IMG/VR virus record: IMGVR_UViG_3300028831_000617
Span: 1-59,632 of that record
DNA from: a virus
Strand: one strand, 5' to 3'
Length of the DNA: 59,632 nucleotides
This document shows positions 1 through 59,632 of this stretch, in pieces. The notes below the pieces were generated by a model, which had not been told where the DNA came from, did not search any database, and saw only the letters and a list, made by a program, of their open reading frames with translations. Every line of letters starts with the position of its first letter. The stretch's first letter is position 1. The position numbers and the translations under genes were made by a program.

Positions 1-35
1 TGCGCCTCGATGAACTTGGGGTTGATGCGGGTCAT
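1..35 (-). CDS. 5' end of a hypothetical phage protein, cut by the window edge
   Basis: Only the first 11 codons are present, reading MTRINPKFIEA leftwards off the window. The ATG overlaps the TGA of the upstream gene (32-322) in an ATGA arrangement, the junction used throughout this operon, which is why I accept the start. Nothing can be said about function. Confidence 0.6.
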   Translation of the reverse strand, partial: MTRINPKFIEA

Positions 36-322
36 GCCGATTCCTCAAACTTCTTCACGCAGCACGCGCACAGAACTTCTTTGGTGGCTTCCGCCTTCTT
101 GTGGTCCCGCGCCGGGTCGGTGGCACTTACGAGCAGGCCGCCGTCCTCTTTGTAACCTACCAGGTACAGGATTTCGTTGTGGTGTCCTTTGAACCTGGTG
201 CCGGGCGGGAACTTCTTTCCAAGGGCCTGGACGGACGCCGGCCTGGTCGAAAGCCACTCGGCAAAGTCCCGCTTCTGCTGGCGGGTCATTAACTCCGGTG
301 AAAGTTTGGGAATGGGGTTCAT
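32..322 (-). CDS. Small conserved phage protein, 96 aa
   Basis: The protein starts MNPIPKLSPEL and ends with a CACCVKKFEE segment. The middle (FPPGTRFKG...GYKEDGGLLVSATDP) looks like a small beta-rich domain that I recall from other phage early regions, but I know no assigned function. The C-terminal Cys pair could bind metal. An upstream extension to 460 is open but is rich in Cys, Ser and Pro and unlike a real N-terminus, so I use the ATG at 322. No good Shine-Dalgarno sequence precedes it. Its stop overlaps the next start by ATGA. Confidence 0.7.
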   Translation of the reverse strand: MNPIPKLSPELMTRQQKRDFAEWLSTRPASVQALGKKFPPGTRFKGHHNEILYLVGYKEDGGLLVSATDPARDHKKAEATKEVLCACCVKKFEESA

Positions 323-834
323 AGAACTACAGCAAGACCACGCTCCAAGAGGGGGAGGGAGAACAGAAAGACAACAACACTGAGTCAGGAAGTACCAAAG
401 CTTCGGAGGGAGGGAGCGAGCGAGGCAGAGCACCCCTATGGGTGCCGTGCGCTTGCTCAAGTATCAAAGCCCCGTCGGTCGGTCGCTTCGCTTTTGGCAG
501 CCGGTCGCTTAAATGCTCTGCCCCGGCTTCGGCCAGACTGTCAGCATGGAGTTTCATGCTCTCTGCTCGCGCTCTAGCCTTTCGCACCCACGCGGCCCCG
601 TATCGCAGTCCCGGCTCGGGGCTTCTCGCCATGCTCGCCCGTCTGGTTAACCGTTCTGGCACAGCAAAGCAGACGCGGGCCAAAAAGAGGCGCTCAGCCT
701 GGACGGGAGCTTTGAGGAAGCCTGACCTTTCGGTCACTGAGCACAAAATGCGCAGAACGTAGTTCCTCAAATCCGACCGTCCAGATCGGCATCTGCACCC
801 CAAATTTACGCACAGAGAGTCCACGGCGCAAGCG
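323..834. other. 512-bp stretch without a convincing gene
   Basis: This is an unusual gap in a minus-strand operon whose other gaps are mostly under 40 nt. Both strands have long open frames (minus 327-824, plus 442-762), but their translations are Ser/Arg/Leu-rich and without domain character. A perfect 6-bp hairpin (GCACCC, loop CTAT, GGGTGC) sits at 430-445. It may be a control or structured-RNA region, or may hold a divergent gene I cannot recognise. Confidence 0.4.
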
Positions 835-2046
835 TTATTTTTGCCCCGCCAGCATGGGCGCCCATACCTCGGTCCACGTCTTTCCCACGTTCAAAAGTTT
901 TGCCTGGGCTAAATCGGCCAATTTCTGGTCATCCCGGGCCAATTTTTTTGATCTCAGGAGCGGCATGAGTTCCTCCTCCGTCCTGCCTGCCTGGTGCAGC
1001 AAGAACCGCACGTTGTTGAGCGCGTCCGACTCCTGCGGATTGGGTTGCCAGGGAGCCGTGTTGGCTGCTGGCTGAGCAGTCTGGGCCGGAGCCAGTCCTG
1101 CGGCGGCTTCTGCGGCTTCGTCCGAGCCTTGGGAGGCCGCTTCCGTGGCCGGTTGCTGTGCGCTGGCGGGCGCTGGCGCTGCCGTAGCTGGGGCGGGGGT
1201 GGTCTGGGCGGCCTTCGGAGCTTCCTGCGGCTTCTTGGCGTGGCTGGCTGGCGGTCCGGTCTGCTCCGGGGTCTTAGCGATGGGTGGGAAAGCTTCGTCA
1301 ATGGATACGTCCCCCTCTTTGGTGGCGGTCTTCAATCCCGTGAGAATTGTCAGGTGATCGTCGGTGATCTCGGCCCAACCGGCCACGTTCAGGGCCGCAA
1401 AGACGCGGGCTTGGTCAATTTTGAGCGTGCCAATCCACGCCTGCGCTTTCTTGCGGCGCTCGTCCAGCGTCTTGGTCTCTCCTGTGGCAACTTTTTTGGC
1501 GGCGTCCAACACCGGCTTGCACAGGGCGCGAGGAACCACCTTAAAGATGGCGTCCCGGTACGCCTTGGCCAAAGCAACCTTGGCGATCAATGCACGCTGG
1601 CGTTCCGAGTAGGGCTGTCCCTCCTTCGTCACCGTCGTTTCCATGATCTCGGACTTGCCGGCGTAGTTAGACTCCAGATCGTGACACACGCCTTCGCACT
1701 TCACGTATCGCGGGGTCTGCTCCACGATCCGGGACGCCACGCGCAAGTTGCCGTAGGAGCAACCCACAATTTCCGCAAGTCGGATGGATGGCCCCTCCGC
1801 GAATTTTTCCACCCACTGCCCGCGGTCGTTCTTCTCCTTTCCGACCGGGCGGCAGTAAATGCAGGACTCGGCGGTCTCGGAATCAAGGCAGGCCATGCTG
1901 AGCGCCCGCTTCTTGAACTGCTCCAGGGACCGGGGGTACTGGTGGGCTGTCGCAACCTGAGTGTCTATACTCGCACGCTCCAAGGCGTGCAGGGCGGAGG
2001 GTTGCAGGACTTCGGAAACTTCGGTGGTTGTATCGTTGGGATTCAT
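835..2046 (-). CDS. Conserved phage protein, putative recombination/ssDNA-annealing function
   Basis: The 403-residue protein has a conserved N-terminal domain of about 215 residues (YPRSLEQFKKRALSMACLD, CIYCRPVGK, GPSIRLAEI, ALAKAYRDAIFKVVPRALCKPV), a linker very rich in Ala, Pro and Gln (about 265-335) and a short C-terminal helical domain. I recognise the N-terminal domain as one common in phage early regions near recombination and TOPRIM genes. An annealase-type role is inference from pattern and neighbourhood, not from a catalytic motif. It lies 31 nt after 2078-2590 in the operon led by the palindromic promoter at about 2.6 kb. Confidence 0.6.
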   Translation of the reverse strand: MNPNDTTTEVSEVLQPSALHALERASIDTQVATAHQYPRSLEQFKKRALSMACLDSETAESCIYCRPVGKEKNDRGQWVEKFAEGPSIRLAEIVGCSYGNLRVASRIVEQTPRYVKCEGVCHDLESNYAGKSEIMETTVTKEGQPYSERQRALIAKVALAKAYRDAIFKVVPRALCKPVLDAAKKVATGETKTLDERRKKAQAWIGTLKIDQARVFAALNVAGWAEITDDHLTILTGLKTATKEGDVSIDEAFPPIAKTPEQTGPPASHAKKPQEAPKAAQTTPAPATAAPAPASAQQPATEAASQGSDEAAEAAAGLAPAQTAQPAANTAPWQPNPQESDALNNVRFLLHQAGRTEEELMPLLRSKKLARDDQKLADLAQAKLLNVGKTWTEVWAPMLAGQK

Positions 2047-2077
2047 GCGTATGTGATTTTGGTTTGGTGGTAGAGCG

Positions 2078-2590
2078 TTAAGATTTCTTCAACTCCCGCA
2101 ACCCAACCTTGCGGGCCAGGTCCGGGAGTCCTTGTTCGATCAGGTTTACGGTGCGTTGGAGGGCAAATGTCAACTCGTCTATGCGCCGCAGGGCTTTGGC
2201 GTAGTCGGCGCTCGTGATTGGGCGTGGAGAAACTGGATTTATGCCACGCCACTTTTCGGCTTCCATGACGGTAGTGAGTGTAACGCGCGCGGCGCGCTCA
2301 GCCTTGTTCCGGTCGCTGGCCCACAATGTTGCGCCGGTCTTTTCTACTTCCCACCAGCGGACACCCTGTACGAAAGCCCAGACCAAAGCGTCCCAGGATT
2401 CTTGCGGTGCACGGTTCGCGTCGTCCACCACGGTCGGGGCGGAGGCTGCGCTGAAACGGTACTCGGTGTGGCGCTGAATGTTGGCCTCGCGCTCATTGCG
2501 CAGTTCTTCCTCGTGCGCTTCGTTGCCCATGTGGTCGGCCAGTTCACCGGCCAGGCGGTCGGCTTCGGCGGCGTCTCTTGGAGTTATCAT
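2078..2590 (-). CDS. Hypothetical phage protein, 170 aa, first gene of an operator-controlled operon
   Basis: A mainly helical, charged protein with a central WDALVWAFVQGVRWWEVEK segment; no catalytic motif is visible. Its ATG (2588-2590) lies 10 nt past a -10-like hexamer embedded in a 19-bp palindrome, so the mRNA would have almost no leader. The promoter and operator match those ahead of the XRE repressor and the DUF5131 gene, which suggests the gene responds to the phage repressor. Confidence 0.65.
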   Translation of the reverse strand: MITPRDAAEADRLAGELADHMGNEAHEEELRNEREANIQRHTEYRFSAASAPTVVDDANRAPQESWDALVWAFVQGVRWWEVEKTGATLWASDRNKAERAARVTLTTVMEAEKWRGINPVSPRPITSADYAKALRRIDELTFALQRTVNLIEQGLPDLARKVGLRELKKS

Positions 2591-2600
2591 TGCGAAGTAG

Positions 2601-2628
2601 AGTTTAGCAGATAGCTAAACCAAGTCAA
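2601..2628 (-). promoter_or_regulatory. Promoter with palindromic operator (site A)
   Basis: Read on the minus strand, TTGACT (-35, plus 2623-2628) is followed after 16 bp by TAAACT (-10, plus 2601-2606). The palindrome GTTTAGCTATCTGCTAAAC occupies 2602-2620, filling the spacer and overlapping the -10. It is identical over 19 bp to the site ahead of the XRE gene at 46168-46186. The start codon of 2078-2590 follows 10 nt after the -10. Confidence 0.75.
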
Positions 2629-2641
2629 TGGGCAAAGTTAA

Positions 2642-3517
2642 TTATTTTTTAATCTTCTTGGCCGCCGTCTTAAGCGCCTTTTTGTCGAGTTCTTCGCGCT
2701 TTTTTATTTTGTCCATCTTGGACTGGTCCACCAGCGCACCGATGGCGTCGTTGATAACTTGGGACAAAACTTCCGGCGGCAGCGCGTCCACCTCCCAGGA
2801 CGAGTTGCCGTGCTTGGCCACGTAATCGCTGGCGCGTGAGTCGGTCGTCTTGGCCGGATTCGGCGGCGGATCGTACTGGTCCACTTGATCCCTGGTTAAC
2901 GCGAGTTTTTCGACATTGACTGTCGCGCCAAACATGCTGAGCCGGTCGGCCACATCCCGCACCATGTCCTCGCCGCTCGGGTCGTGATCTCCCAGGTAGA
3001 GCAGGTGGCGGTTGTTGTGCTTGCGTCCAGCTTGGATGAATCGCTGGGCTGATTCGTACATCGCGCTCTGGGATGAGTAGCCGCGATTTACCATGAGGGT
3101 GACGTGGTGCTGCGAGGCCAGCGGTTGCAGGACTCCGGCCAGCGCGTCTTTCTCAATCCAAAGCTCCACGTAGTTTTTCTGGCCGTTCCAGCGCGGCAGC
3201 CGGTAGGACGAGATGGCGGCGCGCACAAGGTCTTCCACGTCCTCAAATTCGTTCGGCACTTTTGGCACACGCACGCGGTCCTCGATGGCGTCCCAATCAA
3301 TCAATCCAGCCAGCCTGCCGTCACTGATAGCGGTGCCCAGGTTTTTGTACGAGCGTTCGGAGTTCGGTATCAGGTCCTTGCTCACGAACTGGTAGTAAAG
3401 CTGCCGGAGCGTCAGCCGGTAGCCTGCCGCTTGGTACTCCGCAATGATGCGGTTGGCGGTTTCGATGGTTTTGCGGCGCTTCTCGCCGAATGCTTTTTCA
3501 ACAAAGGTTTCTTTCAT
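2642..3517 (-). CDS. TOPRIM-domain protein (Spo11/TopoVI-A-like)
   Basis: The N-terminal ~90 residues are helix-turn-helix-like (LTLRQLYYQFVSK). They are followed by a TOPRIM-type core: a conserved glutamate in VELWIEKDAL, and YLGDHDPSGEDM supplying the DxD metal-binding pair. The C-terminus is Lys-rich (ELDKKALKTAAKKIKK). This order is typical of phage and bacterial proteins related to the TopoVI-A/Spo11 TOPRIM half; a role in DNA cleavage or recombination is inferred. I use the ATG at 3517, four nt after the preceding stop and behind a GGGA sequence, over an upstream TTG at 3532. No Spo11-type catalytic tyrosine can be assigned by eye. Confidence 0.75.
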   Translation of the reverse strand: MKETFVEKAFGEKRRKTIETANRIIAEYQAAGYRLTLRQLYYQFVSKDLIPNSERSYKNLGTAISDGRLAGLIDWDAIEDRVRVPKVPNEFEDVEDLVRAAISSYRLPRWNGQKNYVELWIEKDALAGVLQPLASQHHVTLMVNRGYSSQSAMYESAQRFIQAGRKHNNRHLLYLGDHDPSGEDMVRDVADRLSMFGATVNVEKLALTRDQVDQYDPPPNPAKTTDSRASDYVAKHGNSSWEVDALPPEVLSQVINDAIGALVDQSKMDKIKKREELDKKALKTAAKKIKK

Positions 3518-3521
3518 AAGT

Positions 3522-3647
3522 TTAATTCCCAATACGCGAAGCTTCCGAGAGCGCCGAAACCGCCAGGTGGGTGCGCAGAAATTCCGTTGGGCTGCCTTCC
3601 CGAAAGGGACAGGTGGCGCATTGGACGGGCATGACGGGGAGTTTCAT
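3522..3647 (-). CDS. Short DUF6283-like Cys protein, 41 aa, possibly truncated
   Basis: It starts MKLPVMPVQCATCPFREGSP. The CxxCPFR signature is that of small phage/actinobacterial proteins of the DUF6283 type, whose members usually continue for 60-100 residues with a further Cys/His segment. Here the frame stops at 41 residues, so it may be a remnant. The ATG overlaps the TGA of 3644-3931 (ATGA), which fixes the start. Confidence 0.55.
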   Translation of the reverse strand: MKLPVMPVQCATCPFREGSPTEFLRTHLAVSALSEASRIGN

Positions 3648-3931
3648 TGCCACGCCGGACTCAGCGGATGATCGCCGCACACTGGCGTAAGCGGCGGGTG
3701 AATTTGGGTGTTGTTTGGGATGACGAATTGGCCCTCCAGGCGCGGCGAGCGAAACGCCCACAGGGCCGTCCAGAGGATGCGCAGGCGCTTGCCGCACTCC
3801 GCGCAGGCGACAGGCTGGTTGTATTTCAGAAAGCGCACGCCCTGGCGTTGGTTCTCCGTGAACATCGGGTTGGGTTTAGCCTCCAGAATTTGAACGTAGA
3901 GGATCGTTTGTTTCTTTGTTTTGGTTTTCAT
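3644..3931 (-). CDS. Hypothetical phage protein with CxxC pair, 95 aa
   Basis: The N-terminus is strand-like and basic (MKTKTKKQTILYVQILEAKPNP), followed by a PVACAECGKRL pair that could be half of a zinc site, then an aromatic stretch. Function unknown. Start and stop both overlap neighbours by ATGA. Confidence 0.6.
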   Translation of the reverse strand: MKTKTKKQTILYVQILEAKPNPMFTENQRQGVRFLKYNQPVACAECGKRLRILWTALWAFRSPRLEGQFVIPNNTQIHPPLTPVCGDHPLSPAWQ

Positions 3932-4185
3932 TCCAGTGTAATGAGTCGGCGCAGACGTTGAATGAGGCTCGGCTCCGGTTTGGGCGGCGCGTAGTGCAAG
4001 GCTGCGCGTTCTTCCACCGATAGAGCGTCAAGCAGGTGGCGGATCTCGGACAGAGACGAGTCGGCGGGTTCACGGCAACAGTGAAAGCACCCGGCACAGC
4101 AAGGCGGCGTGTGGCCAGAACGTGCCACGGCTTTCTTTGTGGCTGCGTCCACTTGGGCATGAAGGTTGGCGAGGGCGGTGTTCAA
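3928..4185 (-). CDS. YkgJ-like cysteine-cluster protein
   Basis: An 85-residue protein with the dense cluster CCAGCFHCC at about residues 29-37, followed by an acidic helical segment (SLSEIRHLLDALSVEE). The pattern matches the YkgJ family of putative Zn/Fe-binding cysteine-cluster proteins, here in its short phage form. Metal binding is expected from the family; any substrate is unknown. Both ends overlap neighbours by ATGA. Confidence 0.65.
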   Translation of the reverse strand: MNTALANLHAQVDAATKKAVARSGHTPPCCAGCFHCCREPADSSLSEIRHLLDALSVEERAALHYAPPKPEPSLIQRLRRLITLE

Positions 4186-4469
4186 CCTTTGAGCCTTTCT
4201 TTACGGATGATTTTCTGCATTTTGTCAACTTGGGCTTTGGCGTCGTCGGGCAGGCTGAGCATGGTCTCAAGGGAAGCCTGGCGCACGCGCATGTCGGAAG
4301 CAAACTCCAACACTTCTCCGCATTTAATGCACAACGAAACGTCTCCTGGCTTGGGGCGAGCGTCATGCGTCATCCCGGACGCGGCGTCAAATTCGTAGGC
4401 GCAGATTGGGCAGCGGTCGCTTGGGATTATTCCGCCGTTGGCATCAAGCCGTTCTTTGGGAGCGTTCAT
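4182..4469 (-). CDS. Zinc-ribbon phage protein, 95 aa
   Basis: Two CxxC knuckles, CPICAYEF at about residue 20 and CIKCGEVLEF at about 47, make a classic zinc ribbon. A charged C-terminal helix follows (DDAKAQVDKMQKIIRKERLKG). It may bind nucleic acid or act as a protein adaptor. It overlaps both neighbours by ATGA. Confidence 0.65.
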   Translation of the reverse strand: MNAPKERLDANGGIIPSDRCPICAYEFDAASGMTHDARPKPGDVSLCIKCGEVLEFASDMRVRQASLETMLSLPDDAKAQVDKMQKIIRKERLKG

Positions 4470-4711
4470 TCCTCCGCTCCATTCTCCAAAGCCTTGCTGC
4501 GCTTTTGAATTATCCCCTCCCGCAACAACCCGCGCAACGCTTCCGCAAGCAATCGTTCTGCGGCAGCGGCGCGGCTCGTGCCAAAGAAGCCCGTGGAAAC
4601 GAGCCGGTCCAGGACTTCGATCAGCTTGGGCGTGGTCGTTATCTGGATAACGACACTCGCGCAGCGGTGCGTGCGCCGTGCTTCCTGTGTGTGCTTTGTG
4701 GGGCGGGGCAT
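4466..4711 (-). CDS. Small helical protein, possible DNA-binding adaptor
   Basis: An 81-residue protein with a basic N-terminus (PRPTKHTQEARRTHR), a short strand (ASVVIQITTTPKL) and two helices (LIEVLDRLVSTGFFG, SRAAAAERLLAEALRGLL). The strand-helix-helix order resembles ribbon-helix-helix regulators, but the resemblance is weak. It overlaps the next gene by ATGA. Confidence 0.5.
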   Translation of the reverse strand: MPRPTKHTQEARRTHRCASVVIQITTTPKLIEVLDRLVSTGFFGTSRAAAAERLLAEALRGLLREGIIQKRSKALENGAEE

Positions 4712-4724
4712 GGTTCGTAAAGGG

Positions 4725-5126
4725 TTAATACTTGTCCCAGCGCGTCAGCCACCGATACCAGCCGGGCACGGAGTCCTGAATGCAGTTGATGTTATCGCAG
4801 TTGGGTGAGCCGGAGCATTTGCGCCCGTGGCGCCGCCAATGCGCCCTCATGTAGTCGGTTTCCGGCACGAAGTAAATTTTGGTCCAGCCCATGCGGTCAC
4901 AGACCCAGATACGCAGGCGTCCGGTCCAAGTGTGGATGATGTTGGAAAAGGTCAATCGGAACAACGCCCAGACCATGCGCCAGGGTCCGCCATAGTAGGA
5001 TTCCAGGAGAAGGCGAAGCTCGAAGGCTATTGCAGGAGCAACTCGCCACATGAACGAATTGGGGCCGTGCCCGCGTATGCGGTCAACGCGCCGCTCCCAG
5101 CGTTCTTTGTGGATGGGGTATTTCAT
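4725..5126 (-). CDS. Hypothetical phage protein, 133 aa, Trp-rich and basic
   Basis: Rich in Trp, Arg and Tyr, with a Cys group near the C-terminus (CSGSPNCDNINC) that could bind metal. A central segment (MVWALFRLTFSNIIHTW) is amphipathic, perhaps membrane-associated. No family recognised. The start overlaps the preceding stop by ATGA. Confidence 0.55.
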   Translation of the reverse strand: MKYPIHKERWERRVDRIRGHGPNSFMWRVAPAIAFELRLLLESYYGGPWRMVWALFRLTFSNIIHTWTGRLRIWVCDRMGWTKIYFVPETDYMRAHWRRHGRKCSGSPNCDNINCIQDSVPGWYRWLTRWDKY

Positions 5127-5593
5127 GCCGGAAAAACGCTGCCTGCGCCTTTAACGAGTTCATAACTGGGCCGTGTTTCCTGCCAGTCGCCATGAGTTAC
5201 AGGGCCGTCTTTGCGGGAGAAGGTCATGAGCGCGTGGCACGTTCGTTTCCCGTTTGTGAAACATTGTACAAGGATCGCCTCCGTGCGGTCGGTTCGTTCA
5301 CTGGGCGGCGCGTCGGTGCCGTCGTACTTGGCCATCCAGCACTCAGTTACGGTGCAAAAGCAGGGCAGCGTTTCTGCCATGATGGCCAGGAGTGCCCGTG
5401 TGGTATCTCTGCACATCTGCGCACTGGGGCCGGTCATGGGGAGCGGGGTCAGCGCCATCTCGCCATCTGGGAGGAAGTAGAGGGCCACGGCTTCAACGCG
5501 CCTGCCCGAGTTTAAGATTCGCAGCGCAGTTTCTTTGCACGTCTCGTAAAGCTGGGCCTCCTGGGTTTCGATTGTGGGGTTCATGGTGTTCAT
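5123..5593 (-). CDS. Hypothetical phage protein, 156 aa
   Basis: Starts MNTMNPTIETQEAQLYETC seven nt after the preceding stop. A longer open frame runs to 5797, but that part lies inside the upstream gene and looks like shadow sequence. The core (FLPDGEMALTPLPM, CFCTVTECWMAKYDG) suggests a small alpha/beta protein. No family recognised. Confidence 0.55.
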   Translation of the reverse strand: MNTMNPTIETQEAQLYETCKETALRILNSGRRVEAVALYFLPDGEMALTPLPMTGPSAQMCRDTTRALLAIMAETLPCFCTVTECWMAKYDGTDAPPSERTDRTEAILVQCFTNGKRTCHALMTFSRKDGPVTHGDWQETRPSYELVKGAGSVFPA

Positions 5594-5600
5594 GCGGGGA

Positions 5601-5858
5601 TTAAGTTGCGGGTGTTGGGGTTGGGGTTTCTTCAACGAGTCGGCGCAACCGTTCGAGGGTGTGCTTGCTGACCTCGTAACGGGCGGCGGCGCGTGAGCAG
5701 TCCAGCGCATAGGGCAGGTCTCCGGCGGCGGTCGCGTTGCTCTGCTCGCGGATGAGCCAAGCGTATTTGGAATACTCGAACGCCACGCTTGCGCCATGCT
5801 GGCGGCGGGCTGGGTTCGGTGGGAGGGTCGCGTTTAAGATGTGGCTAATCAGTGTCAT
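5601..5858 (-). CDS. Hypothetical phage protein, 85 aa
   Basis: A helical protein ending in a Pro/Thr repeat (EETPTPTPAT). The segment AARYEVSKHTLERLRRLVEE might be a short helix-turn-helix. Its ATG overlaps the preceding stop (ATGA at 5855-5858). Confidence 0.5.
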   Translation of the reverse strand: MTLISHILNATLPPNPARRQHGASVAFEYSKYAWLIREQSNATAAGDLPYALDCSRAAARYEVSKHTLERLRRLVEETPTPTPAT

Positions 5859-6046
5859 GTGGTTATATCAAAGTTCCTGGCAATTAGTTTTCGCATGTCC
5901 TTCCTGGTTCTGCCGGTCACCGCAGAGAGGGCGGTGTCCATGTGTTGACCGCGGGCAAGGCGTTGCTGCAAGGCCAGCACAGCGTTGTCCGCGTAGTTCT
6001 GGCGGCGGAGCCATTCGATGGCTTTGTGCGTTTCTGTTGGTTCCAT
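5855..6046 (-). CDS. Small hypothetical phage protein, 63 aa
   Basis: Starts MEPTETHKAIEWLRRQNY. All-helical with a possible HTH (DTALSAVTGRTRKDMRKLI). The frame is open upstream to 6205, but that region overlaps the neighbouring gene and looks unnatural, so I use the internal ATG 16 nt after the preceding stop. Confidence 0.5.
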   Translation of the reverse strand: MEPTETHKAIEWLRRQNYADNAVLALQQRLARGQHMDTALSAVTGRTRKDMRKLIARNFDITT

Positions 6047-6062
6047 AGAGGGTGAGAGAAGG

Positions 6063-6245
6063 TCAATCTTCGTGTGCGGATTTTGCCTCGGCCTTTGCGC
6101 GTGCTCGGCGGGCTTCCTCTGCGGTCGCCTTGCCGTGCCCCGGTCCTTGGTGTTCGTCGTTCCAAGCCTGTAGCATGGGCTTTGGGTCTCCGGGCATGTC
6201 GGCAACCCAAGCGGCGCCGCATTGGCAGTAAAGGGCGAGCTTCAT
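6063..6245 (-). CDS. Small zinc-knuckle-like protein, 60 aa
   Basis: MKLALYCQCGAAWVADMPG gives an N-terminal CxC site, followed by a charged Ala/Lys/Glu-rich helix (AEEARRARAKAEAK). Many phages carry such short proteins; no function is known to me. Confidence 0.55.
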   Translation of the reverse strand: MKLALYCQCGAAWVADMPGDPKPMLQAWNDEHQGPGHGKATAEEARRARAKAEAKSAHED

Positions 6246-6272
6246 GGGTGGTAAAGGGAGAATGATAAACGG

Positions 6273-6524
6273 TCAACTCGCGCAAGGCAGTTGCCTAGGT
6301 GGAATGGCGCGGGCGGTCGGTGCGGCGTCGGTCGCCACGGGGCCGCTGTCCCATTTTAGGACAGGCTGCCGTGCCTCGGCTTCCTTCCTGTCTGCTTCCC
6401 TTTGGGCTTGCTCGGCGCTTATCCTCCAGCCGTCCAAGGCGGTTTGCGTGTGCAGGTTGAAAGTCTCGCGTGCGAAGGAAAGCTCCGGCGTCACGGGTCG
6501 GATCGGTTGGCGGGTGCGTTTCAT
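6273..6524 (-). CDS. Hypothetical phage protein, 83 aa
   Basis: Begins MKRTRQPIRPVTPELSFARE and contains a helical Gln/Arg/Glu stretch (SAEQAQREADRKEAEAR). Low-complexity, no domain. The ~190 bp between it and 6719 hold no clear gene. Confidence 0.45.
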   Translation of the reverse strand: MKRTRQPIRPVTPELSFARETFNLHTQTALDGWRISAEQAQREADRKEAEARQPVLKWDSGPVATDAAPTARAIPPRQLPCAS

Positions 6525-6718
6525 GGTTCAAGGATCGCGCAAGCGCCAGTAGCGGGGCCGTCTGTCGTCTGGCCGTGTTCTGGCCGGGTTATCCGTCCGC
6601 CGGGTCACGGTCTCGGGGCGGTCTTGGTCCGCGTGGCGCGTTGCGCTTAAATGGGGCCGCTTACTTGGAGCGCCGGTTTAGCGGTCTTACCGTCGGTTCA
6701 GCGGCAAAGTTTGGGTTG

Positions 6719-7714
6719 TTATGCGGCTACCGCTTCCGGCTCCGTCTGGGCGGCGGGCGTCTCGCCGTCGTCCAGTGTTATGCGTCTCGAAGCACGCTCC
6801 GTAATAAGTCCGTCAAGGGTGGTCTGGATCGCGGCAAACTGCGTGAGCGTGTTTTGGCGAACACTGGCGTAATCGCGGAGCTTCTGCGGGCTCACGCCAA
6901 GCAAGATCGCTTTGGCCTTTCCGACAAGGGCGGCAAGTTCAACGTCTTGCATAATGTTGCGGTTCTCGAACGTCTGGATAAACTCCTGGATATTCCCGAT
7001 TAGGCTTTCACGAAAAACCTTGGGCTTCGCGCCGGGTTCCACGGTCAAGCGTTCCGTGGCGTGGGCGATAAGCTCGGCAAAACCTACGCGCAAGGCTTCC
7101 GTGATTTGCTGGCCGGCGTCGGCAAAGGTCCGCTCAAGCTTGTCGGCTTCTTGTTTCTTCAAGGCTTCCGGGAGCGCCTCCGGGACCTGGAAGGACAACC
7201 AAAACCAGTCAATGCGGAATGACTGCCGGAGTACTTCAAGCGGCGGGTAGTCGTTCGGGTTGAACTGGCCTACGGGTTCAAGCACGCTCCGGGCTTCCTC
7301 AACCTGGCCCGGGTACACTTTCAGGAATTTTTCCACGAGGGCGGGGAGTTCAAGGGTGGCAGCCTTCTTCATGCGGGTTTCGATTTCGTCCACCGCGGCA
7401 ACCGTGGCGAGTTGAAAGCCTTCTTTGAAAAAGCTTGGCACGGTGCGGCCGTACACCCATTGACGGAGTTCGCCATAAAACGATTTGATCGCGTCGTACT
7501 CCGGGGACACGATTAACTGCTTTTTTAATGCCAGCCGCGTCTTGGCCTTCTTTTCCTGGGCGGCCGCGAGCTGCGGGTCGGCTTCCTGGGAGTCCAGGGC
7601 GACCCGGGCCACGTTCGCCTTGCGGGTGTTGCCCCATTTGCAGCCGTAGGTTGCGGTAAAGCCTACCGCGTTTTTGAAGCGTTCAAGCGAGACTGAGCTA
7701 ACTTTGATTGCCAT
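6719..7714 (-). CDS. AAA-module partner protein (DUF3150-like), 331 aa
   Basis: A long mainly helical protein without catalytic motifs, ending in an acidic/Ala-rich tail (DDGETPAAQTEPEAVAA). Its central part (KKQLIVSPEYDAIKSFYGELRQWVYGR in two segments) recalls the DUF3150-type proteins that accompany phage AAA+ ATPases. It follows the DUF2997-like gene by 35 nt and the AAA+ gene by four genes, so I infer a substrate or adaptor for the ATPase. Membership is a judgement by eye. Confidence 0.6.
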   Translation of the reverse strand: MAIKVSSVSLERFKNAVGFTATYGCKWGNTRKANVARVALDSQEADPQLAAAQEKKAKTRLALKKQLIVSPEYDAIKSFYGELRQWVYGRTVPSFFKEGFQLATVAAVDEIETRMKKAATLELPALVEKFLKVYPGQVEEARSVLEPVGQFNPNDYPPLEVLRQSFRIDWFWLSFQVPEALPEALKKQEADKLERTFADAGQQITEALRVGFAELIAHATERLTVEPGAKPKVFRESLIGNIQEFIQTFENRNIMQDVELAALVGKAKAILLGVSPQKLRDYASVRQNTLTQFAAIQTTLDGLITERASRRITLDDGETPAAQTEPEAVAA

Positions 7715-7749
7715 AACTTTGTTGTGGTGTGTGGTTTGTGGTTTGCGGT

Positions 7750-7962
7750 TTAATGACTATGCCCGGCTTCCTGGCCGTGCGTGTGTGAGTGGGTTCCGTG
7801 GGTGTGGGGTTTCCTGGTTCGCGTCGTGAGTCCGCCGGCAAGCTTGTAAATCTCACGTACCAGTGCCTCGGCTGAAACGTGGTTCCCAGCACTGATCTTG
7901 TCGGCGGAAATCTTCAAAGTACCGTCAGCAAGGATTTCAACTTCAAAGGTGTCGTTTTTCAT
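7750..7962 (-). CDS. DUF2997-like small protein with His-rich tail
   Basis: The first ~45 residues (FEVEILADGTLKISADKI, then AEALVREIYKLAGG) follow the DUF2997 pattern of a beta hairpin with 'DG' turn and an amphipathic helix. The last ~20 residues are almost only His, Thr, Gly and Ser (HTHGTHSHTHG), a likely metal-binding appendage not usual for the family. DUF2997 genes commonly sit beside DUF1257 (Ycf35) and AAA+ genes, as here. The start overlaps the preceding stop by ATGA. Confidence 0.6.
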   Translation of the reverse strand: MKNDTFEVEILADGTLKISADKISAGNHVSAEALVREIYKLAGGLTTRTRKPHTHGTHSHTHGQEAGHSH

Positions 7963-8282
7963 GCGCGTTTCTGGATCACGTATTTCTGCGGTCCTGTTTG
8001 TTTCAACTGCCAGCCAAAGCGTTTAGCTTGCGACTTCAAAACCTCGGCGGAGTAGGCGCGTTTGATCTGGGCGGTTTTCTCGGCGGCGTATCGGTCGTTC
8101 ACGTAACCGCCAGTGAACGTGAATTTGCCCGTGTCGCTTCGGAACGTTCCCCCTGCAAAGGTGTAGGTCTTGTACGCTTCGTGGCGTGGGTTCAAACCCA
8201 GGGCCGTCAGTGCCGCAAGCAAGTGCGGGCCGGAGAATTTCCCGGCGTCAATTTCAGCGGTGGAAATACTATCGCATGGCAT
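7959..8282 (-). CDS. DUF1257/Ycf35-like protein
   Basis: A 107-residue protein starting MPCDSISTAEIDAG. The C-terminal part (IKRAYSAEVLKSQAKRFGW followed by QKYVIQK) has the 'Ysxevvkxxakrfgw' pattern seen in DUF1257-type and related phage proteins. It lies between the DUF2997-like and AAA+ genes; in cyanobacteria and many phages these families occur together. Biochemical role unknown. Confidence 0.55.
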   Translation of the reverse strand: MPCDSISTAEIDAGKFSGPHLLAALTALGLNPRHEAYKTYTFAGGTFRSDTGKFTFTGGYVNDRYAAEKTAQIKRAYSAEVLKSQAKRFGWQLKQTGPQKYVIQKRA

Positions 8283-8286
8283 GGGG

Positions 8287-8517
8287 TTACAGGATGGTTA
8301 GATTTTTCGGCTCGAAGTTCGCAAGGCCCGTGCGCGTGTCCTCGTACTCCTTCATTTCCTCGGTCACGGTCTCAAACCTGACTTCCACGGTGTACGCGTC
8401 CAGGTTGACAACTTCGCCCGTCATGCCGTCGCATACTTGGCCCGGGTCGTTTACCCTGACACGTTGGCCGATTGCAAAGCCTTCCGTCAAGATCGGTTCT
8501 GGTGTGCGGCGTCTCAT
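8287..8517 (-). CDS. Small KOW/SH3-like protein
   Basis: 76 residues. FAIGQRVRVNDPGQVCDGMTG then EVVNLDAYTVEVRFE is the strand-Gly-strand pattern of a KOW/SH3-like barrel (binding charged surfaces or nucleic acids). The start overlaps the AAA+ stop by ATGA and the gene sits inside the AAA module, so an adaptor role is plausible. Confidence 0.55.
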   Translation of the reverse strand: MRRRTPEPILTEGFAIGQRVRVNDPGQVCDGMTGEVVNLDAYTVEVRFETVTEEMKEYEDTRTGLANFEPKNLTIL

Positions 8518-10058
8518 ACTTCAAGTTTCCGGCCTTGTGCGGTCGGCGTGTGTGTGGCGTCGTAGTTGTAAAGGCCCGGCGCACTGGCGGAAATGTACTT
8601 CCCGCTGGCGGATTTGCGGAGCGCCTCCACCGTGTCGGCGGCACTGCGGGCGATGGGTACGATCGTCTGGGCGGCTTGTGAGAGCGGAACACCCATCGCC
8701 CAAGCCTTCAGGCAAGCGTTCCGTATCTCGGCACCGGTCCAGCCCGCGGGCGGCGTCCAGTCGAGCAAGGCGGCGTCCAGGTCATATTTGGCCGTCCAGA
8801 CCTTCAAGGTTGCGGCGCGTTCCTCAGCGTCGGGCAGGTCGAAAAAAAGCGACAAGTAGTTAAAGCGGCGCCGCAACTCCGGGGGCAAGTTCTCCGTGCG
8901 GTTGCAAGCGCCAATGAACAAGGCGCGTCCGTCACTGATCGCATGGATTACTTTGATCGCTTGCCTCATGCGTTGTTCCGACTGCCCTACAAGGCTGCCC
9001 TTCATGGCTCCAAGGTCGAGCATAATCAACGGTATCGCGTACTCCCCTGCGGTCGCCTTCGCCAGCATGGTCTTCCCGGTGCCTGGCGGTCCAAGCCACA
9101 AGGTTCCTGGCACGTCGTTGTCTTGTAGGTAGGACAGGAGGACTTTGTTTTGATCCTGGGTCGTGCCGCTTGTGTCCGTGCCGCTTGCGGCCATAGCCTT
9201 ATCGAGCTCGTCCAGGAACACAAGGCAGCTAATCCTCATTTTACCGCGTACGGTGCTTCCGATTGTGGCTTTTGCGTTCGCCAGTCCTGCGGTGTCAGCG
9301 TACCGTTCCTTTCCCCGGTACACAGACAAGCCGTCCGTCTGCTCCACGGCGCGTACTTTGCGGCTCCAAAGGTCGGCGCGGTCAATGCCATCTTTGCGCA
9401 GTGAAAGCGCAATCGCTTGCTCGGCCTCAAAGGAGGACAGCCCTAGCAACGTGTCCAGGACTGCGGCGCGTTCCTGGCCGGTCGGCGGGGCAAGCGGCGG
9501 GGTGGTTCCGGACAAGGTATCGTCCACCGTCTTTCCGTGTTCCTCGGCGGTGGGCAGGGGTTCGGTTATGGATACGACGTCCCGGGCAAGCTCGGCGGGA
9601 AGGCGCAGGGAGGGGGACAGCAAAACCAGCGTTGCGCCTATTCCCTTGAAAATGTCGCGCAGGTTCCATATGCCCTGCGCTACGGAAGCGTCGTCAATGA
9701 TCCGGTGGGCGTTGGACAGGAAAACGATTCCCTTCTCTGGGGGTGTCTTGGCGAGGAGCGCAAGGCACTCGGCGGGGTTGGCCGATTGGATCGGGCCGTC
9801 TGGCGCAACCTGGGCGGCGTAGTCTTGGCCGGGCTTTGAGATTCCCCGGAGTCCGTCCAGCAAGTTCCAGGTGCATACGGGCACGCTTCCAGCCTTTCCA
9901 TTGAGGGCGGCGCAAGCGGATTTGATCGTGGCAGCGGGGTCGGCGGTGTCAATGCTCACGAGGGGGCACCCGGCGTTCCGTATGGCCCGGAATTGGGGCA
10001 GCGCCTGTGCCTGGGCGGGCGTGGCAGCGTCTTTAGGCTTGGTCTGGGGTGTGGGCAT
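8514..10058 (-). CDS. AAA+ ATPase (Ycf46/FtsH-like) with permuted motif order
   Basis: 514 residues. The N-terminal ~220 residues resemble the N-domain of Ycf46-type AAA proteins (ATLVLLSPSLRLPAELARD, then LLGLSSFEAEQAIALSL). The core is unusual: the Walker B-like CLVFLDELDKAM (about residue 280) and the stretch that normally follows it (GTTQDQNKVLLSYLQDND) come before Walker A (GPPGTGKT, about 323-330). Then come GSLVGQSEQRMRQAI and the sensor/arginine region CNRTENLPPELRRRF (about 379-395). In canonical AAA+ domains the order is Walker A, Walker B, sensor 1, so the fold appears circularly permuted. It should couple ATP hydrolysis to remodelling of a protein or nucleoprotein target, with the three small downstream genes as partners. 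Confidence 0.8.
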   Translation of the reverse strand: MPTPQTKPKDAATPAQAQALPQFRAIRNAGCPLVSIDTADPAATIKSACAALNGKAGSVPVCTWNLLDGLRGISKPGQDYAAQVAPDGPIQSANPAECLALLAKTPPEKGIVFLSNAHRIIDDASVAQGIWNLRDIFKGIGATLVLLSPSLRLPAELARDVVSITEPLPTAEEHGKTVDDTLSGTTPPLAPPTGQERAAVLDTLLGLSSFEAEQAIALSLRKDGIDRADLWSRKVRAVEQTDGLSVYRGKERYADTAGLANAKATIGSTVRGKMRISCLVFLDELDKAMAASGTDTSGTTQDQNKVLLSYLQDNDVPGTLWLGPPGTGKTMLAKATAGEYAIPLIMLDLGAMKGSLVGQSEQRMRQAIKVIHAISDGRALFIGACNRTENLPPELRRRFNYLSLFFDLPDAEERAATLKVWTAKYDLDAALLDWTPPAGWTGAEIRNACLKAWAMGVPLSQAAQTIVPIARSAADTVEALRKSASGKYISASAPGLYNYDATHTPTAQGRKLEV

Positions 10059-10251
10059 GGTGTGTGGTGTTGTGGGCGTTTAATGCTGTGCGTGCGGCGT
10101 TCGTTAGCTGGAGGGCGTTGTTTAGCAAGTCGGCTACCCTGCGGGCACCCTTGCGGTACACGGTCACCGCGACAAGCTCTGGGGCTTGGCGGTGGTCGGG
10201 TCGGCCGTACACGGCAAAGTGTCTCTGGCCGTAGTGTTCAACGCTAAACAT
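10033..10251 (-). CDS. Hypothetical phage protein, 72 aa
   Basis: MFSVEHYGQRHFAVYGRPDH is followed by a strand (ELVAVTVYRKG) and an amphipathic helix (ARRVADLLNNALQLTNAAR). A small alpha/beta protein with a His/Thr-rich end. Its stop lies 26 nt inside the AAA+ gene and its start overlaps the 3' end of the 50-codon gene upstream, so the three are probably co-translated. Confidence 0.55.
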   Translation of the reverse strand: MFSVEHYGQRHFAVYGRPDHRQAPELVAVTVYRKGARRVADLLNNALQLTNAARTALNAHNTTHHAHTPDQA

Positions 10252-10396
10252 TGGCTTTGCCCTTCCTGGCCTTCCGGCCTTTGATCTTGCCCCGGATCGC
10301 GTGCGCAGCGTTTGCAGCGCATGGTACGATAAGCGTACCCGTTAGGAGCAACTGCTGCAGCAAGCTCAGGGCTGGTTCGTGGTGTTGGTGGGTCAT
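10244..10396 (-). CDS. Very small gene, 50 aa, hydrophobic then basic
   Basis: Translates as MTHQHHEPALSLLQQLLLTG, then a hydrophobic TLIVPCAANAAHAI, then a basic tail (RGKIKGRKARKGKANV). This layout suggests a short membrane or nucleic-acid-binding peptide. AGAGGGA lies 12 nt upstream of the ATG, and its TAG overlaps the ATG of the next gene. A GGTACG/CGTACC dyad lies inside it (10323-10339). Confidence 0.5.
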   Translation of the reverse strand: MTHQHHEPALSLLQQLLLTGTLIVPCAANAAHAIRGKIKGRKARKGKANV

Positions 10397-10851
10397 GTGA
10401 TATTTAATCCCTCTGCGTTGTCGGGCTTGGGACCGTCACCCCGGAGTCGGGGCCGCTTTCGCGCAGCGTACCGGGTGGTACGCTGGGCCGCATTACTTGC
10501 TCACTCCCTGCGTCGGGTAGTCGCCCTGGACGGGTCGGGATGAACGCGTCTGAACCATTTCGAGGACGTTACCGTCCAGTCGCGCAGGTTATCGGCTACC
10601 GCGCACACCATTCTGGCCGGTGCTAGCCTCCCGTGGTTTCTCGGCTCCGGGACTACGGGCCGTTAGTCGGATACGTAGCACTGAGCGTGCCAGCGTGGAA
10701 AACCAATGAACACGCATAAACGCTTTCCGGTGTGTCGAGTAAGTGGACAGTTTCGGCACAGGACATGTCCATTTTTTATACCCTGTTTTTGAGTATTTGG
10801 CGTATTTCCTCTGTCTAATGTCCCAAAAAAATACACTGTTTTGCCTTTTTT
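10397..10851. promoter_or_regulatory. Divergent control region between left and right transcripts
   Basis: No gene is seen in these 455 bp, which separate the leftward early operon from the rightward GIY-YIG/Fis gene. A perfect 9-bp dyad CAGCGTACC-GGGT-GGTACGCTG lies at 10464-10485; its core half-site recurs inverted at 10323-10339. Closer to the right-hand gene there are repeated TGGACA/TGTCCA half-sites, including GGACATGTCC near 10762. The final 90 bp are AT-rich with a TTGAGT hexamer near 10785. These look like promoters and operators for both directions. Confidence 0.45.
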
Positions 10852-11499
10852 ATGGACAGATTCTATACAGCGCCGTCTTCCAGCCTCTCATTTGCGCGTC
10901 AACTTGGCAAGGTGGCCATTTACCTCCTCGTTGACTCTCGGTCTCCGTCGGTGGTTCGTTACGTCGGCGTGGCTGCGTTGCCTCGCGTTCGGCACCTACA
11001 GCACTGCACAGAGCTTTCCACTACGTCCAAAGGTGAGTGGATCGAGGGTTTGCGGGATGAGGGCGTGTTGCCTCAAATGATCGTGGTCGAGTGGGTTGCG
11101 GAGGATTTAGGCCCGAAGACGGAGCGTCTATGGATTGAGCGCGTTAAACCTGATCTGCTCACAAACCATTCAATGGTGCATCGGCGTTCCAAGCTGGATC
11201 GCCAGCTAAAGCAGAAGCTTCGCAATGAGGCCGAAGACCGCATTATCAACCAGCGTCTTCAATCGCTTCTGGCCAGTCCCGCGGAGCAACCGGGATCGCT
11301 AACACTGCTCCAAACCGAGTACGCGAGAATCCTCCAGGTCTTGCGGGATTGCGCCGGGAACAAGATGGAAGCGGCTCGTCGGCTCGGTATTGGCCGGCAG
11401 ACTCTCTACAATAAGCTCCGGGTCATTGGTCTGGCGCAAGCTGATGTTCTGGCCGCATCTCCTGGGAATGGTTCTGTAGGTGACGGTGTGAGTGGATAG
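10852..11499 (+). CDS. GIY-YIG-like nuclease domain fused to a Fis-type HTH
   Basis: 215 residues. Residues ~20-105 show the GIY-YIG layout: AIYLLVD (GIY strand), VVRYVGVA (YIG strand), conserved Arg and His in PRVRHLQHC, a catalytic-type Glu in KTERLWIE and a terminal Asn in PDLLTN. Residues ~150-190 form a Fis-type helix-turn-helix (EYARILQVLRDCAGNKMEAA, RRLGIGRQTLYNKLRVIGL). It could be a sequence-directed nuclease, or a regulator that kept a nuclease-like fold. It is the first rightward gene after the divergent control region, and the start is preceded by an AT-rich stretch. Confidence 0.65.
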   Translation: MDRFYTAPSSSLSFARQLGKVAIYLLVDSRSPSVVRYVGVAALPRVRHLQHCTELSTTSKGEWIEGLRDEGVLPQMIVVEWVAEDLGPKTERLWIERVKPDLLTNHSMVHRRSKLDRQLKQKLRNEAEDRIINQRLQSLLASPAEQPGSLTLLQTEYARILQVLRDCAGNKMEAARRLGIGRQTLYNKLRVIGLAQADVLAASPGNGSVGDGVSG

Positions 11500-12566
11500 G
11501 TGAAACAGGGGGAGTGAGCGTACGTCTCTCTCGGATTCGAGCATAACTAAAAGGTATGCTCGGCTCGGGAGCGTGGCTTGACGGCCTTGCCTCGGCTCGG
11601 CTCCGGTGTCGGTCGGCATTACACCCACGCCCCGGGTTACTTTAACGTTAAAGGTTGGCATTTTCGCATGGTTCTGGTGTAAATCCGACGTTACACTCTG
11701 CGGCGTTGCAACCGCAACGGGTTGCGCAGTTCGCACTACGCACAATATCTGAATCCTTCATTACAGACGGTCAACTACTGGCCGGCCTTCCTGGGTCCCG
11801 GTGTCCAGCGCCTCGCCTCGGGCCTTGCCGATCACGGGCCTTGCCCTGCGCCCCGGTGCCGTCCCCAGGGCTGCGCAGCGCCCAGGCGGGCAAGCATTCT
11901 TTCCAGCGGTCCGTTTCCAGCGGGCGGCGCGAGGGAGGGGGAGTTTTGGGGTGGCCCACGCACCCGAGACACCGCGTACACGTTCCTCTTCGATTTCCGA
12001 CGGCCTTTTCTGAAAGTCCTCTCTTTCCGACGCGATTTTCCACAGAAACACCTACCATTGTCGCGAGTTTGCCATGTTTTTCGTCAGCTTTTCTCTCTGT
12101 GTGGTGGTATTTCCGACTGGGCTATGCGTGGACGGCTCTGGTGGACACGACCGCCATTTGCGCTCCCATGAGTGGCGGGCGCTGGGGGTGAATATCGGGC
12201 CTGTGAGATAGTCAGTTGGCCGTTTGTTCGACACACCCAGAGAAGTTACCAGGCGCTCCGGTATTGGTAACTGTGCTTGGCGCGGCGGATGAGCTTGGCG
12301 TATGGGCACGACTGGTGGTCTCACCCGGGTCGTTACTCCCGGAGAGCGCGGCGGTCGCGTGTATTTTCTCGCCTGCGTGTTCTCTACTGGCAGGCTCGGA
12401 GGTTGGTCCTCCGCCGGGGCCGCGGAATGCGGGGTTTCCGGTGTGGCATGTACGGCTCACAGGACGCCAGCCGTCGCTTCTGGGCGGCTGGGAAAGTGGG
12501 ATGTGGAGGAAGCCTCGGTGGAGGATCATGCGCTATCCGTTGGGATGCGCGCCGGAAAAAGAAAAC
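11500..12566. other. Non-coding region rich in dyads
   Basis: Over 1 kb without a credible gene. Visible dyads: GAGCATA/TATGCTC at 11539-11561; the 14-bp palindrome CTTTAACGTTAAAG at 11640-11653; GTGTAA/TTACAC near 11677-11697; AGTTACCA/TGGTAACT at 12244-12272; GCCTGC/GCAGGC then CGGAGG/CCTCCG near 12370-12415. Open frames on both strands translate to low-quality Pro/Ser/Arg-rich sequence. It may hold structured RNAs or control sites; function unknown. Confidence 0.4.
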
Positions 12567-12641
12567 TGGTTGCCCTGGCTGGAATTGAACCAGCGACCTC
12601 ATGGTTATGAGCGCAACGAGCTACCGCTGCTCTACAGGGCG
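12567..12641 (-). tRNA. tRNA-Met (initiator-like), CAU anticodon, aberrant anticodon stem
   Basis: 75 nt with encoded CCA. The acceptor CGCCCTG/CAGGGCA pairs except for C1:A72, the hallmark of bacterial initiator tRNA. The D arm is GAGC/GCTC, the T arm GCTGG-TTCAATT-CCAGC is perfect, and the anticodon loop CTCATAA reads CAU. The anticodon stem is odd: 27-31 TTGCG faces 39-43 CCATG, leaving only one G-C and one G-U pair, so the GGG:CCC initiator signature is lost. Alternative pairing CTCAT/ATGAG would bury the anticodon. It may be a decaying copy or a tRNA with a non-canonical role. Confidence 0.75.
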
Positions 12642-12650
12642 GTACGGCAA

Positions 12651-12713
12651 AATCCGCTTTGCTAGGCGGCTTGTGCGGAGAGCGACGGCTCTCCCCGCCC
12701 AGCAAGGCGGATT
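12651..12713. repeat. Long two-part hairpin beside the tRNA
   Basis: Left arm AATCCGCTTTGCTAGGCGG (12651-12669) and right arm CCGCCCAGCAAGGCGGATT (12695-12713) pair at 17 of 19 positions, the others allowing wobble. Inside, GGAGAGC and GCTCTCC pair around GACG (12677-12694). Read leftwards it ends in TTTTG just before the tRNA 5' end, so it could be a terminator or a processing signal. Confidence 0.6.
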
Positions 12714-13085
12714 CTGCGATGGCACAAGACATCATGCGCTACGAATCGCACACGTCCACCTGGTTGTCAAATAGAAAAACAAGGGCCGGCACGCCCACGC
12801 GCACCGGCCCAGGTTATGAACACGAAGCAGTTACCGCGCTACAGTCGCAGGAGTGGGCGCGGGTGTCAAGCCTGTGAATAACTTGTGAACAACTCGTGGA
12901 AGATTTTTGTTGCGCGCGCGGGAGTGATCTGAGAGAGTTGGCGCTGTAGCGGCTTAACACCCGTCTATGGCAATCACGCTTTCACTTTTATGGCCCGCCG
13001 TTGACCGTGCGCGCAAGCGCAGCGAGACGGTTCCTCATCGTCCGGTGTTAACGGCGGCGGCGGGTCAGTTTTACTTCCTGGCGCG
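12714..13085. promoter_or_regulatory. Upstream region of the replication genes with DnaA-box-like repeats
   Basis: No gene seen. Two 11-bp direct repeats TGTGAATAACT and TGTGAACAACT (12873-12894) differ at one base. The first contains a perfect TTATNCACA-type DnaA box on the minus strand, the second a one-mismatch box; a weaker third copy follows at 12895. A leftward terminator precedes them at 12774-12810. Position just ahead of an O-like gene suggests origin or replication control. Confidence 0.45.
12774..12810 (-). terminator. Predicted intrinsic terminator, leftward
   Basis: On the minus strand GGGCCGG (plus 12804-12810) pairs perfectly with CCGGCCC (plus 12783-12789) around a 14-nt loop and is followed by TTGTTTTTC. 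No leftward gene is known immediately to its right, so it may end an unannotated transcript from the 12.8-13.1 kb region. Confidence 0.5.
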
Positions 13086-13952
13086 ATGCCTTTCCTAAAG
13101 CTGGACTGCGGCATTCTGGACTCGAGCCTTTGGCCGGACAAACCAGCCAGGGACATCTTCCTCACCGCGCTGCTCATGGCGGCTCCCAAGGACTTCGAAG
13201 TGGCGGTTCCACAAATCAAAGCTGACTGCCTGGAACCGACCGGGTGGTCGGCGCCGGCAGGTTGGTACGGGTTTGTTGCTGCAGCCGGGTCAGGAATTGT
13301 CCGCCGGGCGATGGTGGATGACGTGGAGGGGATTAAAGCCTTGGTGCGCCTGGGAGAGCCGGACCTGGATAGCCGGTCGGATGCCTACCAAGGAAGACGC
13401 ATGATCCGGGTGGATGGCGGGTACCTGATTCTGAACTTCATTGCCTACCGCGAGCGGGATTACACCGTGGCGGAGCGGCAGAGACGGTGGAGAGAGAAGC
13501 AAAAGGCTACCGTAACACCGTTACGTAACGTTACGGAGCGTTACATAACGGAAGCAGAAGCAGAGTACAGAGTACACACACACACTGCGCCGGATGTCCA
13601 CATACCCACCTGGGAAGAAGTCAGGGAGCTTGCCTCAATCCGCGGGTTTTTGGAGGCTTCCGCCAAGGGATTCTTTGATCACCACCAGGACAACAACCTG
13701 TGGATCAACCAGCACGGCAAGCTGATCAACTGGCCGGGCAAACTCAAAAACTGGTCCGAGAAGGACCGAGCAAAAGGAACAACACATGGAAACAACAACA
13801 CCCATAAAGACATTGGTACAAGAGGCGGTGACCGAAATGCGGGCACCTACAACGAAGGCACCGCTCACCTTTACGCACACGCCGCCAGCAACGATCCAAA
13901 AAATCCAAAAAATCTTCCCGCAGTTCCAAACGCTGGGCGACCCGCAGCTTGA
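13086..13952 (+). CDS. Phage replication initiator (O-like), 288 aa
   Basis: The N-terminal ~140 residues match winged-helix phage replication proteins: CGILDSSLWPDKPARDIFLT, DPDSRSD-type motif (EPDLDSRSDAYQGRR), VDGGYLILNFIAYRERDYT, then QRRWREKQKA. A second domain (about 170-225) contains EEVRELASIRGFLEASAKGF and WINQHGKLINWPGKLKNW. The last ~55 residues are Asn/Gly/Thr-rich and overlap the next gene in another frame. Three 10-bp iterons lie inside the gene at 13519-13548, between the two domains, as in phage lambda O. It should recognise the origin and recruit the helicase loader and helicase encoded downstream. Confidence 0.75.
   Translation: MPFLKLDCGILDSSLWPDKPARDIFLTALLMAAPKDFEVAVPQIKADCLEPTGWSAPAGWYGFVAAAGSGIVRRAMVDDVEGIKALVRLGEPDLDSRSDAYQGRRMIRVDGGYLILNFIAYRERDYTVAERQRRWREKQKATVTPLRNVTERYITEAEAEYRVHTHTAPDVHIPTWEEVRELASIRGFLEASAKGFFDHHQDNNLWINQHGKLINWPGKLKNWSEKDRAKGTTHGNNNTHKDIGTRGGDRNAGTYNEGTAHLYAHAASNDPKNPKNLPAVPNAGRPAA
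13511..13550 (+). repeat. Iterons inside the initiator gene: candidate replication origin
   Basis: CGTTAC begins at 13519, 13529 and 13539, giving 10-bp direct repeats CGTTACGTAA, CGTTACGGAG and CGTTACATAA, with a related CGTAAC at 13511. Several halves also pair as CGTTAC/GTAACG. Because 10 is not a multiple of 3, the encoded peptide (LRNVTERYITE) does not repeat, so the repetition is at DNA level. A purine-rich GAAGCAGAAGCAGAG tract follows. Confidence 0.6.
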
Positions 13953-14433
13953 GAGCATGGCGTTGGCGGCGCACAGGCTCCTCTGGGAGGTCCATGAAGG
14001 CACTCCGGCGCGATGGCTGTCATTGCTCGGCACCTGCGGGACTGGTAAGACGTTTCTATGCAACATGGTTTACCGCCTGGCCGCGGGGAACGAGAAGCTC
14101 AGCCGGCACCCGGTCCTGATCAACGGGGTGGCCAAGGCGTTTTGGCCGAAGCTGCTTTCCGAGCTTCGCAACCGGGAGTATCACCGGATTGACGACCTGG
14201 CGGAGGCGAACTTCGTATTCCTGGACGAGTTGTCCGTGGAGCACGACCCCTCGGGCTTTGGGCGGGACAAGCTCTGCGAGTTGTTGTCGCGACGGATCGG
14301 CAAGTGGACCCTGATCACGAGCAACCTCACGCTCCAAAAACTGGCCGACATTGACACGCGCATCTCGTCCAGGATGATCCGGGACAGGTCGGTCGTGGTG
14401 GAAGTAACGACGACCGACTTCGCTCTGCGATGA
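13786..14433 (+). CDS. DnaC-like helicase loader ATPase
   Basis: 215 residues with Walker A LLGTCGTGKTF (about 80-90), Walker B NFVFLDELSVE (about 140-150) and a sensor-type LITSNLTLQKL. This is the AAA+ core of DnaC/IstB-type loaders. It should load the DnaB helicase encoded two genes on. The ATG at 13786 has an AAAGGA ribosome site 8 nt upstream and lies 167 nt before the end of the previous gene; the overlapped part of that gene is low-complexity. Confidence 0.8.
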   Translation: METTTPIKTLVQEAVTEMRAPTTKAPLTFTHTPPATIQKIQKIFPQFQTLGDPQLESMALAAHRLLWEVHEGTPARWLSLLGTCGTGKTFLCNMVYRLAAGNEKLSRHPVLINGVAKAFWPKLLSELRNREYHRIDDLAEANFVFLDELSVEHDPSGFGRDKLCELLSRRIGKWTLITSNLTLQKLADIDTRISSRMIRDRSVVVEVTTTDFALR

Positions 14434-14636
14434 GCGCCCACGCCGAACCGAACGGAGGCGACTGGACCGTGCCCGGCTTGTTCGTCGCTACATGCATGGC
14501 CTGCCACCGAACGCTCATGTGGAGCCAGCATTATCACTGCGCCGGTTCCCTCCTGCTCGTCTGCCTCTGTGGGCAGTCCTACACGTTAAACCTCACGCGG
14601 GAGGGAGTGCCGGTGTGGAACATTGCCAGGCCATGA
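14430..14636 (+). CDS. Small zinc-binding-like protein between loader and helicase
   Basis: 68 residues with CMACHRTL and CLCGQS, two Cys pairs that would form a zinc ribbon. It is ATGA-coupled on both sides, to the DnaC-like loader and to the DnaB helicase, so it probably works in the replication complex. Its own role is unknown. Confidence 0.6.
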   Translation: MSAHAEPNGGDWTVPGLFVATCMACHRTLMWSQHYHCAGSLLLVCLCGQSYTLNLTREGVPVWNIARP

Positions 14637-16108
14637 ACCGCCCCGAACAAAACGGCCACGCAGACAACGAGGTTGATTTGCAGCGCAGCAAAGCGCGGCG
14701 CCGCGCACCGGCGGACGCGGAGAACGTTGACCGCCTCCCACCGCACGCGCCCGAAGCTGAGCGCGGGGTTCTCGGTTGTATCCTCCTCTCTGCGAAGGAC
14801 TGCCTGCCCGCCTGCATTGAGCGCTTCAAAGCCGGCGGGGAGGAGTTCTATGATCTCCGGCACAGAACCGTGTACCAGACAGCGTTGGAGTTGTACGAGG
14901 ACAGCGTTCCCATAGACTTGATTACGCTCTGCGAGCGGCTGTCGCTGTGGCAGAAGTTGCTGGACGTGGGCGGCATGAAGTACGTCTCCGAGCTTTCCGA
15001 CGCGGTGCCGTCCTCTGCGAACCTGGAATACTACCTCGGCATCGTAGAAGAAAAGTTCCTGCTGCGGCGCATGGTGCAAACGTGCACGGAGGCCGTGTCC
15101 CGGATTTACGACTTTGAGGGAGACGTGCCCGAGTTCCTGGACGGCGTGGGCCGGGATGTGCTCCGGGTTTCGGAAGCGCGCAGCACGATCGGAACGCCGC
15201 CCATCAAAGAACTCGTCCGTACGGTTCTAGGCGACATTGAAACAGCGAGCGAAGGGAAAGGCGCGGTCTCAGGGTTGGCGACCGGCTTCACGGATTTCGA
15301 TAAGTTAACCGGAGGGTTGCAGAACGGGGACATGATCGTCATTGCGGCCAGACCCTCGGTCGGGAAAACGAGTCTTGCCATGAACATCGCGGATACGGTG
15401 GCCGTGGCCGCCCGCATTCCGGTGGCGGTGTTCTCTTTGGAGATGACGGCTCGGCAGCTTGTTTCTCGGCTGGTTTGTTCACGGGCGCGGGTGAACCTGC
15501 GCAACATCCGGGAGGGCTTCCTGGCAGAAAGAGACTATCCCAGGATTGCAAGCGCGGCGTCCCAGATTTCGGCGTCGCCTTTGTACATTGACGACGGGAG
15601 AGGGGTTTCAATTTTACAGCTTCGCGCAAAGGCGCGGCGGTTGTTCCAACAATTCGGCATCAAGCTCGTGGTCGTGGACTACCTGCAACTGCTCTCGGCG
15701 GCGGGAAAGAGGAAGCAGGATAACCGGCAGCAGGAAGTCTCGGACATTTCTGCGGGCGTGAAGGCGCTGGCGGGAGAGCTGGGCTTGCCGGTCGTGGCGC
15801 TGTCGCAGTTGAACCGCAACGTGGAGCGCGACAAGAAGCGCCGGCCAATGATGTCCGATCTCCGGGAGAGCGGGTCACTGGAGCAAGACGCCGACGTGGT
15901 GGGCCTGTTGTACCGGCCCAGCCAGGAAGACGAACCGGAGGAGGGATACCCAGAGGCGGTGCCCATCAATCTGCTGGTGGCTAAAAACAGGAATGGAGCC
16001 ACGGGAGAAGTAAATCTTACTTTCCTCAAATCGTACACCCGGTTTGAGAGCGCGGCCCGCGTTTCGGACGATGACGTGCCGCAGCAACAGGAAATGAATC
16101 CATATTAG
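14633..16108 (+). CDS. dnaB: Replicative DNA helicase, DnaB family
   Basis: 491 residues, a usual length. The N-terminal domain begins PPHAPEAERGVLGCILLS, the standard DnaB entry; the RecA-like domain has GDMIVIAARPSVGKTSLAMN (Walker A), FSLEMTARQLVSRL, VVVDYLQLLS (Walker B), ALSQLNRNVE and LRESGSLEQDADVVGLLYRP. It should be the hexameric fork helicase. The ATG at 14633 overlaps the previous stop (ATGA); the frame is open further upstream, but that part lies in the previous gene. Promoter site B starts directly after its stop. Confidence 0.93.
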   Translation: MNRPEQNGHADNEVDLQRSKARRRAPADAENVDRLPPHAPEAERGVLGCILLSAKDCLPACIERFKAGGEEFYDLRHRTVYQTALELYEDSVPIDLITLCERLSLWQKLLDVGGMKYVSELSDAVPSSANLEYYLGIVEEKFLLRRMVQTCTEAVSRIYDFEGDVPEFLDGVGRDVLRVSEARSTIGTPPIKELVRTVLGDIETASEGKGAVSGLATGFTDFDKLTGGLQNGDMIVIAARPSVGKTSLAMNIADTVAVAARIPVAVFSLEMTARQLVSRLVCSRARVNLRNIREGFLAERDYPRIASAASQISASPLYIDDGRGVSILQLRAKARRLFQQFGIKLVVVDYLQLLSAAGKRKQDNRQQEVSDISAGVKALAGELGLPVVALSQLNRNVERDKKRRPMMSDLRESGSLEQDADVVGLLYRPSQEDEPEEGYPEAVPINLLVAKNRNGATGEVNLTFLKSYTRFESAARVSDDDVPQQQEMNPY

Positions 16109-16111
16109 CCG

Positions 16112-16140
16112 TTGACACCAGTTTAGCTATTTGCTAAGTT
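16112..16140 (+). promoter_or_regulatory. Promoter with palindromic operator (site B)
   Basis: TTGACA (16112-16117), 17-bp spacer, TAAGTT (16135-16140). The operator GTTTAGCTATTTGCTAAGT (16121-16139) matches sites A and C at 16 of 19 positions. The ATG of the DUF5131 gene is 7 nt past the -10, so transcription would start at or next to the start codon. Confidence 0.8.
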
Positions 16141-16147
16141 TCAATTC

Positions 16148-17158
16148 ATGGGCGCAACAACTGGAATTTCCTGGACCGACTCCACGCACAATTTTTGGAG
16201 GGGCTGCACCAAGGTCTCGCCAGGATGTGCCAGATGCTACGCTGAAACACTGGTCACGACCCGCCTCAAAGGCGAATGGGGCAAAGGCAAGCCGCGTGTG
16301 CGTAGCCAGAATTTTGACGCGCCGCTGGCGTGGAACAAGCGGCCTTGGGTGTGCGACCGATGTGGCGAGGCTGTCGTGCACAATCAGATGGGCTTGTGCT
16401 CGTGCGTCACCGCTTCTTCGGTTCACCGCCGCCGAGTCTTCTCGCTTTCCCTGGGCGATATTTTGGACCCGGAAGCGCCGATAGCTTACCTGGCCGACGC
16501 CCTGGATGTAATCCGACGCTGCCGTAACCTGGTATTTCAACTTCTCACCAAGCGCCCGAATCTATTTTTCGACCGACTGGTTGAGGCTGGCCGCTATCTG
16601 AACGGCACGGACACGAACCATGTGCGCAACGGAGAAACTGCCGATTTCGTCGAGGGTTGGATTCAGAACCAGCCGCCTGAGAACGTCTGGATTGGAACCT
16701 CGGTGGAAGACCAACAACGCGCCGACGAGCGCGTACCGGAGCTGCTGAAGATTCCGGCACGGGTGAGGTTTTTGTCGGTCGAGCCGATGCTTGGCCCGAT
16801 TGAGTTCTCCGATGTCAGCAAGCGTTCGGATGCGGTTAAGCAACCAGGAAAGCAGGCTCTTGATGGAATCGCGTGGACCATTATTGGTGGCGAGAGCGGC
16901 CCCGGCGCCCGTCCATGCAGCGTGGAATGGATTCGTTCCGTCGTGGAGCAGTGCAAAGCGGCGCAGGTAAGCTGTTTTGTTAAGCAGCTCGGTTCCATGC
17001 CGATGGCGGTCCCGCCTCCGCCGCCTGGAGGCCGCTACGTCCTTGAAAAACCCGGCCAACTCTGGAAAATGCTGCTGCGTGACAAAAAAGGCGGGGACAT
17101 CGCAGAGTTCCCGAGCGATCTGCGCGTGCGTGAATTTCCCGCCCTCCAACCCGCATGA
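16148..17158 (+). CDS. DUF5131 family protein (phage Gp37/Gp68)
   Basis: 336 residues. ISWTDSTHNFWRGCTKVSPG and GCARCYAE make the family's N-terminal Cys motif; NVWIGTSVEDQQRAD, RFLSVEPMLGPIEF, WTIIGGESGPGARP and CFVKQLGS are the other conserved blocks. The family is thought to be related to radical-SAM enzymes; its reaction is not established. An extra zinc-knuckle-like insert (CDRCGEAVVHNQMGLCSC) sits at about residues 69-86. It heads the rightward operon under operator site B. Confidence 0.88.
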   Translation: MGATTGISWTDSTHNFWRGCTKVSPGCARCYAETLVTTRLKGEWGKGKPRVRSQNFDAPLAWNKRPWVCDRCGEAVVHNQMGLCSCVTASSVHRRRVFSLSLGDILDPEAPIAYLADALDVIRRCRNLVFQLLTKRPNLFFDRLVEAGRYLNGTDTNHVRNGETADFVEGWIQNQPPENVWIGTSVEDQQRADERVPELLKIPARVRFLSVEPMLGPIEFSDVSKRSDAVKQPGKQALDGIAWTIIGGESGPGARPCSVEWIRSVVEQCKAAQVSCFVKQLGSMPMAVPPPPPGGRYVLEKPGQLWKMLLRDKKGGDIAEFPSDLRVREFPALQPA

Positions 17159-17361
17159 AGACCGACGAACAACTCCTGACCGAAGCCTACAAGAGCACGC
17201 AGTGGGCCGCCAACATGCTGAGCAACGCTTGCACGCACGGCTTTGACAAAGCCCGACGCGAGGACTGCGTGAACATTTTGAACCTGCTGCGCCAGGGAAC
17301 CTCGGAAATGCAGGAAGTCGTTAACCGGCTTTCAGGAATGAAGCCGCCGAAGGAAGGGTAA
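17155..17361 (+). CDS. Small helical hypothetical protein, 68 aa
   Basis: All-helical (TEAYKSTQWAANMLSNAC, REDCVNILNLLRQG), ATGA-coupled to the DUF5131 gene. No family recognised. Confidence 0.6.
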   Translation: MKTDEQLLTEAYKSTQWAANMLSNACTHGFDKARREDCVNILNLLRQGTSEMQEVVNRLSGMKPPKEG

Positions 17362-17369
17362 GTTGGCCG

Positions 17370-17639
17370 TTGACATCCCTGCCGGTTGCTCGTATTACCT
17401 TCCTGGATGGCGTTTCCGGCGCGCGCCTTAAAAACTACATGGCCTCTCCCGAGGACATTGAAAGCTTTAACCGGCTCCGGCTGGACGTGGCGGGCACGGC
17501 CAGCTTGATTCCCAAGTTCCCGGCCTACCCGGAGGACGTGAAGAAGCGTTTTCCGTCGCTGGCCAAGCACGAGGAGTTGATTGAAGCTTGGAGAGTACGT
17601 GCAAACATCGGTCTCAAGGGAGGAGTAGAAACCCAGTAA
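17370..17639 (+). CDS. Hypothetical protein, 89 aa, probable TTG start
   Basis: Reads MTSLPVARITFLDGVSGARL from a TTG at 17370; the next in-frame ATG (17439) would remove a plausible beta strand and has no ribosome site, so TTG is preferred weakly. The remainder is helical (PEDVKKRFPSLAKHEELIEA). It ends 4 nt before the first virion-internal gene. Confidence 0.55.
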   Translation: MTSLPVARITFLDGVSGARLKNYMASPEDIESFNRLRLDVAGTASLIPKFPAYPEDVKKRFPSLAKHEELIEAWRVRANIGLKGGVETQ

Positions 17640-17643
17640 CGTT

Positions 17644-19065
17644 ATGGCTTATCCCTTCGGACCATCCGGCGGCGACATCGGTATCTCGGTGGGGCCCCCC
17701 GCCGGCACGCAGTACGATCCAAGCCTGGGCTACTACGTCCCCAAGGGCGGCTTGCTCACGGATTACATCAACGCGCCCGGCGACACGCCTCAGAGTCGCG
17801 CCAGGCTGCAACGACAAGGACGCTACAACGTGCCCGGATTGAACCCTGCGGGCGGAGTTGATACGAACGACCCCACACAACGTTACCGCAGCTTTTCATT
17901 GCCCAAGCTGCCCGGCGTTCAATCGCAAGCGGATAAGTTTCAGGAGGACCTGGCGGCCTCCGTGGACTCGTCGCTGCAACATTTCAACGACCTGGTGGGG
18001 CAGTTTAAGAGCCAGGCTTCTGCGGCCACTGCTTCAGGCCGGCGTGCGGCGGACATCGGGCCGACTGCGAACGCTTTGACCGGAGCGCAGGGAAGGTACG
18101 CTTCCGCCCTGGGCGGTGCGGTTGACCAGTACGGCCGCGCCCTCGGAGAATCCGCCGGAGCCGAGCGGGGCATTGTGGGGCAGGCGCAGTCCTTGTTGCC
18201 CGAGTACGATTTGTCCCTTGGCCGCGCAGAGAACCTTGCCCAAGCAAACGTGGCCGGCGCCGTCAATCGGTACGCCGCAGGCAAGAACGCGGCGGCGGGC
18301 GGAGCCAACCTGGGCATGGGCACGGACATCGCGGATGTACTTGCGCGTCGTTCGTACGAAGCTTCGCTGCCGTACGAGCAGGCCAGGATCAACAAGCGGT
18401 ACGACATCCTCCAGAACTTGTCGTTGCCGGTCGAGCGCGACATCGCGGGCCGCAACATCTCCTACGCGGGCGAGTTCCTGCCGCGCGTTGCGGGCGCCGA
18501 GTACACCAGCTCGCAGGGAACGGCGTTGGCAGTTCAGAACCTCAAGGACGCGGCAGCCAAACAAGACTGGCAGACGGCGCTGCAAATCATGCAGTCGTTG
18601 TCGTTGCCCGCGCAGGTGCAGCAACAAATCCTCTCCGGCGCCGTGTCCATTGAAGGCGCGCTGGCGGCGTTGAACGAACAGGCCACGTATCACGGAGTCT
18701 ATGACCAGTTCGGCATGCCGATTACGCAGCCGCAGTATTTCAACCAGGGGCAGCCGCCGTTTCCTCCACCCACGCGTTACCGAGTCAACAACTTGACCAC
18801 GACCGGAACGGCTCCCAGCCTTGCGGCCGACAACTCTCCGATCACGGTAAACCCTCGCTACTCCACCGCCGGAACGCCGGGCGTTCGGTACAGCGCGATT
18901 GACGACGCCTACCAGCGGCAGACAGGCTTTTACCCTGACCAAGATCCAAATTTTTCGGCAGAGGCATACGCTCGTCTTGCGGGCGGCGCGCGCGGTTCAA
19001 CGTTCGCTTACGACCAGAGCGGGATGCCGATTATGACCGCGCCCTCAGAGTTCCAGGAAGGTTAA
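17644..19065 (+). CDS. Probable internal virion/ejection protein, 473 aa
   Basis: Starts MAYPFGPSGGDIGISVG. The Gly/Ala/Gln-rich helical middle (about 95-330) lacks Cys and catalytic motifs; the C-terminal third is Pro/Tyr/Asn-rich. It shares its first residues (MAYPF) with the next gene, and both lie directly upstream of the giant polyvalent protein with 4-nt gaps. Podovirus ejection proteins are arranged like this. Assignment is from context and composition. Confidence 0.6.
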   Translation: MAYPFGPSGGDIGISVGPPAGTQYDPSLGYYVPKGGLLTDYINAPGDTPQSRARLQRQGRYNVPGLNPAGGVDTNDPTQRYRSFSLPKLPGVQSQADKFQEDLAASVDSSLQHFNDLVGQFKSQASAATASGRRAADIGPTANALTGAQGRYASALGGAVDQYGRALGESAGAERGIVGQAQSLLPEYDLSLGRAENLAQANVAGAVNRYAAGKNAAAGGANLGMGTDIADVLARRSYEASLPYEQARINKRYDILQNLSLPVERDIAGRNISYAGEFLPRVAGAEYTSSQGTALAVQNLKDAAAKQDWQTALQIMQSLSLPAQVQQQILSGAVSIEGALAALNEQATYHGVYDQFGMPITQPQYFNQGQPPFPPPTRYRVNNLTTTGTAPSLAADNSPITVNPRYSTAGTPGVRYSAIDDAYQRQTGFYPDQDPNFSAEAYARLAGGARGSTFAYDQSGMPIMTAPSEFQEG

Positions 19066-19069
19066 TCGC

Positions 19070-20356
19070 ATGGCTTACCCCTTTGACGCTCCTCTCGTTG
19101 CAGGCGGTAGCGACCCCTTCGCGGGCATCGCGGCGCAGCGGCAATACTACGTTGGTTTGAATCAACGCCAGTCCGAAGAAAACCTGGCGCGCGCCGCCGC
19201 TGCACAACAAGCCCGCAACAACTGGCTTCAAACGGTGGCCCAGTTACAACGCAGCGATTTTGCGGGCGAAGAACGCGCGCAACAACGCGCCGAGGAACTT
19301 GCCTTGTCACGCAGCGACACGGCCCGCCAGGAAGCAGAACGCACGCGCGAGTTCGACGTAGGCACGGAGCTTACGAAGGCGCAGCAAGCGATTACGCGGG
19401 AGCAGTACGAAGCGCAGCGCACGGAAAAGAAACGTGTGGAACAACAAAGCCTGGACGCCATGAAGAACGTGGGCGAGGCCAAGGCGCAGGACGTAGCCGA
19501 CCTGGGCGACCTGCATGACAATGCTTTGGAGATCAAAAACAAAGCCGAGGAGGAACTGCGGCAGCGCGGCGAGGAACTTGCTTCCAAGGTGGCTCCGGGC
19601 AAAGTCGGTTTTAGCGCCAGCACGGGTACGATCGGACCCGTGCGCGGCGCGTTCCTTCTGCCCGATGAAAACAAAAAAATCGCCGAGGCCAACCAGGAAC
19701 TTGCCCCTTTGAAATCCGCCTACGACGCCGCGAACAACAACTTTGTGGCCCACTCCAAGAACTGGGCGCAACTGCACAGCGATTTGATGAGGTTCCACCT
19801 CGTGCCCACGAAGGACGAGGAGGGGTGGGCAGTGATGAACTCGGTGTCGGGGGACAAGTATCGCGGGAAAAAGAAAGTCGCGCCGCAGACCAAAGCTGCG
19901 TCTGAGAACTGGTTGGAGACGCTGCAAAACAATCTGCGTCACCGCCTTGGTGGAGAGGTTTCGCCAGCAGCGGAACCTGTTGCTGCGGGTCCGCCTCCCG
20001 GCATTACGCCGCTACCGGAGGTGGGGGAACGATTTCCGTTGAACGCGACCCCGCAACCGGCTCCGGTGAACATGGAGTCCGAGGGAGGCCCCGGCTTCTG
20101 GTCCAATCTTGGGACTGCCGCGCTCGCTACGCCGCGCGCGCTTGGTTACCTGGGCGGCAAGTTCATGCAGAACAAGCCGGAGGACCGCGTTCCTACCTGG
20201 GCCGGGTTTGCGCAGGCGATTGCGCCGGAGCGCGCAACTACGAACGCTGCTCGCCCTGGAAAAACGCACGTCATGTCGCCAGACGGAAGAACGGGGTGGA
20301 TTCCCAACGAACAACTTCCGGTTGCCACCACGCAGGGCTACGTGGTAATCGAGTGA
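19070..20356 (+). CDS. Probable internal virion protein with coiled coil, 428 aa
   Basis: Residues ~20-190 are a long coiled coil rich in Gln, Glu, Arg and Ala (EEERAQQRAEELALSRSD-like segments). The C-terminus (PDGRTGWIPNEQL, QGYVVIE) looks like a small SH3-like barrel that could bind peptidoglycan. It is probably an ejection or inner-core protein alongside its neighbours. Confidence 0.6.
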   Translation: MAYPFDAPLVAGGSDPFAGIAAQRQYYVGLNQRQSEENLARAAAAQQARNNWLQTVAQLQRSDFAGEERAQQRAEELALSRSDTARQEAERTREFDVGTELTKAQQAITREQYEAQRTEKKRVEQQSLDAMKNVGEAKAQDVADLGDLHDNALEIKNKAEEELRQRGEELASKVAPGKVGFSASTGTIGPVRGAFLLPDENKKIAEANQELAPLKSAYDAANNNFVAHSKNWAQLHSDLMRFHLVPTKDEEGWAVMNSVSGDKYRGKKKVAPQTKAASENWLETLQNNLRHRLGGEVSPAAEPVAAGPPPGITPLPEVGERFPLNATPQPAPVNMESEGGPGFWSNLGTAALATPRALGYLGGKFMQNKPEDRVPTWAGFAQAIAPERATTNAARPGKTHVMSPDGRTGWIPNEQLPVATTQGYVVIE

Positions 20357-20360
20357 TGCG

Positions 20361-23300
20361 ATGGCTTTTCCGAGCATTGATTTCGAGCCGGATGCTCCTC
20401 TGGATGAATCTCCACAAGCTGAGCCGATAAACTTCGAGCCGGATCCAGAGCCGCCGCCTGAGCGTGAAATTTGGTCCGGGATGCGGCCACAGGCAGCCGC
20501 TCCCGTTGCTCCAACCCCACAGCCACAGCCACAGCCGCGAGAACTCAATCCCATCGAATCCTACCTGCGCGAGCCCGCGGACCCGAACGAGTCCGAGCTT
20601 CACAAGTGGGCCAAAGCGTATGGCGTAATTTTTAAGAACGCGCCGCGCCTCATTGGGTCTGCCATCGGACTTGCGGGCAAAGGTCTGGAAGCGACGGCGG
20701 GCAAGATCGCCGGGACGGGCGACACGCTGGAAGACGTGATCGGCGCGGTGACACGCGGCAAAGCGTTGCCGGTGGAGGAAGCTGCACAAACGGTGGAAGG
20801 CGTTCCTGGGTTCGGAGCGCGCGCTGGTCTTGGCGTCCTGGAAACAATCCCCAAGCTCGGCCTGCTGGCAGCGTTCCCGGAGTCGTTGCTGGCCCAAAGC
20901 ATTGCTGCGGGCGGAATCTTCGGACTGGACGCGCAAGGAAACTTTTCTCCCAAGGCTGCGGTGATCGGCGCTTTGCTGCCGGGTGCGGGCAAGATTGCGA
21001 CCGACGCGGTGCGCGGCGCGTTGACTCGCGGCGTCCTCGGTGGCGCAGAGTCGCTCGTCAAAAACAAAACCGCACAATGGTTCCTGGAAGAGACCGGACG
21101 GCAGGCGGCGTTGAACGCGGTCATGCTGGCGGGCGATTCACCGGAACTCATTGCTCTGTACAAGCAGGACCCCCAGGCGGCGAAGAAGCAGGTGCAGGAA
21201 ATCTTCGGGCAGAACCTGGCGTGGGCTTTGTTCGGCGCGGGCAGGCACTTTGCGCTCGGCGAAAACACGGCCACGTCCGCCTGGGTGGAAGGTCAAAAGC
21301 GCAAGTACAGTTCCTACTTTGACGCCGATAACTTTAACCTCGTGCGCCGTGGTCTGGGCAAGGCGGTGGATGAAGTTAAAGAAAAACAAGCGGAGCCGCC
21401 TCCTGCCGAAGAACCCCCGCGTGAGCCGTCCGAAACCGAACTCGAGTACGAAGGCGGCGAAGTGCCGCGTTACACGGGCTTGCCCGAGCGTGTGGGCGGG
21501 CGTCGAAGGTTGACGCTGCCCGGACCCGCCGCGCCCGTGCGGAGGATCAATTTCCCGATGACCGTAACGAAACCATTAACCCCAGGAGCACCTTATGCCA
21601 TTACGCAAGGGCAAGAGCCGCAGAATCGTGAGTTACAATATCAGGGAGCTACACAAAGGACCACAGTACCAGCGAACGCGCCGGAAGTTCGGAGCCAAGA
21701 AGGCGCAGGCCCAGGCGGTGGCAATCTCCTTGAAGGAAGCGGGGATGTCGCGCCGACGCAAGAAGCGGCGGCTGAGTTACCAGTAGCGCCGTCAAAGCCT
21801 GCTGCACGCGAGCAGGGAATAACCGACGAAGACGGCCTGCTCAAAACAATCGTGGACAACCAGAAGCTGCCCGCGTTCCTACCGGGAAAAGCCTGGGAGA
21901 CCAAGTACGCGAAGATCATGGCCAAGAAGCGCAGCAACGCGCCGTTAACAAGCGCCGAGAAAGACTTCCTGGCCAATGAAGTGCCGCAGAACTACGAGGA
22001 CTACTGGGGAGACGATTTCAAGCGGGCGTACGCTGCCGCCAAGGAGGCGGGAATCGAAGGTGAACTTTTCGAGCCAGTCAAGGCCACGAAAGGCGCGAAG
22101 ATAAACGACGCGGTGTGGAGCGCCATCCGGGTGACGGGACGGGACATGACGCCAAATGAACTTTGGGATCGCGTCGCCGGACTGGCTAATGCGAAAGCGG
22201 AGCGTTCCTCCAAGGCTGCGGCAGAGGAAAAACGCGCAGAGCAGGCGGCGGCGTGGGGAGAAGCCACCACAACCACGAAGCCGCGCAAGAAAGGCGTGCT
22301 CGTTGACCCAGCCCGGTTGGACAAGGGCGACTCGGTTGTCATTGAAGGCGAGCGCGTGCCGGTGCTGCGAAAGACAACGAAGGAAGTTGTCCTGGATGGC
22401 GGGGAGAAGTTCGGGGCGGTGACGCTACGCCTGCCCGGGGAAAAGTTTTACGCGCAAAAGTTTGAGGCGGGGCAGAAGGAACTTTTAGGCGGGGGACTTG
22501 GAGAGCTAAAACCAGCCTACGGCCTTGCGCCAGAAGATGTCGCGGCGACGGGCGGTGTGAAAGAGGCCATTGATGTTGCTGCTGAGCGGCTGTCCCAGGA
22601 AGCCAAGCGCGAACGAGCCTCGGACGTTTACGATTGGAACACCAGCAACAAACGATGGGGCCAGGTTTGGACTGAGGTAAAACAAGACCCAACAACCCGG
22701 CAGTGGCGGGTGATTTCGAGCTTGGAGGGAAATTTGAAGGGGTTGGACGTGGCCGAGTTCGGAAACGAGGAGGCGGCCCGCGCTTTTGCCAAGGACTTTC
22801 GCGAAGGAAAATCCTTTGCCCTCATCAATGGTGACCGCTGGCGAAAGCTGGTCGAGTCCGCCGACCAGACCAAAAGATTCACCACAAATGATAAGGAGCT
22901 TCTGCTTTCTCGTGGGCGAACCCAAGGCACGACGACCGAGGGTCAAACTGTAGGCGTTGAGAAACTAAAGCAGCAGTACGAACCACCTGCCGCAGACCGC
23001 TACCGCATCAAAAACGCCGGTCCTCAAACCTACGTTGTCACGGAGCGCCTCGAACAAACCAGCGCAGAGAAAGAACTCGGAGAACAACCCGTGCGTGTGC
23101 GCAACGAAGCCACGGGAGACATTCAGACCGTACTGGAAAGCGACCTTGAAGCGGTGCGCACCCGCACAGAGGAGGAGAAGGTTGCCGAAAAACGCCTGTC
23201 CAAAAAAGAACTGGACGACGAACTGCGCAAGTTCGGCGTGAGCGACCCTTCCATCTTTCCCAAGATGGCGGACAAGCGGGCAGCGCTTAAAAGGTATCAG

Positions 23301-26300
23301 GCATTGAAGGGGCAGAAGGGCGGGGAGTTGTTTTCGTTGCCCCAGGAAGATGTGCCCTGGGGATTCTGGATCGGGCCTACCGGAGAAATGCTGCCGGTCA
23401 AAATGATGATGCACGATTTGGAGGCAAAGAGGTTGCTCGTGACTCGCGGCCTTCCTTACGACGAGTACGGGGCAGTTGCTGGATTTCAACTGGAAAAGGC
23501 GGGCTACGTCAGGGCTGTGTTTGACAGAAAAAACCAGACACTCTTCGTGGATTCTCCCAATCCGCTGTCCAACACGGTTCGGCGCGCGATCAAGGACTAC
23601 GCTATTGAGCACAACATCAGCGCCGTGTTTGGAGCCGACACGTCCATTTCTGGAGGCGGTAAAAAGTTCGAGATTTACCGCGGCGAGCCGTACGACCGAT
23701 TTGCTTTAGGTGAAACCTCAAGCCGCACCATTGAATCGGCCACCAAAGAACTCACGGGTGCGCTCGGCCTAAAATCTCTCCCGCAGAATCTCTCCGTCGT
23801 TCACCAACCAGAAGCGCCCTGGGGCGCTCGTATCGTGGGCCGCAATCGCATTGAGATAAACGCGGCGCGCGTACGACAAGGCAACGTCATGCGCGTGGCC
23901 CTGGAAGAAGGTCTGCACGGCGTCTGGGGTGATTCGCGATTTGTCAAAGAGTGGAAGGATATTTCTGATTCGTTGACGGCTGCCGAGTTGGCTGCGGAGC
24001 GCGGTCGTCGGGAGAAGGCCGGTCTGCCTGCCGATGAGGAAACCATTCGGGAAGAAGCGGCGATCCGAAAGCTGCTGGAACAACCGGAGTCATCCTGGGC
24101 TAAGCGCGTGTGGACGGCCATCGTAAACGCCTTCAAGCGCGTCTTCGGAATCGAAATAAAGCCCACAGACAGGGAAGTGTTGCTGGGCGCGGCGAAAGAG
24201 TTTCTGCGCGGTCGCCGGGAAAGCCTTCCGGGTAAACGCTTGGTAGCGGACAACGCGGTCGTCATCGCTCCGGGAGTTTCGCCTGCGTATGCGATCACCG
24301 CCTTTCACGGGACGCCGCACAGCTTTGAGCGGTTTACCACGGCGAAGATTGGAACCGGCGAGGGAGCGCAGGTGTACGGGTGGGGGCTTTACTTTGCGGA
24401 GAACCGAGCCGTCGCATTCCAGTACCAGACTCGGCTGGGGAAACTTTCTGAGGTTCGCGTCGGCGGTCGCCTGATAGATTTCAACCAAGGCAACTCGGTC
24501 TCCTACGCCGCTGAAAAGCTGGCGCACCTTCACTGGGCAAAAACCACGCTGGGTGAGCCGATTTCCGAGGCGCAAATAATTGCGTCCGTGCGCGAGGACA
24601 TGACCGTCCGAAAACGGATCGCGGAGAAGAACAAAGACATTGAGGTGGCCAGAAGCCTGGACCGGCAGCTTGCTGCGCTGGCCAACATGGAGCGTGAGGG
24701 CATTGAGCTTCGTCCGTCTGCCAATCTTCTCAAGGTGGCCTTAAACGTGGAACCCGACGAACTGCTGGACTGGGACAAAAAGCTGAGCGAGCAGAGTGGG
24801 AAAATTCAAAAGCTTCTTGAAGGCGTTCTGTTGAACTACACCAAAAATTACACTGGCGCTCAACTTCACCACGACCTTATTTACGGACGCAATGCCCCAG
24901 ACGCGACCGCTGTTGCCGAATCTCTTGGACACGGGGATGCCAGCTTTCCAGAAAAAGCCTCAATCTACCTTTCCTCAAAAGGCATCAAAGGCATCCGGTA
25001 TGCGGATCAGGGAAGCCGCTACCAGGAGTACTTCGACCGCGCGGTCAACAAATGGGTGGCTGGTCCAAGCGGAGACATACGCGAGTTCAACACGGAAGCT
25101 GAGGCTAGAGCCTACGTTCAGAGCAGCCGCACCTACAACTACGTCATCTTCAATGAAAACGACATCACCATCACCCACCGAAACGGTCAAGCGGTGGCCT
25201 TGCCTGACGCTATGGCTGCGAAGCAACAGGAAGTCCGCTATTCGCTGCCGGAAGGAGATCGAGGCCAACCTGGCGAAGCTGGACCGGGAGAATCTGCTGC
25301 GGAGGAAGCGCCGGAGACCAAGGTGTCGCAAGTAGCCGGTGAGCGCATTGGTCCAGTCCGTCCCGTGGAAACGATTGCGCCAGTGGTGCAGGCGCTCAAG
25401 CTCCAAGTATTTGATGGAGACGCCGCTGAGGTGACGCCGGAGAACCTCGAAGTTGCACGCAACCTGATTTACGATTTCACCGATCCGAATACGAACCGTG
25501 CCGCCGTGGATTGGGTGCGCGGTTTAACGCAAGGCCCTGCCGGACAGGAAGGCGCGGACGTGGCGGCTCCCGCCCTGGCCTCCGAACTGTGGCGCTTTGC
25601 CATGCGCGTGGGTGCTCGGAACAAGGATTTCTCTCTGGCTCGGCTGATGATTGAACGTGACAAAGAGTTTGCGTTGATCGGAACGGCGGGGTCCATGTCC
25701 AGCGAACAAGTGGCAAGGGCGCTGCGGGGCAGGCGGTTGTTGTCCGACGAATTGATGTGGCGCAACCTAATCGCGTTGAACGACGCCCGTAACCGGGCAG
25801 TTGGCCGTCAAACCGGAGTCGGGGCCGAATTGATTGACCAGCTTGAGGCCACGCTCCGGGAGACGCAGCTTTCGCCGGATGATTTTGAGAAGGTGCTCCA
25901 AGGGCAAACGGTGCCTGGGGAGGGAGGCAAGCCGGGCAGGACGATTCAGCAGGTGATCGAGGAGCTGCAACCAGAAACGAAAGCTGCGGATGAACTCGTT
26001 ACTGGGTACAAGCCGGTGGAAACGCAAAGCCTGCTTGAAACCGTCGAACAATGGCGCGGTCGCCCGGTTGAACCGGCGGACGAGGCTGCGTTCATTGCTG
26101 GCCTGCGCGACGCTCTTGTTGCCCGCCGCCTTCCGCTTGAACTCGCCCAGGAAGTCGCGGAGGCAGCCTGGGTGCGCAAGGCTCGCAGCGAGAGTCGCGC
26201 AGAGACTCGCAAATGGGCCTCCACCCTCCAAAAATGGCAGCGGCAGTTGGACGAAGGCGCAAATGCGGAAGCAATCCTGGACCGCTGGTCCCGCCAACAA

Positions 26301-29300
26301 ACCGAATGGTTGCAACGCCCGCAGATCCCGAACAACGCGAAGGAAGCCGTGACGGAGTTCCTGCGCACGCGGGTCAACGCGGATACAGACGAAGCAGACT
26401 TTCGGGCACGGCTGGAACAACGTCTCCTCTCTGTGGGTGTGCCCGAGCCGATCGCCATTGAACTTGGGTATCAAACCTGGAACCGGAAGCTGCGGCTGGA
26501 TAGGAACCGCCTGGAGGCTGGCCTTGAGGAAGTGGCGCGCGATTATCTGCGCGAACGGGGCGAACTTCGCAGCCGGGCTGCCATGCCGGAAAGCGCGAAG
26601 CAACGATTTGCCCGGATCATCGCCAACGCCATGAAGCCGTTGTCGGCAGGGGAACGAGCCGAGTTACGTGGCCTTGTTGCGAGGCCCGATCCGCGCGCGC
26701 CGTTGACCGCGGAGCAACAAGCCCGGCTGGCAGAGCTTCGTTTCCGGGATGAACGCGACCAAGCCAGCTTCCAAACGACGCTGCAAGCACGACTCGAAGC
26801 CGCTGGCCTGCTTGCAGCCGCCGCAGAGCGAGTCTCCCGGCAGGCTTGGAACGATGTGCTCCTGAAATGGGCCGACGTTCAAGCCCGCGCGATTGACCGA
26901 GCCACCCAGTCCACTTCCACCAAGGGCTTGATCGAAGAAATCCTCTCCAACCCGTCCCGGGCGCAGAGCGACCCCGCGTGGCGCGCTCAGGCGATGCAGA
27001 ACTGGCTGGTCCGAAACGGGCTTTCGGTCGAGCAAGCCAAAGAAGCTGCGCGGATTTCTTCGGACGCCTTTGAAGCAGCAATGACGAAGGTAATCCAAGA
27101 CAAAGCGCGGCAGTTTTTGCAGGGACGAGCGCAGCCAAAGTCTATCGAAGACATTGTGAAGGCACTGCGCTTGGGACTGTACGACCCCAACCGCGCCTGG
27201 AGCGATGAGATCGCCGCGCGGCAAGGTTATCGCCCAGTGAGTCCTGACATGCTCTCCAAAGTTGCTGCGCTGGAAGAAAAGCTTTCTGACCCACGGCTTT
27301 CTTTGCCCGAGTACGTCGCCACGCTGGAAAAGATTCACGGGTTCTGGCGCGTCACCTCTGCGTTTGACGGCAGCTTGTCGAAGGCCATTGCCGAATGGCA
27401 CGCGGCCAACTTGCTCATTGGCCTGCGCACCCTCGGCCTCCACATCTTTCAACCGCCCATGTCAATCTTGATGCGAGATTTTCCGGTAGCGGCGTTGTTT
27501 CAACCGCTGGATGCGCCCATGCTGGCCAAGGTGCTACTGCGGCAGGCTACCAGATTTTATCCCAGGTTCCGGTACGCCTGGCAGAACGACGCCTACGTGA
27601 TTTCGCGGGGCAAGATGCGCCTGTGGCATGAGGAACTAAAACGACAATTTGAGCTTGGGCAGCAAGAAATTGCCCGCGGAGAAACGAAAGGCTGGCTGCG
27701 GATGACTTACTCGTGGGCGCATTACGTGACCCGGTTCCTCCAAGCCGCCACCGAAGCTGGTTCTTCGATCGTACGCGAATGGAAGGTGGCCGCTTACGCT
27801 TCCATGATCATGCGCGACGCCGGGTTGAAAACGCGGGAGATTTCTCAACTTGCGGACGTAATTTCGGAAGGCAAAAAAACCGCTTACGAAGCAAACCTGC
27901 TCCGCGGACTGGACGAAAACACGGCGGCCATCGCGGCGGATTACACCTACGACGACGCGGTGCGCCGGTTCATGCAGAACAAAGGTTTTGAAGACTCCAT
28001 GATCGAGAAGCTTTTTCAATCCTCGGACTTTGACACCAACTCCACAGTGGGGTACGTGGCGCCGGGCCTGGAAAAAACTGCCGGCGGCGAGATTGATACC
28101 ACGCAAGGGTGGGGCTGGGAAAAGATTCCCTACGGGATGATGCGCTACGTGTCCAAAATCCGGCAGCAGGGCGGCTGGCAGTCGGTCGGCGGCATCGTCA
28201 TGTTCGGGTTCTTTAACATCCCCACCAGGATCGCTTTGTACGGGTTGAACTACACGCCGTACGGCCTGCTCCGGGCAGGTGTTTACAACTACCGCATGGG
28301 CAACATTCCGTTCCTGCAACCCGGCAAGTACCGCGGGGTCAACCCCTGGCCGCAGATGTTCGCCAATGATGTGCAGGCAAAACAACGATTTCGGGAGGCC
28401 GTGGTGGGTAGTGCCCTGATGACCGCCGGGTTGGCCTGGGCGATGTATAACTCGTCTGCGGATGACGACGTTTCCAAGAAGAACTTCGGCGTGTACGTGA
28501 CCGGGGACGGGCCGCGCAGCAAGACGCTGCGGGATGCCTGGGAAAAGCTGGGCTTCAAACCCAAGGCCATCAACATCGTGATCGGCGGCCAGGTGAGAGG
28601 ATTTATTCCCATCACGCGCTCCGGGTCCGCCCTGGCGGCTCCAATGGCCATTCTAGCGTCCCATGACGACGTCATGTGGGTCCGCAAAGAGGCCGCCGCT
28701 TCCGGGCGGGCCGCGAAGGAGACAATCAACGCCGAAATCGTTCATGCCATCGGGGCCTACGCCGGCGTGGTCGGCGCGCAGGGAGCCTTACAAGGCGTTT
28801 CCCACTTTTTGAAGCTCACCGAAGGGGCCGGAAGCGCCGCCACAGCCACGGCGCGCGTCATTGCGGACCTGGGCAGCGGTCTTGCCTCAGCCATCCTTGT
28901 TCCTGGCAAGCAAATGTGGGACACCTTGGACAAGCTGATCTGGGGCAGCCCGGATCGTTCCTCGATTCAAAGCATTATCGCCTCCAACTTCCCGATTGTA
29001 GGCCACATACCATTCCTTTCCAGCGTGCTTGGCAAGTTTCACCCCGCTTTGAACCGCTTCGGCGACCCACTCCATGACCAAACGTGGTTCGGTCGTGCCA
29101 CCATGCTCAATTTGCCAGTGGCGTTCAAGGTTTCGGACACCCCGGAGAACCGCGCCCTGTATGAAATGCTCGTAAACAAGGGTGTTTCGGCCCCGGAACT
29201 GCGCCGGAGCGTGATCGAAGAGCGGTATGGGCCTCTCACGGAGGACCAATGGCAGAAATTCGTGCAAATTTCGGGTTCAACGTTGAAAAAAGCCGTCGTT

Positions 29301-29894
29301 TCCGACTTGGAGGGCTTGAAATCGCTCCCACCGGAGCAGTTAAAGTCATTTTTGACCAAGATTGGGACCCAAGCCAACCTGCAAGCTGCCGCAGAACTCG
29401 GTTTGGAGCGTGTTCCACAGCCTGGACGCGGCTTGGGAGGCGGCGGAGGGGCCGGAATCGCTACTTTCACGCCTCCGGGCGGTGGTGGGCGGGCAGAAAC
29501 GCCAAGATTAACGCTGCCGCGGGTGGAAAGCGGGCTTGGACCGGCTGCAGGAGGAGGCGGAGGAGGCGTGGGCCTTCCCAGGATCGCCGCCGGAGCCTTT
29601 GCGAGCGCGGCACCACGGCTCACGTTACCGATTGCTGCTCGCTCCGCTGGCCTGGGCGGGCGTTTGGCAGCCGGGACGGGTCAACCACGCCGGATTACGT
29701 CCTTGGGCGCTCCCAGGGGCGCGGGACGCAGAAGGCTGGCCTACGTGAGCGGTCGTTTGAGGTCGCGCGGCGGTCGCCTGCGGGCTTCTCTTGGTCGTGG
29801 TCGCGCGCGCGCAACCACGGCGCGAGCGCCAGGAGGGTATCGGGAACGCAGTCGGGCGGCGTACCATGCGCTGAGGCGGCGGTTTGCGGCATGA
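20361..29894 (+). CDS. Giant polyvalent ejection protein with ADP-ribosyltransferase domain, 3,177 aa
   Basis: The N-terminus is acidic with INFEPD-type repeats, then a hydrophobic Ala/Gly-rich region (about 95-300) that may cross membranes. About residues 1145-1200 resemble the zincin-type domain of polyvalent proteins, but the motif is degenerate (ALEEGLHGVW, not HExxH). Residues ~1310-1615 form an ART domain: FHGTPHSFERF, IGTGEGAQVYGWGLYFAEN and a closing YVIFNENDITI. The ~2360-2700 part (IPYGMMRYVSKIRQQGG, FNIPTRIALYGLNYTPYGL) matches C-terminal domains of phage large polyvalent proteins. The last ~150 residues are Gly- then Arg-rich and should bind nucleic acid. Such proteins are packaged and injected to modify host targets before phage genes are expressed. 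A 63-codon gene is nested at residues ~412-475. Confidence 0.85.
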   Translation: MAFPSIDFEPDAPLDESPQAEPINFEPDPEPPPEREIWSGMRPQAAAPVAPTPQPQPQPRELNPIESYLREPADPNESELHKWAKAYGVIFKNAPRLIGSAIGLAGKGLEATAGKIAGTGDTLEDVIGAVTRGKALPVEEAAQTVEGVPGFGARAGLGVLETIPKLGLLAAFPESLLAQSIAAGGIFGLDAQGNFSPKAAVIGALLPGAGKIATDAVRGALTRGVLGGAESLVKNKTAQWFLEETGRQAALNAVMLAGDSPELIALYKQDPQAAKKQVQEIFGQNLAWALFGAGRHFALGENTATSAWVEGQKRKYSSYFDADNFNLVRRGLGKAVDEVKEKQAEPPPAEEPPREPSETELEYEGGEVPRYTGLPERVGGRRRLTLPGPAAPVRRINFPMTVTKPLTPGAPYAITQGQEPQNRELQYQGATQRTTVPANAPEVRSQEGAGPGGGNLLEGSGDVAPTQEAAAELPVAPSKPAAREQGITDEDGLLKTIVDNQKLPAFLPGKAWETKYAKIMAKKRSNAPLTSAEKDFLANEVPQNYEDYWGDDFKRAYAAAKEAGIEGELFEPVKATKGAKINDAVWSAIRVTGRDMTPNELWDRVAGLANAKAERSSKAAAEEKRAEQAAAWGEATTTTKPRKKGVLVDPARLDKGDSVVIEGERVPVLRKTTKEVVLDGGEKFGAVTLRLPGEKFYAQKFEAGQKELLGGGLGELKPAYGLAPEDVAATGGVKEAIDVAAERLSQEAKRERASDVYDWNTSNKRWGQVWTEVKQDPTTRQWRVISSLEGNLKGLDVAEFGNEEAARAFAKDFREGKSFALINGDRWRKLVESADQTKRFTTNDKELLLSRGRTQGTTTEGQTVGVEKLKQQYEPPAADRYRIKNAGPQTYVVTERLEQTSAEKELGEQPVRVRNEATGDIQTVLESDLEAVRTRTEEEKVAEKRLSKKELDDELRKFGVSDPSIFPKMADKRAALKRYQALKGQKGGELFSLPQEDVPWGFWIGPTGEMLPVKMMMHDLEAKRLLVTRGLPYDEYGAVAGFQLEKAGYVRAVFDRKNQTLFVDSPNPLSNTVRRAIKDYAIEHNISAVFGADTSISGGGKKFEIYRGEPYDRFALGETSSRTIESATKELTGALGLKSLPQNLSVVHQPEAPWGARIVGRNRIEINAARVRQGNVMRVALEEGLHGVWGDSRFVKEWKDISDSLTAAELAAERGRREKAGLPADEETIREEAAIRKLLEQPESSWAKRVWTAIVNAFKRVFGIEIKPTDREVLLGAAKEFLRGRRESLPGKRLVADNAVVIAPGVSPAYAITAFHGTPHSFERFTTAKIGTGEGAQVYGWGLYFAENRAVAFQYQTRLGKLSEVRVGGRLIDFNQGNSVSYAAEKLAHLHWAKTTLGEPISEAQIIASVREDMTVRKRIAEKNKDIEVARSLDRQLAALANMEREGIELRPSANLLKVALNVEPDELLDWDKKLSEQSGKIQKLLEGVLLNYTKNYTGAQLHHDLIYGRNAPDATAVAESLGHGDASFPEKASIYLSSKGIKGIRYADQGSRYQEYFDRAVNKWVAGPSGDIREFNTEAEARAYVQSSRTYNYVIFNENDITITHRNGQAVALPDAMAAKQQEVRYSLPEGDRGQPGEAGPGESAAEEAPETKVSQVAGERIGPVRPVETIAPVVQALKLQVFDGDAAEVTPENLEVARNLIYDFTDPNTNRAAVDWVRGLTQGPAGQEGADVAAPALASELWRFAMRVGARNKDFSLARLMIERDKEFALIGTAGSMSSEQVARALRGRRLLSDELMWRNLIALNDARNRAVGRQTGVGAELIDQLEATLRETQLSPDDFEKVLQGQTVPGEGGKPGRTIQQVIEELQPETKAADELVTGYKPVETQSLLETVEQWRGRPVEPADEAAFIAGLRDALVARRLPLELAQEVAEAAWVRKARSESRAETRKWASTLQKWQRQLDEGANAEAILDRWSRQQTEWLQRPQIPNNAKEAVTEFLRTRVNADTDEADFRARLEQRLLSVGVPEPIAIELGYQTWNRKLRLDRNRLEAGLEEVARDYLRERGELRSRAAMPESAKQRFARIIANAMKPLSAGERAELRGLVARPDPRAPLTAEQQARLAELRFRDERDQASFQTTLQARLEAAGLLAAAAERVSRQAWNDVLLKWADVQARAIDRATQSTSTKGLIEEILSNPSRAQSDPAWRAQAMQNWLVRNGLSVEQAKEAARISSDAFEAAMTKVIQDKARQFLQGRAQPKSIEDIVKALRLGLYDPNRAWSDEIAARQGYRPVSPDMLSKVAALEEKLSDPRLSLPEYVATLEKIHGFWRVTSAFDGSLSKAIAEWHAANLLIGLRTLGLHIFQPPMSILMRDFPVAALFQPLDAPMLAKVLLRQATRFYPRFRYAWQNDAYVISRGKMRLWHEELKRQFELGQQEIARGETKGWLRMTYSWAHYVTRFLQAATEAGSSIVREWKVAAYASMIMRDAGLKTREISQLADVISEGKKTAYEANLLRGLDENTAAIAADYTYDDAVRRFMQNKGFEDSMIEKLFQSSDFDTNSTVGYVAPGLEKTAGGEIDTTQGWGWEKIPYGMMRYVSKIRQQGGWQSVGGIVMFGFFNIPTRIALYGLNYTPYGLLRAGVYNYRMGNIPFLQPGKYRGVNPWPQMFANDVQAKQRFREAVVGSALMTAGLAWAMYNSSADDDVSKKNFGVYVTGDGPRSKTLRDAWEKLGFKPKAINIVIGGQVRGFIPITRSGSALAAPMAILASHDDVMWVRKEAAASGRAAKETINAEIVHAIGAYAGVVGAQGALQGVSHFLKLTEGAGSAATATARVIADLGSGLASAILVPGKQMWDTLDKLIWGSPDRSSIQSIIASNFPIVGHIPFLSSVLGKFHPALNRFGDPLHDQTWFGRATMLNLPVAFKVSDTPENRALYEMLVNKGVSAPELRRSVIEERYGPLTEDQWQKFVQISGSTLKKAVVSDLEGLKSLPPEQLKSFLTKIGTQANLQAAAELGLERVPQPGRGLGGGGGAGIATFTPPGGGGRAETPRLTLPRVESGLGPAAGGGGGGVGLPRIAAGAFASAAPRLTLPIAARSAGLGGRLAAGTGQPRRITSLGAPRGAGRRRLAYVSGRLRSRGGRLRASLGRGRARATTARAPGGYRERSRAAYHALRRRFAA
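21595..21786 (+). CDS. Nested small basic phage protein, 63 aa, inside the giant gene
   Basis: Lies in the +1 frame within the polyvalent gene. It reads MPLRKGKSRRIVSYNIRELH, then KKAQAQAVAISLKEAG and a basic SRRRKKRR end. This is the pattern of a widespread small phage protein (KGKS...NIREL...QAVAIAL..AG.SRRK) normally found as a separate gene near structural genes. AGGAG lies 6 nt before the ATG, an excellent ribosome site. The overlapping giant-protein segment is a Gly/Pro/Gln-rich linker, which tolerates such overprinting. Function unknown; a nucleic-acid-associated virion role is likely. Confidence 0.75.
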   Translation: MPLRKGKSRRIVSYNIRELHKGPQYQRTRRKFGAKKAQAQAVAISLKEAGMSRRRKKRRLSYQ

Positions 29895-30580
29895 ACCCCC
29901 GGCTTGGTATTGTTTCTGGGGCCGGAGCGTCCGCCGGGGTTCGCATGGCGCAAATGCTCGTCGAGCAAGCCCAAGCGCAAGGTGCAACCAAGGACTGTGA
30001 CTTCCCTGAGTTCGCGCTCTACAACCTGCCGTTCCGGGGCATGGACCAGAACGGGATTGGAGACATCCTGGTCGCAAAGTCGGAGTTGTTGCAAGCCATC
30101 CGACAACTGGACTGGTTCCGGTGTTCGCACGTTTTGATTGCCTGCAACACGCTGCACGTGTTCCTGGAGGAAGTGCGGCCGCATACGGGGGCGACGCTGC
30201 TGAACATGGTGGCCCTGGCTGCCGGCGAAGCCGCCCGGCAAGGCGGTCCCGTGGGTGTGCTTTCTTCGCGGAGCACGAAGGAACACAAGCTGTACGAGAA
30301 AGCCCTGGCCGATTTGAACGTGGACGCGGTGGCAACGACCGAGGAGGAACAGGGGCGAGTTGACACGGTTATCGGCGCCGTCATGGCCGGCAAGGCCGGG
30401 CACCTTGAATCGGAGGCCGTGGAAAACATTCTGCACGACATGGTCCGGCGCGGGGCCAGGCGGGCGATCCTGGGCTGCACTGAGCTTGAGGCGGCGTTGT
30501 TTACCGGACCCACCGAGTTGCCGGTGATTGACGCGGGCGAGGTGGCGGTCAAGGCGGCGCTGGAGGCGCTTAGGGGATGA
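29891..30580 (+). CDS. Aspartate/glutamate racemase family enzyme
   Basis: 229 residues, the usual size. LGIVSGAGASAGVRMAQMLV is the N-terminal loop; the two catalytic cysteines are in HVLIACNTLHVF (about residue 84) and AILGCTELEAALF (about 196), as in MurI and aspartate racemase. It should interconvert L- and D-Asp or Glu without cofactor. It is ATGA-coupled to the polyvalent gene and to the ATP-grasp gene, so its D-amino acid may be the ligase substrate. Confidence 0.85.
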   Translation: MNPRLGIVSGAGASAGVRMAQMLVEQAQAQGATKDCDFPEFALYNLPFRGMDQNGIGDILVAKSELLQAIRQLDWFRCSHVLIACNTLHVFLEEVRPHTGATLLNMVALAAGEAARQGGPVGVLSSRSTKEHKLYEKALADLNVDAVATTEEEQGRVDTVIGAVMAGKAGHLESEAVENILHDMVRRGARRAILGCTELEAALFTGPTELPVIDAGEVAVKAALEALRG

Positions 30581-31941
30581 ACTACTGCTTCATTACCAAA
30601 GAAGGCGACCCGCTACCAATCTGTGACCGGCTGCGAGACGAGGGTAAGCGGGTTTTGGTGGGAATGGTTCAGGGCGAAGCCTCCAGGGACGATTCGGCGG
30701 ACCGGGAGAAAACACGGCTTTCCCTTTACGACGGCATACTGGAAAAGAAGCCAGCCGAGGAGGTCATTGTCTTCCTGGGCAAGATGCCAGCCGCTGAGCG
30801 CGACAACTGGTGGGTCGGGTTTGACTATGGCGATTTGTGGGAACTTTCGGAGCGCGTGTTGGGCATGGGTTTTCGCAAGGGAATCTTTCCCACCGAGGCG
30901 GGCTACAAGTTGGAGGAGGACCGGACGGCGGGCAAGAGCTTCGCCAAAAAGCACTACCCGGATCTGAAGGTGGCCCCGGCGTCTGAATTTTCCAAGGTGG
31001 AGGACGCCATCAAGTTCCTGGAACAAAACAAGGACAAGATTTACGTCCTCAAGAGCGAAGGCAGCAACGCGGAGACGGTCGTGCCCGCCACCCAGGACGC
31101 GGAGCTTGCGCGGCGGCAGATCATCGGGGCCTTGCAGGCGGAAACTGCGGACTACGAAAAAGGGTTTACGTTGGAGGAGAAGATTCGCAACCCGATTGAG
31201 CTTTCGCCGGTCCTCCTTTTCATGGACGGCAAACCGCTGTTCAGCCTCGTCGAACTGGAGAACAAGCCGCTGGGCGCGGGCAACATCGGGCGGCTCACGG
31301 GCGGCTGCCAGAACCTTACCATCGCGACACGCATGGACTGCGAGCTTAACAAAATCGCGTTCCCGCCCATCGTGTACGAGTTGGCCGAGAAGCAGCCCGG
31401 CATTTCGATCTTCGACGCAGGACTGCTGTTTGACGGCAACGATTTTTGGTTCACCGAATTTGCGAAAGATCGTTGGGGCTGGGACGGCATCTTTTCCGAG
31501 ATCGCCATGTCTGGCGACGTCCACCACCGCATGGCTGCTTCGCGGCATTTCGATTTGATCGCCCGCGGACAAAATCCGTTGCAATGGAACTTCGGTGCCG
31601 CTGTTCGGCTTTTCCAGACACAACCGGATTCAAAGCGCGTGGACGTTTTTGAAGACGAGTATGCTGTGGATTGGCTGGACGAGGCTTCCGACGGCCTGTG
31701 GTTCTACTGCATCAAGAAGCAGAAAGGACAGTTCGTGAGCGTGGGCTACCGGAAGGACCTGGGCGTGGCGACTGGCGCGGGCAACACGATGGAGGAAGCT
31801 GTGAACCGGGCTTACAAGGCGGCAGAGTCGGTGGCGATGACAGGTTTGTACTTCCGGCCCAAGTTCGACATGCTCTCAAGGGACTACTTTGATTCGATCT
31901 TGAACCGCTACGACTGGCTGATGCAGTCTGGACTTTTATGA
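30577..31941 (+). CDS. ATP-grasp ligase, PurD-like, 454 aa
   Basis: The ATP-grasp pattern is visible: KIYVLKSEGSNAETVVP (ATP-binding Lys), ELSPVLLFMDGKPLFSLVEL, GAGNIGRLTGG, and the metal-binding FWFTEFAKDRWGWDG. The C-terminal ATGAGNTMEEAVNRAYKAAE resembles the PurD closing segment. ATP-grasp enzymes join a carboxylate to an amine through an acyl-phosphate. Coupling to a racemase suggests amidation with a D-amino acid; the acceptor (peptidoglycan, peptide, nucleotide or protein) is unknown. Confidence 0.8.
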   Translation: MNYCFITKEGDPLPICDRLRDEGKRVLVGMVQGEASRDDSADREKTRLSLYDGILEKKPAEEVIVFLGKMPAAERDNWWVGFDYGDLWELSERVLGMGFRKGIFPTEAGYKLEEDRTAGKSFAKKHYPDLKVAPASEFSKVEDAIKFLEQNKDKIYVLKSEGSNAETVVPATQDAELARRQIIGALQAETADYEKGFTLEEKIRNPIELSPVLLFMDGKPLFSLVELENKPLGAGNIGRLTGGCQNLTIATRMDCELNKIAFPPIVYELAEKQPGISIFDAGLLFDGNDFWFTEFAKDRWGWDGIFSEIAMSGDVHHRMAASRHFDLIARGQNPLQWNFGAAVRLFQTQPDSKRVDVFEDEYAVDWLDEASDGLWFYCIKKQKGQFVSVGYRKDLGVATGAGNTMEEAVNRAYKAAESVAMTGLYFRPKFDMLSRDYFDSILNRYDWLMQSGLL

Positions 31942-32210
31942 ACCGGCGCAACTTCTTTCGCGGCTTGCTCACCCTGGGAGCGGGCTTTGCCATCCTGCCG
32001 CCAGCAACCACTTACGCCAGAATTTGGCGGGTCTCTCGGCTTCCACCAATCAGCACCATTGGATCTCCGTGGGCCAGCGTTGAGGTAATGGACCCAATGC
32101 TAGCGGCGTATTTCAAGTTTTGCCCACGAAGCCCCGAGACCCTTGGTCTGTATGACTTCCTCACGTCGCGACGGGACTGCTTTGTGCCGATAAAACCACC
32201 TTCGATGTGA
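31938..32210 (+). CDS. Small protein with twin-arginine signal, 90 aa
   Basis: MNRRNFFRGLLTLGAGFAIL followed by PPATTYA fits a Tat signal peptide (RRxFF, hydrophobic core, A-x-A-type cleavage at about residue 27). The ~60-residue mature part has no recognised family. The protein is ATGA-coupled to the ATP-grasp gene and to the HExxE gene, so it may act in the periplasm on the same envelope target. Confidence 0.65.
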   Translation: MNRRNFFRGLLTLGAGFAILPPATTYARIWRVSRLPPISTIGSPWASVEVMDPMLAAYFKFCPRSPETLGLYDFLTSRRDCFVPIKPPSM

Positions 32211-32641
32211 AAATTAAAATCCGGCGCGTGCACAGAATCTTTTCCGTTCAGGAAAAACCACTAACCACGGTGGGGTACTGGGCCTTCATGCCAGGCAAGC
32301 CAGGCGACTTCGCGCAGCCCGGATGGCTAGACATCGAAGTGCTGCATTTGTCCGACATCCGATTTCACTGGGCCGTCGTCGGCCACGAGTTGATCGAGGC
32401 TTTCTACTGCCGCCTCTTTGGCATCAGCACGGAAGTTTGCGACCAGTGGGACGAGCACTTTGAATGGCTCTACTCGCAAGGAAAGGTTCCGAAGTCCGTC
32501 GAGGCGGGAGACGTTCGTGGTTGCCCTTATTTTGTTGGTCATCTCCTGGGAAAGGCCTGGGAACACCTCTGCATACGCTTGACGTTCGCCTCCTGGGAAC
32601 GTTATCTGGCGGAGTGCGATAGGCTGATGAACGTCAAATAA
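32207..32641 (+). CDS. HExxE-motif phage protein, possible metalloenzyme
   Basis: 144 residues. VVGHELIEAFYCRLFGI followed by CDQWDEHFE is a pattern I know from several phages (HExxEa...gi...D.fD..fE), with His and Glu placed like a metal site. Related phage proteins have no proven activity. There is no signal peptide. It overlaps the upstream gene by ATGA and the downstream gene by TAATG. Confidence 0.65.
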   Translation: MKIKIRRVHRIFSVQEKPLTTVGYWAFMPGKPGDFAQPGWLDIEVLHLSDIRFHWAVVGHELIEAFYCRLFGISTEVCDQWDEHFEWLYSQGKVPKSVEAGDVRGCPYFVGHLLGKAWEHLCIRLTFASWERYLAECDRLMNVK

Positions 32642-32793
32642 TGGAACGCGCCGAACTCATAGATCACCTGCGTAGCCTCCTGGACATGCTGGCGCAGTCT
32701 GACGACGACGTGCTGAACCTGGACGAAGGCGACCTCAGGATCAAAGCGTTGAGCGAGGCCATCCGCCTGCTGGATGACAAAGCCTATGGTTGA
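32641..32793 (+). CDS. Very small acidic protein, 50 aa
   Basis: Reads MERAELIDHLRSLLDMLAQS, then DDDVLNLDEGDLRIKALSEA and a short end. Two acidic helices. The ATG shares a base with the previous TAA (TAATG) and the stop overlaps the next gene's start, so it fits the operon exactly. Function unknown. Confidence 0.6.
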   Translation: MERAELIDHLRSLLDMLAQSDDDVLNLDEGDLRIKALSEAIRLLDDKAYG

Positions 32794-32986
32794 TGAAGGT
32801 TACGAACAAGTTAAGAACGACGCGCTTGGCGAGTTGCTTTTGAAGGCCGACGAAATCTGTCATTTTCCGAGTGGCCGCCAGCTTGACGTGCTGGAAATTA
32901 TCGCGGCGCTTGAACTGGCCGGACACAAGGATTTGGCAGCAAAAATTAAGTCCGAAGCCATTCGTGTGAAGTATTCCCGAAGATAA
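32786..32986 (+). CDS. Small helical hypothetical protein, 66 aa
   Basis: Starts MVDEGYEQVKNDALGELLLK; an alternative in-frame ATG at 32774 adds four residues. Ends in a basic IRVKYSRR. No family recognised. Confidence 0.55.
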   Translation: MVDEGYEQVKNDALGELLLKADEICHFPSGRQLDVLEIIAALELAGHKDLAAKIKSEAIRVKYSRR

Positions 32987-32989
32987 CGC

Positions 32990-33406
32990 ATGAACGAAGA
33001 ACGCCAAGGGCCGGACCCCGACACGCTGCGCAAGCTGGCGGGCATGATGCCCAGCTTCATTGCAGGCATGGAGCAGAAGCGGGCAAGGGGCAAGGGCGTC
33101 AAGGTCGTGGCACGGAAGGCTCGGAGAATCTGCAGTATCTGTGCGCGGCTGTTCGACTACGCAGAAACGACGGAGGAGATCACGATGGGCACCGGGCACT
33201 GCGAACTGTGCGCGGCCAAGCTCAAAGAGGGATACGCAGCCCTGGTTTGCGCCGACAGGTTTGCGTTCGTGAAATCAGAACGGCTCAAGGACCTGGCGGG
33301 CACGGTGGAGCAAGTGTCACCGGAGGTCATGGCGGAAGTCGAGAAGCACTACGTCACGGAATGGAAGAAAGAAGATGGCGCGGAGGATAAACCAGAGCTT
33401 TCTTGA
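32990..33406 (+). CDS. Zinc-finger-like phage protein, 138 aa
   Basis: Basic centre (KRARGKGVKVVARKARR), then CSICARLFDYAE and CELCAAKLKEGYAAL, two CxxC pairs about 27 residues apart suggesting a zinc ribbon. It may bind nucleic acid. Its 3' end overlaps the next gene by 32 nt. Confidence 0.6.
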   Translation: MNEERQGPDPDTLRKLAGMMPSFIAGMEQKRARGKGVKVVARKARRICSICARLFDYAETTEEITMGTGHCELCAAKLKEGYAALVCADRFAFVKSERLKDLAGTVEQVSPEVMAEVEKHYVTEWKKEDGAEDKPELS

Positions 33407-33764
33407 AGCAGTTGATGCGTGCCCGCCATTCGTGGCGTTTGTGTTGGGTAGGCGGAATGGTTCCAGGACTCGCGCTGCGATAATTGAGTTCTGCGTTGCC
33501 TCTGGTCTTTCCGAGACCACCGCTGCCCGCATCTCCCGGAAGCTCACCTGGGAAAGAGTTCCCGCCTGGCAGATAGACGTGTTCTGCCGGGCATGCGGCG
33601 TAAACCCGCTGTGCATGAAGCGGCACAGAGAGTACCTGCGGGAAACATGGCAGAGCAAAAGGCCGCTGGCACACCTTTCGGACCGGCAGTTGCGGGAGTT
33701 TAATCTTTTGAGCGCGCGGTGGCTGGCGCTTCGGGAAAGACGGCAGAGGGAGGCTAGGGCTTAG
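33375..33764 (+). CDS. Hypothetical basic protein with possible HTH, 129 aa
   Basis: RTRAAIIEFCVASGLSETTA followed by ARISRKLTWERVP looks like a helix-turn-helix, and the C-terminus is basic (LALRERRQREARA). It could be a regulator. It is the last rightward gene; its end overlaps the convergent virion gene by 11 nt. Confidence 0.55.
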   Translation: MARRINQSFLEAVDACPPFVAFVLGRRNGSRTRAAIIEFCVASGLSETTAARISRKLTWERVPAWQIDVFCRACGVNPLCMKRHREYLRETWQSKRPLAHLSDRQLREFNLLSARWLALRERRQREARA

Positions 33765-35529
33765 GGAGAGCAAGGAGGTCGAAGTCGGCGCGCTCAATGC
33801 AGGCGTCCCCGCCTATGCCGGGCGTTCCGTCCGCATTCAAAATCGTGAGTTCAAAGTAGAGGAAGCGTGCCTGCTCGTACACTTTCCAAATCACGTCATC
33901 GTTCGCCCTTTGGCCGTTCGCCTTCAACGCCGAAATCTTCGCACCGTCGGGACAGCTTAATGGACGGTCTTCCGGCTCGCTCCATAAGGGCGAACAAAGA
34001 TCATCAAGGTCGTTCGCGTCCACGACATGATGGCTGTTGCCGATTCGCAGCCGAACCACGCACGGAACATCTTGCTCCGACACGTCAGTATCAATTAGGA
34101 CGCTCCGCAAAATCTTCTCCCGATCAAACAGCCCCGTCGGTATCAACCCGCGCAGAATTGAGTTATATCCCTCGCGAACGTATCCCTGCCCGTCCAAATC
34201 CAAGTCCACGGAGGCGTCCGGCGGGTCTTTCAACACCGCAAACTCGCGGAAGAAGACGCCGCCCATTGATTTGATGGTCCAGTCGCGGGAGGAAGCGCCC
34301 AGAAGGTCTTGGGCTTCGTTGCACAGGTTGGCAGTGGGTGTTCTGCGGAAGTTCCTTAGCGCCGTGAAGCCGTGGTCCCGAACATCTGCGGTTTTCTTTT
34401 CAATCTGCGCCACCAGCGTCCAGTTGTTCAACGTGCTGCCCTTGGAGGGCCAGGAGAAGAACAACTCATGCGTGGTGGGCCGGTACTCGGCAACGGGGCC
34501 TTCGCAGTCGGAGCCGTCCAGGGCAGTGTCCGATTTACGGAAGATGACCCCGGACGCCCGGTGAATCCAATCGCTGGTTTCCATCTCGTCGCGCTCCGGG
34601 GCCGCGATGTAGGGATTGTATTTATAGATCGTGTCCCGGCTCATGTACCAGAAGTTCTTGCCGTCAGAGACGAGCGTGTTCGGGTACAGGAGGCAGCCGG
34701 TCTGGTTCTTGGGTTCAAAGTAAACCCGTTCAAAGGAGAACGTGGCGGAGGGCTGCAACGGATCGGAGGAGAGGGAGCCAACTTTCATCCTCCATATTGC
34801 GCGGCGGGTGAAAATGTAAACGCTGCCCAGTAACTCGCCGGCGGCCAGGATTTCGTCTCCGTAGGGGAGGTCTTGGCGACCGGCTTGCGACGTTGTGGGG
34901 TTAATCGTCCACGACTGCGGCAGGTTCAAGTCGGACCAGCGGATGCGGGTGAGTTGCTTCTCCCCAGCCTCCACGGTGTTCATCACGATCAGGAAGCCCG
35001 CGAATTGGATTACGACGCGCGCAGCCTGCGCGTAGGCGTTTAACTCCACAATGATCCCACTGGCTGTGGAATTTATGTCGTAGTAGCGCGGTTGGTTTGC
35101 TAGGTTCGTGAACACCACCACGTCCTTCAACTCGGCGGCCGTAAAATGCGTTCCCGGCGTCGCAAGGCCCGTCTGGTAGCTGTTCCAGGAGCCGGTGGTT
35201 TCGTCCAACAAGGACAAGCGGGAGGCCGTGGCATTGAACAGGCGGCGCACGCCCTGAGAATCTGTGGACTCGAAGAAGGTTGTGATCGGTTCACGGGTGC
35301 CGCCCTGGTGGTGGAAGTCCCAGTTGCGGTAGGCGTGTTCAAACACACCGTCCGCGTAGAAACGCTGGAAGCCGTCGGCGCGACACAATTTATTTTCGTC
35401 GGTCACCGCAAAGTTCTCCTTCCAGCGAAACGCGCCTGGCGGGATTTCGGCTGGACGGCTACGCAGATCCAAAAGTCCCGAGAGTGGCCGCAAGGAAATT
35501 GTTGACCAGATTTCTCTTTTTGATGGCAT
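33754..35529 (-). CDS. Virion structural protein, probable tail/stabilization component
   Basis: 591 residues starting MPSKREIWSTISLRPLSGLL. The early DLRSRPAEIPPGAFRWKENF motif and the following repeated beta-rich blocks (SWTINPTTSQAGRQDLPYGD, YIFTRRAIWRMKVG) resemble podoviral tail-tube or DNA-stabilization beta-propellers. Assignment is from pattern. It is the last gene of the leftward 46-33.7 kb group. Confidence 0.6.
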   Translation of the reverse strand: MPSKREIWSTISLRPLSGLLDLRSRPAEIPPGAFRWKENFAVTDENKLCRADGFQRFYADGVFEHAYRNWDFHHQGGTREPITTFFESTDSQGVRRLFNATASRLSLLDETTGSWNSYQTGLATPGTHFTAAELKDVVVFTNLANQPRYYDINSTASGIIVELNAYAQAARVVIQFAGFLIVMNTVEAGEKQLTRIRWSDLNLPQSWTINPTTSQAGRQDLPYGDEILAAGELLGSVYIFTRRAIWRMKVGSLSSDPLQPSATFSFERVYFEPKNQTGCLLYPNTLVSDGKNFWYMSRDTIYKYNPYIAAPERDEMETSDWIHRASGVIFRKSDTALDGSDCEGPVAEYRPTTHELFFSWPSKGSTLNNWTLVAQIEKKTADVRDHGFTALRNFRRTPTANLCNEAQDLLGASSRDWTIKSMGGVFFREFAVLKDPPDASVDLDLDGQGYVREGYNSILRGLIPTGLFDREKILRSVLIDTDVSEQDVPCVVRLRIGNSHHVVDANDLDDLCSPLWSEPEDRPLSCPDGAKISALKANGQRANDDVIWKVYEQARFLYFELTILNADGTPGIGGDACIERADFDLLALPKP

Positions 35530-35574
35530 GGCGCTTCCAGGTGCGCCGGTGGGGAGAGATTACTCCGGCAGCCG

Positions 35575-36489
35575 TTAAGCGTCAATCGCCGCAATCCGCC
35601 CCACGTACTGCTGCCAGTCCAGCTTGAATACGTTCCTCTCAAGGTAAGCGCGTTCTGCGGCAATGCTGTGCCAGTGTTCTTGCACTTTGAGCTTCGCCAG
35701 CGCGATGTCGTGCCCGCCGCCGAGTCTTGAAATCAAATCCTGAGCCACGTCGGGAGGGCAGCACAGGTGAGCGCAAATCATGGTGTTGTAGAAACACTGC
35801 CAAAGTTCGATGCGGTACGGCGGCCTGGTCTTGGTGCGGAAGCGGTGGCCGATTTGGAGCGATTTGCAGAGCCTTATTTGTCCGCCCGCCAGCAGCACTT
35901 TCATGGACAGCAACTCCTCCTCGGAGCCAAAGCCGTTCAGGGCGCAGAGGCCGCCCAGGGAAAGAAAGAACTCGCGGTTGATGAGGTAACACGCGCCCAT
36001 TACCGCGCTGAGTTCGTAGCCATCTGCGTCTTTCTTTTCGGGACGCCATTTGCCGGTCAGGATGCGCGTGCGTACCGGCTCCTTCTGGTCATGCACGACG
36101 AGGCGAGCGCCGAAGTACTTCTCTCGCTGCGTTTCTCCCACCTCACCGATGTTGACGCAGGAGCCGCAGAACAGGGTGGTTCGAGGAAAGGGGTATGTGC
36201 TCGGATCGAAATTTCCCAAACCGGAAAATACTCTGACATGGCTGTCGGTGAAGAACAACCAGTCCCGGGTCGCGTGCAAGGCCCCGATGTGGCGGGAAGC
36301 GCCCCCGCCAGTCCTGTGCGCGTTGTGAATAACCCGTACGGATTTGTCCTCCAGGGTGACGGGGGTGCTGCTGGCATCATCAATAACCAGAAGTTCCGCC
36401 TGCGGTGCCGCTTCCCGGATGCTGCGCACGGTGGCGTTTAACTCAGCGGGCGATTCATTTAAAACGGGAACGACAACGCTGCAGTTCAT
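35575..36489 (-). CDS. Family 2 glycosyltransferase
   Basis: 304 residues with a GT-A fold: MNCSVVVPVLNESPAEL at the start, LLVIDDASS (nucleotide-sugar site), then DWLFFTDSHVRVF supplying DxH in place of DxD for metal. LGGLCALNGFGSEEELLSMK resembles the acceptor-side motif of polypeptide GalNAc-type transferases. It should transfer a sugar from a nucleotide donor; the acceptor is unknown. It is ATGA-coupled to 36486-37289. Confidence 0.85.
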   Translation of the reverse strand: MNCSVVVPVLNESPAELNATVRSIREAAPQAELLVIDDASSTPVTLEDKSVRVIHNAHRTGGGASRHIGALHATRDWLFFTDSHVRVFSGLGNFDPSTYPFPRTTLFCGSCVNIGEVGETQREKYFGARLVVHDQKEPVRTRILTGKWRPEKKDADGYELSAVMGACYLINREFFLSLGGLCALNGFGSEEELLSMKVLLAGGQIRLCKSLQIGHRFRTKTRPPYRIELWQCFYNTMICAHLCCPPDVAQDLISRLGGGHDIALAKLKVQEHWHSIAAERAYLERNVFKLDWQQYVGRIAAIDA

Positions 36490-37289
36490 GGTTGCTTTGA
36501 CGGCTTCGCGCTGTTATCGTAGCGGCAGTGCCAAATCTTTGTTCCGCCCCAGTTTCCGGTGACAACCTCGCCCCACTTGAAGCCTCTGCCGCAGTAAGCG
36601 CAACGCTCGAAGGCCCAGCGTTTTAGTTTTTGCCAAGGATGGATTTGCAGCTTCCAGTGCCAGATGTGCCAGCGCGGGTGCTTCCACCAAGGCCGTTCCT
36701 CTCTGAGAATCCACGCGTAGATGCAGGACGCCATTCTTTCGATTCTCTCCTTTCGGTTCGTGGAGGTTCCCCATTTACGCACGATGTCATCTCTCAGCGA
36801 ATCAGTTGGGTTCTCGGCAAAGAGCATGATGTCGAACAGGCGGCGCTGCATCCAGCGGCGCGGCTTTTTCCAGTTGGTTCTGCCGTCCTTGTTGAAGTGA
36901 ACGCACGCGGCTAGGAAGAAAAGGTTTAGCGCAATGGCTGTGACGCTCATGTTGGGCATCCCCGCCCCGGCGTTTTCCGGGTAGAAGTAGCCGCAGTAGT
37001 AAACTTTCTCTACCGGGCCAATCGGTTCTCCGGTCGAGTCTTCCTTGCGCGATTCAAAAACCCTGTCCCAGTCCTCGTCAAATCGTTTGATGATCTTTTC
37101 AAGGACTGCTTGGTCGCCGTGCCGGGACCGCATGAACCAACCGCACGAATCGTCGGTGCCGTCTTTCTCCGGGTCAACGTGCCAGACCGTGATGAATGGA
37201 TGCCAATAACGGTACGAGAAGGTTTTTAGACGATGCCTCGTGAACCACGGGAAAGGAATTACGAAGGCTTGGGTTTGTGAGTCGTGCAT
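36486..37289 (-). CDS. Conserved phage protein, 267 aa
   Basis: Trp/Arg/His-rich. The early part (PFPWFTRHRLKTFSYRYWHP, WHVDPEKDGTDDSCGW) and the C-terminal CAYCGRGFKWGEVVTGNWGG (zinc knuckle) match a protein I have seen in many phages, often annotated as hypothetical. It could bind nucleic acid. Role unknown; it sits in the glycosyltransferase operon. Confidence 0.65.
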   Translation of the reverse strand: MHDSQTQAFVIPFPWFTRHRLKTFSYRYWHPFITVWHVDPEKDGTDDSCGWFMRSRHGDQAVLEKIIKRFDEDWDRVFESRKEDSTGEPIGPVEKVYYCGYFYPENAGAGMPNMSVTAIALNLFFLAACVHFNKDGRTNWKKPRRWMQRRLFDIMLFAENPTDSLRDDIVRKWGTSTNRKERIERMASCIYAWILREERPWWKHPRWHIWHWKLQIHPWQKLKRWAFERCAYCGRGFKWGEVVTGNWGGTKIWHCRYDNSAKPSKQP

Positions 37290-37307
37290 AGAGCAACAGA
37301 GAAAAGC

Positions 37308-37493
37308 TCACGGCTTTTTGACTGGCTTAATTTGGCCGCAACGCGGGCACGCGCGGTTATCGGGAACGGTTCCGCATTTAGGGCAAAAGAACTGGGCTTC
37401 AACCATGCCTCCTTTCGGCTGGTATTTTGCCTTACCTAAACATCGCGGGCACACGCCCTCAATCTGAGGTGGCGCTCCGTCGAATATGCTCAT
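37308..37493 (-). CDS. Double zinc-ribbon small protein, 61 aa
   Basis: Three CxxC sets: CPRCLGK, CPKCGTV and CPRCGQI. Too small for catalysis, so an adaptor or RNA/DNA-binding role is likely. Confidence 0.65.
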   Translation of the reverse strand: MSIFDGAPPQIEGVCPRCLGKAKYQPKGGMVEAQFFCPKCGTVPDNRACPRCGQIKPVKKP

Positions 37494-37829
37494 TTATAAG
37501 CGTTCAAACTGTTCTTGGAGTTGGTCGTCCTCGGGTTCGTCATTTTTCTCCGCCAGCTTCGGTAACTCGTACCGTTCCACGGGAGCCTTGACGTGATACC
37601 GCGCCGCGCTGCGGGCGATTTCCTCCGTGGTAGGGTTGATCGAATAAATGGCCGATGGCCCAAAGAAGCGCGTGAAAGGCTTCTGCTCTCCGCATTGGGG
37701 CACGTCCACCCGGATAAAAGCGCCGCCCGCGATGGTGGCTTCAGACACGCGCCCGGCGATCTTCTGGTGCCCAAACAATTCCACGATGGCCCAGCAGTCG
37801 AAAAGCTCGGTTGATTTGTCAGCGTTCAT
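37494..37829 (-). CDS. Conserved phage protein, 111 aa
   Basis: ELFGHQKIAGRVSEATIAGG, then FIRVDVPQCG and FFGPSAIYSINPTTEEIAR are blocks of a small protein common in tailed phages, without known function. The acidic C-terminus is disordered-looking. A large hairpin lies just upstream. Confidence 0.65.
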   Translation of the reverse strand: MNADKSTELFDCWAIVELFGHQKIAGRVSEATIAGGAFIRVDVPQCGEQKPFTRFFGPSAIYSINPTTEEIARSAARYHVKAPVERYELPKLAEKNDEPEDDQLQEQFERL

Positions 37830-37846
37830 AACAGGTTAAAGTTCAC

Positions 37847-37943
37847 GGGGCTGGCAGTTCGCCCGGCAGCCTGCGCTCTTTCGGCTCGCTCTGCCTATAA
37901 ACGCAGGAAGCGACCGCCGTGCTGGCTGCCAGCCCCTTTTTTT
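37847..37943 (+). terminator. Large perfect hairpin with T-run (terminator-like or structured RNA)
   Basis: GGGGCTGGCAG (37847-37857) pairs perfectly with CTGCCAGCCCC (37926-37936), followed on the plus strand by seven T. The 68-nt loop holds a further CTGCG/CGCAG stem. The genes on both sides read leftwards, so a plus-strand terminator would act on antisense transcripts; on the minus strand it could be a structured leader of 37494-37829. Confidence 0.5.
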
Positions 37944-37997
37944 GGTTTAGATCACACGGCAGATAACGCGCTGCCGCCCGCGTGAACCGTGTCGTGA

Positions 37998-38318
37998 TTA
38001 CTTCAACTCTGGCGTGCCAACAATCACGCCGAGGTTCGCGGCGCGAGCGCCAGCGACATGGAGTGTGATGGTTTCCTGCACGTCTTCCACGCCTGCGCCC
38101 AGGTCGGCGTCCGCGTCAATCAGGAACGTGGTGTCGCCCGGCGTGTCCGAGGACACCAGGTAGGCGGACAAGCCATCATCGGCGGGCTCAACCCTCGAAT
38201 CGCCGGAGATAACAGACCACTTTGGCGGTCCGTCCAGTTGGGCCGGCTTGCCTTTGAGGGTTACGGGGTTGAGGGTGAGTTTGATCTTCTGCTCGTTTGT
38301 TACGGCTACTTCAGTCAT
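37998..38318 (-). CDS. Ig-like (Big2-type) phage protein, 106 aa
   Basis: MTEVAVTNEQKIKLTLNPVT, then WSVISGDSRVEPADDG and GDTTFLIDADADLG make a bacterial Ig-like domain as found in phage decoration and tail proteins. AAAGG lies 4 nt before the ATG. An in-frame ATG at 38420 with a GGA site would add 34 residues (MKVIIQIFGEEHC start) and would fit the operon spacing better, so the N-terminus is uncertain. Confidence 0.65.
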   Translation of the reverse strand: MTEVAVTNEQKIKLTLNPVTLKGKPAQLDGPPKWSVISGDSRVEPADDGLSAYLVSSDTPGDTTFLIDADADLGAGVEDVQETITLHVAGARAANLGVIVGTPELK

Positions 38319-38437
38319 GGTGCCTTTCTTGGTTTTGAGTTCAGGCAAAGAGAACTTCAACCCCAAGCGGCCACGCCTGCGGCAATGCTCCTCGCCAAAA
38401 ATTTGAATGATAACCTTCATAATCTTTTTCCAGAGTG

Positions 38438-38653
38438 TCACGCCTTCCACTTTCGAGACAAGCCTTTTGGCCAAGGCTTGATGTTGGCGAAGCTTACCTC
38501 CTGGTGCTGAACGTGGCCGGTGCTGTTCGTGAGGATCGAATCCGGCGTTATTTCCAGGACCGACGCAAGGCTGGCAGCCCACACGCAATGACTGGTAACC
38601 ACAGCGGACCTTATTTCCACGACGAACGGCAGGAGCTTGGGTTTCTTTTTCAC
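38438..38653 (-). CDS. Hypothetical phage protein, 71 aa, GTG start
   Basis: The GTG overlaps the TGA of the glycosyltransferase-like gene upstream (GTGA). Reads MKKKPKLLPFVVEIRSAVVT; strand-rich with a basic C-terminus (KPWPKGLSRKWKA). No family recognised. Confidence 0.5.
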   Translation of the reverse strand: MKKKPKLLPFVVEIRSAVVTSHCVWAASLASVLEITPDSILTNSTGHVQHQEVSFANIKPWPKGLSRKWKA

Positions 38654-39426
38654 GGCTTGTAAAGCAAATCGGCGGTGGCGTTTTCGTCCACCCAAGGCAA
38701 GAACTTTCTCAGCTTCACCGGCCAGTTGGTGTTGCGTTGGAGGCGTTGCCAGTGTTCCAGGGCGCGGTCGTAGCCATAGAAAGCCTGCTTGAAGGCCACC
38801 TGCTCGGGCAGGAGATAGGCCATGTGATCAAATACCACTCCCTCAATCCTGGCACGGTGGCGCGGCAGGCAGTGTTCGCGCGCCGAACCGCTGAGCTTGG
38901 GAGGCTCGTGCGTAATCATCCTGTTTCCCGGCTCGAATCGCCACGCCCTGAGCCATTCAGAGGGCCTGTTTCCCCAGGTGTCCTCGGAAGTGACGACGAT
39001 GTTCGGACCGATGAAGTATCGGCAGTAGAACCGGGCGCAGTTGTGGACCGGGTTATCCTCGAAGAACTTCACTATCCATTCCAACTGCCACGGCTCCCAA
39101 AGCTCGTCACAGTCAATCTGCATGAGGGTGCACGGCTCTTTAATCTTTTCCAGCGCCGCATTGCACATGGCGGTCTTGCCGGGCCAAAGCTGCTGCTGGT
39201 AAACGTGGATTCTGGGGTGGCTGCGCAACGAATTTAAGAGCGCCGTGGTGCCATCCCGGCTGAGGCGCGGCGACTGAGGCTTGGTCCAGGACGTGTCTTT
39301 GACGCTGGCGGCTTGGCCCTCAACAATACTCCACCGCCACGAAGTCTTGAGCCGGTTGAAGGTCGCCAGTTGTGCAAGCAGGAACGGGAAGCCGTCCAGG
39401 ACGATGGTGAGCAGGTGCAAATTCAC
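38650..39426 (-). CDS. Glycosyltransferase-like protein, 258 aa, GTG start
   Basis: MNLHLLTIVLDGFPFLLAQL opens a GT-A-like nucleotide-sugar fold; TLMQIDCDELWEPWQLEWI is a DxD-type metal motif and HLPRHRARIEGVVFDHMAYL-like C-terminal His residues follow. The GTG at 39426 overlaps the preceding stop (GTGA), so I prefer it to a longer frame that runs into the upstream gene. Acceptor unknown. Confidence 0.65.
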   Translation of the reverse strand: MNLHLLTIVLDGFPFLLAQLATFNRLKTSWRWSIVEGQAASVKDTSWTKPQSPRLSRDGTTALLNSLRSHPRIHVYQQQLWPGKTAMCNAALEKIKEPCTLMQIDCDELWEPWQLEWIVKFFEDNPVHNCARFYCRYFIGPNIVVTSEDTWGNRPSEWLRAWRFEPGNRMITHEPPKLSGSAREHCLPRHRARIEGVVFDHMAYLLPEQVAFKQAFYGYDRALEHWQRLQRNTNWPVKLRKFLPWVDENATADLLYKP

Positions 39427-40178
39427 AGCCCGGCCCTTCCCAGAAGTTCCGCCGTCCTGTTCTTGTAACTGCCCCAGCAATGAATCGTGTGGGCGCGCAC
39501 CAGCTTTCCCTGCGGCGTCACGAAGTGCGGCTTGTGATCCTTCCAGACCAGGCGCTTGGATTCGTTTGCTTCTGTGGCCAGCGCGAAGCCTGGAACTTGC
39601 TGGTGCATTCCTGGATCGAACACTGTGTCGTCTGCGGGTAGTGAAAGATTGCCGACCGACCATGTTGAGCGGCGATCTTTATGCACGGTGTCCCAAAATA
39701 CCATGTCGTGGTCGTGCTCGGTCCACTCCTGCTTCAAGAGCGCGACCTGGCAGAACGACTCTAACGGAAGGATGGAATTTATCAGCATGGGCGCAACGAT
39801 TCTGCCGTTCTCAAAGAAGCAGGAGGCGAAGTCATACTTCAAAAACGGAGCGCAGGCTTCCCTCAAGTCCGAAAAGATGAGCACGTCCCAGTCTGGTGTG
39901 AACACCGGCGGCTCGATGTTGCCCGCCCACATCTGGTCGCAGAGCAGGAACCAGCGCGCGATGGAGGAAAAGTTTAAGTTGCCGTTTTTGGAGCAGGGTA
40001 CGGGCATGGACACGCTGATAATACGGATTACTTCGGGGCCTTTCAACTCGGGATCGTTGGTGATGATCCTCACCGGACAGCCAGAGAAGGCCCGCGCGGC
40101 TTTGATGGCGTCGTTAAGCCCGGCGTATCGCTGGCAGCCGGGGTAGCCCTGCACGATGCTGGTAAAAACGACGGTCAT
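39423..40178 (-). CDS. Glycosyltransferase-like protein, 251 aa
   Basis: MTVVFTSIVQGYPGCQRYAG starts a Rossmann/GT-A strand; DWDVLIFSDLREACAPFLKY would provide the DxD-type site. The rest is alpha/beta with a basic C-terminus. It lies between two other sugar-transferase-like genes with ATGA overlaps, which supports the call. Six codons of an upstream in-frame start are excluded because the ATG at 40178 overlaps the previous stop. Confidence 0.55.
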   Translation of the reverse strand: MTVVFTSIVQGYPGCQRYAGLNDAIKAARAFSGCPVRIITNDPELKGPEVIRIISVSMPVPCSKNGNLNFSSIARWFLLCDQMWAGNIEPPVFTPDWDVLIFSDLREACAPFLKYDFASCFFENGRIVAPMLINSILPLESFCQVALLKQEWTEHDHDMVFWDTVHKDRRSTWSVGNLSLPADDTVFDPGMHQQVPGFALATEANESKRLVWKDHKPHFVTPQGKLVRAHTIHCWGSYKNRTAELLGRAGL

Positions 40179-40903
40179 GGTTTTGGCCCAGCCCAATGGT
40201 TAGAGAACGCGCCTTCAATGTCGGGCATGTTAGTGATATCAATGAGGCCGCGCTTGGCCAACTCGCGCAACTCCTCGTTGGTCATCTTCTGGCAAAAAAA
40301 GATGGGGTCATCGTACGGAATGGGGCGGTCGCGATCTACGCCGAACGAGTACCGGCAGAATTTCTCGGGGAACTCCTCCTCCAAGCGGCGAAACTTGGAT
40401 TCGCCCACATTTTGCGGGTGCTTCTCCTGGCCCGTGCCCAGGTACATGCGCACCAACTCCGGGATGAACCAGTGACGCACCAGCATTAACGACTGCGTGG
40501 TTCCCATCTGCCGGCAGTTGCCGAAGATGCAGCCGTGATCCCCAATTTCTTCGTACATCTTTTCGACGTAGGGGCCGAAGGCCAGGAGGTCCTGCTCTTT
40601 GAATAGCGCATCCGTCTCGTTGCAGTAGGCCAGCATCAGGAGCGCCAGCACAGAGGAGGTGCCGCCGCAGAAGTGGTAGGGCTTCTCAACAGAGAGCACC
40701 TGCCCGCAGTGGCCTAGGTCGCCAGAGAGAACGATCCAGTGGCCGCCTCCATCTGGAACAACCGAGCTTCCGCTGCCCAGGACGATCACGCGCTCCGGGT
40801 TGGTGTAGCGCATGACGTTTTCCCACCAGATATGGAAGAACCATTGCTGCGCGGGCGTGCGCTGATGATAGCCGCTCAAGACGGTGTATTTTGGCAGGCT
40901 CAT
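40175..40903 (-). CDS. Probable sugar-transfer protein of the island, 242 aa
   Basis: MSLPKYTVLSGYHQRTPAQQ and RVIVLGSGSSVVPDGGG form strands of a GT-A-like fold; LFKEQDLLAFGPYVEKMYEE is typical of a family of phage/bacterial transferase-like proteins with an 'EQD' metal/donor motif. Function not proven. Coupled by ATGA on both sides. Confidence 0.5.
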   Translation of the reverse strand: MSLPKYTVLSGYHQRTPAQQWFFHIWWENVMRYTNPERVIVLGSGSSVVPDGGGHWIVLSGDLGHCGQVLSVEKPYHFCGGTSSVLALLMLAYCNETDALFKEQDLLAFGPYVEKMYEEIGDHGCIFGNCRQMGTTQSLMLVRHWFIPELVRMYLGTGQEKHPQNVGESKFRRLEEEFPEKFCRYSFGVDRDRPIPYDDPIFFCQKMTNEELRELAKRGLIDITNMPDIEGAFSNHWAGPKP

Positions 40904-41754
40904 ATAAAAAGTTGCAGCACATGCCGCTCGACTTCGCTCATTCCCTCCGGGTTCAGCTTGCGCACCTGGTCCAACTTGTCCCAGCCGAACGAATCCGGCT
41001 TATTGATGGCGTAGCGGAACCAGGCCATAAGGCGGTCGGCTTTTGGTAGCGCGGCCTTGTGCCAGGCCCAAGTGTCTGCGAGATAAACTTCTCCGGGTTG
41101 GCCGGAGATGGTCTCCGGGTTCAGCGCGTAGTCATGTCTTTGCGCTTGCTCCTGCGTAATTCGGTTTAAGAAGGCAAGTTTCGGAACATGCTGGTCAACC
41201 ATGTCCTCGTCGTGACTGTGTCTTACAAATAAGTGCTCCCCGCCCCGCTCCCCGCCGGTAGGACTCAGGAACACAAAGCAGGAGAGAAACCGAAACGTGT
41301 CATGGTCGCGGTGGAAGCCCTGCGTGGTCGTGGCCGCGTTGTTCGGGAAGCTCCACCAGAGGTTCATGGAGTAACACAGCGGCAACGCGCTCTCAAAGTA
41401 AGCCGAAGCAAGCGCCAGGATTCGTTCCTCCAGGCAGAGGTCGAACAAGGGTTTTATTCGCAGCGCGTCCGACGTGTCCAGGCAGGCGTGGGCGGCAGAG
41501 GAACGAAGATCGGGCAGCCGTTTGGGTATGCCGTCGCTCTGGGCCTTCACATGGGCGTTGTACATGTCCCGCTGAGAGGCGTCCCAAACGATTTGCGCTA
41601 CCACGTGCTTGGGCAGCGTCAGGGGCAGTTTGCACCAGCCGTTCACCTGTAACTCGCGCAGCAACTCGTCGTGCCCCTCAAAGAGCCAGAGCGAGGAGTT
41701 TGGAAACTTGAAGGCGGCGCGGGCGGCGTCGAATTGTTGCTTGCGGGGATTCAT
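40900..41754 (-). CDS. PhyH-like Fe(II)/2-oxoglutarate dioxygenase
   Basis: 284 residues. The double-stranded beta helix motifs are TTQGFHRDHDTFRFLSCFVF (HxD, about residue 145) and ADTWAWHKAALPKADRLMAW (distal His, about 229; nearby Arg for 2-oxoglutarate). It should hydroxylate a small molecule, lipid, sugar or peptide. It lies between glycosyltransferases, so the product may be a modified sugar or a hydroxylated acceptor. The start overlaps the triple-domain transferase stop (ATGA). Confidence 0.75.
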   Translation of the reverse strand: MNPRKQQFDAARAAFKFPNSSLWLFEGHDELLRELQVNGWCKLPLTLPKHVVAQIVWDASQRDMYNAHVKAQSDGIPKRLPDLRSSAAHACLDTSDALRIKPLFDLCLEERILALASAYFESALPLCYSMNLWWSFPNNAATTTQGFHRDHDTFRFLSCFVFLSPTGGERGGEHLFVRHSHDEDMVDQHVPKLAFLNRITQEQAQRHDYALNPETISGQPGEVYLADTWAWHKAALPKADRLMAWFRYAINKPDSFGWDKLDQVRKLNPEGMSEVERHVLQLFI

Positions 41755-44120
41755 TTGGCGCTCCACTCCTGGCAGATCGTGTTGTTCTCGTCAAAGAGGA
41801 TGGACTCCCCGGTTCTTTTAGCCCACTCAGAGAACAATCTTCGATTGTGCTTGTTGGCCAGCGCGGACGAGTTGATCCCCGGCCTCTGCCACGTCGCGTC
41901 GTGCATCACGTGGCCCACGTAACCAAGTTCGCACTCCGCCGGCCAGAGCAGTTGGAAGATGTTCACCGAGTCGCTTCTTATGCCGAAGCCCTGCCGAATC
42001 AAGCAACTGATGGCGAAATCCCACTCAGGAGCGCCCAGGATGAAATCCGGTATGCTGTCAAACCGTTCCCGCAACCAGCCGCATTGGAACGCGAACAGGT
42101 CACGACCGCAGTGATTGGTATGCAGCCTGACCCAATGCTCGCGCGGCGTTAAGGGTGGCGGTGGACGTTGAAACTCGCACCGGCGCATGGCCACCGCGCC
42201 GTACACGGAGACGTGGAATTTAAGGAACCCCGGCAGGTCCGGGTGCAGCATGTTGTCGTCGTTGGTGAAGAAAATAATGTCGTCCTCCCCAGCCTGCTGC
42301 ATGGCAAAGGAGAGCACGTCCTTCAAGTATGGCAAGGCCCTAGTGTCCCCGATGTCGAGCGCCGTTCTGGGATAATTCCACAGGTGGCAGGGAATGACGC
42401 CGTGATCCGCGTATAACGTATCCCAGGTCTGCCGGGCGTACTCCTTGCGCTTTCGTTCCTGCGGGTTGTTCTCCTCATGCCGCTCGCAGCAATGCAGCAG
42501 GAAGCGTTGCGGAGGCTTCGCTGGCTGGATGACTTCGTAGGTGGCCTGCGCCGGACCTCGAAACCGAATATCGTTGACCGCCAAGCACACGCAGCGCGGG
42601 TCCTCCGCCGCCTCCTGATAAGTAAGCCGGACATGCCGGTCGCAACGCACGTCACTGCCCAACCACGGCTTTGAGTTGGTCAACGCCACTACCGGAGTTG
42701 ACGTGGCCGCCGCAATGTGGAGGAGGGCGGTGTCAATCGTCACCACCACGTCGGCGGCTCGCAGCAAGGGCAGCAGGTCGTAAATTCGGTCCAGCTTCAA
42801 GGTGGCAACGTCCACGAACCAGGCGTCCTTGAAAAAGCTGCGCAGTTCCTCGTCCACGCGCTGGCCTTGCGGGAACGGTGAGGAGTGACTGTGCGTTACA
42901 TTTACGACGAAGATCGGCTGGTTTTCCTTTCGGCCAGAAAGGGCTTTGAGCTTCACGTCCCGCGCCCGCTCTTCGTTCACGGCGTCAAACACCGGCTTCC
43001 ACCGCGGGTCGTCGAACTTGTTTTGAAAGCCCGACACGCGCCAGGACTCACGGTTCCAACTGGAAGTCTTGCGCTCCTGCACCCAGTCCGGCGCCCAGAT
43101 TTGGGAGACAATGACGTGCTTGAACCTGGACTGCGCCACCATGATTGCGCGCCTGAGTTCTTCGTTGCTGCCGTCAAAAATAAACGGGGTCACGTAGGAA
43201 ACTCCTTCCAAGATGGAGGCGAACTGGCGGGCGACCATGAAGTGGGGTTTCTTGTACGAGCGTGAAATGTGAAGCGCCACCGGCAGGATGTTACAAACGT
43301 CACCGAGCCTGCCTAATTCAACGATGCACACGTCGTCCTGTTCCACCTGTGTCATGCGCCCAAGGTAGTCTTTGATCATCGGTTCGCAATCCAGCGGTTT
43401 CACCTTCAGTTCGATGTTGCCGGTCGGCACCTTCTTGGAGCGGACCTGCGCGGCCACGTCGGCGGCGATGCGATCGTACCCGGTCGTCTTGCCGGGTTGA
43501 TCGAATCCGTAGCCGGAAATGTGGGGCGCGCCGTTGTTCCAGCCGTAGAGAAATGTTATCTGCTCCGGTCTGAGATTTACGCGCGCGCCCCGGCACTTCG
43601 CGGTGATCTTGCTGATGATGCTGCGGTCCTCGCCGCAGGAGACGCCCGGGTATCCACCGACTTCACTCCACGCCCTCTTGGTGAAGCAAAACGTGTTCGG
43701 GCTACCGATGGCGATGCTGCGTATCGCGCCTTTCTCCATGACGAACATTTTGGAGAACCACAACCAATCGAAGTCGGGCTTGAACTCGCGGGCGATGAGG
43801 CGGAGGTGGCCCGGGCTGATGAGGCCGTCGTCGTCCAGTGTCAAAATAATCGAGCCTTCAGGCGCAAGCTCGATGGCGGCGTTGCGTGCCTCTCCAAGAG
43901 TTTTTGGCCGGGTGTCGCAGTTGTGGAATTTTACCCAGAGCGGCTTTGTCTCCGGCGTGAAAAGCTTCGACGCAGAGAGGCACTGTTGTGGGAAGGTGTT
44001 GTACACGATGAGGCCACTCGGCCCTTCGTAGTCCTGCGCCAGGAACGCGCCCATAGCCTGCTCCAAGAGGGCGGTGCGCGCGTACGTGACGGTGACGCAG
44101 GTGATGTGCGGGAGGGTCAT
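41751..44120 (-). CDS. Three-domain glycosyltransferase (GT2 - GT9-like - GT-A), 789 aa
   Basis: Domain 1 (1-240): HITCVTVTYARTALLEQAMG and IILTLDDDGLISPGHL (DDD at about 95), a GT2 fold. Domain 2 (about 270-560): ELGRLGDVCNILPVALHISR and VVTIDTALLHIAAATSTPVV, the pattern of GT9 heptosyltransferases. Domain 3 (about 570-789): IIFFTNDDNMLHPDLPGFLK, another GT-A fold with DDN. The three activities in one chain could build a short glycan stepwise. The ATG at 44120 overlaps the ubiquitin-like gene's stop; a 31-residue longer frame lies inside that gene. Confidence 0.8.
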   Translation of the reverse strand: MTLPHITCVTVTYARTALLEQAMGAFLAQDYEGPSGLIVYNTFPQQCLSASKLFTPETKPLWVKFHNCDTRPKTLGEARNAAIELAPEGSIILTLDDDGLISPGHLRLIAREFKPDFDWLWFSKMFVMEKGAIRSIAIGSPNTFCFTKRAWSEVGGYPGVSCGEDRSIISKITAKCRGARVNLRPEQITFLYGWNNGAPHISGYGFDQPGKTTGYDRIAADVAAQVRSKKVPTGNIELKVKPLDCEPMIKDYLGRMTQVEQDDVCIVELGRLGDVCNILPVALHISRSYKKPHFMVARQFASILEGVSYVTPFIFDGSNEELRRAIMVAQSRFKHVIVSQIWAPDWVQERKTSSWNRESWRVSGFQNKFDDPRWKPVFDAVNEERARDVKLKALSGRKENQPIFVVNVTHSHSSPFPQGQRVDEELRSFFKDAWFVDVATLKLDRIYDLLPLLRAADVVVTIDTALLHIAAATSTPVVALTNSKPWLGSDVRCDRHVRLTYQEAAEDPRCVCLAVNDIRFRGPAQATYEVIQPAKPPQRFLLHCCERHEENNPQERKRKEYARQTWDTLYADHGVIPCHLWNYPRTALDIGDTRALPYLKDVLSFAMQQAGEDDIIFFTNDDNMLHPDLPGFLKFHVSVYGAVAMRRCEFQRPPPPLTPREHWVRLHTNHCGRDLFAFQCGWLRERFDSIPDFILGAPEWDFAISCLIRQGFGIRSDSVNIFQLLWPAECELGYVGHVMHDATWQRPGINSSALANKHNRRLFSEWAKRTGESILFDENNTICQEWSAK

Positions 44121-44599
44121 GCCCTTGAAGTGTCCATTATGTCGAACATCATTCCCTTTTTCACGCGCACTCGGTCTCCCGGACTCAGCGTCCCTTGGTA
44201 ATCGTGCGGCCAACCGTGGCAGTAAGTGCAGGTATAAATAAAGTCGGCGCGTTTTTTGGCAAGAGCGGCAATCTGTTCGTAGGTGATGAAACCGGAATCA
44301 GCCTTTACCTTTTTACCATTCACTACGATTTCAACCTCAATTTCCTGGTGGACGCTTCCGTTATTGGCCGCGTTCTCCATTGCCTCGTCAAGCAGATCGG
44401 TCAGCGGCGTTGACCCATCCTCTTTTTCTTTCGTCAACTCCCGCGCCACGTCTTCCGCGAATCCAGCCGGATTTATGATGTCGAGTCCATTGCGCTCCGC
44501 GTCGGCAAAAGCGAGCGTATCCACGCCAATGCTGATCGTCAAAACTCCGCCTTCGACTACACAGCACAGCGGTTGATCTTTTGGCAAAACTCGTTTCAT
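44117..44599 (-). CDS. Candidate ubiquitin-like (beta-grasp) protein, 160 aa
   Basis: The N-terminal ~80 residues contain LTISIGVDTLAFADAERNGL and EDGSTPLTDLLDEAMENAA, a domain also seen in other phages. Residues ~88-160 (EVEIVVNGKKVKADSGFITY, EQIAALAKK, YTCTYCHGW, GTLSPGDRVRVKKGMMFDIM) look like the beta-grasp fold of prokaryotic multiubiquitin-type proteins, ending MDTSRA, without a diglycine. No E1, E2 or JAB partner is visible here. The fold call is inference by eye. Confidence 0.55.
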   Translation of the reverse strand: MKRVLPKDQPLCCVVEGGVLTISIGVDTLAFADAERNGLDIINPAGFAEDVARELTKEKEDGSTPLTDLLDEAMENAANNGSVHQEIEVEIVVNGKKVKADSGFITYEQIAALAKKRADFIYTCTYCHGWPHDYQGTLSPGDRVRVKKGMMFDIMDTSRA

Positions 44600-45126
44600 C
44601 GCGGGTACTCCGGTTGTGTTTTGAGAACGAAAATGTTTGTGAAATCCTGCGCTGAAATCCACTTCAAAAGCTCTCCGCTCGTCGCACTGAACATCATCAC
44701 GCCTTGGAACGGAGGACCAGGCTTACGCTCGCCATTAAAATTAAACTCATTGGTCCAGCCGTCCCATTCGGCGATCATGCCGAGATAAACACCGAGGAAG
44801 TTCGTGCCGTCCCGCTTCTGGACCTTGACCGCGAGTGGTGTCATCTCCGTGCCGCCGGGCCACAGAACTGCCTGATTGGTTGAGACTGTCTGCTTTGGTG
44901 GTCCGAGCTTCTCCGCGGACCTCTCCCGACGCTGCTCAACCGCGTCTTTGCTCCAATACCAAGTGAGCTTTGGGAATGCGCGGTTGTAGCTGACGATGGT
45001 CCAGCCCGAGAGCAGAGCCAAGGCGCAGACACTAGTAATTACGATTCGCTTTTTCATAGTTTTGTTTTGACGGCGTGCCGCTCGTTGATCTTTCGACGAA
45101 TGTCTTCCCATCTGGGGCAGGCTCAT
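44596..45126 (-). CDS. Membrane-anchored hypothetical protein, 176 aa
   Basis: A basic N-terminus (KDQRAARRQNKTMKKR) is followed by a single transmembrane segment (IVITSVCALALLSGWTIVSY) and a soluble beta-rich part (GVYLGMIAEWDGWTNEFNFN). It should sit in the inner membrane facing the periplasm. The start at 45126 overlaps the preceding stop (ATGA); the ATG at 45057 is an alternative. Confidence 0.6.
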   Translation of the reverse strand: MSLPQMGRHSSKDQRAARRQNKTMKKRIVITSVCALALLSGWTIVSYNRAFPKLTWYWSKDAVEQRRERSAEKLGPPKQTVSTNQAVLWPGGTEMTPLAVKVQKRDGTNFLGVYLGMIAEWDGWTNEFNFNGERKPGPPFQGVMMFSATSGELLKWISAQDFTNIFVLKTQPEYPR

Positions 45127-45461
45127 GCCGTGGCTGGTGCTGGCAGGCGCATCAATGAGCCGCCCTTTTCGTAATGCTCTAGCAGCCAGGGACGGTCTTT
45201 CTCCGGTTGGGTATTGATGAACTCAATCGCCTTCATCGGTTCGGGCCGGAAGAAAATGACGTGCGGAGTTTGGTCGTCGTTCTGTGGGCCAGTGAAAAAG
45301 TTGGATTCGGCCATTCCAGAACACCCCTCAACTCGCGCTCGTGGAGTGGTTTCATCCTTGACACGACAGCGGATAGTAAACGGAGTCACGCCTTCGTTTT
45401 CATGCAACGCGATGGTGACGCCACCGCAGTCGGGGCAGGTGTAGTGGTTCCACTTCTTCAT
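45123..45461 (-). CDS. Conserved phage zinc-ribbon protein, 112 aa
   Basis: MKKWNHYTCPDCGGVTIALH and GVTPFTIRCR with a later GCSG supply the Cys residues of a zinc ribbon typical of a small protein found in many tailed phages. The C-terminal part (EFINTQPEKDRPWLLEHYEK) is helical. Function unknown. Start fixed by ATGA overlap. Confidence 0.7.
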   Translation of the reverse strand: MKKWNHYTCPDCGGVTIALHENEGVTPFTIRCRVKDETTPRARVEGCSGMAESNFFTGPQNDDQTPHVIFFRPEPMKAIEFINTQPEKDRPWLLEHYEKGGSLMRLPAPATA

Positions 45462-45679
45462 GCGTCCTTTCTGAACTTCCAATACCCGCCCGCCGGCCCG
45501 CCTTTGGTGAACGTGAGTGTGCCGGTGTCGCCCGCCTCGGCCTTCATGTCGCCGCAGCCGTACATGAGGATGTGGCCCTCGCCAAGCTCGTCCACCAACA
45601 ACATGGCGGAAGGCTGCAAGTCGGACTTCAAGACAGTCGCCTTGCGCGTGGTCCCGTAGGGGTGGGTGACGGTGGTCAT
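45458..45679 (-). CDS. Small beta-rich phage protein, 73 aa
   Basis: Short beta-hairpin-rich sequence (ATVLKSDLQPSAMLLVDELG, GTLTFTKGGPAGGYWKF). Likely a small barrel. No family recognised. Confidence 0.55.
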   Translation of the reverse strand: MTTVTHPYGTTRKATVLKSDLQPSAMLLVDELGEGHILMYGCGDMKAEAGDTGTLTFTKGGPAGGYWKFRKDA

Positions 45680-45683
45680 TGGT

Positions 45684-45953
45684 TCAAACTCCCAATTCTT
45701 CGCGCTCCTTGGCCGTCAGCTTTGAAATTGCCTGCTTCCTGATCTTTGCGGCGGTTCGGGCCTCTTTGTCTTGCTGCAAGCGCTCCAAGTCTTTGACTTT
45801 ATGCGCTCGCCACCACTCGCAAGCCCAAGACGGGACCTCGCCGCGCCGCTCAAGCTCCCGGCAGCGGTCGCACGCAAGGCGGGTCATTACGTTATGGAAG
45901 CGTTCCTCACGCTCCAAATCTTCTCTGCTTGGTCCTCCGTCGGTGCAGGGCAT
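45684..45953 (-). CDS. Small conserved 'MPCTDGG' phage protein, 89 aa
   Basis: MPCTDGGPSREDLEREERFH and LACDRCRELERRGEVPSWAC followed by EWWRAHKVKD are typical of a small conserved phage protein. The Cys residues could bind zinc. It follows the XRE repressor by 3 nt, so it is in the same transcript. Confidence 0.65.
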   Translation of the reverse strand: MPCTDGGPSREDLEREERFHNVMTRLACDRCRELERRGEVPSWACEWWRAHKVKDLERLQQDKEARTAAKIRKQAISKLTAKEREELGV

Positions 45954-45956
45954 AAT

Positions 45957-46157
45957 TTATTTCGCCAGAAGTTGCTCGTACGCCTCCACCATGCTGTGCC
46001 GCCAGCGCCGCTTGCCAGACTCAAGCTGCGAGAGGTAGGCCAAACTGATTTGGAGTTTGTAGGCCATGTGTTTGAGGGTCTTGCCGCGCTTAACCCGGCG
46101 CGATTTCAATGCCTGGCCGGTCTCAAAATCGGAGTTGGCGGGCTCGGTCTTTTTCAT
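45957..46157 (-). CDS. XRE-family repressor, 66 aa
   Basis: A minimal Cro/CI-type helix-turn-helix: LKSRRVKRGKTLKHMAYKLQ then ISLAYLSQLESGKRRW are helices 1-4 of the XRE fold, with nothing else attached. It is the first gene of the leftward operon that continues into the glycosyltransferase island. A perfect 19-bp palindrome overlaps its promoter, and the same sequence occurs at two other promoters, so it very likely represses itself and those operons. The start codon is 9 nt past the -10. Confidence 0.85.
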   Translation of the reverse strand: MKKTEPANSDFETGQALKSRRVKRGKTLKHMAYKLQISLAYLSQLESGKRRWRHSMVEAYEQLLAK

Positions 46158-46166
46158 CCGCCATTA

Positions 46167-46195
46167 CGTTTAGCAGATAGCTAAACGGTTGTCAA
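46167..46195 (-). promoter_or_regulatory. Promoter with palindromic operator (site C), autoregulatory
   Basis: On the minus strand TTGACA (plus 46190-46195), 17-bp spacer, TAAACG (plus 46167-46172). The palindrome GTTTAGCTATCTGCTAAAC (46168-46186) covers the spacer and -10. The HAD gene ends inside it: its TAG is part of the GTTTAG half-site. Identical in all 19 bases to site A. Confidence 0.8.
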
Positions 46196-46549
46196 CCGGC
46201 GTTTGAGAATCTTTGAAGATTTCTTTTTTGGCTCCGTGAGGAGGATTCCTTCATTGGGAACGACGCCGACGGCACGGTCGTCGTAGAGCCGGATCATCTT
46301 GTGGTCCTTTTCGGTCGTAACCTCCAATGGCGGGAGGTCATTATCTTCCAGCCAGTCCTTGACCAGATCAATTCCTTCCTGCGTGTCGGCGCGGGCGGTG
46401 ACAATGCGAACCTCGTCTCCTTTGTCCAAGTGGTCGCGCAGGAGCTTCATCATACGCGGCACGGGCTTGCCGATTTCTCCGCGCTCGTACTCTGGCCCGT
46501 CGTTTTTGGCAAGGGTGCCGTCGCAATCGAAGCCATACCAGCCGCCCAT
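46181..46549 (-). CDS. HAD-superfamily phosphatase, 122 aa
   Basis: WYGFDCDGTLAKN is the nucleophile motif (DxDGT), EVRIVTARADTQEGIDLVKD motif II, and KDHKMIRLYDDRAVGVVPNE the Lys plus acidic motif. The cap-less form of this size is typical of phage proteins acting on nucleotide or polynucleotide phosphates; the substrate is unknown. Its 3' end contains promoter/operator site C. Confidence 0.8.
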   Translation of the reverse strand: MGGWYGFDCDGTLAKNDGPEYERGEIGKPVPRMMKLLRDHLDKGDEVRIVTARADTQEGIDLVKDWLEDNDLPPLEVTTEKDHKMIRLYDDRAVGVVPNEGILLTEPKKKSSKILKRRLTTV

Positions 46550-46553
46550 ACGA

Positions 46554-49361
46554 TTACGCGCTCGTAATAATCAACTCGTACCCGAGCGCAATGTCCCCGT
46601 CGTTGAGCGTCGTGTCGTCCGCACACCAAATTGACCAGCTTCCGTTTGGACCGAGGCCGTTGAACACCGACAATGTGGTGCCATGCGGCCGGGCAGGTCC
46701 GGGGGCTGGCAATTCCGCGTAAGGCCCATACGTGGTCGGCGCATACGTTCCTGGCGTGATTAACCCGCTGTCAGGCAGAGCGCCGCCCGTGTCGTCGAAC
46801 GTAATATCAATGTTCGATACCGCGTTGCTGCCGCCGCAGTTGGCCATCAAGGCCACGGTCGTTCCGTCCGGCCCACGGAGGACCATGATGATGTCGTCCG
46901 GGTTCGTATGCGTTAAGCCATAAATCTTCACCACCACCTTCGTTATCAGTCCGGTAAGGCCGGAGAAGTGTTGCACGGATGGAAACGGCGTCGCCGGTGC
47001 GGGCTGTGCGCCGGTGCGGTCGTTGATAACGATGTCCTGCGTGTTGTTGCTGCCGGTGCAGTCCAGCGCAGCCTCCGCGTCAGCCTTCGCAATGGCAAGC
47101 GCCTCCGCGTCAGCCTCGCCCTGCGAGTTTAAGCTCGTTACTGTGGCCGATTTCGTCACGCTCTGCCCGAATGAACCAACCGGACAAGTGGCGGTGTACT
47201 GCTGCGTGGACGAAAACTGCTGACGGCAGCTTAACTGTGGCTGTGCAATGGCAAGGGCGGCGGCAACCGCCTGGTTATCCGCGTCAGCTTGCGACACTTC
47301 GCTTTCAGCGGACGCAGTGGCGCATATCTGGGCGGGAGCCGGGGCCAGGAGCTTGATCTCTGAGATGGGAGCCGCGAACGCCGTAAAGCGGAAGTATGTG
47401 TACTTGGTTGCGCCAGCGACGAGGAACAACTTCGTCTCCCCGTCGTAAAAGTTAATCGCCTGGTGCGAGTTCAAGGTGTCCCACGTCATGCCGTCTTCGG
47501 AGCCGTCGAAGTCCCATGAGGCCACGGCGCCCGCTTGGTCGGACTTTAAGGAGTAACCCCCCACGAGCGTTGCGGCGTCAAAGATCGCCGTGTACGTGGA
47601 GCCGACAACCCCGTCACTCGCCGGCGTAAGCTGCGTTGTGGGTGCGTTAACCTGGGAGGCTCCGCAGGAAGCGCAGGCGGTTTTGGTACTCTTGTACAAC
47701 CGGGGCGGCTGGAAACCCGCTTCAATATCTGGGAGCGGGTTTGGGTCCTGCATCTGCGCCGGCGGCGGTTCCTCTAAGCAGCCGTAGCCGTCGCAGTTGT
47801 AGCCGTAAGCGTAGCCGTAACCCAAGAACGTTCTTCCGGGGCCGCAGCGCGGCGGCACGTATTGCACGTTCTCAGCGTCAAAGTCATCCAGGAAGAGCGT
47901 AATCAGGTCCGTCGTGTCTTCAAATTTGATTTGATCGAGGAAGCTGATGCCGCCGCGGGTAATCTGCTGGATGGAGATGTAAACGTCCGCGTCCATCGGT
48001 GCGGTGAAGGAGAAGGCGTAGTCGGTCAACGGGGATGCGGAGGGCAGCGTCACCGACTGGTTCAGCAGGTAAACCGGGTTTCCACCGCTCAGGTAGAACA
48101 CGCGCAGCGCGGTCTGCAAAACCAGATTTGGCGGGATGAACTGCCCGCCCGCCAGCTTGGCCGTGAGCCGGTACGTGTGCCCGGATTTGAGGCTGATGGG
48201 GTTCTTTAACGTCAGGGAGGTGTTGTCCGGCTGAGTTAGGAATGGCAGGTCCCATAGTTCGACGTACAACCCGTTCCCGGGCAGGAAATCAAAAAAGCCG
48301 TTCCCCAGGAGGTTGAACCAGCTGGTGCCGCCAACGCAATCCCAGTTCAGGAAGGCGTTGTAACGCAGCGCCCCTTGCGCCACCATGACATCTCCTTCTG
48401 GCGTGCAGTTCCCGGCGCAGATGTAGCCTTTCAATCCCGACAGCCAACCAAGGGCTTCGTCCGCGTTGCTCGGCAGGGCGTTGATGAAGAATCCCCCGGT
48501 CGTCAAAGCCTCTAAGAAGTTGAACCCCTTTCCCTGCGCGCGCAGGCCAAAGCAAATCACGATGCCGCCCTGCGACTTGAAATCGTCCAGCAAGGCAATG
48601 GGGTTGTTCTGGTCGGAGTAGGAAGGCGTGGTGTCCTCGCCGTCCGAAAACAAGACCAGCACGCGCTCGCCCACAGTCACGGAATTTAACTGCGCGATGC
48701 CTTCTTTGAGCGCGTCGTAGAACGAAGTCTGCTGCTGCGTCTGCGGGATGGGAGCAACGAGCGCAGCGACGGAGTTCTTGTCGCTGGTGGGCGGAGCTTC
48801 AATCGTCACTTCTGCGGCGTTGAAATGCAGCAACCCAACAAGGTCTTTCTTCGTGTTCACCTCGGAGATGAACTGCGTGGCGGCGGTCTTGGAGAATTTC
48901 AACTTGGTTCCCTGCGCCCCGGAGAACGTAAGCGACATGCTCCGGCTCGTGTCCAGAAGGACCATCATGGCCACATGGCGCTCGTCGCAGCACGTCGAGC
49001 CCAGGACGGTCAACTCCGCGTTGGCCACGTCACCTTTGTATGTAGCCGAAATCTGCGTTTCGCCCTGCGACAGCCCGGTCGCGTTACCAGAGGTAGCCCC
49101 GACGAGGGCTATGTTCGGATCGCCGCTCGTGAAAATGCTCTGCGAGGTAACGTCGGTTTCCTGGCCGCGGGATACGAGGACGGCGCGGAACTGCACAGAC
49201 CCAAGCGGACAGGCCAGCGCCACGGCGGGCTTGATGATGAGCATGGGGGCGGTGGGGCACAGATCGGGATTCGCGATTCTGAAGGCGTCATCTTGGCAAC
49301 GCGGGTCCGGCGGTGGAACCACATTTACGCAGTCATTGGTGGCGATGTTCCCGAAGTTCAT
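46554..49361 (-). CDS. vWA-domain virion/adhesion protein, 935 aa
   Basis: An Ig-like (Big2-type) domain (about 45-115) precedes a von Willebrand A domain (about 125-310) with an intact MIDAS start MMVLLDTSRSMSLTFSGAQG (DxSxS). Then come beta-rich domains, two Ala-rich SQADAD-type repeats (EVSQADADNQAVAAAL and a second ending ALDC), and a C-terminal proprotein-convertase-P-like domain (VVVKIYGLTHTNPDD, SWSIWCADDTTLNDGD). Such architecture suits a receptor-binding protein. The gene starts in a TGATG overlap with 49361-51046, which carries the same repeat type. Confidence 0.75.
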   Translation of the reverse strand: MNFGNIATNDCVNVVPPPDPRCQDDAFRIANPDLCPTAPMLIIKPAVALACPLGSVQFRAVLVSRGQETDVTSQSIFTSGDPNIALVGATSGNATGLSQGETQISATYKGDVANAELTVLGSTCCDERHVAMMVLLDTSRSMSLTFSGAQGTKLKFSKTAATQFISEVNTKKDLVGLLHFNAAEVTIEAPPTSDKNSVAALVAPIPQTQQQTSFYDALKEGIAQLNSVTVGERVLVLFSDGEDTTPSYSDQNNPIALLDDFKSQGGIVICFGLRAQGKGFNFLEALTTGGFFINALPSNADEALGWLSGLKGYICAGNCTPEGDVMVAQGALRYNAFLNWDCVGGTSWFNLLGNGFFDFLPGNGLYVELWDLPFLTQPDNTSLTLKNPISLKSGHTYRLTAKLAGGQFIPPNLVLQTALRVFYLSGGNPVYLLNQSVTLPSASPLTDYAFSFTAPMDADVYISIQQITRGGISFLDQIKFEDTTDLITLFLDDFDAENVQYVPPRCGPGRTFLGYGYAYGYNCDGYGCLEEPPPAQMQDPNPLPDIEAGFQPPRLYKSTKTACASCGASQVNAPTTQLTPASDGVVGSTYTAIFDAATLVGGYSLKSDQAGAVASWDFDGSEDGMTWDTLNSHQAINFYDGETKLFLVAGATKYTYFRFTAFAAPISEIKLLAPAPAQICATASAESEVSQADADNQAVAAALAIAQPQLSCRQQFSSTQQYTATCPVGSFGQSVTKSATVTSLNSQGEADAEALAIAKADAEAALDCTGSNNTQDIVINDRTGAQPAPATPFPSVQHFSGLTGLITKVVVKIYGLTHTNPDDIIMVLRGPDGTTVALMANCGGSNAVSNIDITFDDTGGALPDSGLITPGTYAPTTYGPYAELPAPGPARPHGTTLSVFNGLGPNGSWSIWCADDTTLNDGDIALGYELIITSA

Positions 49362-51046
49362 CAGGGATAGTTTATTACGAACGTCCCAAACTGCCCGTCA
49401 TGGCAACGCTTCTGGGCCTCGTCATGCGCCCGCTGCTGCGCGTAGTTGATCGCCTGCTGGTTAGCGTCTGCCTGCGAGATGACGGAGGTAAATGCATTTG
49501 CTGCTACGTTCACTGTAACGTTCACCAGGTATGTAAGCATTCCGTTCTGCACGGCGCCACAGGCTTTGTCTCCCCGGCTTTGTGGTGTGTTATAGTACAC
49601 CGTGCCGCCGCCAGAGCAGACCAAGGCTCCCTCTGCCTGAGCCTTCGCTGCATTGGCCGCCTGCGTGTCCGCGTCGGCCTGCGAAAGCATGGAACTGTAG
49701 GTGTGCGCGGGGATCGTAACGGTAACGTCGGTCCCTGTGCTTGGGGAAGGACAGGAGGCTGTGTACGTCTGCGCTTTGTTCCAGAAGGTGCATACAAGCT
49801 GTGCGTCTGCGGCAGCCTGCGCTTGGGCCAGAGCCTTCGCATTCGCGTCCGCCTGCGACACGGTGGACGAAACTGTCCCTGCGGCTACCGTGACCGTAAT
49901 CGGGTTTCCATCCGGCGGCGGCGCTCCGGCCTCGCCCTGACAGGAAGCAATCGCCGTCTGCGCTTCGTTGAGATACGTAACCGGCGCGGTTACACAGACC
50001 AGCATGGCCGTGGCCTGCGTCTGTGCCTGGTCGCGGGCTTTCTGGTTCGCGTCGGCCTTTGAAATCGCGGAGCCAACCGTACCGGAGGGGATGGTTACGG
50101 TCTTGGGATCGCCCACCGTGCCCTGGGCGCACTCGGCAGTAGCGGATTGTTGATCGTTGAAGAAAAGGTTCGTGATGGTCGCGGAACGTGCATGGGATGG
50201 TTCGCAACCACGCACCCGCGTCTCCTCCCGGCATTGGTGAACCAGTTTTTCGCGAGCGCCAACCACGCCAGGTCCGCCCGCGTAAGCAATCAATGCGCGC
50301 GCAGCTTCGGCTTCGTCCTTGTCCCATTTGTCGGCATGGTCCCAGCGGACATACTCCTTGACGGCTTGCAACAACAACGGGTCATCGTCAATGGGATCGG
50401 CGTCGGACCAAGTGCGTTTGATCCCCTCCCATTTGAGAACGACGGTCTCCGTGGTTTGAATCCACGGTGCGATGAACACCTTTCCGGTTTCCTGCGCCCA
50501 GACACCGGCTCCAGCCCTGCCGTTCTTGCGGTCGGTGGAAAACTGCGGGTAATGGAATCCCAGCGGCAGCAAAGGAAGCCCTGGCGGCAGTCCTTCGTCG
50601 GTCGGAACCGGGAAGGCGGCCTTGGCGCACAGCAACGGGTCCAGCGCGAAGAACGCGGCGATGGGCAGGCAGCAACCGCAGGAGGCGCTTCTCGCCAGGT
50701 ACGCCTTTACGTGGCAGGCATCTACCTGCGTGTACGGAATCTCCGAACACCAGTCGTCCGGCGCGGTCGCGTCCTCCGCGTGCGTGGTTGGGTTGATTTT
50801 ATCAATGACCGAGAGCCGAAGGTTGGATCCGCGAGGCGCGTCGAACACGGTAAGCCCGCAATTGTAGAACGTGGCACACTGCGGCACCAACGTATGGTTG
50901 TTGACCCGCAGGCAAGGAACCCATGTTTGTAGGTCAATTAAGGCGTCAATGAAGGCTTGGTCGTGGGCAGCTTCAAGATTTTTCGCGCGTCCTGCCGGCC
51001 AAAGCTGCTGGCGGATCGCGGACTTGAGGTTGCCCAGAGTAAACAC
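49361..51046 (-). CDS. Probable neck/adaptor protein with Ala-rich repeats, 561 aa, GTG start
   Basis: The N-terminal ~270 residues (LGNLKSAIRQQLWPAGRAKN, HDQAFIDALIDLQTWVPCLR) resemble head-tail adaptor proteins. Four repeats of SQADAN-type (starting near residues 327, 397, 453 and 523) follow, each about 25 residues and ending in Cys, separated by beta-rich linkers with TASCP-like ends. The repeats resemble the DUF5977-type surface-protein repeats of Bacteroidetes. The GTG start lies 4 nt after the previous gene. Confidence 0.6.
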   Translation of the reverse strand: MFTLGNLKSAIRQQLWPAGRAKNLEAAHDQAFIDALIDLQTWVPCLRVNNHTLVPQCATFYNCGLTVFDAPRGSNLRLSVIDKINPTTHAEDATAPDDWCSEIPYTQVDACHVKAYLARSASCGCCLPIAAFFALDPLLCAKAAFPVPTDEGLPPGLPLLPLGFHYPQFSTDRKNGRAGAGVWAQETGKVFIAPWIQTTETVVLKWEGIKRTWSDADPIDDDPLLLQAVKEYVRWDHADKWDKDEAEAARALIAYAGGPGVVGAREKLVHQCREETRVRGCEPSHARSATITNLFFNDQQSATAECAQGTVGDPKTVTIPSGTVGSAISKADANQKARDQAQTQATAMLVCVTAPVTYLNEAQTAIASCQGEAGAPPPDGNPITVTVAAGTVSSTVSQADANAKALAQAQAAADAQLVCTFWNKAQTYTASCPSPSTGTDVTVTIPAHTYSSMLSQADADTQAANAAKAQAEGALVCSGGGTVYYNTPQSRGDKACGAVQNGMLTYLVNVTVNVAANAFTSVISQADANQQAINYAQQRAHDEAQKRCHDGQFGTFVINYP

Positions 51047-51050
51047 ACGA

Positions 51051-51644
51051 TTACGTTGCCCCAGGCGGCGCGGTTGGTTCTGCCGGGGCGTCCTTCTTCA
51101 CCCGCCTCGTTGCAGGCTTGAACGCAGCCGCGGGCGCCGAATCGGAGGATGGAGAAGCCGACTCGGCACCGTTGGCTTGGGCAGGTGCCGGGGTTGGCTC
51201 AGGCACCAAAGTGGGCGGTTTGGAAGCAGTCCTGGGAGCGTAGCCTCGCGGTGGGTACGCAGCGGCTTGGTAACCGGCAGCCACCCATTCCTCCAGGGTG
51301 GGGCCGTCGTCCCGCAGTTTGGGCTGTTCAGCAGCTTCGGCAGCCCGAAACGGCGACAGATCGCGCGGCAGAATACGCAGCGTCTCGTCCCTTCTGCCTG
51401 AGTGCCTGGGCGAGACCGATAGCGGCGCTAACTTTTTTTTTGCGTTGTAGCCTTCCTCGGAGAGTTTGACGATTCCGCCTCGTCCTTTGGCGGCGGCTAC
51501 GTTCAACGCGTCCACCAGCGCCTTGTCCTTGTCGGTGTCGAGTTCGATGACGCCAGCGTTGCCTGCAAGCTGCTCGAAGGGGACGGGAGCACCACCTACC
51601 AGAAAGGCGTTGCTCAGGAGCTCTTTCCCAAAGAAAACTTTCAT
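51051..51644 (-). CDS. Hypothetical virion-associated protein, 197 aa
   Basis: A globular N-terminal half (MKVFFGKELLSNAFLVGGAP, VIELDTDKDKALVDALNVAA) and a disordered Ala/Pro/Lys-rich C-terminal half (PEPTPAPAQANGAE, TRRVKKDAPAEP). It lies between the capsid and neck genes. It may be a head-completion or minor head protein. Confidence 0.5.
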   Translation of the reverse strand: MKVFFGKELLSNAFLVGGAPVPFEQLAGNAGVIELDTDKDKALVDALNVAAAKGRGGIVKLSEEGYNAKKKLAPLSVSPRHSGRRDETLRILPRDLSPFRAAEAAEQPKLRDDGPTLEEWVAAGYQAAAYPPRGYAPRTASKPPTLVPEPTPAPAQANGAESASPSSDSAPAAAFKPATRRVKKDAPAEPTAPPGAT

Positions 51645-51646
51645 AT

Positions 51647-51682
51647 AATCAAAAGGCGCGGGAAGGTTTAACTCCCCGCGCC
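51647..51682 (-). terminator. Intrinsic terminator/attenuator after the capsid gene
   Basis: Read leftwards, GGCGCGGG (plus 51675-51682) pairs perfectly with CCCGCGCC (plus 51655-51662) around a 12-nt loop, followed by TTTTGATT. It lies in the 132-bp space between the capsid stop and the next start, so partial termination would keep the capsid in excess over neck proteins. Confidence 0.65.
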
Positions 51683-51776
51683 AGTTACGTCAACTGCCGG
51701 AGTATCGTTCTCATTCTGGCGATCCGGCGCGAATACAACCAGTTTCCGGCGAGTCCTCCGGCAAATCGTTCAGCCG

Positions 51777-53489
51777 TCACCCGATATAGATGGTCGGCGT
51801 AGTCGTAGTCGTTGTGCTCGTGACCGGCGGATAAACTCCAACCAGCGTGGCGTGTTCGGGCACGTCGGAGTTGAAGTTCTCGATGATCAGGTTGGCCATC
51901 GGGCATTCGACCACCATCGTCCAGCACACCGACATGAGCGACTGCTCCTGCGTGTTAACCTCCATGACGCAGGCGTAATCCGGGTTGATCCGAGCGAGGG
52001 TTTCCAAGTCGCCGGTTTTGAACGTGCGTTTCTTGGAGGCAACGATGCCCGGATAGATGCCGGCGAAGTCCAGCACCCAGGCCACGCGGGCGGTGTCCTC
52101 CTGGCTGGCGGCGGCGGCGGCGGTCAACCAATCATCGAAGTAGTAATGCGTTACCACGTTCAACGTGACGCGCGGCCAGAAAAGCTCGTAGGTCTCGTAG
52201 ATGAAGCCGAACTCGGCCTTCTTCATGATCCGGTCCACCGATTTGGTCAAACGAAGGGTGTTGTCAGACTTCGAGTTGTAGTACTTGATCATCGCCTGGT
52301 TGATCAACTCGGCGGTCACGGAGTCCGTGAACAGGTCGAACATGCGAGGGTTGCGGGAGTTGGCTCCCTCCCTGACGCGCATCATGTTGTAGAGCGCTTT
52401 GAACAACGCGGGCAGGTTCAACTGGCCGCCTTGCAGGTCCACGATGCGGCCGCACTCGGCCATTTGCTCGTAGATGCCGATGGCGTTGGCTCGTTTGCCG
52501 ACGCACTTGCCGCCGTCCACACCCAGGCCGGTCAAACCGACCGAGGCGGGGTCGAAACTGGTGATTTCGTCCAACTGATCGTACTCGGCGGCATTCTGGA
52601 ACGGGAGCGGCTTACCCCAGAACATGGAGTCCACGAGACGGCGCTGCCAGTCCGCCGCAAGCTGTTTGTTTTTCTGGATGTCGTCCAGGTCGCCGTATTC
52701 GCGGTAGAGGATGTTGTCCTCCAGGAGCAGCTTGCGCCATTTGTCGTACAGGGACGATCTGCACATGGAGGTACGGGTGGTCTCAAACCAGAAGGGCACA
52801 TCCTTCCAGTTGAGATAACCCGGCTGCTCCGCGCAAAACTTCTCGTAGTCGGAGACGTTCGGGGTGCCCCGGCGAAGGATGCCGGTGACCGGGCTGCCCA
52901 GCTTGTCCGGGTCCAGGTGGGAGCCGGTGTTCTGCGATTGCAGTACCACGGTCCCAGTGTTGTCGCCGTTGTCCGCGCAGGAGATAACCTTCCACGCGGT
53001 CTTGGTGGAGGAGCCGCCCGAGGATTTGCCGTCAATGTACACCCGCATACCGGCAGGGAAGGAACGGCAGTCAAAGGGGATATTCGTCGAACTAGTGACC
53101 TTGACCGACCAGTTGGAGCCGCTGCTCTGGCCCGAGGAGATCAACCAGTAAGCGTTATTGATCGGAGAGTACTGGCGGGCGAGGACGAAGGGGGCGATTT
53201 CGAGCAACCCGGAGTTGCGGCGGCGCGTGGAAATGGTTTTGGACAGGTTGACCTTGTTGGCCATCAGGAAATCGTACAGGCCGTTCTGGACAGCCTCGCA
53301 CTGCTTGATCTCCATGTCGTGATGGAACAACGCCTCCATGACGCGGTAATCCGCGCTTTTCATGTAGATGGAGGTCAACTCGAAGGCGGTGACCGGCTTG
53401 GCGTTGCACAGCGTCACTGTGCCGCACTGCTTGATGTTCGTGCTCAGCGAAGGAGCACATTTCGAGAAACTGGTTGCTGTAAGGGCCAT
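51777..53489 (-). CDS. Probable major capsid protein, 570 aa
   Basis: The sequence starts MALTATSFSKCAPSLSTNIK and is an alpha/beta mix without enzyme motifs (AWVLDFAGIYPGIVASKKRT, PDYACVMEVNTQEQSLMSVC), of the size and position of a major capsid protein. It follows the scaffold-like gene, in the order portal - scaffold - capsid, and is followed by a terminator. Assignment depends on this order and general pattern, not on a signature motif. The Thr-rich end (TSTTTTTTPTIYIG) is unusual. Confidence 0.75.
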   Translation of the reverse strand: MALTATSFSKCAPSLSTNIKQCGTVTLCNAKPVTAFELTSIYMKSADYRVMEALFHHDMEIKQCEAVQNGLYDFLMANKVNLSKTISTRRRNSGLLEIAPFVLARQYSPINNAYWLISSGQSSGSNWSVKVTSSTNIPFDCRSFPAGMRVYIDGKSSGGSSTKTAWKVISCADNGDNTGTVVLQSQNTGSHLDPDKLGSPVTGILRRGTPNVSDYEKFCAEQPGYLNWKDVPFWFETTRTSMCRSSLYDKWRKLLLEDNILYREYGDLDDIQKNKQLAADWQRRLVDSMFWGKPLPFQNAAEYDQLDEITSFDPASVGLTGLGVDGGKCVGKRANAIGIYEQMAECGRIVDLQGGQLNLPALFKALYNMMRVREGANSRNPRMFDLFTDSVTAELINQAMIKYYNSKSDNTLRLTKSVDRIMKKAEFGFIYETYELFWPRVTLNVVTHYYFDDWLTAAAAASQEDTARVAWVLDFAGIYPGIVASKKRTFKTGDLETLARINPDYACVMEVNTQEQSLMSVCWTMVVECPMANLIIENFNSDVPEHATLVGVYPPVTSTTTTTTPTIYIG

Positions 53490-53535
53490 AAGCTTTTTCG
53501 TTCGACGGAGCGCACTGCTCCGCTACGAAAAAGCC

Positions 53536-55032
53536 TCAGCTAAGGTAGCGTTCGCCGAAAGTCGCGAGTGGGTCTTTCTCACCGTCGCCGCGTTTTCCCT
53601 TCGTAGCTGCCAACTTTGACTCCGGCGAGGAGGACGGAGATTTGGGTTTCCCACGCGTCGGCTCTACTTCTTCTTCAACTTCCTCCTCCTTCGACTCCCC
53701 GTTGTTTTGGACGGGTGCCTCTACCAGTTTGAGGCGTTCTGCCCGTTTTTTGAAGGCGGCTTCGTCATCAGCAATGAGTTTTTTAGCGTGTTTAGCCAGC
53801 GCGGCGGCACGCATGGCAGCGATGTCCTGCAACGAGTAAGTCCAATAGTCGGCGCGTTTTTCGGCGGGCAGCTTGTAGTAGTCCGCGGCGGCCATGAACG
53901 CTTTGCCTTCCTCGTTGAGACGTTCTTCCTCGGGCTTTTGCAGGAGGCCCTGCTCCATCGTGTGCGCGAACCTTCCTATCGCTACGTGCGCCGGGTTCTC
54001 CTTGTCGAACTGCGCCAAGCCGTGCATGACCTGGTACAACTGCTCAATCTCGTGGTCCAACGTCTGCGCGAACTTTACCATCAGCCCCGTGGCTTCCGGG
54101 TTGGCCGCCATTAACTCTTTGGCTTTCTCCTGGTTGACCTGGCCTTTCTCGTCCAGGAACCCTTCGTACTCCTCCCCGGCCTTATTCCAGAAGGACGTGG
54201 CTGCCTGGTTCTGGTGCTCCATGATCTTGGGCGCGTGCTCGCGCAGCTTTTTCTCGACCTTCAACGCCTCAACCTCGGGGTCCGGCTTGTGGGAAGCCTC
54301 CAGCTCCTTCTTCGCCTCCTCCTTGGCTTTCTTTACCAGCAACGATTCCTTGGCCTCCTCAAAATGGTCATCCTCATAGTCCACGTCATTGGCGTCAAAG
54401 AACTCGTCGTGGATGCCGTTGCCGTCCTCGTCCTTTTCGTCGGCGTTGAACTCCTTGCGCGGGTTGGCTTTTTTCCATTCCGCGACGTACTCGGCCAGCT
54501 TCTTCTGGCCGGCGCGGTAACGAGCGTCCAGGTCTTTGTACAGTTCGGGGTGCAACGCAGCCATCTCCCGCATGACCGAAAGCTTTTTGCGTTCTCCGGC
54601 GGGGAGGTCTTTGTCCGGGTCTGGTGCTTCGTCCTTTTTGGTGTCTTTCTCTGCGGGCTTGATCGCGGCAGCAACGGCCTTGCCGATCTCCTCGGCGCTC
54701 GGCGCGGCAGCCGGGGTTGCCTTCGTAGCGGCCTTGGGCGCTTTCTTGGCAGCAGCAGCCTTTGCAGCGGCAGCGGCTTCCTTCTCCTTCTTCTCGTCCT
54801 TTTTCTTGGCGGCAGGTTTTCCCAGGTCTTCTTCCTTGATACCGAGCGCGGCGGCTGACATGGCTCGTATGCCGGACATGTCAATCTGCTCCTCCTCCTT
54901 TTTCTTGGCCTTGGCTGCGGCTTCGGCTTCTCCCGCTCCTTCAACGGCAGCGCCTTCCGCTGGCGGCGGCTCCTGTGTTTCGGTGGCGGCGACAAATTGT
55001 CCGGTCTTGGGGTCTTTTACGGGGGCGGGCAT
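53536..55032 (-). CDS. Scaffold-like protein, 498 aa
   Basis: Starts MPAPVKDPKTGQFVAATETQ. Very rich in Glu, Lys and Ala with long predicted helices and coiled coils (EEAKESLLVKKAKEEAKKEL), an acidic C-terminal tail (NGESKEEEVEEEVEPTRGKP) and no Cys. This composition, and its place directly upstream of the capsid gene, fits a capsid scaffold. The longer open frame to 55218 overlaps the neighbour and looks unnatural. Confidence 0.75.
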   Translation of the reverse strand: MPAPVKDPKTGQFVAATETQEPPPAEGAAVEGAGEAEAAAKAKKKEEEQIDMSGIRAMSAAALGIKEEDLGKPAAKKKDEKKEKEAAAAAKAAAAKKAPKAATKATPAAAPSAEEIGKAVAAAIKPAEKDTKKDEAPDPDKDLPAGERKKLSVMREMAALHPELYKDLDARYRAGQKKLAEYVAEWKKANPRKEFNADEKDEDGNGIHDEFFDANDVDYEDDHFEEAKESLLVKKAKEEAKKELEASHKPDPEVEALKVEKKLREHAPKIMEHQNQAATSFWNKAGEEYEGFLDEKGQVNQEKAKELMAANPEATGLMVKFAQTLDHEIEQLYQVMHGLAQFDKENPAHVAIGRFAHTMEQGLLQKPEEERLNEEGKAFMAAADYYKLPAEKRADYWTYSLQDIAAMRAAALAKHAKKLIADDEAAFKKRAERLKLVEAPVQNNGESKEEEVEEEVEPTRGKPKSPSSSPESKLAATKGKRGDGEKDPLATFGERYLS

Positions 55033-55036
55033 AGGA

Positions 55037-55384
55037 TTACTTTTGGTGGACGATATTTGAAGTGAATCTTGCGCTATCCAGAAGCTGTGGCGGGAGGACG
55101 TATGCGGTTGTGGCCGTCTTGGTCTGTCCGACTTCATTTTCGGTCGCAATGTGGCACTCCGCGATGAGCCTGCGGCTGAACAGCAACCGGAGCATGTCCG
55201 GCCAGGAAAGACAGACACCGATTTTACAGGTGATTACATCTTTCCAGGTAGGCTCTGGGTCTGGGATAGAACACCAGCGAGTCGGAAATAGTCGGTGCCG
55301 CAGCTTGTCTTTCAGGCTCAGCGGCAGCGGGGCAGCCACGCAGTAAGTGGCCTCGGGCTTTGTGCCGGTAACAGGTGCGCTCAT
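55037..55384 (-). CDS. Hypothetical virion-region protein, 115 aa
   Basis: Beta-rich with several Cys (YCVAAPLPLSLKDKLRHRLF, DVITCKIGVCLSWPDMLRLL). Follows the ATGA pattern with 55381-55671. Unknown. Confidence 0.5.
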   Translation of the reverse strand: MSAPVTGTKPEATYCVAAPLPLSLKDKLRHRLFPTRWCSIPDPEPTWKDVITCKIGVCLSWPDMLRLLFSRRLIAECHIATENEVGQTKTATTAYVLPPQLLDSARFTSNIVHQK

Positions 55385-55671
55385 GTAATCCTCACTACGG
55401 TAAACGCCTCGGTGTGCGTTTTGATTTCGTTCAGCACGGCCAAGAAGGTGGCGTACCGATTTGCCTTTTGAAGCTGCGCGTTGGCTTTGTCCAGGTACAA
55501 AGCACCATTTGGATCGGCGGCTTTGCGGGATTCGTTCAGGGCGTCAATTTGGAGCGATCGTGCTCGAGACTCCACGACCATTTCGAGGGTACTGCACTCA
55601 CCTCGGTCAAGCCATCTTCTGAGCGCAAGCTCCTGCTCTTGGGCTAACGGCGCTGGCTTGTATTCGATCAT
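55381..55671 (-). CDS. Hypothetical helical protein, 96 aa
   Basis: MIEYKPAPLAQEQELALRRW begins a helical protein with a coiled-coil-like ANAQLQKANRYATFLAVLNE. The ATG at 55671 overlaps the previous stop (ATGA); another ATG lies 2 codons upstream. Possible small head-related protein. Confidence 0.5.
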   Translation of the reverse strand: MIEYKPAPLAQEQELALRRWLDRGECSTLEMVVESRARSLQIDALNESRKAADPNGALYLDKANAQLQKANRYATFLAVLNEIKTHTEAFTVVRIT

Positions 55672-55973
55672 GGCCATTTCACCAGTCCGTTGGCGTAATT
55701 CTGTTTGGCCACCAGTAGCATCTGGGTGAGTTGGTCCTCAAGCTGGTCGTGCGGCGGGAGGGATTCGAGCATTGCGCGATCGTACACATTCCATTCGGGC
55801 TTTGGCTCGCCAAAGAAGAACCAGCGGACGAATTGAGTTTGCTGGACCGCCGACCATTGCGAGCCGATGGCAGAGGGCAGTTCCAGCTTCCTTCCAAACG
55901 CAATCTCCGGGGCAAGCGCGAGCGTAGCCACGAGCGCGGCAGCGTACTTGAAGAAGGAACGGCGGGTGATCAT
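55668..55973 (-). CDS. Tat-signal protein with portal-like C-terminal segment, 101 aa
   Basis: MITRRSFFKYAAALVATLAL then APEIAFG is a twin-arginine-type signal (RRxFF, hydrophobic core). The C-terminal QMLLVAKQNYANGLV matches the portal's QMLLTAKQNLANVIF in 10 of 12 core positions, and upstream residues (LPPHDQLEDQLT/IPWQDHLGMILS) also correspond. Whether this is a duplicated membrane-contact segment or chance is unknown. It is ATGA-linked on both sides. Confidence 0.55.
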   Translation of the reverse strand: MITRRSFFKYAAALVATLALAPEIAFGRKLELPSAIGSQWSAVQQTQFVRWFFFGEPKPEWNVYDRAMLESLPPHDQLEDQLTQMLLVAKQNYANGLVKWP

Positions 55974-56167
55974 AGGCGGGTAACCTCCCGAAGCCCGCAA
56001 TTCGGGCAGGACAAGAGTTTGACGGTGATCGGAAAATTCGGGTCGGGCGGAACGCCCATGATTTTCATTAAGGCGTCTTCTTCTGGACCGTTGATGGTGT
56101 GCTCTCTGGCTTCTCCTTCAGCGCCGCATTTGGGGCACTCTAAAGGTAGAAATCGTTTTCCATTCAT
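55970..56167 (-). CDS. Zinc-ribbon small protein, 65 aa
   Basis: LECPKCGAEGEAREH and LLSCPNCGLREVTRL provide two CxxC knuckles of a zinc ribbon. It lies between the portal and the Tat-signal gene; the start sits 48 nt after the portal stop. Function unknown. Confidence 0.6.
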   Translation of the reverse strand: MNGKRFLPLECPKCGAEGEAREHTINGPEEDALMKIMGVPPDPNFPITVKLLSCPNCGLREVTRL

Positions 56168-56215
56168 GCGCCGGTGGGAAGAAATACCTCAACCCGGCTA
56201 TGGCGCAAGCGGAAA

Positions 56216-58687
56216 TTACTCAGTCTCGGCAGGCTCAGACGCGGCCCTGGCAGCCTCAAGCGCCACGCCATGCGCGGCCTCGCCGGTTTTGATTGCCACC
56301 TTGGCCCGGCTCTCAGTGGCTTCGCGTTTGATTTTCGCAGCGGCTTGAGCGTCGGCCCTGGCCTCTGCCCGCGCTAACGCTTCGTCCTTGCGCTTCTCAG
56401 CCGCCTCCGCCTCAGCCGCCTTGAGTCGTAGCTTAACGGCGGTCTTGGTCTTTTCGATCTCCACCTTCTGCTGCTGCGCGGCGGCCACCTGATAAATTCC
56501 TTCCAGTTGTTTGATGGCGGCTTGGAGTTGCTGAACCTCCTGCTCGGTCTGGATGGCTTTCTGCGCGACCGGGGCAGCAATCTTCTGCTCGACGGCTTGC
56601 AGCGTAATCTGCTGCGCTTGTTTGATGGCCTCCAACACGTTCTCGGGCACCTCCCCGTTTTTCTTGGCGTTGGGGTCAACCTCCAGGCGGATCTCTGGGG
56701 GCACGCCGGCCAGGTGCATTCCGAGTTCCACCAGCTTCAAAAGGAGCGGAGCGCCCACTTCGGCAAAGAGTTTCTCCTGGCCCGCAATCACGCCGACGGT
56801 CTGCCAAATGACCTGCGAGAGTTGAACGTCCTTGCTGCTGGTCGGCCCCGTGTTCGCCGCCGCAAAGGATTCCAACCGGATGCCCTTCTTCTTTCCTTTG
56901 ATGAGCGTCTTATGCGGCCCGGCGTGCAGCACCTTGAAGCCAAGCTCGCGGATTACTTTTTGCAGGTCGGGGATGTTCGATGAGATTTGCACCTCCACGT
57001 CCGGGTCCATGTACGTTAACGCGGCGTCATGGTTCTGCCTCCGCATGGCGTCCAAGCCTTCGTCCACGTAGGACGCCGTGAACAATGTGCGGTTGCTGGT
57101 GGCGCTGCCGGTTTCGATGATCTCCTCTTTGCTTTGCTGGTGGCTGGCTGCGGCACCAGCCGCCTGCGCGGAGATACGCAGGACGCGCTCCATGATTGAG
57201 AGCAGCATGGGCACCATCTGCAAAAACTGGGAAATGTCCTGCCGGTTGAACTGGATGTTGTGGAAGATTTTATCCACGTCAATCCGGGCCACTCCAAACT
57301 GAAGCGCGTCGAAGCCCAGGAAGTTCATGCCCCGGTACATCTTCTCGCCGGAGTTGATGATCCTTTCAATGTCCGCCTTGTCCACCGCCTGGTTGTTGTA
57401 GAAAATTACGTTCGCGAGGTTTTGTTTCGCGGTGAGCAACATCTGCGACAGGATCATTCCCAGGTGGTCCTGCCACGGTATCAACTCCAAGGCCAGGGAT
57501 GAGTTACGACCCGCGTTCTCATCGTAGTCGTAGCCCATGAACCAGGGAGGCGTGTATGCGGAGGGTTCTGCCCAGATCACCGTGTCCGCTCCTGCAAGCG
57601 TAAACCTGCACCAGACCGGGTAGGGATAATCGCCCAGGCCCCAGTCACGGGGCCGCAGCCGCATGAATTGCTCCGTTACAAAAACTGCCATATCCCGCTC
57701 CGTGGCAGTGTTGTACCAGGCTTGCTTGTCCTCCCTGGTCACGTTGCCCCAGTTGTGGACGGGGAACTTGAGCGTGCAGGGGTACACCTCCTGGAAGTAA
57801 TTCCCAGCAAGGGGAGAATCAAACCAGTTGGTGCCCGCAAAAATCTTGCGCCGGTTCCAATACATCCGGTTGTCCAGGATTTCTCCCCACTTCTTGACGG
57901 TCCAATGCCCGGCAAACTCGCAGCCGGTGTCCGTGTTCAACGAAGTCAACGGATACGAGAGGTCGTAGAACATCCGCGTCGGGTGCGGGAGGTTGTAGCG
58001 CAATCCTTCCTTGACGGTCTCCCGCTTCGGCCCGTCCCCGCGGTCGTAGATTTGTTCCTCGTAGTGCCACTCCTCGCGGGGGAAGGCCAACATGATCCCG
58101 TACTTCAACATCTGGTGGATAGCCTGGCGTTTTACGGCCGCGTAGCCGTACCACGTGCCGATTTCGTTCACCAAGTCGGACCAGATTTCACATAGCACCC
58201 GGTCGCGTGGCGTCTCCTTTAACGGGCGGAACGGCAGGATCGGCGTCGTGTTCCGTTCGTTGAAGATCGTGTTCAACTGGGTGCCGACGTAGGCTTTTAC
58301 GATGGGCACGAAGATTTGAAAGAAGATCGGCTCGTTTAAGACGCGAAACTCTTTGCCGTCCTTCTGGATGCGCATGAACAGCGTTTCTTCGGAAAGACCG
58401 AACGCTTTCAACGACTCCAACATTGCCTCCGGCTTCAAATCCTGGGACAGCAGGTGCCGGACGAACGTGGGCGTCGTCTGCTTGAAATCTGCGTCGTAGG
58501 CCAGGTCTATGGCGTGGTAGGCTCGCCATTCCTGGAGGTTCAACATGAAGCCGTCGTTCGTGCGGTTGCTGAGTAGCTCCACCAGCTTTTTGATACGCGG
58601 TGGCCAGTCGGTGGGCTCGGCACTGAAAATTTTCTTCCACGCCCCTGAAGAAACGCCTTTGGACCTCAAATACTCGATGTCTTGCAT
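56216..58687 (-). CDS. Portal protein, 823 aa
   Basis: Large protein of the size and layout of podoviral portals: a helical N-terminus (DIEYLRSKGVSSGAWKKIFS), a body with conserved aromatic blocks (GLGDYPYPVWCRFTLAGADT, AYTPPWFMGYDYDENAGRNS), helices around DISQFLQMVPMLLSIMERVL, and a long charged coiled-coil C-terminus (about 640-823, Ala/Glu/Lys/Arg-rich). It should form the dodecameric DNA channel of the head. The start at 58687 has no competing ATG. Confidence 0.8.
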   Translation of the reverse strand: MQDIEYLRSKGVSSGAWKKIFSAEPTDWPPRIKKLVELLSNRTNDGFMLNLQEWRAYHAIDLAYDADFKQTTPTFVRHLLSQDLKPEAMLESLKAFGLSEETLFMRIQKDGKEFRVLNEPIFFQIFVPIVKAYVGTQLNTIFNERNTTPILPFRPLKETPRDRVLCEIWSDLVNEIGTWYGYAAVKRQAIHQMLKYGIMLAFPREEWHYEEQIYDRGDGPKRETVKEGLRYNLPHPTRMFYDLSYPLTSLNTDTGCEFAGHWTVKKWGEILDNRMYWNRRKIFAGTNWFDSPLAGNYFQEVYPCTLKFPVHNWGNVTREDKQAWYNTATERDMAVFVTEQFMRLRPRDWGLGDYPYPVWCRFTLAGADTVIWAEPSAYTPPWFMGYDYDENAGRNSSLALELIPWQDHLGMILSQMLLTAKQNLANVIFYNNQAVDKADIERIINSGEKMYRGMNFLGFDALQFGVARIDVDKIFHNIQFNRQDISQFLQMVPMLLSIMERVLRISAQAAGAAASHQQSKEEIIETGSATSNRTLFTASYVDEGLDAMRRQNHDAALTYMDPDVEVQISSNIPDLQKVIRELGFKVLHAGPHKTLIKGKKKGIRLESFAAANTGPTSSKDVQLSQVIWQTVGVIAGQEKLFAEVGAPLLLKLVELGMHLAGVPPEIRLEVDPNAKKNGEVPENVLEAIKQAQQITLQAVEQKIAAPVAQKAIQTEQEVQQLQAAIKQLEGIYQVAAAQQQKVEIEKTKTAVKLRLKAAEAEAAEKRKDEALARAEARADAQAAAKIKREATESRAKVAIKTGEAAHGVALEAARAASEPAETE

Positions 58688-58696
58688 CGCGGCGCC

Positions 58697-59008
58697 TTAA
58701 TTGAGCGCCGGTTTGATCGGCACCGAGTCGCCTCCCGGAACTGCGGACGGGGAAGTCGGCGCTGGTTCCTCCGCGTCGTCACTGGAGTCGAAGTATTCAA
58801 TGAGCGCGCCCAGCGCCGTCTCGTAAGTCACCATCTCGACTTCGGAGAGTTTCCGCCCCGCAGCTTTGGCCTTCCACTCCTCGCCCGCCAGCGTTTGGAC
58901 GCACGGTCCCCACATCACCAACTGCGCGTGCTGAATGAATTGCAGCGCCGCCGTGATCCTGCCGGGCACAGGGGCGACTGCGTAGGGCATGGGCATGCAG
59001 GGGTTCAT
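58697..59008 (-). CDS. Hypothetical head-region protein, 103 aa
   Basis: MNPCMPMPYAVAPVPGRITA, then a helical middle (AALQFIQHAQLVMWGPCVQT) and an acidic, Pro/Ser-rich C-terminus. Start overlaps the previous stop (ATGA) and it ends 9 nt before the portal start. Possibly a small packaging or head protein. Confidence 0.5.
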   Translation of the reverse strand: MNPCMPMPYAVAPVPGRITAALQFIQHAQLVMWGPCVQTLAGEEWKAKAAGRKLSEVEMVTYETALGALIEYFDSSDDAEEPAPTSPSAVPGGDSVPIKPALN

Positions 59009-59343
59009 TCCTCGTTGTCTTCCTCGCCCATCATGCGCCGGACGGCTGGGTTTGGGTAATCCTTCTTGTCTGAGGACTCGCTGGAAATTGGTTTGATGTT
59101 GTCAATGGACAGCACGGAGAGCGTTATGCCAGAGCCGTAGTCCTCCTGGCGCATTCCGGTGACACGAAGTTTGACGCGGGCTGTCACTTCGTCCTCGAAC
59201 TCGACTGGATGGGCTTCCAGGAAATCGTCCATCAACTTCTCTGGGATGGAGAAGGACGGGTACATGATCTTGGGGCCTTCGCTTGTCCCCAAAGACGGAC
59301 CCACGGCTTCGGTGGGCTTCTCTGGTTTAACACCCAGGTCCAT
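59005..59343 (-). CDS. Hypothetical protein with YPNPAV tail, 112 aa
   Basis: A small beta-rich protein (FEDEVTARVKLRVTGMRQED, GSGITLSVLSIDNIKPISSE) ending KDYPNPAVRRMMGEEDNEE. The end matches that of the next gene (SYPNPAVAGMME), and both have an acidic linker before it. They look like diverged paralogues or share a partner-binding peptide. Function unknown. Confidence 0.55.
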   Translation of the reverse strand: MDLGVKPEKPTEAVGPSLGTSEGPKIMYPSFSIPEKLMDDFLEAHPVEFEDEVTARVKLRVTGMRQEDYGSGITLSVLSIDNIKPISSESSDKKDYPNPAVRRMMGEEDNEE

Positions 59344-59347
59344 GTCC

Positions 59348-59559
59348 TTACTCCATCATCCCCGCAACCGCCGGGTTGGGGTACGACTTGGCCATGCCTG
59401 CGCCCTTCGCTTCGGCCTCGGCGCTGGGGTTAGGTTCTTCCTCTGCGGCAGGCTCGGCCTCCTCGGGCTTCATGGAGATCACGCGGAACTCGCCGGGGGA
59501 CATCTGTTCGATCTCAAGTTCCACCTTGTAACACTGGCCGTCTTCCCAGGCGTTCAATG
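59348..59559 (-). CDS. 5'-truncated hypothetical protein with YPNPAV tail
   Basis: Only the C-terminal ~70 residues are genuine phage sequence (LNAWEDGQCYKVELEIEQMS, then an acidic linker and SYPNPAVAGMME). The apparent start further right (GVQTCALPIS) is translated Illumina adapter, so the true N-terminus is missing. It shares its C-terminal motif with 59005-59343. Confidence 0.6.
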
Positions 59560-59632
59560 AGATCGGAAGAGCACACGTCTGAACTCCAGTCACACATTGG
59601 CATCTCGTATGCCGTCTTCTGCTTGAAAAAAA
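59560..59632 (+). other. Illumina adapter read-through (artefact)
   Basis: From 59561 the sequence is GATCGGAAGAGCACACGTCT-type TruSeq adapter, an 8-base index ACATTGGC, then ATCTCGTATGCCGTCTTCTG and CTTG followed by A7. It is not genomic. Confidence 0.98.

Follow-up and report, generated by a model that had tools for sequence, protein, structure and literature searches.

A phrog_2423-like gene nested within a giant polyvalent-like gene of a phage

The DNA analysed here (IMG/VR record IMGVR_UViG_3300028831_000617, positions 1 to 59,632, referred to below as the window) contains a small open reading frame at 21595–21786 that is fully enclosed in the +1 frame of a 3,177-codon open reading frame at 20361–29894. 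Comparison with other phage sequences confirms that it is a genuine member of the small basic phage family phrog_2423. We consider it probable that it is a separately initiated gene, embedded by recombination in the linker of a polyvalent gene, and that both frames are translated.

The nested gene and its family

The features discussed are as follows.

21595–21786, + strand: nested small gene, phrog_2423-like, 63 aa (from translation, PHROG match and relatives)
21584–21588, + strand: Shine-Dalgarno motif AGGAG, 6 nt before the nested ATG (from sequence)
20361–29894, + strand: host gene, giant polyvalent-like protein, 3,177 aa (from translation)
21480–21800, + strand: segment without the giant-frame codon signature, borders approximate (from the codon log-likelihood profile and GC by codon position)

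The nested frame begins at the second position of a giant-frame codon, which places it in the +1 frame. A preliminary description, made from the DNA letters alone, had reported a 63-codon gene with a strong AGGAG site in the +1 frame of the 3,177-codon gene, and the coordinates, the phase and the enclosure are all correct. It had also called the host peptide at this point a low-complexity linker, and indeed the giant frame across the nest (residues 412–475) reads YAITQGQEPQNRELQYQGATQ... and is hydrophilic and of low complexity. The giant gene has 39 other ATGs in its +1 frame. Just 3 of them follow a Shine-Dalgarno motif, and the ORFs that these 3 open reach 35 codons at most.

Codon statistics trained on the long genes of the window give the giant frame the advantage on both sides of the nest, as far as about 21480 and again from about 21800; from about 21660 to 21760 the small frame leads. 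The giant-minus-small codon score at the nest, −0.07, is lower than in any of the other 189-nt segments of the giant gene (mean 0.70, sd 0.23, minimum 0.15). In line with this, GC content by codon position at the nest is 0.54/0.48/0.76 in the small frame and 0.75/0.53/0.47 in the giant frame. The acquired stretch may include some 100 bp upstream of the small gene. Synonymous reshuffling leaves the giant frame open through the nest in about 14% of cases, and an open giant frame is by itself unremarkable in this genome. No second copy of the small gene was found elsewhere in the 59.6-kb record, nor were there convincing repeats that would mark a duplicated segment as its source.

The preliminary description had taken the product for a known kind of stand-alone phage protein, and this is borne out by the match to phrog_2423 (E 8.7e-7, over residues 1–19) and by relatives up to 60% identical over the full length. 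Beyond residue 19 the window protein departs from the phrog_2423 profile by a central insert, but this remaining part aligns with the relatives L001, L002 and L067. Scans of IMG/VR located more than 200 loci with relatives. The core MPL..G.S......N is invariant in the family, which has a short form and forms with differing central inserts; the window copy is of the longer KFGAKKAQ form, and shares the basic C-terminus common to the family. In an alignment of 28 sequences the invariant residues are M1, P2, L3, G6, S8, N15 and A43, all of which are present in the window copy. In many contigs (several loci within L161–L216) a fusion joins the small domain to a conserved tail carrying HVGPIHSPVAGRTDHLPMHV and YVIPADIISAMGEGNT motifs.

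The small protein matches no Pfam or NCBIfam family, including HNH and other nuclease families. AlphaFold2 generates a confident model with three helices (mean pLDDT 89), and searches of PDB and BFVD with this model returned no function and no PDB fold match.

The small gene lies directly behind a portal gene in several contigs (L093, L120, L059 and L092), and in phage DSL-LC04 it overlaps the end of the portal gene, ahead of the capsid gene. It is immediately upstream of the small terminase in Thalassomonas phage BA3 and Vibrio phage FGH, and downstream of the head genes in PB1. In the Obolenskvirus P919 (L243, 3001–4338) the small domain forms the in-frame N-terminus of a 445-aa head maturation protease. 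In one further locus (L069, 4074–9125) a 1,683-aa protein begins in frame with the domain and has an ART region in common with the giant protein of the window. The window copy itself is outside any head or packaging module, with no adjoining portal, terminase or capsid gene. A head or packaging location is a common context of the phrog_2423 family and not its defining feature. Given the portal, terminase and capsid neighbours and the fusion to the Obolenskvirus head maturation protease, a role in head assembly or in prohead entry is the simplest one suggested for these small proteins.

The giant gene and its surroundings

Polyvalent proteins are recognised by the presence of several effector or enzyme domains. 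In the 3,177 residues of the giant protein there is a single Pfam match, to ART-PolyVal (residues 1314–1361, E 4.7e-4), which is weak and below the curated cut-off. The ART region matches other phage proteins and is the only region with matches among GenBank phages; one of these is gene 5 of phiGT1, beside which the small gene is not found. No relatives of the giant gene were found by megablast, by tblastn with the first 1,000 residues, by a scan of viral contigs, or in 24 contigs bearing the small gene, and a search for sister phages with two neighbouring genes as bait found no relatives. Selection was therefore estimated from comparable nests elsewhere.

The C-terminal part of the giant protein (window 29361–29894) is Gly/Arg-rich and strongly basic, and has lost the codon signature. 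A 443-codon ORF 3' of the giant gene apparently overlaps it by 646 bases (29249–29894). This second overlap was rejected: the racemase domain of that ORF begins only at about 29927 and there is an in-frame ATG at 29891, overlapping the stop codon of the giant gene (ATGA), so that the long overlap probably reflects no more than an open frame. The region 29891–31941 holds this Asp/Glu racemase-like gene (Pfam E 1.7e-25) followed directly by a gene with weak ATP-grasp (GARS) matches, an unusual pair of enzymes to find beside a giant phage gene. A DUF5131 (phrog_2045) gene at 16148–17158 lies between a DnaB-like helicase and the giant-gene cluster.

Recurrence of the nest and selection on the two frames

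A total of 224 loci were screened for long ORFs running across the small gene, and the peptides were then read. In six contig groups the small gene is nested inside a long and convincing coding frame.

L065: host frame of 3,399 codons, on a contig in a Geobacter MAG
L071: host frame of 850 codons
L082: host frame of 796 codons, running off the contig
L083: host frame of 2,600 codons, with an LPD38 domain
L114: host frame of 1,431 codons
L122: host frame of 3,182 codons, nest near residue 1863

In addition, Tunturiibacter phage Tunturi_3 (L252, 3001–3165) carries an unannotated copy of the small gene, again in +1, inside a CDS annotated with a length of 222 aa. Five further candidates (L002, L107, L136, L148 and L199) were rejected, as the other frame is not a convincing gene across the overlap. 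In a phylum-wide genome search 3 of 395 genomes matched, one of them L065's own, and there was no new nest. No additional copy of the small gene was found in the other nested records. A search of the open-access journal literature found no report of the phrog_2423 family nested in polyvalent genes.

Counting the window, there are eight contexts, and in each of them the phase of the nest is +1. Among 175 unique relatives the two possible host frames are open with similar frequency (24 against 18, the nested ones being within the 24). Read in the +1-host phase, the sequence gives a nearly neutral peptide with a high content of G, Q, E, N, S, T, D and P, whereas the other phase gives a strongly basic peptide; this difference is a plausible reason for the +1 bias. 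Of the nested starts, 6 of 7 (all but that of L122) follow a Shine-Dalgarno motif, compared to 48 of 409 other +1 ATGs (P 1.6e-5).

The chance of an open host frame was estimated by drawing synonymous codons at random according to the usage of each host gene. The frame stayed open in 0 of 4,000 draws for both L071 and L082, 0.15% for L114, 0.3% for L083, 2% for L122 and 11% for L065, against the 14% for the window. By BLAST, the nested giants have no clear similarity to each other beyond the overlap, except for L065 and L114 just upstream of the nest. Since the host genes lack such similarity, their sequences point to at least five or six independent nesting events in largely unrelated host genes, although the nests may instead share a very old common descent followed by fast divergence.

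Selection could be followed in the relatives of L083, for which a viral-contig scan with its giant region gave 16 loci. Besides L083's own contig, 12 loci cover the nest; all 12 keep the small gene in the same place and phase with GGAG upstream, and both frames are open in all 12. Estimated by simple spanning-tree counts on related sequences rather than a full codon model, omega across the overlap is 0.39 for the small frame and 0.94 for the giant frame, and outside the overlap the giant frame has values of 0.42 upstream and 0.39 downstream. A separate count of the same kind, with L082 included and comprising 111 changes, gave 0.42 for the small frame and 1.28 for the giant frame, with no giant-frame stops in the overlap where 4.9 were expected. 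In this clade purifying selection acts on the small frame; the giant frame evolves nearly neutrally in the overlap and is constrained outside it. The omegas, together with the absence of stops, mark the small protein as the constrained one, and the giant frame as kept open but free to vary.

Origin of the nest and comparison with known systems

On the basis of the sequence, we infer that both frames are translated in the window phage, and that its nest arose by insertion. The starting point would be a phrog_2423 gene, normally found among head and packaging genes. Recombination would have placed the whole gene, ribosome site included, in a polyvalent linker and in the +1 phase, in which the polyvalent reading of the gene meets no stops. 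Ribosomes in the polyvalent frame would read the small gene as a hydrophilic and probably unstructured linker, while others, starting on the same mRNA at the internal AGGAG-ATG, would produce the 63-aa protein. The small protein would then help to assemble the head or to carry proteins into the prohead.

An alternative is capture by fusion, in which the small gene lay between two genes and the upstream one lost its stop, giving one giant frame through the small gene. This we regard as possible but unlikely. It would fit with the small gene often being tightly packed behind a long gene such as the portal gene, with the small gene of L001, which adjoins a giant gene, and with L069, in which the small domain is joined in frame to the front of a giant, and with the position of five nests after an N-terminal part of 400–740 residues. 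However, the nest in L122 is far inside its giant, and there is a relevant comparison in L226. Its giant protein, encoded by one ORF, matches that of L065 over residues 6–494, where the nest is reached, and once more close to the C-terminus; no small gene was found in the record. A single ORF with the same N-terminal part and without the small gene favours insertion or domain exchange over fusion. The region after the nest has been exchanged between L226 and L065, so L226 does not provide a clean empty site, but the pattern of presence and absence is as expected for insertion or loss.

The open giant frame could also mean that the small ORF entered the giant gene and persists there, untranslated, as mere linker DNA. 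This seems improbable, because the start is intact, with a Shine-Dalgarno motif, the gene is of full length with all the invariant family residues, the record has no other copy of it, and in the analogous L083 clade selection on the small frame is purifying. We give very little weight to the possibility that an ordinary small gene lies between two separate genes and that no continuous giant protein is made. Openness by chance is not rare in the window, and such a chance overlap exists at the other end of the giant gene (29249–29890); but the coding signature has one and the same phase on both sides of the nest, and in the other nests openness is improbable by chance and is kept in the 12 further loci of one clade.

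The preliminary description had left the choice between a gene inserted and one overprinted. The acquisition of an existing gene is upheld, and de novo origin of the small frame within the giant gene can be set aside as practically excluded, since many unrelated phages carry free-standing homologues of the small frame. Internal same-strand +1 overlap is a common geometry of overprinted viral genes (PMC8227390), and the hydrophilic peptide in one frame is a further likeness. The ages, however, are reversed: here the nested frame is old and the host segment is the new peptide, and it is the small frame and not the giant frame that carries the coding signature and the constraint. Overprinted genes are recognised by a nested frame without homologues outside the overlap, whereas the window ORF has many that stand free.

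Returning to embedding by recombination, we tentatively propose, as one possibility among several, that phrog_2423-type head genes have been embedded repeatedly, always in +1, in unrelated polyvalent linkers, since what is read from them in the host frame is a hydrophilic linker that does no harm, and that the nest is then kept by selection. If so, it might be kept, for example, to make a head factor from the same mRNA as an injected cargo protein. Nested viral genes are usually attributed to overprinting, with the inner frame as the new one; here the inner frame is old and the outer segment new. A single gene family nested several times offers a testable route to overlapping genes and long linkers in phages, and connects a common unnamed protein family with giant proteins that are probably injected, as well as with head assembly. 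Gene annotation can miss nested copies, as in Tunturi_3.

Compared with stand-alone members of phrog_2423, the window copy has the same MPL..G.S core, size and basic C-terminus, and differs in being of the longer KFGAKKAQ form and in lying within a giant gene rather than in a head module. The host gene resembles the polyvalent proteins of phages, many of which are predicted to be packaged in the virion and injected (Iyer et al. 2017, PMC5512222), in encoding a very long phage protein, putatively of the multidomain type; that work describes no nested genes and does not mention overlapping ones.

As a precedent, the ShiLan element comes closest. In it an HNH homing endonuclease gene sits out of frame within a phage DNA methylase gene, the host frame stays open, the insert is predicted to be a loop or disordered segment, and more than one host gene is occupied (PMC11855218). 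In both cases a complete pre-existing gene lies on the same strand, out of frame, within an open host frame. The cargo is different: the ShiLan gene encodes a self-spreading homing endonuclease, and that of the window a protein of a head-module family, predicted to have three helices and without nuclease features. The phrog_2423 nests differ further in having a Shine-Dalgarno motif at most sites, in being stable in all the covered loci of one clade, and in recurring in many hosts without sign of homing. In the present case the embedded gene is a conserved head-module gene, which recurs in largely unrelated hosts.
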